Shown piece after piece: positions 1 to 21,205 of a stretch of DNA of 21,205 nucleotides. Where the stretch lies: positions 1 through 21,205 of the IMG/VR virus record IMGVR_UViG_3300028608_000096. One strand, written 5' to 3'. The stretch comes from a virus. Numbering within the stretch: position 1 is the first letter of the stretch; the number at the start of each line of letters is the position of its first letter. The position numbers and the translations under genes are program-made. Under the pieces are notes generated by a model. The model made no database searches, was not told where the DNA came from, and saw nothing but the letters and a program-made list of their open reading frames with translations.

Positions 1-2905
1 CCTCTACGCTGGTCTCTACGCCGTCCAGGCGAATAGCCAGGGCAGTAACCATCTCGCCCAGCGAGGCGTAATCGCCGATGTACTCCCAGAACGCAGCATC
101 GGTGACCGGGGTGCCGGCCGGTACATCTTGCTTGGCCCGGTACAGCTTGCCGTCGAGCTTGACCAGAGAGCCAGCCAAGTAGGCCTGGCCTGCATCCCAA
201 TCCGGCGCGCCAACTACATCGGCCAGCTGGGCTTGTAGCGAGTCAATCTGGTTCTGCAGGGCGATATCGCCGGCGGTCAGGCGCTCGTTAACCGAGCCCG
301 GACCCTCGCCGCTGATTTTCTCGATCTCGCTGAGCAGGCTCTGGCCGAGGTGGGTCTCGGTAATCTTGCCGGTGATGTAGTCGAGAATGGCATCGGCGTC
401 CGCGCTGGACTGGCCGTAGATCCAGTCGGACCAAGGGCCGATGTTGCCGGTACGATCCACCAGGCGGGCCCGGAACCAGCGCACCACCCCCGCGGCCATG
501 CCTGAGTGCAGATAAGTGGAAGTCGGGTAGGCGAACTGACCAAGAGACACTGGGTTTTGTCCGGTGCTCTCGGATGACATCTCAAGCTGCGTGTAAGCCG
601 TATCCTCAGCGCCAGCAGGGATACCCCACTCCAAGCGGATACCGAAAATTTCAGATGCTGCGCGCAGGAAAGACACCGCCGGCGGCGGGGTAGTCTTGCC
701 AGCGACATCTGTCAGTACCGAGGTGGTCGGAATTGAGGCCACGTCCATGGCACTCACCGCACGCACGCGCGCCAGGTATTGGCCAGCGTACACCCCGGTC
801 ACATCGATCATCAGCTCACCAGTGCGCGGCACCTTCACCCAGTCCCGCGCGCCCCAGCGCCATTCGACATCGTAGGCCACGGCCCCGGGCGCAGCATCCC
901 AGGCGATCGTCATCGTAGTGACCGCCAGGCCCTGACTGATTGCCTCATGGCTGGAGATCAATACCCGCGCAGGCGCGTCCTGCACACCAGGCGGCAGCAC
1001 GCTGATCGGGCGGTCATCGATCATGGCACCATAATCGATGACGTCGAACTTGCTCGGCTCGTGCTGGATGAGGTCAAGCTGGAACCTGGTCCACTCCGGG
1101 CGCGTCACGTTGCGCACGTAGAACTGCATGAGCTTCAGGTCGTCGTAGTCCAGCGCCCACCCGCACTCAGGCGCCGGTACTTCGCTGTAATCGGCCATGA
1201 CAGTGATCGTCCGCCCAGCCACCGAGCGCACCTGGCGGCTCTCGGTTTTGCCGCTGGGCAGGTTGACGAGCAGGCGAGCACCAGTGGGGACCTCTATATC
1301 GCGATCGATGGTCACGGTACGCCCAGCAGCGGCAGCAATCCGGCCGCCGTTTGCCCGACCAGCCAGCATAGGATCGGATAGCGCAATCACCTTCCCAGGC
1401 TTAGGGATGTAGCCATCGAGGCCGACATTGATCGTCGCGCCTCGCAGCTGCAGTTGCTCACTAAGTAGCGCCCACTGACCAGCGCGTTGAGCCTGCCCAC
1501 GCGAAGTGCAGCCGACCGCTTCGACGGACATGTCACGCACGCCGTATTCGGCCATGGCTTCCTCATCGAAGACCGGCTCCTTGTCGGTTTCGAAGCCCTG
1601 AGCGGGATCGTCAAACGAGACCATGGCCAGGCTGTGACGGTCCCGCCACTTGCTGCCGGTGTACTTGATCGCGCCATCGCCAAGGATCTGCGACATGGTG
1701 TAGGTGTAGACAGGGTCCTGCGGCATGTCGGCATTTACTGAGATCTGGTTGCCATCCCAGTACGCCAGGCCGTGGAAAATAGCGGCCAAGTCCTGCAGCA
1801 CAGCCCAGGCTTCGGCCTGCTTTTGCAGGTACAGGTTGCAGGTGAAGCGCGGCTCCTGCCCGCCTTTCCCGTCCGGCACCAGCTGGTCGCAGCGCTGTGC
1901 AATTCGGTACAGCGACCAGCGATTGATCATTGTCGCGTCGATTCGATCGCCCAAGCCGTAGTAAGGGTGCAACACCAGGTCGTAGAAGACCCAGGCCGGA
2001 TTGTTGGTGTAAGCCTCCTTGAATGATCCGTCCCAGACGCCGTTGGTGGTGCCTGCTCCGGACGTGGCGTAGGTACGGGTCTCCGGGTCGTAGTTCATCG
2101 GCACGCGAACGATACGACCGCGCATCAGCACCGCGATCTTGGCAATGTCGCCGCCGAACTGCTGAGCGTCATACTCGATGCAGCTGACAGCGGTCAGCGG
2201 ATACTCCTGGTCGCTATCCACGACCTCGGCGATAGCCTCCACGATCATGGCATCTTGCACCAGCGAGCTGTTTGCCTCGGGCGTCAGGCGGCGGGCGCGG
2301 ATGGTCCACCGGCTACCCTCTGGCAGCTCGATACGGTGCGATCGCTCGTATTTGGTGACGTTCTTGCGATTAACGTTTGAAGCCAGCACCTGCTGGTATG
2401 GCCCGCCATCGGTGGCCACGTCGATCGCGTATTCGATGCGCACGCCGTTGATGTTGCCGCCGCTGTCCTGGGCTTGCAGCGTTGGCCAGGAGAATCGCAC
2501 TCGAACGGCATCAATCATCGGGTTGTTGATCGAGTACACCCAGGGGATTGTGCTGCGCAGCTCCTGGGAAACTTGAATCTCGTTGCTCGACTCACTGACG
2601 CCGGTCATGCGCTCCTGATGGAGCTCGCCTGAGCGGAACTGCCACTTCACCCCTGGATAGTTGAGCGTGCCGTCCTCGGCCATGATCGGCGTGCCATCGA
2701 GCTTCACCGAGCGAAGATCGTTAACCGGGCCGACGATGGGGCCCCAGCTCCACAGATAAACCATGCGCGCCGTAGCGATCGAGGGCACGCTGTTGGAGGC
2801 AATGCTGGGCTGCTTTGGTTTCTTCGAGCCGCCCTTGCTGCCCGAAACCGATCGGCGCTTTGCAACGAGTGCGCGCCGTGGCGGGCTCTTCAGTGCTTCG
2901 CCCAT
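1..2905 (-). CDS. J: Tail tip / host-specificity protein J, C-terminus cut by window edge
   Basis: About 968 residues are visible and the frame is still open at the left edge, so the C-terminus is missing. In lambda-like phages J is the central tail-tip protein that contacts the host receptor. The sequence runs from a basic, Lys/Arg-rich N-terminus through the phage-tail-J core (WSWGPIVGPV near residue 52, VFYDLVLHPYYGLG near residue 315) to fibronectin-III-like beta segments (about residues 660-850). A short heptad-like stretch follows (NERLTAGDIALQNQIDSLQ, about 875-893). Residues about 902-945 have the aromatic/Gly pattern of a CBM5/12-type carbohydrate-binding module (W903, KLYRA, FWEYIGDY). 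The ATG at 2905 is preceded by GGAG at a 6-base spacing. It is the last tail-tip gene after M, L, K and I, the lambda order. Family assignment is firm; the sugar-binding role is inferred. Confidence 0.93.
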   Translation of the reverse strand, partial: MGEALKSPPRRALVAKRRSVSGSKGGSKKPKQPSIASNSVPSIATARMVYLWSWGPIVGPVNDLRSVKLDGTPIMAEDGTLNYPGVKWQFRSGELHQERMTGVSESSNEIQVSQELRSTIPWVYSINNPMIDAVRVRFSWPTLQAQDSGGNINGVRIEYAIDVATDGGPYQQVLASNVNRKNVTKYERSHRIELPEGSRWTIRARRLTPEANSSLVQDAMIVEAIAEVVDSDQEYPLTAVSCIEYDAQQFGGDIAKIAVLMRGRIVRVPMNYDPETRTYATSGAGTTNGVWDGSFKEAYTNNPAWVFYDLVLHPYYGLGDRIDATMINRWSLYRIAQRCDQLVPDGKGGQEPRFTCNLYLQKQAEAWAVLQDLAAIFHGLAYWDGNQISVNADMPQDPVYTYTMSQILGDGAIKYTGSKWRDRHSLAMVSFDDPAQGFETDKEPVFDEEAMAEYGVRDMSVEAVGCTSRGQAQRAGQWALLSEQLQLRGATINVGLDGYIPKPGKVIALSDPMLAGRANGGRIAAAAGRTVTIDRDIEVPTGARLLVNLPSGKTESRQVRSVAGRTITVMADYSEVPAPECGWALDYDDLKLMQFYVRNVTRPEWTRFQLDLIQHEPSKFDVIDYGAMIDDRPISVLPPGVQDAPARVLISSHEAISQGLAVTTMTIAWDAAPGAVAYDVEWRWGARDWVKVPRTGELMIDVTGVYAGQYLARVRAVSAMDVASIPTTSVLTDVAGKTTPPPAVSFLRAASEIFGIRLEWGIPAGAEDTAYTQLEMSSESTGQNPVSLGQFAYPTSTYLHSGMAAGVVRWFRARLVDRTGNIGPWSDWIYGQSSADADAILDYITGKITETHLGQSLLSEIEKISGEGPGSVNERLTAGDIALQNQIDSLQAQLADVVGAPDWDAGQAYLAGSLVKLDGKLYRAKQDVPAGTPVTDAAFWEYIGDYASLGEMVTALAIRLDGVETSVE

Positions 2906-2922
2906 TCAATTCTCCAGAAACG

Positions 2923-2943
2923 AAAAAGCCCGCCGAAGCGGGT
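2923..2943 (-). terminator. Intrinsic-terminator-like hairpin between I and J
   Basis: Read on the minus strand, CCCGC-TTCG-GCGGG forms a stable tetraloop hairpin, extended by a G-U pair, followed directly by TTTTT. It fills most of the 54-base gap between the I stop and the J start, and the J ribosome binding site follows about 10 bases later. As a simple terminator it would cut J off from the rest of the tail operon. Confidence 0.7.
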
Positions 2944-2959
2944 CAGGTGGTGAGGACAA

Positions 2960-3544
2960 TCACAGCTTGTCTTGGGTGTAGATTCCGCCCGACTCGACGG
3001 CCCCGCCGATCTCCCGCTCGCCGTAGAGCACCGGGTAAGGGTTGCCCTGGGCGATGGTGGTCATCGCAGAGCCAAAGCCGTAGCTCGGGTTGTTGCCATC
3101 CTCGTTGCGGTCCAGGCTGCCGGTCTTTGCCGTTGGCGAAAGCATCTGCACGACTCCGCTCAAGGCCAATGCGCCGCCGGCAGCCAACAAACCCATGCCG
3201 AGGGGCGTTGTCGTACCCCCTGAGAAAAGTCCGGCGACGACCAGGACCGCGCCAAGCACAACCTGGAACAGGCCGCCCTGCTTGCTGCCCTGAATAATCG
3301 GCGCAATACGGATCTCGTCAGTATCGCTGCCCCGCAGGTCCAGCTCTTCCGGCGCGAGATTTCGGCGACCAGAAAACACCGTGAACACCAGGCCCCGCTC
3401 TTCACCAGTAGCAAGAAACTTTTCGAAACCGGGAACCATGACGCAAAGCGCTTGGACTGCGTCCCTAGGGCTGTCGACTTCTAGCTGGTACTCGCGCCCA
3501 AAGTGCTTACGCAGTACCCCGTACAGCTTCACCGTGCGTTTCAC
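2960..3544 (-). CDS. I: Tail assembly protein I (lambda gpI family)
   Basis: The product is 194 residues. The N-terminal part (MKRTVKLYGVLRKHFG) looks like the beta-grasp, ubiquitin-like fold of lambda gpI. The middle has two Gly/Ala-rich hydrophobic stretches (VVLGAVLVVAGLF and GMGLLAAGGALALSGVV), and the C-terminus carries a GNPYPVLYGEREIGG segment typical of the family. I is needed for lambda tail-tip assembly with J, K and L but is not found in the finished tail. I chose the GTG at 3544: its GTGA overlaps the K stop by four bases and AGGA lies upstream. A longer reading from 3598 would overlap K by almost 60 bases. The position between K and J supports the call. Confidence 0.88.
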   Translation of the reverse strand: MKRTVKLYGVLRKHFGREYQLEVDSPRDAVQALCVMVPGFEKFLATGEERGLVFTVFSGRRNLAPEELDLRGSDTDEIRIAPIIQGSKQGGLFQVVLGAVLVVAGLFSGGTTTPLGMGLLAAGGALALSGVVQMLSPTAKTGSLDRNEDGNNPSYGFGSAMTTIAQGNPYPVLYGEREIGGAVESGGIYTQDKL

Positions 3545-4323
3545 GATTGGTAATCCTTGTGCCGCAGGATCAGGCGGCAACGGTTGGCCATGGACCAACC
3601 GTAGACCTCCCGAGTAGATGAGCGACCTGCCATATGGTGGTAGATGAACGGGCCAGCGCCGCCAAGAGCTGGAGCGTCTTCGCTGATCAGCGCCGGCTCA
3701 TCACCCAGGTAAATAGCCGCATGATTCGGATGGAAACAGGGGCGTCCAGGCGATGGCACCATGAAGACCAACATGTCGCCGCGGCGCGGCTCGTCGACCT
3801 GGTAGAAACCGGCGCCCGTGAAATTGGCCTCATATAGGCTCGGGCCATCGGCCTCCTCCCACCACAAGTCCTTGCGTTCGAAGTTAGGCAGCTGAAGGCC
3901 AGCCTCGCGGGCATACCAGTCGCGGCACGCACCCCAGCAGTCGAGCAGGCCGTGGGAGAACTCACGGCCTAGCAGCGGCGCGCGATAACCGGAAGGTTTG
4001 AACCACTCCATGTCGCCACCCGGCCAGGCAACAATCCCCCAAGGCACCTCGTGCAGCTCACAGCTGACGCGATCAGCCATGCTTGCGCGGGGAGTGCCAT
4101 CTGGGTGGCTGTGAATGATCGCCAGCAGTTCCCCGCGCTCTTCCGCGTTGGCCAGATCTTCGTGGTCCAGCGTGAATTGGTCGCGCGGCGTTCTCGCCAG
4201 ATTGCGGCACGGCACATACTCACGGCCGTCGACAGTCTTGATAAGCACGCCGCACGCTTCTGCCGGGTGCTCGCGCTCCGCATGCTCGCGGATAGCGGCC
4301 TGCAATTGTTGATTGATGCGCAT
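3541..4323 (-). CDS. K: Tail tip peptidase K (JAMM + NlpC/P60 domains)
   Basis: The 260-residue protein has two enzyme-like domains. The N-terminal JAB/MPN domain keeps the whole JAMM metal site: E22, H71-x-H73, S81 and D84 (HSHPDGTPRASMAD). The C-terminal NlpC/P60 domain has its cysteine in LLDCWGACRDWY (C129) and a histidine in HPNHAAIYLG (H201). Lambda gpK is a tail-tip assembly protein of the same architecture. The NlpC/P60 half may cut peptidoglycan during DNA entry, and the JAMM half may process a tail or ubiquitin-like partner such as the neighbouring I; both roles are inferred. All expected catalytic residues are present, so activity is plausible. It starts three bases after L ends and overlaps I by four bases. 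Confidence 0.92.
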   Translation of the reverse strand: MRINQQLQAAIREHAEREHPAEACGVLIKTVDGREYVPCRNLARTPRDQFTLDHEDLANAEERGELLAIIHSHPDGTPRASMADRVSCELHEVPWGIVAWPGGDMEWFKPSGYRAPLLGREFSHGLLDCWGACRDWYAREAGLQLPNFERKDLWWEEADGPSLYEANFTGAGFYQVDEPRRGDMLVFMVPSPGRPCFHPNHAAIYLGDEPALISEDAPALGGAGPFIYHHMAGRSSTREVYGWSMANRCRLILRHKDYQS

Positions 4324-4326
4324 GGG

Positions 4327-5028
4327 TTACCTCGAACTTGCTATCAGACTCGCGCCCATGGAACCACCGAAGCGACGGGTGTTGCCCCGCAGCTTGCAGC
4401 TGTTCCAACGCCCGGCGCATCGATCGAGAGCCGGGTTGTCAGTCGGCTCGTTCTGCTTGGTGAACATCGCAGCCCCGACGTAGGCGCAAGCCTCTCCCCG
4501 GTATCCGCCCCGCGTGGCCCAACGGCACAGCTTGGTGATCTGCTGGCTGGGCAATTGCACGCCGCCAAGATCGAGCGGACTCGATAGCTGAAACGTCACC
4601 TGCTCGCGGTCTTCATCGGTTTTCTGCTCGATGTACCACAGGTTCTCGCGCGCCTGGTTGGCGGCAGTAGGGTTGCCGCCGGGGAAGTTGGCGGCATCCA
4701 GGAAGTGCCGGAAGGTCTCGATCACCTTGACCTTGGCACCCGCCAAATCCTTGAGCGCCAGGCACAGGGCTGTCACTGCCCCGCGCACCCCGTCGATCTC
4801 GTTGGCCAACTGCAGGGTTGGTGTCGCTGGTCGTCCATCACCACGGATATCGAAGCCTTTAGCTTCGAGCTGCTGGGGCGAGTAGAGCTGGCCTTGCCAG
4901 ATGATGTCGCCGTCGTGCGCATGCCCGTGGAAGCGCATTACATTACCGCCCAGGCGCGTAGCATCCACCTCGTAAAGCCGGATCTGGTTACCCGGTTCGA
5001 GCTTCTGGATATCGGTTTCGAAAGTCAT
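4327..5028 (-). CDS. L: Minor tail protein L, Fe-S-type C-terminus
   Basis: The 233-residue protein belongs to the lambda gpL family of tail-tip proteins, which join the tube end to J. The N-terminal two thirds are beta-rich (GNQIRLYEVDATRLGG, DIIWQGQLYSPQQLEAKGF). The C-terminal part holds four spaced cysteines, C168, C181, C204 and C211 (KLCRW, GEACAYVG, LDRCAGRWNSCKL). This is the pattern known to hold an iron-sulfur cluster in gpL-type proteins. One more cysteine (C89) lies outside the cluster region. The ATG at 5028 has GAGG four bases upstream. M lies just upstream and K follows after three bases, the standard lambda order. Confidence 0.92.
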   Translation of the reverse strand: MTFETDIQKLEPGNQIRLYEVDATRLGGNVMRFHGHAHDGDIIWQGQLYSPQQLEAKGFDIRGDGRPATPTLQLANEIDGVRGAVTALCLALKDLAGAKVKVIETFRHFLDAANFPGGNPTAANQARENLWYIEQKTDEDREQVTFQLSSPLDLGGVQLPSQQITKLCRWATRGGYRGEACAYVGAAMFTKQNEPTDNPALDRCAGRWNSCKLRGNTRRFGGSMGASLIASSR

Positions 5029-5040
5029 GGGGCCTCAGAA

Positions 5041-5066
5041 AGAAGAAACCCCGCACGGGCGGGGTT
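5041..5066 (-). terminator. Strong hairpin with T-rich tail between M and L
   Basis: On the minus strand AACCCCGC-CCGT-GCGGGGTT forms a perfect 8-bp stem overlapping the last base pairs of the M stop codon. It is followed by TCTTCTTTC, an interrupted T tract. It looks like an intrinsic terminator, though the tail is weaker than in the best examples in this window. It could instead protect the upstream transcript end. Confidence 0.55.
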
Positions 5067-5412
5067 AGTAGGGAGTGAATACCTGCCTCATCGTGAAGCT
5101 GATCTTGAACATCCCCGCGCCTTGCGGGTCGAGCTTATAGCCGTTGACCTTGTACCGACCCTGCGTGCCGCCGGGTGGCGTCCATAGAAACGACCGCCAC
5201 CCCTCATGGCGGTCGAGAAAGTCGCGCATCAGCCGCAACTCCTGACCGACATCCAGGCTGCCTACAGCCTGGTGCGACCACTCCTGAGACTTGGTGTTGA
5301 TGCCTGTGCCGCCCGACTGGGCGTAGCCGTCACCGAAATCGTTCTCCCAGACTCGCTGCTTGATATCGCCAGTCGCACCAAGCCGAGTGCAGAAGCCAAA
5401 CGTCTCTGCCAT
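5065..5412 (-). CDS. M: Minor tail protein M
   Basis: The product is 115 residues, close to lambda gpM (109). It matches the minor-tail family: a conserved start around GFCTRLGATGD, the WENDFGDGYAQ segment, LMRDFLDRHEG and the WTPPGGTQGRYKVNGYKL segment near the C-terminus. M acts in tail-tip assembly between the tape measure and L. The ATG at 5412 overlaps the tape measure stop by one base (TGATG) and is preceded by GGAGG at a good distance. An alternative start 12 bases upstream lacks this spacing. Translational coupling to the tape measure gene is likely. Confidence 0.9.
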   Translation of the reverse strand: MAETFGFCTRLGATGDIKQRVWENDFGDGYAQSGGTGINTKSQEWSHQAVGSLDVGQELRLMRDFLDRHEGWRSFLWTPPGGTQGRYKVNGYKLDPQGAGMFKISFTMRQVFTPY

Positions 5413-7970
5413 CACCGCCTCCACATTGAGCCGCCCTGCGTGAACTCTTCGTTCACAACCTGGCGGATGGTTTGTCGCAGTCCTTCGCCCATCATGTCGC
5501 CCTGCCGGCGCGCGGTTTCATCGCTCATGCCAGGCTGGGCCTGCACAGTGACAGGCGCATTGATGGTGATTCCCCCGGCGCGCCCAGTGCCGGCGCCAGC
5601 GTCATTCGCATTACGCAGGTATTGAGTCAGATCGCGGTTCTGATTTGGGTTCAACACCCGCTCGCCGCCATCGAGCAACCAAGTACCTTCCCGCGGGATA
5701 GTGTCGATACCATCGTGAGCCATACCCATGAGCGCGGTGGACGCGACCCCAGCAACCATTGGAGCAGTAGCAGCTGCTGCTGCAGCGGCGGCTCCCGGGG
5801 CCATCGCTGGGCCGACAATGGGAATAGCCGCGGTAGACGCGAACGCTGCCAGACTGGCTTGAAACGCCGTTGCCTGGGCGTTGGCGACCATCCCGATTCC
5901 TGCCATGGACTGAGTGCTTTTCCCCACTACCAACTGGACCGCTTGGTAAATGAGCCACTGTGCCGCCATGTCGGTCAGAGCTTGCACTCCGGCCTTGGCA
6001 AATCCAGTGAGCATGTCCATCAGCGCGTCACCCGCGTCCTTCGAGTCGGTGGCCACGTCGGAAAGGAACGAACTGAGCTCACCTCTGGCGCTACCGAGAA
6101 TCGAGGTCGTAGCGTCGGCTGCCATGCCCGAATAGTCGGTTGCAGCGTCCGCGAAGTTCTCCCAGGCGCTGGTGACGCCGTCTATCCAGTTGTTTTGCGC
6201 CTCGTCCAGCCGGCTGTAGTAGTCGTTCTGCAACTCCAAGCGCTCGGCGAGAGCATCGCTCAGCACCTGAGTTTCCTGGTCGTACAGCTCCTGGCTGATA
6301 TCGCCGCTGTTGCGTTGCAGCACCAGCTCGCGCTGCTGACGGTTGAAGTCCTCCTCGATGGCTAGGCGTTCTTTCAAGCGCTCCTTGTACTTATCGCCCC
6401 GGCCGGCACCAGCAAGCTCCTGATCGAACCCACTTTTGGCAGTCTGGTAGTCCTCGCTGACGTTGGAGCGAAAGGCCGCGAGCTTCTTAGCGTCTTCCTC
6501 GGCGCTTTTCACCTTCTTCAACGCATCAAGCTCAGCAGCCAGCCCCTCCAGGCGTTTCCGCTGTTTGTCGTTGATCCCGTCAAGCTTTCCGCTGGAGACT
6601 TCGAAGGCAAGCTTCTCGACCTCTGTCGCATCCTTGCGCTTGTCCGTGGTCGTGTTGATCAGCTCAATCTGACGCCGGTAGTTCTCTTCGGTCGTCTCGA
6701 AAATTTGATTGAGTTTTTTGCTTGCCGCCTCGGCAGCCTTGGCAGCCGCTTTCTGTGCGTCTGTCTGACCAAGGATTCCCGCGCTCCCGCTGCCGGCGGG
6801 CACGATCTTCGGCAGGTCGGATGCCGCCTTTCGTGCCTCCTTGACGTACTCGCGAATAACGTCGCCAGACCACGGCTTTTTGAACTCATCAGCCAGGTCT
6901 GCGGCGATCATGCTTGCCGTGCGCGAGTGGTCAATTGCGTCAGCTGTAAGCTTCGCCGCGTTTTCCTTGAAATCTTTCGACATATCGCCAAACGTGACGC
7001 TGCCAAGCAAGGTATTGGCTGTTGCACCAATGCTTTGCAGATATGCCATCGTCGTGGCAAACCCACTGGCGATAGTCCCGGCGACGATAGTGAAAGCTCG
7101 GCTTGTACCATCGGCAAGGCTCGCAGTGATTGCCGTGACCTCAATTAAGTCCTCGGCAAACTCATGCACCACATTCCTCAGGCCGCCAGCCTCTCTGGAG
7201 GTGTCAGCCAAGTCTTTGGCCAGTTGCGCCAACACAGGCATGAACTCAGCTGCCAGAGCTGTCTTTGCCGAGTTGGCGTACTGGCCAATAACAGTCAGCT
7301 CGGTGCTGAACCGTTGAGCAGCGCCGATCGTCTGCTCGTCCATGATCATGCCGGCAGACTGAGCAGCATCACCAAGTTCCTTGAATTTCTTCCCCCCATC
7401 GGCCAAGAGCGGAACCAAAGCCGTAGCCTCGTCAGCAATCGCCTCCATGAAGAAGGTCATCTGCGCCTGGCTGACGTTCGCTTTCTGGAGACTGCTGACG
7501 TAAAGCTGTAGGGCATCCGCGCTGTTCAGCTTGCGGAACTGCTCTGCAGTGACGCCCACTTTCGGTGCGACCGTATCGAAGAAGTTCTTGAGTTCGCCGC
7601 CGCCAGTGGCAAGGAAATCTCCGACTTTGTCGTTGGTGTCCTTGAAGATGTCCGAAAGTTTGTCCTGCTGTACACCAACTGAAGCTGCGGCAGCGGCGTA
7701 GCGCTGGAACTCAGTTGTGCTCAGGCCAGCAAGTGCTGATAGGTTGGAGAGTTCTTTGGCCGCTGTAGCAGAACTGGTTACTAGACCGGCCACAACAGCA
7801 GGGATCGCAGCGAAAGTAGCGCCTACGGCAGTGCCTAGCCGCTCGGCGTGCTTACGTATCTCCGTCATTTGCTTCTGTGTTTCGCGCCCGGCCTTGTCCA
7901 TCGGACCGGTAAAACCGCCAATCCTCGCGATCAAGTCGAGAGTCAATGTGCCAAGAGAACGGCTCGCCAT
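5412..7970 (-). CDS. Tail tape measure protein (lambda gpH-like)
   Basis: The 852-residue protein sets tail length and passes into or across the envelope during DNA ejection. The N-terminus (SLGTLTLDLIARIGGF, then MDKAGRETQKQM) is typical of phage tape measures. The middle is a long charged, largely helical region (about residues 410-600) with frequent Lys/Glu heptads. The C-terminal part matches the lambda-H tape-measure domain (NWIDGVTSAWENFADAATDYSG, then FAKAGVQALTDMAAQWLIYQ), followed by an Ala-rich hydrophobic stretch. At roughly 1.5 angstrom per residue the tail would be about 125 nm. The ATG at 7970 has GGAGGAAAGC directly upstream. Extending to 8000 would place the start inside a terminator hairpin. 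Confidence 0.94.
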   Translation of the reverse strand: MASRSLGTLTLDLIARIGGFTGPMDKAGRETQKQMTEIRKHAERLGTAVGATFAAIPAVVAGLVTSSATAAKELSNLSALAGLSTTEFQRYAAAAASVGVQQDKLSDIFKDTNDKVGDFLATGGGELKNFFDTVAPKVGVTAEQFRKLNSADALQLYVSSLQKANVSQAQMTFFMEAIADEATALVPLLADGGKKFKELGDAAQSAGMIMDEQTIGAAQRFSTELTVIGQYANSAKTALAAEFMPVLAQLAKDLADTSREAGGLRNVVHEFAEDLIEVTAITASLADGTSRAFTIVAGTIASGFATTMAYLQSIGATANTLLGSVTFGDMSKDFKENAAKLTADAIDHSRTASMIAADLADEFKKPWSGDVIREYVKEARKAASDLPKIVPAGSGSAGILGQTDAQKAAAKAAEAASKKLNQIFETTEENYRRQIELINTTTDKRKDATEVEKLAFEVSSGKLDGINDKQRKRLEGLAAELDALKKVKSAEEDAKKLAAFRSNVSEDYQTAKSGFDQELAGAGRGDKYKERLKERLAIEEDFNRQQRELVLQRNSGDISQELYDQETQVLSDALAERLELQNDYYSRLDEAQNNWIDGVTSAWENFADAATDYSGMAADATTSILGSARGELSSFLSDVATDSKDAGDALMDMLTGFAKAGVQALTDMAAQWLIYQAVQLVVGKSTQSMAGIGMVANAQATAFQASLAAFASTAAIPIVGPAMAPGAAAAAAAATAPMVAGVASTALMGMAHDGIDTIPREGTWLLDGGERVLNPNQNRDLTQYLRNANDAGAGTGRAGGITINAPVTVQAQPGMSDETARRQGDMMGEGLRQTIRQVVNEEFTQGGSMWRR

Positions 7971-7985
7971 GCTTTCCTCCAGGCG

Positions 7986-8009
7986 AAAAAAAGCCCGCAT
8001 CAGCGGGCT
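7986..8009 (-). terminator. Intrinsic terminator after the Imm-like gene
   Basis: On the minus strand AGCCCGC-TGAT-GCGGGCT is a perfect 7-bp stem with a 4-base loop, followed by an unbroken run of T. It lies 15 bases after the Imm-like gene stop and just ahead of the tape measure ribosome binding site. This is one of the best terminators in the window. It marks the Imm-like gene as a separately terminated unit. Confidence 0.82.
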
Positions 8010-8023
8010 AATTGCTTGTTCGG

Positions 8024-8377
8024 CTACCTTCCCTTGAGAACTCTCCGCTTTTCTTCGTCGAATTCTTCTTGGGTTAGATGGCCGCGCTCCTTCAGGTCAG
8101 CCAACTGCTCGAGTCGCCGATAGCTATCGTTCTCCGCCGCTGGCCGAGCCGCAGGGGTGGAGGGCTCATCCACACGGTTTCGTCGAATTGCAGACGCTGA
8201 CCATATGAGAGCAACGAACCACCCAATAACCGTCCATCCGAGCAGCAGGTTGAGCAAAAAGATCGAAACACGATTCGGGTGCTGCCTGATCCACGCAACG
8301 ATCGTTGGAGGAAAGTAGAACAGCGCCGCTGTTACCGCCGTGCCGATGCCCATGTAGGTGTTCACATCAGCTGCCAT
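8024..8377 (-). CDS. Superinfection-immunity (Imm-like) membrane protein with SHOCT tail
   Basis: The 117-residue protein has two hydrophobic membrane segments (about residues 10-30 and 38-63). They carry the signature of the superinfection-immunity family related to phage T4 Imm: YFPPTIVAWIRQ, then IFLLNLLLGWTVIGWFVALI. A Pro/Ala linker leads to a C-terminal SHOCT domain (about residues 86-117, QLADLKERGHLTQEEFDEEK). T4 Imm stops DNA entry of a second phage. Here such a role at the inner membrane is inferred from the family and from position: the gene sits between the tail chaperone and tape measure genes, where HK97 carries its exclusion gene gp15. It has its own terminator and a possible promoter, as expected for a moron. 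The ATG at 8377 follows GGAGG by about ten bases. Confidence 0.8.
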   Translation of the reverse strand: MAADVNTYMGIGTAVTAALFYFPPTIVAWIRQHPNRVSIFLLNLLLGWTVIGWFVALIWSASAIRRNRVDEPSTPAARPAAENDSYRRLEQLADLKERGHLTQEEFDEEKRRVLKGR

Positions 8378-8406
8378 GGTTAGTCGCCCTCCCTGCAAAT
8401 CCGGGC

Positions 8407-8434
8407 AATCTAACATCCGACAGCCCAAGGCCAA
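8407..8434 (-). promoter_or_regulatory. Possible promoter for the Imm-like gene
   Basis: On the minus strand TTGGCC, a 16-base spacer and TAGATT resemble a sigma-70 promoter, with four of six consensus bases in each box. It lies in the 68-base gap between the end of the GT reading frame and the Imm-like start. Transcription would begin about 20 bases upstream of the start codon. The match is modest. Confidence 0.33.
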
Positions 8435-8445
8435 AGGGTCAAGTG

Positions 8446-9134
8446 TCAGACCCACTGCTCCATGGCCTGCTCCAGACTGGTTACTCGACGATCTTCGTGC
8501 GGCGCAAAATCAGCAGGCACGAACGGCTCCGGCCGCCGCGTCCTGTCGCGGCCCTGGTTGGCAATGATCGAGGCCAGAAGGGCCGCAGATCGCTCAACTC
8601 TCATACCGATGTGGAGCGACCCCCGGCGGTTCCTGAACTTCACCCAGGAATGAAACTCACGCAGGCTCAGGGCTTCTTGAGCTTGCGCGATCGTGGAGCC
8701 GCCGACGCCGGCAAGGACGAGTTCGTGCCAGAGTTCGTCGAGCTCGGTGAGCTCGGCATCTTTCCCAAGTTGTTCACCTCATGAATGGCCGTGAGCAGTG
8801 CAACGGTCAGGTTGCCGTCCAGGGCGCCCATCCGCTTAATGCTGTCCTTGTCCTTGGCCAGCTCATCTGGATCGAGCGGGCCATGGGTGATATCAAGCGC
8901 GGTGAACACCGGGTTGCCTTCCTCGTCGCAGATGGCAGCAGCGATGCGGCCTGCGATGCTGTCCTGCTTGCCGCCGGCGGCGAGCACATCGCTGACCGCA
9001 GTCTGGTAACCCAGCGGACGAACGAACACGGTAGCAGTGATCATATCTGTACCCTGCCGCCAGGTGATTTCCTTCTCAACTGGCCGGCCGGTGAAAGAGC
9101 CCGCTTGCCGCAGGCTGTCGATGTTGAGCTTCAT
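8446..9134 (-). CDS. Tail assembly chaperone GT, -1 frameshift product
   Basis: This entry is the predicted fusion made by a -1 shift at 8760-8766: 125 residues from the upstream frame joined to 104 residues from the downstream frame, 229 in total. The downstream part has no start of its own near the junction and reads as a real protein (DELWHELVLAGVGG, HIGMRVERSAALLASIIANQ, VTSLEQAMEQW), like lambda gpT-type extensions. In lambda, G and GT bind the tape measure and recruit tube subunits. The gene lies between tube and tape measure as in lambda, apart from the inserted Imm-like gene. The fusion joins codons ending in GGA AAG to GAT GCC. Confidence 0.85.
8667..9134 (-). CDS. Tail assembly chaperone G (unshifted product)
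   Basis: The unshifted product is 155 residues. Its N-terminal 120 residues are a phage tail assembly chaperone (SLRQAGSFTGRPVEKEITW, then TATVFVRPLGYQTAVSD and an acidic region around DPDELAKDK). After the slip site at residue 125 it becomes Ser/Pro-rich and basic (MPSSPSSTNSGTNSSLP). That is what a second frame over a real gene looks like, so this tail may be of little importance. In lambda the short form is made in large excess over GT. The start is ATG at 9134, eight bases after the tube gene stop. Confidence 0.87.
   Translation of the reverse strand: MKLNIDSLRQAGSFTGRPVEKEITWRQGTDMITATVFVRPLGYQTAVSDVLAAGGKQDSIAGRIAAAICDEEGNPVFTALDITHGPLDPDELAKDKDSIKRMGALDGNLTVALLTAIHEVNNLGKMPSSPSSTNSGTNSSLPASAAPRSRKLKKP
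8739..8766 (-). promoter_or_regulatory. Programmed -1 frameshift site: GGGAAAG plus hairpin
   Basis: On the minus strand the heptamer G GGA AAG is in the correct phase (X XXY YYZ) with the G reading frame, at codons 123-125. It is the same heptamer used by lambda G/GT. Four bases later CGAGCTC-ACC-GAGCTCG can fold into a perfect 7-bp hairpin with a 3-base loop, a possible stimulator of slippage. The -1 frame is then open for 104 codons. Confidence 0.85.
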
Positions 9135-9142
9135 TGGCTACC

Positions 9143-9634
9143 TCAGGCGGTCTTCTTGATCCAGGCGGAGCCGCCCGAGCGTTGAATGGATACCGCAGTG
9201 CTGACCACGGCGTTGGCTGCGAAGTCGAACGGGAAGTCTGCAACGTAGCCTTCGTAGACGAACCAAGTGCGGCTTTCGGGCAGTTCGAAGTCATCCCCTT
9301 CGGTGTTGAGGGTCGGCGCCGCGGTGCCATCCGACCAACCTACTGCCCATTTGACCGTGGTGTCACCATCGGCCTCAGACATCTGATGGAGGCGAATGTG
9401 GCTGGCGTTGTTGGGATCGGCGTTGATGGTCAAAGACGCTTGGCCAGGGGTTCGCAATCCAGGCTTGTAGGTGCGCTCCTTCGAGCTGAGGCACGTGTCC
9501 TCGATCTGCTCCTTTGGAGATCCGCCAGGGTTGAAGGCGGTGGCGCACTCCACCTCCATCACGCTAAGCGGGCCTGTGCCAGTGGCAGGTGGCACCAGGG
9601 CGTAGACCTGGGTGCCTTGGGTCAAAATCGACAT
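9143..9634 (-). CDS. Major tail tube protein (lambda gpV-like)
   Basis: The 163-residue protein matches the phage tail tube family of lambda gpV ([16 protein letters not shown], a central [20 protein letters not shown] and a beta-rich remainder with [20 protein letters not shown]). Stacked rings of this protein form the flexible non-contractile tube around the tape measure. It has no obvious C-terminal Ig-like decoration domain, so it corresponds to the N-terminal part of lambda gpV. The ATG at 9634 has AGGAGA upstream. An upstream extension to 9670 would run through a terminator and is rejected. The neighbours are the tail terminator before and the chaperone after. Confidence 0.92.
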
Positions 9635-9655
9635 GGTGGTCTCCTGTCGGGCAAT

Positions 9656-9677
9656 AAAAAACCCGCACAAGGCGGGT
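9656..9677 (-). terminator. Intrinsic-terminator-like hairpin before the tube gene
   Basis: On the minus strand ACCCGC-CTTGT-GCGGGT is a 6-bp stem with a 5-base loop followed by TTTTT. It lies in the 61-base gap between the tail terminator gene and the tube gene. It would separate the head/neck genes from the tail genes if not overridden. Confidence 0.72.
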
Positions 9678-9695
9678 CGTATGGCATGGATTGAG

Positions 9696-10061
9696 CTATC
9701 GCTGGACTATCCAGTCCACGTCGAAGCTTGTTCGGTAATTCTTGGTGGTCGGGTCGCGCGCCTCTGCGCCCCACCTGGTGACGTACGCGCGCAGCTCGAT
9801 CGCATCGCGAATTGCGTCACGTACCTGGCGAACTGAGTCGGCGGTGGTGCCGTAAACATCGACCTGCAGGGTGAGGCCGTCGGCATCAGGGCGGCCGGCC
9901 AGGTAGTTTTCCGGGCTGCCGTTGACCAGTTGCCAGACCGCATAGGGCTTGGCCACTTTCTCCGGCGCCTCGCCGAATGAATAGAGCCGGAGCAGGCCAG
10001 GGCCAAGCATCGCCACGACAGCCGGATCGGCAGCGCAGACTTCGTAAATCGGTGCCTTCAT
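9696..10061 (-). CDS. Tail terminator / tail completion protein (DUF3168 type)
   Basis: The 121-residue protein fits the DUF3168/gp17 tail-completion family ([19 protein letters not shown], then [16 protein letters not shown] and [20 protein letters not shown]). A ring of this protein caps the tube and provides the face that joins the head. The start overlaps the upstream gene stop by four bases (ATGA). It is the last of a run of overlapping connector genes before the terminator and tube gene, the usual HK97-type order. Family membership is well supported. Confidence 0.85.
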
Positions 10062-10543
10062 GAGGATGCCGCCTTCTTCGCAGCGCGCCGGATAGCGCGG
10101 TCAATGGCCTTCTCGTACTCAGTGACGAAGGTGTTGGTCACCTCGGCAATGTTGTTGGCCAGGGCCGGGCGCATGAATGGCGCAGCAGCCATCTTCTCGG
10201 TACCGAACTCGATCAGGCGCCAGTGAGGCGTCGGCGAGTTCGGGCTGAGGTCGCCGCCATCCTTGAGCACGGCGCCGTGCAGAACGCCGATCCGGAAACC
10301 CAGGTCACCGGACTGCTTGAACAGCCGGCCATTCCAGCGCAGGGCGATGTTGTCCGCGATCGAGCGGCCAGTTTCCTTATCGTCGATGCGCTCGGCGGCT
10401 TCCTTGGCCTTCTGCACCACCACCTGGGCAGCCTTCCGCAACGCGGCCCGGCCACCCTTGCGACGAACGTCATAGCTGACCGCGTCCAGCTTCCCCAGCA
10501 GGCTATCCAGGCCGGTGATAGTGAACTCGACGCCATCAGCCAT
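10058..10543 (-). CDS. HK97 gp10-type neck protein
   Basis: The 161-residue protein belongs to the HK97 gp10 family of neck / head-tail joining proteins. Typical elements are FTITGLDSLLGKLDAVS near the start, an Ala/Lys-rich helix (RAALRKAAQVVVQKAKEAA), WRLIEFGTEKMAAAPFMRP in the second half and a basic C-terminal helix. It acts at the head-tail junction during assembly. Its ATG overlaps the end of the head closure gene by eight bases and its own stop overlaps the next start, so translation is probably coupled. The length is usual for the family. Confidence 0.87.
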   Translation of the reverse strand: MADGVEFTITGLDSLLGKLDAVSYDVRRKGGRAALRKAAQVVVQKAKEAAERIDDKETGRSIADNIALRWNGRLFKQSGDLGFRIGVLHGAVLKDGGDLSPNSPTPHWRLIEFGTEKMAAAPFMRPALANNIAEVTNTFVTEYEKAIDRAIRRAAKKAASS

Positions 10544-10877
10544 CTTTCACACCCTTGGAGACCAAGATGGTCAAGTACTCCAGTCCGGACTTCGGGTCTT
10601 CAAGGGGAGGCCCTTCGAAGCTGAGGACCTCGCCTCGGTAGATGGCCCGCATCGTCGGCAGTACGCCGGCACGGTATCGGATCACAATGCGCGCAGTGGC
10701 CTCGGATTGAGACGCCTGAGCTGCCACCAGGTCGCGAGCCGATAGCGGCTCTACCCGAGCTGGGCATCTCGGCCAGCGAACCACCCACTGAGGTTCGCCA
10801 TACTCGCCGGTGATGGGATCTCGCGTAGCGATCTCTTCCTCGATGTCGAGACGGTGCCTAAGCTTGCCGGCCTGCAT
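10536..10877 (-). CDS. Head closure / head-tail joining protein (SPP1 gp16 type)
   Basis: The product is 113 residues from the ATG at 10877. It fits the phage head-tail joining family: GKLRHRLDIEEEI near the start (the usual LRHRI-type opening), then WPRCPARVEPLSARDLVAAQ and RGEVLSFEGPPLEDPKSGLEYL. It plugs the portal/adaptor after packaging and connects to the neck. The ATG shares one base with the upstream stop (TGATG). A GTG three bases earlier is also possible. Neighbours on both sides are connector proteins, in the normal order. Confidence 0.86.
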   Translation of the reverse strand: MQAGKLRHRLDIEEEIATRDPITGEYGEPQWVVRWPRCPARVEPLSARDLVAAQASQSEATARIVIRYRAGVLPTMRAIYRGEVLSFEGPPLEDPKSGLEYLTILVSKGVKDG

Positions 10878-11353
10878 CACACACCCATCCGGATGCGGTA
10901 CGGCATCAGCAAGTGCTGGGACGCCAGCGGCAACTCAGTGGCAATGGTGCCGGTGACGACATCCTCGCGGTTGGCGAACAGGTGGCCAAGCTTGAGCAGG
11001 CAAGCCGCCTGGATGGCGGGGTTAAGCACCATGCCGTAGGCGATGGAATCCGCCAGGTCGTAGGCATCCGCCAGGGCCTTGCGTGCGTGCTCAAGCAAAC
11101 GGCAGCGCATGGCGTGGTCCTGCTGCGCCTCAGCAGCAGCGACCGCGGCTGCGTTCGCCTCCCTGGCTTGCTCCATGGCGGTCGACACGCCGGCGCGGGC
11201 CTGATCGAGAGCAACCTGATCAGCGTAGAAGCGGCGGTTGAGGAACTGCATCGCCGCCTCCTCCGCCGCATCAAGTTGTGCCTGGACCAGCACCTGGTCA
11301 TCAGGTTCGGCCAGCAGGTGATGCATGGCCAGGTCGATGGCAATGACGGACAT
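10877..11353 (-). CDS. Head-tail connector / adaptor (gp6-like)
   Basis: The 158-residue, mostly helical protein fits the phage gp6-like adaptor family, which forms the ring below the portal. The N-terminus (IDLAMHHLLAEPDDQVLVQA, then AAEEAAMQFLNRRFY) is characteristic. The middle is an Ala-rich helical insert (AMEQAREANAAAVAAAEAQ). The C-terminal part (LNPAIQAACLLKLGHLFANRED) and closing LLMPYRIRMG match the family end. The start is two bases after the upstream gene. The longer central helix is somewhat unlike short gp6 proteins but is common in related phages. Confidence 0.83.
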   Translation of the reverse strand: MSVIAIDLAMHHLLAEPDDQVLVQAQLDAAEEAAMQFLNRRFYADQVALDQARAGVSTAMEQAREANAAAVAAAEAQQDHAMRCRLLEHARKALADAYDLADSIAYGMVLNPAIQAACLLKLGHLFANREDVVTGTIATELPLASQHLLMPYRIRMGV

Positions 11354-11355
11354 GA

Positions 11356-11604
11356 TCAGTCAGCCTTCTTCTTGGTGGTGGTGGCCTTGGTCTTGGTATC
11401 AGTGGTTACCGATGCCGAAGTGGTTGCGGCTGAAGGAGCATCGCCCAGGGTCAAGTCGACCAGAGCCTCATCACCGCCTTCATGCTTCTCCGCATACCCC
11501 TTCTGGATGAGTTCGCGGCCGTGCTGCTCATCGGTGATGAATGGGCTACCTTCAACCAGAGTTTTCCCGCCCAGGTAGAGCGGTTTCAAGGTCTTCATCT
11601 TCAT
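11356..11604 (-). CDS. Small conserved phage protein after the capsid gene
   Basis: The 82-residue product opens with MKMKTLKPLYLGGKTLVEG and then EQHGRELIQKGYAEK, the pattern of small proteins often found between capsid and connector genes. There the first half seems to form a small folded unit ending in a helix. The second half is a low-complexity Thr/Ala/Lys tail (SAATTSASVTTDTKTKATTT) that should be flexible. I cannot assign a function; a capsid-associated role is only suggested by position. The ATG at 11604 has GGAGG five bases upstream. A longer reading from 11649 would pass through a GC hairpin and is not preferred. Confidence 0.78.
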   Translation of the reverse strand: MKMKTLKPLYLGGKTLVEGSPFITDEQHGRELIQKGYAEKHEGGDEALVDLTLGDAPSAATTSASVTTDTKTKATTTKKKAD

Positions 11605-11617
11605 GACAGCCTCCAGC

Positions 11618-11638
11618 GGGCCGCCGCGCGGGCGGCCC
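11618..11638 (-). other. Perfect GC hairpin downstream of the capsid gene
   Basis: GGGCCGCC and GGCGGCCC form an 8-bp all-GC stem with a 5-base loop in the 41-base gap after the capsid stop. No T tract follows on the minus strand, so it is not a standard intrinsic terminator. It may stabilise the 3' end of capsid mRNA or pause polymerase. Confidence 0.6.
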
Positions 11639-11645
11639 ATACAGT

Positions 11646-12860
11646 TCATGGGGTAGTCGGGGCGGTGAAGTTGCCGTAGATGAAGGCCTCAGGGCGCTTC
11701 ACGGCCAGCGCGACACGCTCCTCGCAACGGATCGAGATCATGTTCTTCTCGAAGTCGTCGGCGTTCTCGGTGGAGATCACCACGTTGGCGTCTTCACGGT
11801 CGAACAGCTGGGCGCCAGTCTGGAAGGCGCCGGTCAGGAACTTGCCTTGGAAGGCGGCGATCTCGGTGGCAACGACCGGCAGCCCCCACAGCAGCGGCCC
11901 GGTCAGGCCCAGCGGGTTGGCCAGGATGTAGCGGCCAAGGGTATCCTTGGTCAGCTCGATCTTCGCCCAGTCAATAAAGTGCAAGACGTGGCCCGAAGCA
12001 GGCAGACGTGCCAGCTGCGCCTGCAGCATTGCCAGACGCAGGTCATCGATACCGGACTGCTGGTCAACTTCGAACGCAGCCGCGAAAGCGGTGGCTTGCG
12101 GCACGATGCCGTGCAGGTGCACGCCAGTGCCGTCCCCGAACAAGATTTCCTGCTCTTCGGCGTACTTCAGGCCGTAGCGCATCTCGGTGTCGATAGTGGA
12201 CTGCAGTTGCGCGAAGTCGTCCAGGATCTGCTTGGACGCCTTGAACATGTGAGCGATGGTGCTCACCGGGGTGATCTTGGTAGCGAACTGGATATCGCTG
12301 TACGGCTTCGCGGTGTTCTCAGCCACGACGCGCGCGGCGTTGGTGAAGCCGGTCTGCTGCACCCAGAAGATCGCGGGAGAGGTGGTTCGGCCCGGGGCAA
12401 TCAGGTCGCGGATGAACAGGCGCTGCTTCGGCTCGGCATCGATGCCAGGCAGGCGCTGTGGCTCGACCACGCCCTCGGCAACGCCGGAGCTGATCAGGGC
12501 TGCCTGCACTGGAACGCTGACGCGGCGGTTACCCTCGACGCTGGCTGCGAACTGCTTCAGCGCTTCGCTCTTGATCACGACGCCACCAACGGTGTCGCGA
12601 GGGGTGGCAGCACTGTTGGCTGGGTTGCGCACCAGCTCCTGCTCCATTTCACCGAGGCGGGCCTTAAGCTGCTTTTCGGCCTCGGTGAGCGAGTTGAACT
12701 TGGTGGCCAGTTCGTCGACGGTTGCCTTGGTCTCGCTCGACAGAGAGCCTGCCTTCTTGGCTTCGGCAAGGGCATTCTCGGCCTGCTTGCTGAATTCGTC
12801 GGTCGCCTTCTTCAGTTCGGCGGATACGTTCTTCAGCAGATCTGCGGTGGATTCACTCAT
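11646..12860 (-). CDS. Major capsid protein, HK97 gp5 family
   Basis: The 404-residue protein has an N-terminal charged coiled-coil (about residues 1-85), the delta or scaffold-like domain, followed by the HK97 fold. My hand alignment to HK97 gp5 shows matching blocks: RLPGI, RDLIAPGRTTS, FTNAARVVAE, ILFGDGTG, LLWGLPVV and the ending EKNMISIRCEERVALAVKRP. The residues that form and catalyse the HK97 cross-link have equivalents here: K185 (K169), N373 (N356) and E380 (E363). The pro-domain cut is expected near residue 119-120, leaving about 285 residues. The ATG at 12860 overlaps the protease stop (ATGA) with GGAG upstream. The protease just upstream is the likely processing enzyme. Confidence 0.95.
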   Translation of the reverse strand: MSESTADLLKNVSAELKKATDEFSKQAENALAEAKKAGSLSSETKATVDELATKFNSLTEAEKQLKARLGEMEQELVRNPANSAATPRDTVGGVVIKSEALKQFAASVEGNRRVSVPVQAALISSGVAEGVVEPQRLPGIDAEPKQRLFIRDLIAPGRTTSPAIFWVQQTGFTNAARVVAENTAKPYSDIQFATKITPVSTIAHMFKASKQILDDFAQLQSTIDTEMRYGLKYAEEQEILFGDGTGVHLHGIVPQATAFAAAFEVDQQSGIDDLRLAMLQAQLARLPASGHVLHFIDWAKIELTKDTLGRYILANPLGLTGPLLWGLPVVATEIAAFQGKFLTGAFQTGAQLFDREDANVVISTENADDFEKNMISIRCEERVALAVKRPEAFIYGNFTAPTTP

Positions 12861-13744
12861 GGTTTTGCTCCGGTTTGGATAGCTGCTGCCGAGAACCGCG
12901 CGAGTGCGGCTTGTAAGTCGGCGATGGGGTTGGCCAGGTCGGCCGGTGTTTCGGCAGCGTTCTGCTTGCCGGAGCTGGTAGCGCCAGGCGTACCAGCTTT
13001 GAGGTCTTGAATCAGCGCACGCCGGTCGGTGCGCGACATGCCTTGCTTGGCGAGAATCACGTCCAGGCGGCGGGCCGCTACCTGATGAGGCGCTGAGGCC
13101 TGCGGGTCTTCCTGGATAGCGTCGGAGGCAAGCAAGCTGTCGGCGAAGCCAGCCTCGATTGCGGCGGTTCCGCCCATCCAGGTCTCCACGTCCATCAGCT
13201 TGCGCATCGCATCTGGCTTGTCTCCGGTGCGAACCGAGTAGATGTCGGCCAGCGTGCCGTCGATTTGCTCGAGGAAATCGGCAACTTCGCGGATCTCATT
13301 GCGATCGCCTGCGGCCATGGTCCAGCTGTTGTGGATCATCAGGAACCCCGCCCGGGCGACCTGAACTTCATCGGCGGCCATCGCGATGAAGGATGCGGCC
13401 GAGGCAGCCAAACCAAGCACCTGGACGGTCACTTTGCCCTTGTGCTCGCGCAGCAAGTTGTAGATGGCCAGGCCTTCGAAGACATCGCCTCCAGGGCTGT
13501 TGATTTTCACGGTCACATCGTTGTCGCCGATGGAGCGGAGTGCGGCGCTGATGCGCTTGGCTGTAACGCCTTCGCCAGTCCACCAGTCGAAGCCAATCGG
13601 GTCGTACATGGTGATGGTGTTGTCGTCAGTCGCTGCTGCCTTGATCGACGGGTTCCAGCGCTCCAGGGCCATCGGCATCAGATCGCAGTGGATCTGCGCG
13701 CGCGGGCGTGCCGCCGGAGCCTCCGGAATGGTCTTCAGTGTCAT
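12857..13744 (-). CDS. ClpP-like head maturation protease (S14)
   Basis: The 295-residue protein is a ClpP-fold serine protease of the kind that trims the capsid pro-domain during head maturation. Visible motifs are VKINSPGGDVFEGLAIYNLL (oxyanion region, about residues 79-98), the nucleophile S115 in GLAASAAS and H138 in LMIHNSW. The third position falls in VETWMGGTAAIEAGFADS, where a Glu (E187) stands where ClpP has Asp; Glu here is not rare in phage members. The last 60 residues form a Pro/Ala-rich tail beyond the protease fold. The start has GGAG six bases upstream, 14 bases after the portal stop. Confidence 0.92.
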   Translation of the reverse strand: MTLKTIPEAPAARPRAQIHCDLMPMALERWNPSIKAAATDDNTITMYDPIGFDWWTGEGVTAKRISAALRSIGDNDVTVKINSPGGDVFEGLAIYNLLREHKGKVTVQVLGLAASAASFIAMAADEVQVARAGFLMIHNSWTMAAGDRNEIREVADFLEQIDGTLADIYSVRTGDKPDAMRKLMDVETWMGGTAAIEAGFADSLLASDAIQEDPQASAPHQVAARRLDVILAKQGMSRTDRRALIQDLKAGTPGATSSGKQNAAETPADLANPIADLQAALARFSAAAIQTGAKP

Positions 13745-13758
13745 GAGTTACTCCAGGG

Positions 13759-15159
13759 TCAGGCTGCTTTGAGCAGTGGCAGTGAGATCAGGGCATGAGC
13801 CATCACTGGGCCGTCGGGGTTGCCAGATTCCAGCGCCTTGGACGCTAGGTCGAACGCATCACTGATCGCACCTTTGTCCCCGCTCTGGTTGGCGGCGGCG
13901 ATGCGTAGCATGAAAGCGGTGGCCGCAGGCGACATGCCAGCCGACTGTTTGCCCAGCTGATCTAGCGGAACAAGCGCCGACTGCACCGTGAAGGTGTCGC
14001 CGCCGGGGATCGGCGCCAGGTTCTCAAGCCGCCGCACTTCGTTCCGACTCATCCAGCCATTCTGCAGGGCTGTGTTGTACCAGGCGCCGCGACCCGCGCT
14101 GTCCGCGCGTAGCAGCCCTTCTACCGCGAACTCAGCAAAGAATTCATCGGCGTCAGCCTCGCCGATCAGGCAGCGGGTGATTTCCTGCTCAATGTTGACG
14201 AGCAGTGGTCGCAGGCTGTTGGTCAGGAAGTGCAGGTTCTGCGCCTCCACCGAGCTGGCCCAGCTGGATTGTTTGTCCATATGCCCCACCATGAACGGCG
14301 GAACGCGGAACCAGCGGCAGATTTCTTCAACGTTGAACGAGCGGGATTCCAGCATCTGGGCCGCCTCAGGGTTCATCGTGATGCCCTGGTACTTCATGCC
14401 CGCCTCGGCCACCATGATCTTGCCGGCGTTCTTGGAACCCATGAAGGCGCCAAGGCTGGCCCTCAGCTGCTCACGCTGCTCTGGCTTCAGTAGCGTGTCG
14501 CTACTGAGGATGCCGGAGGCCTGCATGCCTTGGGCAAACACCTTCGCAGCGGCCTCCTCGGCAGACATGGCTGAGCCGAAGATGTCACGCCCCGTGGTCA
14601 CGGGAAGCATGCCGCACACACCATCCAAGCCGAATCCACGGATGTGCATCAGGCTCTTTTCGGGGATGTCCCGGTCGGTACCGTTTTCAACGTAGGTGTA
14701 TTTGAGCCTGCCGTTGTCCTGCCGCTTCACCTTCATGCACTGAGGCAGCAGCGGCACCAGTGCGACCAGACGATTACCGATGAACTTCTTCTCGACGAAG
14801 GCATTGCCGCGAAGGCAGATGCTCGCCACGACCAGCAGCATGAAGCGTTGCGGGGTCATTTCGCTGTTTGGCACTCGGCAGAGCAGCCGGAACAGCGGGT
14901 GATCCTTGGCGGTTTCCCGAGACCCGTCGGGCATCCGGCGATACAGCTTCAGCGGCAGGGTCGAAACCGACTCTGACAGCAGCCGCACACAGGCCCAGAC
15001 AGTGGAGAGCTGCAATGCCTTGTCGACCGTAACATGCTGTCCGCTCGCCGACGTGCCAAACCATTCTTGCCAGAAGGCGCCGTCTTTCAAGCTGATGGGC
15101 ACGCCCAGCCAATCCAGCACAGCAGACTTTATCCGCCCTGGTTTCTTTTCGCGTGCCAT
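13759..15159 (-). CDS. Portal protein, HK97 gp3 family
   Basis: The 466-residue protein is an HK97-type portal, the dodecameric ring through which DNA is packaged and ejected. Recognisable parts are LSTVWACVRLLSESVSTLPL near residue 50, ASICLRGNAFVEKK in the middle, and the block FNVEEICRWFRVPPFMVGHM followed by AQNLHFLTNSLRPLL and RADSAGRGAWYNTALQNGWM. These are standard for the family. The C-terminal 70 residues are Ala/Ser-rich and more variable. The ATG overlaps the large terminase stop by one base (TAATG), so the two are probably translationally coupled. Confidence 0.95.
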   Translation of the reverse strand: MAREKKPGRIKSAVLDWLGVPISLKDGAFWQEWFGTSASGQHVTVDKALQLSTVWACVRLLSESVSTLPLKLYRRMPDGSRETAKDHPLFRLLCRVPNSEMTPQRFMLLVVASICLRGNAFVEKKFIGNRLVALVPLLPQCMKVKRQDNGRLKYTYVENGTDRDIPEKSLMHIRGFGLDGVCGMLPVTTGRDIFGSAMSAEEAAAKVFAQGMQASGILSSDTLLKPEQREQLRASLGAFMGSKNAGKIMVAEAGMKYQGITMNPEAAQMLESRSFNVEEICRWFRVPPFMVGHMDKQSSWASSVEAQNLHFLTNSLRPLLVNIEQEITRCLIGEADADEFFAEFAVEGLLRADSAGRGAWYNTALQNGWMSRNEVRRLENLAPIPGGDTFTVQSALVPLDQLGKQSAGMSPAATAFMLRIAAANQSGDKGAISDAFDLASKALESGNPDGPVMAHALISLPLLKAA

Positions 15160-16883
15160 TACAGTCCCACCATGATCGGGTTTTCAAAGAAGCCGCTTGC
15201 GTCCGGTTCGCCAGCGTTCGCCAGCACTCGCCCGATGGCCATGATCAGCGCAACTGCGCCGTCTATCTTGTTGTCATCGCCCTGCTTGATCGGGCGCACC
15301 ACGTCGTCGTTGCCTGGCAGGAACTTGCCGATCACGTTTCCGATACACCAGGTCATGATCGGGTTGCCGTCGTGATGGAACCGGCCCGCGGTGATAGCCG
15401 CTTCCAGCTCCTTCATGGCGTCCGACATGTTGGTGTAGTTCTGCGTGATGGTGATCGGGTTGAACCCCTCGTCGTCGAGGTCATGGCTTAAGCCTGTCGC
15501 GCCATGGGGGTCAATCGGCGACTCGCGGAGGGGCGCCTGGTGATTGGCTTCCTTGGTGTCTTCGAGGATCTCGCGGTAATCGATCTCGGCGCCGTCGGTG
15601 ACATCCAGGTGCTTGGAGTTGACCCACGCCTGGAACCGCTCCGACATGCGCTTGTTGTCGGTATTGAATGCCGTGTCGTAGGGAACCCAGAACTTCGGCC
15701 CGACGCTGTAATAGTGGGTCCTGCCATCGATGACACGCCAGAACAGCCGTGCCCGCGAGTTCATGTCGAGCTTGCGAGCCAGGTCGAAGCCAGCGATCCA
15801 CTCCTGCCCCTCGAACTGCTCCAAGGTTAGAGTGGTATCTTCGCAGGCCTTCCAGTCTTCCATGTTGAAGAAACCAGATTTGGCGCTCACCCAGAGGTTC
15901 AGGTGCTTCGTCTTGAACGTGTTTGTGAAACGAGCGGAACGGATCGCCCGCGCCTGCTGGCTTTCCAAGTACTCCTGAAACACCGAGATCCCATGGTTTG
16001 GGTTGGCCTTGGCCAGCATCTTCGGGTCTGTCCAGTCGTCACCTTCATCAAGCGTCCAGATGTAGCCAAACAGCTCGTCGTCAGGAACCGTGCCCTCGAG
16101 CATCTCGATCACCTGGCGGCGCTTGTCGTAGCATGGTCCTTCGATATCAGCCCCTGCAGTCGTGATGATGAACATCAAGGGCTGTCGGCGGGCGCCCATA
16201 CCGGTGAGCATGGTGTCGTACTGCGCCGAGGTTCTGTGCTCGTGGTATTCGTCGACGATTGCACAGCTGGGCGACGCGCCGTCGCCAGGGTCGCCGATCA
16301 GTGGCTCAAAGCGGCTGAAGTCGGACGGGATGTTCATGTTCGAGGCGTTGACCTCGATACCAGCGGCCTGGATCAGCATGGGCGACTTGCTCACCATCAG
16401 TTTGGCCGGCCGGAAGACCTCCCAAGCCTGCTTCTCGGTGGTTGCACCTGAATAGACTTCGGCGCCAAATTCGCCGTCCGCAACGAACATACTGATGCCA
16501 ACACCGGCGGCGATCACCGACTTGCCGTTCTTACGGGGCACTTCCCAGTAGCTTTCGCGGAACCGGCGGTGTCCGCCCTTCTTCCTGACCCAGCCGAAGG
16601 TGACCGCCATGCCAAATAGTTGCCAGGGTTCCAGGCTGATCAGCTGCCGCTTGAAAGCCCATTCACCCTTAGTGTGCGGCAGGAGCTGGATCAGCTTCAG
16701 CTTCTTTTCGGCCTTGGCTGGGTCGAACTTGAAGCGGAACCCCCGCTTGCGGCTTGCGGCCAGATCATCAAAGTGACGCTGGATGGCAAGGTGAATATAT
16801 CGGCAGGCGGGGACTTTCCCTCGCAACACGGACCTTCCCCACGCCATCGCCTTGTCGACGTTGGGGTGCAGGGCCTTGGTCAT
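15159..16883 (-). CDS. terL: Terminase large subunit
   Basis: The 574-residue protein is the DNA-packaging motor of the type paired with P27-family small subunits. The ATPase half has a Walker A-like motif PRKNGKS (about residues 116-122), Walker B CAIVDE (about 208-212) and the coupling motif TTAG (241-244). The nuclease half shows RNase H-like acidic positions: D367 in [10 protein letters not shown]458 in IDPHG and D541 in [10 protein letters not shown]. These should cut concatemers at cos together with the HNH protein. The start directly abuts the small subunit stop and the end overlaps the portal start. Confidence 0.96.
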
Positions 16884-17369
16884 CTAGGAACTCAGTAGTT
16901 GGGCAAATTCGTTGGTGGCTTTGTCTTTATTGCCGCCGATCAGCCGGGTGCGGCTTGACGGATCAAGGCCTAACAGTGATCCGAAGGTCACCATCTGGCG
17001 CATTGTTTCGTTGGCTGCGGTCAACGCTGGGTTTTTTACCGGCCCACCCGTTGCTCCTGCCACCACGATTCCGTGTTCCTTAATCGACTCCTGGGCCATT
17101 CGCCAGTTGTCGTATGCGGTGCAAAAGGCTTCGACGTTGTGTAGGTCGGTGAGCGCTACGACGTTCTCGCGCAGCAGCTCAGGCAGGATCATCTTCCACA
17201 TCACCGCTGCCCGCTCGCTCAGCCATTCTGGCGGGTCGACATCGGTGATCTTGGAGAACTCCGGCTCAGCGTGATTCAGTGCTCTCTTGCCGGGGTTGCC
17301 GGCGAGCTTTTTCTTGGCCGTCGGCTTAGGTTTGCGACCACGGCCGGCGACCGTGGCGGTGCCTCCCAT
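16884..17369 (-). CDS. terS: Terminase small subunit, P27 family
   Basis: The 161-residue protein matches the P27 family of small terminase subunits: a Gly/Lys-rich N-terminus (GRGRKPKPTAKKKLAGNPGKR), a helical core (ERAAVMWKMILPELLRENVV) and the family signature GLDPSSRTRL near the C-terminus. It recognises the packaging site and loads the large subunit. The ATG at 17369 has AGGAG seven bases upstream. It directly follows a gap that probably holds cos and the HNH gene, the usual HNH - cos - terS - terL layout of cos-type phages. Confidence 0.93.
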   Translation of the reverse strand: MGGTATVAGRGRKPKPTAKKKLAGNPGKRALNHAEPEFSKITDVDPPEWLSERAAVMWKMILPELLRENVVALTDLHNVEAFCTAYDNWRMAQESIKEHGIVVAGATGGPVKNPALTAANETMRQMVTFGSLLGLDPSSRTRLIGGNKDKATNEFAQLLSS

Positions 17370-17373
17370 CGCG

Positions 17374-17504
17374 CAACTCCTGAATTTTTAATTTCGCGGG
17401 TGTAAAAAAACGACTGAGGGCGCGGTGTCCGAGCGAAAGGCCCTGAACTTTTGACCCTCCCCCTCCCCGGAAACGAGATTTCGTCTCATTTGCGCCGTTT
17501 TCGA
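17374..17504 (-). other. Non-coding gap, probable cos / packaging region
   Basis: This gap between the HNH and small terminase genes has no convincing gene. On the minus strand it has an imperfect dyad (GAGACGAAATCTCGTTTC, 17470-17487), then a G-rich run (CGGGGAGGGGGAGGG, about 17455-17469), then TCAAAAGTTC and finally an A/T-rich stretch before the terminase ribosome binding site. At the HNH stop codon, CGATCA and TGATCG form another small inverted repeat (17502-17518). Position between HNH and terS is where cos lies in HK97-type genomes. The exact cut site cannot be read from sequence alone. Confidence 0.5.
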
Positions 17505-17873
17505 TCATTTTTTGATCGTTTTCGACTCCCGCTGCGTCTTCGCCTTGTGGCAGTCGCGGTTGATCGCCCGAAGGTTGTGGTCATCGTCGGTCCCGCCGTG
17601 GGCAAGGGCGACAATGTGGTCAACCTCGTGTGCTTCTCGGATGCGGCCAAGCTGGGCGCAGTCGTCACACCGGCACAGGTACTGATCTCGCTTCAGGATT
17701 CGCTCACGCTTGCGCCGCCATGGGCGACCACCACGGCCTGACCCCTTACGTGTCGCCCAGGCCTTGGCCTGCTCGGCAGCCAGCTCGGCATGGCCATCGC
17801 AGTAGCCATTGGCATTGCGGTGCAGAGCACGACAGCCCTGGGCCCGACATGGCCGCTGAGGTCTCAACGGCAT
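17505..17873 (-). CDS. HNH endonuclease (packaging-associated)
   Basis: The 122-residue protein has an N-terminal cluster of possible zinc ligands (C9, C14, C25, H28), a basic linker (GRPWRRKRERILKRD) and an HNH core. The core has C67/C69/C72, the EVDHIVALAHGG motif (D85, H86), N100 and CHKAKT (C108, H109). Phage HNH proteins next to cos and terminase genes stimulate cos cutting by the large terminase, as shown for HK97 gp74. Gene position fits that role. Its ATG overlaps the end of the upstream small gene by ten bases. A homing-endonuclease role is less likely because of this fixed location. Confidence 0.9.
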   Translation of the reverse strand: MPLRPQRPCRAQGCRALHRNANGYCDGHAELAAEQAKAWATRKGSGRGGRPWRRKRERILKRDQYLCRCDDCAQLGRIREAHEVDHIVALAHGGTDDDHNLRAINRDCHKAKTQRESKTIKK

Positions 17874-18043
17874 GGCGCGCCACTCAGGTAGGTCTGCGGT
17901 GGCGCATCAGGATCGACACCGCCTTCATCCGCCAGGGCTTCGATCAGTGCCAGGTTCTGGCTTGCGATCGTCTCCATCAGGCCGGTCTGCTTCTGCTGCT
18001 GCTCCAGAATCTGCTGGAGCAAAGAGATTGCTTGCTCGTTCAC
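17864..18043 (-). CDS. Small glutamine-rich coiled-coil protein, GTG start
   Basis: The 59-residue product starts at GTG with GAGGA seven bases upstream. The first 36 residues have heptad-like Leu/Ile spacing with many Gln (AISLLQQILEQQQKQTGLME, then ASQNLALIEALADE), strongly suggesting a short coiled coil. An acidic, Pro-rich tail follows (VDPDAPPQ). The stop overlaps the HNH start by ten bases, an arrangement typical of co-translated phage genes. Most of the gene overlaps another small gene in a different frame. I do not recognise a function. The coding look of this frame is better than that of the overlapping frame over the shared bases. Confidence 0.62.
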   Translation of the reverse strand: MNEQAISLLQQILEQQQKQTGLMETIASQNLALIEALADEGGVDPDAPPQTYLSGAPCR

Positions 18044-18104
18044 GCGCGATCCTCATCCACTTGTTGATCCATTCGCGCCGAGCGGCGCACCCACTACACG
18101 ACAT
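17925..18104 (-). CDS. Small CxxC basic protein, overlaps next gene out of frame
   Basis: The 59-residue product opens with MSCSGCAARREWINKW and then IARERASNLF, a short Cys-x-x-Cys plus basic/aromatic helix seen in small phage proteins of unknown role. The first half looks genuine. The second half (from about residue 22) overlaps the coiled-coil gene in another frame and is Gly/Asp/Pro-rich, as expected of a constrained second frame. The ATG at 18104 has AAGG only two bases upstream, so initiation looks weak; a TTG at 18113 is an alternative. It overlaps the upstream gene end by 11 bases. Function unknown. Confidence 0.5.
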   Translation of the reverse strand: MSCSGCAARREWINKWMRIARERASNLFAPADSGAAAEADRPDGDDRKPEPGTDRSPGG

Positions 18105-18339
18105 CGCCTTCAACCACTAGGCCACGGCCGTCGACGGTGAAGACGACGGTCAGCCTTACCGGCTCGCCAGGCTCACTGAGCATTGAGGTACTGGCCTGAC
18201 ATGGCAGCAGTTCACCGCTTTCGGTGTGCAAGGCGAACGGCGAAGACGAATCAGGCTTACCCGGCACATAACGACAAGAGGCGTCGCCAAGGCAGGTCAC
18301 GTCGACATCAGGCGCTACACGCTTCAATACCAGCTTCAT
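18094..18339 (-). CDS. Hypothetical phage protein, 81 residues
   Basis: The product is beta-rich and acidic: MKLVLKRVAPDVDVTCLGDA, then SSSPFALHTESGELLPCQAS and an alternating hydrophobic end (VRLTVVFTVDGRGLVVEGDV). It has three cysteines, no signal peptide and no membrane segment. The ATG overlaps the upstream holin-like stop by one base (TGATG), so it is read as part of the lysis/late leader cluster. I recognise it only as a small conserved-looking phage gene and cannot give a function. It is not an obvious spanin, since it lacks a lipobox or an N-terminal anchor. Confidence 0.7.
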   Translation of the reverse strand: MKLVLKRVAPDVDVTCLGDASCRYVPGKPDSSSPFALHTESGELLPCQASTSMLSEPGEPVRLTVVFTVDGRGLVVEGDVV

Positions 18340-18620
18340 CAGTCCACCCTAACGATCTTGGCCACGTTGCCCTTGGCCCGGCACACCAAGATGGCGGCCA
18401 GCAGGTAGAACGCAGTGTTGAACCAGGACGCATCGGCGAAATCGTCGTGCATCACCATGCGGCCAACGAGGCTGACGCACTGCATCCCCGTCACAGCGCA
18501 GGCCGCCCACGCCATCAGCGATATGCCCAGCTTGTAGCGGGCATCTGGATACGGCCGGTATCGCAGCCCGATCATTACGAAGATGACGGCGCATAGAGCG
18601 GCCTGGATAACGGCAACCAT
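18339..18620 (-). CDS. Holin-like membrane protein 2
   Basis: The 93-residue protein has three hydrophobic segments: the N-terminus (VAVIQAALCAVIFVMIGLRY), the middle (LGISLMAWAACAVTGMQCVS) and near the C-terminus (WFNTAFYLLAAILVCRA), with a basic end. This matches the three-helix phage holin family often placed next to another holin gene. It could be the holin itself or the antiholin partner of the upstream gene. The ATG lies directly after that gene's stop and its ribosome binding site (GGAGGG) lies inside the end of that gene. No endolysin gene is next to it. Confidence 0.75.
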   Translation of the reverse strand: MVAVIQAALCAVIFVMIGLRYRPYPDARYKLGISLMAWAACAVTGMQCVSLVGRMVMHDDFADASWFNTAFYLLAAILVCRAKGNVAKIVRVD

Positions 18621-18995
18621 TCAACCCTCCTTCCTGGCTCGCAGGCGGAAGACCCATTGCAGCCAGGTAGGCATGCGCCCGGTCTGCATCCACTCCAGCA
18701 AGCCAGAGAATGTAACGACGCAGAGCACGCCGCATACGAATGCGCTGAAGCCAGCGGTCTGGGTCCAGGCCCGGCCCATCAGCTCGGCTGAACCGAAGTA
18801 GCCACCGATCCAGCCAGCCAGTAGATAGCCGACACGGCGCCAGGTGCTGATGTCCTTGGCGAACACCACGTAGAAGAAAGCCCCGCCGAACGCGCCGACC
18901 AGTGCGGCGAGATCCAGCTGAGGGAATGCAGCACCCAGGCCGACGCTGGCAAGTACGCCGGTCACTGCGAGGGCGCCGGTACTTGGCTCGGCCAT
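18621..18995 (-). CDS. Holin-like membrane protein 1
   Basis: The 124-residue protein has about four hydrophobic stretches (ALAVTGVLASVGLGAAFP, AALVGAFGGAFFYVVFA, GYLLAGWIGGYFG and FVCGVLCVVTFSGLLEW) and a basic C-terminus (RLRARKEG). This fits putative phage holins that form the lysis lesion in the inner membrane. It is the first gene after the late promoter and tandem terminators, the place of S in lambda. The ATG at 18995 follows GGAG by eight bases. A longer in-frame reading up to 19148 would translate through both terminator hairpins and is rejected. Confidence 0.75.
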   Translation of the reverse strand: MAEPSTGALAVTGVLASVGLGAAFPQLDLAALVGAFGGAFFYVVFAKDISTWRRVGYLLAGWIGGYFGSAELMGRAWTQTAGFSAFVCGVLCVVTFSGLLEWMQTGRMPTWLQWVFRLRARKEG

Positions 18996-19009
18996 AAGCA
19001 CTGCTCCAT

Positions 19010-19035
19010 AAAAAAGCCCCGGCATTTGCCAGGGC
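19010..19035 (-). terminator. Intrinsic terminator ahead of the holin gene
   Basis: On the minus strand GCCCTGGC-AAAT-GCCGGGGC is an 8-bp stem (one G-U pair) with a 4-base loop, followed by six T. It lies between the candidate late promoter and the holin start, where lambda has tR'. It is the second of two hairpins in tandem. Confidence 0.83.
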
Positions 19036-19046
19036 TCAGAAACGAC

Positions 19047-19073
19047 AAAGCCCAGCTCAATGGCCGGGCTTTT
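19047..19073 (-). terminator. First hairpin of the tandem pair
   Basis: On the minus strand AAAGCCCGGC-CATTGA-GCTGGGCTTT forms a 10-bp stem with one G-U pair, followed by a short, broken T tract (GTCGTTT). The matching A and T flanks would let it work in either direction. Alone it is a moderate terminator; with the next hairpin it makes a strong block. Confidence 0.65.
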
Positions 19074-19118
19074 GTAGTGCCACTCCTCAGCAACGCGCAG
19101 GAATGACAGGATGGGGAA

Positions 19119-19148
19119 ATAATCGGCCATGCGGCCATTTGATGTCAA
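19119..19148 (-). promoter_or_regulatory. Candidate late promoter (pR'-like)
   Basis: On the minus strand a perfect -35 box TTGACA is followed by an 18-base spacer and GATTAT (four of six -10 bases). The -35 box overlaps the stop codon of the upstream regulator-like gene. The spacer contains GGCC-GCAT-GGCC, a short inverted repeat that could bind a protein. Transcription would start near 19112 and meet the tandem terminators within about 40-100 bases. Confidence 0.6.
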
Positions 19149-19723
19149 GCGGCATTTTCCATCGACAGGCCTTCGTGATCCAGAATGTCTGCCGCCGCCT
19201 CCAGGGCCTCTTCGGCCATCTGCTCCAGCACGTCTTCAATACCCTTTCTCCAGCGGCGACGAGTGCGCTCCGGGCGGGCCTCCGGGTCCCAGCGATTGAT
19301 GTCGTAGAACTGAGCCGGCAGAACGATCATGTCGCTCGACCGCTTTCCATCTGCGCCCTTCATCTTGGGAATCGCCCAGGCCGTCACGGCGCTGGTGATG
19401 AATAGTTTCGGCGCATGGGAGGCAACCATCGGGATCAGTCGGCTAATCGACTGGACTTTTCGGCCCTTGTGCGTGCTGAACCTGGCCACCAGGACATCCC
19501 AGTGGCGCGCCTTCAGCTGGCTATGCAAACGCGCGAACACCCAACAGTCGGCATCCATACGGCTGATCTCGCCGCGCTCCACTGATCTGCTCAAGGTGGC
19601 CATGTCGTGGCCTTCTTCGCTGCCTGGCTCGTATAGCTTCTGCCAGGCCTGCTTGCTGGTGTTATCGATCGCTTCTGCAGCCAGGGCCGAGACGACCGCC
19701 GCGAGTACGCTGCTGTAAATCAT
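19145..19723 (-). CDS. Possible late-gene regulator in Q position
   Basis: The 192-residue soluble protein has a helical N-terminus (MIYSSVLAAVVSALAAEAID), a basic central segment (VARFSTHKGRKVQSISRLI), a conserved-looking block (MKGADGKRSSDMIVLPAQFY) and an Arg-rich segment (PEARPERTRRRWRKGIEDVL) suited to nucleic acid binding, then an acidic helical end. Its size is near lambda Q (207), but it has one cysteine (C60) and so lacks the zinc motif of lambda Q. I infer an antitermination-type or other late-activator role from position: it directly precedes a promoter, tandem terminators and the holin. Similar proteins occur in Pseudomonas prophages in this place. The ATG at 19723 has GGGGGAAGG upstream. 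The function call is tentative; that it is a gene is firm. Confidence 0.72.
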   Translation of the reverse strand: MIYSSVLAAVVSALAAEAIDNTSKQAWQKLYEPGSEEGHDMATLSRSVERGEISRMDADCWVFARLHSQLKARHWDVLVARFSTHKGRKVQSISRLIPMVASHAPKLFITSAVTAWAIPKMKGADGKRSSDMIVLPAQFYDINRWDPEARPERTRRRWRKGIEDVLEQMAEEALEAAADILDHEGLSMENAA

Positions 19724-19734
19724 GTCCTTCCCCC

Positions 19735-20052
19735 TCAATCCCCGGTGTAGTTGCTGCCCCCGGCGCCGAGCCGGTTGCCTTCCTGATACTGCGCGCCCGG
19801 GCCTGTGGCCCGAGAATTCTTCAACTGCTCGATCTGCCGGAGCGCTGCCCGAAGCCTCATGCTGAGCTGGGTCACCAGTTCATCCAGGGCCAGGGCCTCG
19901 CCTGTTGCGGCCACTACCCAGCCTGAGGCGTTGCAGTGGTCGCATGGCAGTTCGTGAAACAAACCCTTGGTTACCGCTCTCCCACGGCACAAAGGGCATA
20001 CATCCAATTCAATTACGGCCTTCTTGAAAGCCGGGCCGTGGCTTTTCCTCAT
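19735..20052 (-). CDS. Zinc-motif (half-DnaJ-type) phage protein
   Basis: The 105-residue protein has two Cys-x-x-Cys pairs, C19/C22 (CPLCRGRA) and C37/C40 (CDHCNASGW), resembling one zinc unit of the DnaJ cysteine-rich domain. A helical middle follows (ALALDELVTQLSMRLRAALR, then QIEQLKN) and a Gly/Asn-rich end (GNRLGAGGSNYTGD). A nucleic acid or protein-binding zinc ribbon is likely; the precise role is unknown. The ATG at 20052 overlaps the upstream stop (ATGA). It ends 11 bases before the regulator-like gene, so the two probably act in one operon. Confidence 0.82.
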   Translation of the reverse strand: MRKSHGPAFKKAVIELDVCPLCRGRAVTKGLFHELPCDHCNASGWVVAATGEALALDELVTQLSMRLRAALRQIEQLKNSRATGPGAQYQEGNRLGAGGSNYTGD

Positions 20053-20231
20053 TCTGCTCGACGCCCCTTCTTGGCCTTCAACCAAGGCCGTGGAGGCTGC
20101 CGTTTCGAGCCAGCGATCTCCGAAGTGATGTCAAAGAACTCGTCGATGATCACCATCCCAGGGATGCCGACACCACGAATGCCGCCATCGAGGAACAGCA
20201 GCGGGGCGCGGGACTTGCCCAGATTTCTCAT
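20049..20231 (-). CDS. Hypothetical 60-residue phage protein
   Basis: The product opens with basic residues, has a Gly/Ile-rich centre (LLFLDGGIRGVGIPGMVIID), then EFFDITSEIAG and a strongly basic, Pro-rich end (RQPPRPWLKAKKGRR). It overlaps both neighbours by four bases with ATGA signals, so it is translated in a chain from the recombinase to the zinc-motif gene. No known family is recognised. The overlaps on both sides and a balanced amino acid mix make it likely to be real. Confidence 0.68.
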   Translation of the reverse strand: MRNLGKSRAPLLFLDGGIRGVGIPGMVIIDEFFDITSEIAGSKRQPPRPWLKAKKGRRAE

Positions 20232-21205
20232 TTCGAATCCTCGCTAATAACTAATTTGCTAAGGCCTCCCGAAGCCTCGCCACCATTGGCCTGTGCCGAA
20301 TTCTGCGGGATTTCAAATAAGGCCTCTTTAAGGCCATGGACGGCGCTGAAGCCGATCCGATCAAGCCACGCATGCCACTTCTCTAGAGCCAACTTGCGCT
20401 GCTCCATGGCCTGCGTGTGGATGTAGGTGCTGGCGATTTTGCCCAGCGAGTGGTTGAGCAGCATCTCGCCGATGTGGCCGTCGATACCGAGGTCGGTCCA
20501 GGTAGTGCGGGACACCTTGCGCAGGTCGTGACTGGTCCACTCGCCTTGCCCCAGTCGGGTGAACACCATGCTGGCCTGGGTCTCGCTCAATGGCTGCCCG
20601 CGACGATTCGGGAACAGGTAGGCGCCTTCGTAGCCCTTGGACTGCTGAATGGCGCGGTAGCGGATCAGCAGCGCCTGAAACTGGGCGGTCAGTGGCAGGC
20701 GGTGCTCGGTGCGGGTCTTGGTGTGGGCGGCCGGAATGAACCACTCGGCAGCAGCCAAGGTGACATCGCTCCAGCGCGCCATGCGGGTCTCTCCGATTCG
20801 AGTGCCATGGGCCAGCATCATCAAAGCCAACATGGCGTCGCTCGGGCTCGTCTCGAAGGCCTGAGCCAACTGCTGCATCAGCTCAGGTAAGTGCACGCCA
20901 CGCAGGCGAGCAGCCTTTGCGGTGATTCGCGCCTTGGTGAAGTCACTGAAGCGCACCCCGGTCATGGGGTTGCCGTCGATCATCTCCAGCTTCAGGGCCT
21001 GACGAAAGGCGGTCAGCAGCATCCCGAACATTTGCCGGAGATAGGACAGCGACAGCTTGGCCTGGCCTGGCCAGATCAGATGCTTATCGATCAGTTCGGC
21101 GCTGACGTACTTGATTGGCAGATCGCCCAGGCATGGCCGCAGGTGCTTGCCCACTGCGGCGCGGGTGGCAGCCTTGCGCTTCGCCGATAGGGAGCGGTCG
21201 CGAGC
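20228..21205 (-). CDS. Tyrosine recombinase / integrase, N-terminus cut by window edge
   Basis: About 325 residues are visible; the frame is open to the right edge (upstream codons read RSLSAKRKAATRAAVGKH), so the start is outside and the GTG at 21154 is internal. The core-binding domain (YLRQMFGMLLTAFRQALKLE) is followed by the catalytic domain. All expected residues are seen: Arg in HGTRIGE, Lys in TKTRTEHRLPLT, His-x-x-Arg in SHDLRKVSR, His in LNHSLGKIASTY and the nucleophile Tyr in the same block. Enzymes of this type insert and excise phages at att sites. The stop overlaps the next gene, leaving no room for attP on this side. It may be the integrase or a recombinase of another use in the early region. 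Confidence 0.92.
   Translation of the reverse strand, partial: ARDRSLSAKRKAATRAAVGKHLRPCLGDLPIKYVSAELIDKHLIWPGQAKLSLSYLRQMFGMLLTAFRQALKLEMIDGNPMTGVRFSDFTKARITAKAARLRGVHLPELMQQLAQAFETSPSDAMLALMMLAHGTRIGETRMARWSDVTLAAAEWFIPAAHTKTRTEHRLPLTAQFQALLIRYRAIQQSKGYEGAYLFPNRRGQPLSETQASMVFTRLGQGEWTSHDLRKVSRTTWTDLGIDGHIGEMLLNHSLGKIASTYIHTQAMEQRKLALEKWHAWLDRIGFSAVHGLKEALFEIPQNSAQANGGEASGGLSKLVISEDSK

What the first reader, a model, noticed from the sequence alone, without database searches (positions are those of the whole stretch)
8024..8434. Imm/SHOCT membrane gene inserted between chaperone and tape measure genes
A two-helix membrane protein with the superinfection-immunity signature and a SHOCT tail sits as a separate unit with its own strong terminator and a possible promoter. 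HK97 carries its exclusion gene gp15, which blocks phage DNA entry, at this same place, and T4 Imm also blocks DNA entry. A small gene of this family in this slot is a good candidate for a lysogen-expressed exclusion factor. The SHOCT tail may be a specificity or assembly part.
Basis: partly seen in the sequence, partly recalled or inferred. Interest (0 to 1): 0.62.

Follow-up and report, generated by a model that had tools for sequence, protein, structure and literature searches.

The report
Phage self-exclusion gene beside tape measure
A small membrane-protein gene with its own on and off signals sits just before the gene for the phage's DNA-injecting tape measure protein, and many related viruses carry it there, which suggests that a resident virus uses it to stop similar viruses from injecting their DNA.

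Summary
Window 8024-8377 (-) encodes a 117-aa protein with a strong Imm_superinfect domain (PF14373, E 4e-19; 51% identical over 59 aa to a T4-type Imm) and a SHOCT tail. It lies between the tail-chaperone genes and the tape measure protein (TMP) gene, followed by a terminator.

Comparative work goes beyond the finding. Of the 80 best viral relatives, 75 have the gene directly upstream of a TMP. In 39 non-redundant copies the gap is nearly constant (53-60 nt in 36). All 39 have a terminator in the gap (1.8% of shuffles) and the same extended -10 element upstream (0.5% of shuffles). So it is an autonomous promoter-gene-terminator cassette (a moron), built like the HK97 gp15 cassette but not homologous to gp15.

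The junction is empty in many relatives and holds other cargo in others. Imm sequence co-varies with the middle of the TMP (about residues 180-440) in two TMP groups, better than with the TMP start that lies between them.

Best explanation: a prophage-expressed inner-membrane exclusion protein that blocks DNA entry by phages with a matching TMP. Exclusion itself is untested. New variant of a known kind.

The parts
8024..8377 (-). imm-SHOCT gene, 117 aa: hydrophobic Imm_superinfect part (about residues 3-65), variable linker (68-81), SHOCT helical hairpin (82-115)
   Evidence: predicted structure (helices 3-21, 23-31, 36-65, 82-97, 103-115; mean pLDDT 67)
8407..8415 (-). extended -10 element TGTTAGATT of the cassette's own promoter
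   Evidence: TGNTANAWT within 90 nt upstream in 39 of 39 non-redundant cassettes, 0.5% in shuffles; about 0.0007 per 90 nt elsewhere in the same loci
8429..8434 (-). weak -35 TTGGCC, spacer 16
   Evidence: poorly conserved among relatives
8387..8394 (-). ribosome-binding site AGGGAGGG
   Evidence: sequence; a CAGGGAG-like element recurs in relatives
7985..8009 (-). intrinsic terminator between imm and the TMP gene (stem 7992-8009 and T run)
   Evidence: present in 39 of 39 cassettes, 1.8% in shuffles; in 1 of 41 empty junctions
5412..7970 (-). tape measure protein gene, start at ATG 7970 after GGAGG (the ORF from 8000 would begin inside the terminator)
6642..7430 (-). TMP codons 181-443, the part whose sequence co-varies with Imm; contains a hydrophobic segment at residues 293-311
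8446..8643 (-). T-like tail protein, upstream border of the slot
   Evidence: phrog_5297 E 4.5e-19; PF06223 just below cut-off
8667..9134 (-). tail assembly chaperone (PF16459)
9143..9670 (-). major tail tube protein (PF16460)
20228..21154 (-). phage integrase (PF00589), evidence of a temperate phage; upstream end cut by the window

Best explanation
It is a prophage-expressed superinfection exclusion cassette. Its own extended -10 promoter makes imm mRNA in the lysogen while the late genes are silent, and the terminator stops that transcript before the TMP gene. The product sits in the inner membrane through its hydrophobic Imm part, with the SHOCT hairpin as an accessory module. When a phage of a matching TMP type begins injection, Imm acts at the step where the TMP, or the host inner-membrane protein it needs, opens the way across the inner membrane. 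The DNA then fails to enter. The relevant part of the TMP is its middle, about residues 180-440. Shown here: family, anatomy, conserved promoter and terminator signals, recurrent placement at the TMP, dispensability in relatives, co-variation with the TMP middle. Inferred: expression in the lysogen, membrane location, exclusion, block at DNA entry, TMP as specificity determinant.
For: (1) Homology to T4-type Imm, E 5e-18 over 59 aa; Pfam and PHROG matches above. (2) 75 of the 80 best IMG/VR relatives have a TMP-like long ORF directly downstream; gap 53-60 nt in 36 of 39 non-redundant copies. (3) Terminator 39 of 39 and extended -10 39 of 39, both far above shuffles. (4) The 39 copies precede TMPs of two groups unlinked at E 1e-5, with 14 different first-8-residue starts, on tail modules whose tube and chaperone genes mostly show no detectable similarity. 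(5) The slot is a docking site: 41 junctions have no insert and 26 hold other cargo, 23 of these with a terminator. (6) HK97 gp15, a published exclusion protein that acts on DNA injection, has the same anatomy; HK97 hybrids with HK022 tail tube and TMP genes escape it, and TMP changes overcome TP-J34 Ltp exclusion (PMC10883804). (7) Imm co-varies with TMP residues 181-443, rho 0.60-0.66, against 0.31-0.38 for residues 1-180, which lie between them, and 0.12-0.22 for the rest; partial rho 0.61 given the N-terminal part. A second TMP group peaks in a similar region. (8) Four phages 70-94% identical to the window in the tail genes upstream and 78-86% in the TMP C-terminus have a different Imm together with a different TMP front and middle. 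(9) Homologues outside the TMP slot also fit prophage expression: one directly downstream of a Peptidase_S24 repressor gene (L253), two after lysis genes near a contig end with the same promoter (L232, L241).
Against: No expression or infection data. Pairing is not strict: L185 and L194 have a TMP about 80-90% identical to the window's over most of its length but an Imm only about 50% identical. Co-variation rests on a handful of lineages that are not independent (Mantel p 0.0005 does not correct for this). The middle of the TMP is also its more variable part, which favours a strong correlation. Imm_superinfect proteins are also common in bacterial chromosomes away from phage tail genes, so the domain alone does not prove exclusion. 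The -35 is weak and poorly conserved.
Confidence: 0.68

Rival explanations
1. It is a late tail-morphogenesis accessory, a partner of the TMP needed for tail assembly or for the phage's own injection, which would also explain adjacency and co-variation.
For: Same strand and same late region; near-constant spacing to the TMP; co-variation with the TMP middle.
Against: Absent from 41 related tail operons in which the T-like gene is followed directly by the TMP, including TMPs about 86% identical over the first 240 residues (L023, L028-L030, L032). It has its own promoter and a terminator before the TMP. Homologues occur beside a repressor gene or after lysis genes.
Confidence: 0.1
2. It excludes phages, but with specificity set by a host inner-membrane protein that the TMP uses, not by the TMP itself: Imm blocks or alters that host partner.
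For: In lambda-like phages TMP residues about 300-400 go with dependence on ManYZ (PMC13190303), overlapping by position the co-varying stretch. The small prophage-encoded protein DicB acts on inner-membrane receptor proteins (PMC6832061, title and abstract only).
Against: No host partner is known for these TMPs. The position match is by residue number only; the proteins were not aligned. No computed result separates this from direct TMP binding.
Confidence: 0.25
3. Broad defence against unrelated phages, with placement beside the TMP only because that junction tolerates inserts.
For: The junction accepts many unrelated inserts: lipoproteins, a zinc-ribbon membrane protein, inverted ORFs.
Against: Insert tolerance does not explain why Imm tracks the TMP middle better than the T-like gene on its other side (rho 0.60 against 0.26).
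Confidence: 0.12
4. A lysogenic conversion gene for host membrane physiology with no role against phages.
For: Imm_superinfect and SHOCT proteins are frequent in bacterial chromosomes outside recognisable phage tail modules.
Against: Recurrent placement at tape measure genes; the closest phage homologues are named superinfection immunity proteins.
Confidence: 0.08

Closest known systems
T4 Imm family (PF14373; T4, JS98 and relatives)
   Same: Homologous hydrophobic core with the LNLLLGWT-IGW signature; 51% identity over 59 aa to JS98 Imm; clears the Pfam cut-off.
   Different: JS98 Imm is 78 aa with no SHOCT part and lies beside the DNA polymerase gene of a large T4-like phage, not near the TMP. 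Here it is a cassette with its own promoter in a temperate siphophage's tail operon.
HK97 gp15 moron (superinfection exclusion, blocks DNA entry)
   Same: Same slot between the G/T chaperone genes and the TMP, own terminator, short gap to the TMP, small membrane protein in a temperate phage.
   Different: No sequence homology; 62 aa against 117; no Imm or SHOCT domain. Analogue only.
Imm-zinc-ribbon cassette of Pseudomonas phage YMC11/02/R656 (unnamed gene BPPAER656_00650)
   Same: Imm part, same TGGTAGATT promoter element, terminator, directly before the 1006-aa ORF in TMP position.
   Different: The C-terminal part is a zinc ribbon plus another domain instead of SHOCT; annotated hypothetical.
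Other TMP-directed defences: TP-J34 Ltp, JBD26 Tab, SNIPE
   Same: All act on or through the TMP of the invading phage (PMC10883804, PMC10884400, PMC13190303).
   Different: Unrelated families by description. Tab blocks tail assembly and lies between the terminase genes; SNIPE is a nuclease; Ltp is a lipoprotein.

Membership tests
Imm_superinfect (PF14373, T4 Imm) | Profile match above the curated cut-off | tested here: met
   68.5 bits against 27.9, E 4.4e-19; PHROG 1039 E 4.8e-24
Imm_superinfect (PF14373, T4 Imm) | Sequence homology to a named phage Imm | tested here: met
   51% over 59 aa to JS98 Imm, E 5e-18
Imm_superinfect (PF14373, T4 Imm) | Blocks DNA entry of superinfecting phage | not testable with these tools
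   Needs infection assays
SHOCT domain (PF09851) | C-terminal profile match above cut-off | tested here: met
   29.4 bits against 27, residues 88-114; conserved throughout alignment A2
Phage moron | Gene present between two genes that are adjacent in relatives | tested here: met
   41 junctions without insert, among them D3 and Psp6
Phage moron | Own promoter | tested here: met
   Met as a conserved sequence signal: extended -10 in 39 of 39. Activity not measured; -35 weak
Phage moron | Own terminator | tested here: met
   39 of 39
Phage moron | Expressed from the prophage | not testable with these tools
   Needs lysogen RNA
HK97 gp15 family | Sequence homology to gp15 | tested here: not met
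   BLASTP E 0.36; hhalign probability 0.3%
HK97 gp15 family | Same genomic slot and cassette anatomy | tested here: met
   HK97 gp15 8203-8391, terminator 8398-8422, TMP 8435

The most novel reading that the evidence does not exclude
T4-type Imm proteins are exclusion factors matched to the tape measure protein. In these siphophages Imm and the middle of the TMP form a pair that tends to be exchanged together, so the Imm sequence tells which TMP type it blocks. By extension the unresolved target of T4 Imm may also be the injection machinery around its TMP. The cassette is a general chassis (conserved promoter, conserved membrane core, terminator) with exchangeable C-terminal parts: SHOCT, zinc ribbon, extra hydrophobic segment.
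Probability: 0.35. Interest if true: 0.82.

Novelty: new variant of a known kind. Interest (0 to 1): 0.64.

Why it matters
How Imm-type proteins stop DNA entry, and what they recognise, has to my knowledge never been settled. A widespread cassette that keeps an Imm protein beside the tape measure gene, and whose sequence tracks one part of that protein, names a target and a region to test. It would tie T4 Imm to the growing set of defences that read the tape measure protein (HK97 gp15, Ltp, Tab, SNIPE). It also marks the chaperone-TMP junction as a place to find further small prophage exclusion genes.

Tried and rejected
HK97 gp15 homology: rejected. PADLOC defence models: no match for the imm protein. 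Rfam RNA families: none in the window. Foldseek of the AlphaFold model against PDB: no match at E 0.001 or better, and the model is of modest confidence (mean pLDDT 67, pTM 0.30), so no fold-based claim is made. SHOCT as an oligomerisation module: the paper that defined the domain tested this and did not support it (PMC3581485), so it is not invoked. A search with the L247 protein in 'phages' returned nothing, while other family members hit hundreds of T4-type Imm records; probably the low-complexity filter, so it is not used as evidence of absence. Longer ORF start GTG 8455: rejected because it overlaps the end of the T-like gene and the promoter, and ATG 8377 has the ribosome-binding site. 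Full text of Cumby 2012 (HK97 gp15) is not held; its content is taken from papers that cite it. Literature searches for PF14373 or for Imm beside a TMP found no description; subscription journals are mostly not searched. Strict one-to-one Imm-TMP pairing: rejected because of L185 and L194.

Full report
1. The gene. Window 8024-8377 on the minus strand encodes 117 aa from an ATG with a good ribosome-binding site. It matches Imm_superinfect (PF14373) over residues 20-60 at E 4.4e-19 and SHOCT (PF09851) over residues 88-114, both above the curated cut-offs, and PHROG 1039 'immunity to superinfection'. It is 51% identical over 59 aa to the Imm of the T4-like phage JS98. dN/dS among close homologues is 0.07-0.31, so the protein is under purifying selection. 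AlphaFold gives helices 3-21, 23-31 and 36-65, a disordered linker, and a C-terminal helical hairpin, at modest confidence.

2. The slot. Upstream lie the major tail protein, the tail assembly chaperone and a T-like protein; downstream lies a lambda-type tape measure protein (TMP). The TMP most likely starts at 7970, after GGAGG; the ORF start at 8000 would lie inside the terminator. In HK97 the same junction holds gp15 (8203-8391), a terminator (8398-8422) and the TMP start at 8435. gp15 and this protein are not homologous.

3. The junction is a docking site. Relatives were collected through the chaperone and the junction was read in each. In 41 there is no insert, among them Psp6 and D3. In 26 there is other cargo: putative lipoproteins, a BamE-like lipoprotein, a zinc-ribbon membrane protein, inverted ORFs (for domains). 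23 of these 26 have a terminator before the TMP; only 1 of the 41 empty junctions has one (D3). PseuP_224 has a putative lipoprotein gene behind the same type of -10 element and the same type of terminator.

4. The Imm cassette is stereotyped and widespread. A profile-guided scan of IMG/VR gave 510 relatives, of which the best 80 were kept. In 75 of the 80 a long TMP-like ORF follows directly. In 39 non-redundant copies (90% clustering of TMP-adjacent loci, including the window) the gap from imm stop to TMP start is 53-60 nt in 36. All 39 have a GC stem-loop with a T run in the gap (1.8% of dinucleotide shuffles). All 39 have TGNTANAWT within 90 nt upstream, mostly about 33 nt before the start (0.5% of shuffles). 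The motif is almost absent elsewhere in the same loci (about 0.0007 per 90 nt). Flanking positions carry little information, so the element is conserved beyond general similarity. The TMPs fall into two groups not linked at E 1e-5, with 14 different N-terminal starts; the group-2 tail modules mostly show no similarity to the window's tube, chaperone or T genes.

5. Imm outside the slot. Of the five non-adjacent loci, L253 has Imm directly downstream of a Peptidase_S24 repressor-type gene. L232 and L241 lack a downstream TMP; in L232, examined in detail, Imm follows a DUF2514 gene after lysis-type genes near the contig end, and both keep TGGTAGATT at -33. L245 has Imm further along the tail module, after the NlpC-type tail gene, and L246 is a relative; both keep the motif. 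The promoter thus travels with the gene while the TMP-side terminator does not.

6. Exchangeable C-terminus. The isolated P. aeruginosa phage YMC11/02/R656 has Imm plus zinc ribbon plus a further domain, the TGGTAGATT element, a terminator, and a 1006-aa ORF in TMP position. A Pseudomonas genome locus (L267) has Imm plus zinc ribbon before a TMP; Aidingimonas (L156/L260) has Imm plus an extra hydrophobic segment before a TMP. In a sample of 299 Pseudomonas genomes 19 have a match, of which three more besides the query genome give long Imm-SHOCT matches.

7. Co-variation with the TMP. In 24 loci of TMP group 1, Imm identity correlates with TMP residues 181-443 at rho 0.66, with residues 1-180 at 0.31, and with the C-terminal half at 0.12-0.15. 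The partial correlation with the middle given the N-terminal part is 0.61, the reverse is 0.00; in 1000 subsamples the middle was not better in 0.1%. With 20 loci that also have tube, chaperone and T genes, Imm against the middle is 0.60, against T 0.26, chaperone 0.30, tube 0.04; the TMP C-terminus tracks chaperone and T (0.57-0.74) instead. Linkage alone would predict decay with distance, yet the N-terminal part lies between Imm and the middle. Group 2 (26 loci) peaks at about residues 170-470 (0.45-0.58), against 0.30-0.42 before and 0.11-0.29 after. In both groups the stretch contains a hydrophobic segment, though the TMPs have others. Limits: few independent lineages, no phylogenetic correction, the middle is also the more variable part, and L185 and L194 break strict pairing.

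8. Mechanism. Published work links exclusion at this step to the TMP: HK97 hybrids with HK022 tail tube and TMP genes escape gp15, and TMP changes overcome TP-J34 Ltp (PMC10883804). In lambda-like phages TMP residues about 300-400 go with dependence on the inner-membrane complex ManYZ (PMC13190303), a match by position only. The most likely reading is a prophage-expressed inner-membrane protein that blocks injection by phages with a matching TMP, either by contact with the TMP or through its host partner. Expression, location and exclusion are inferred.

9. Novelty. The domain family, the slot and morons are known. I found no description of an Imm-SHOCT cassette fixed beside the TMP, of its conserved promoter and terminator, or of Imm-TMP co-variation (open-access papers only). 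Filed as a new variant of a known kind.

Noticed in passing
L245:5911-7408; L270-L273: A possible second docking site: Imm followed by a small putative lipoprotein and a tail-assembly-I-like gene. In L270-L273 the Imm carries a zinc ribbon instead of SHOCT.
   Followed up: partly
L095 (phage D3), junction 1749-1799: The only junction without an insert that still has a terminator between the T-like gene and the TMP; perhaps a scar of a lost cassette.
   Followed up: no
L094 (PseuP_224), 2612-3307: A putative lipoprotein gene in the slot behind a TGTTAGATT element and the same kind of terminator: different payload between similar control signals.
   Followed up: partly
L253:4646-6330: Imm-SHOCT homologue directly downstream of a Peptidase_S24 (CI-type) repressor gene.
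   Followed up: partly
L282 (Salmonella phage vB_SenS-Ent3), 4504-4683: A Jerseyvirus imm gene lies in a block of inverted genes between the major tail protein and TMP genes, three genes from the TMP.
   Followed up: no
window 8446-9134: Chaperone and T-like ORFs are in different frames and the T-like ORF has only a GTG start; a lambda-like frameshift product is likely, as annotated in HK97.
   Followed up: no
window 18339-19148: Two adjacent genes match different holin families (PF05449 and PF16931).
   Followed up: no
window 19145-19738: Conserved phage protein of unknown function, phrog_3412, E 1e-81.
   Followed up: no
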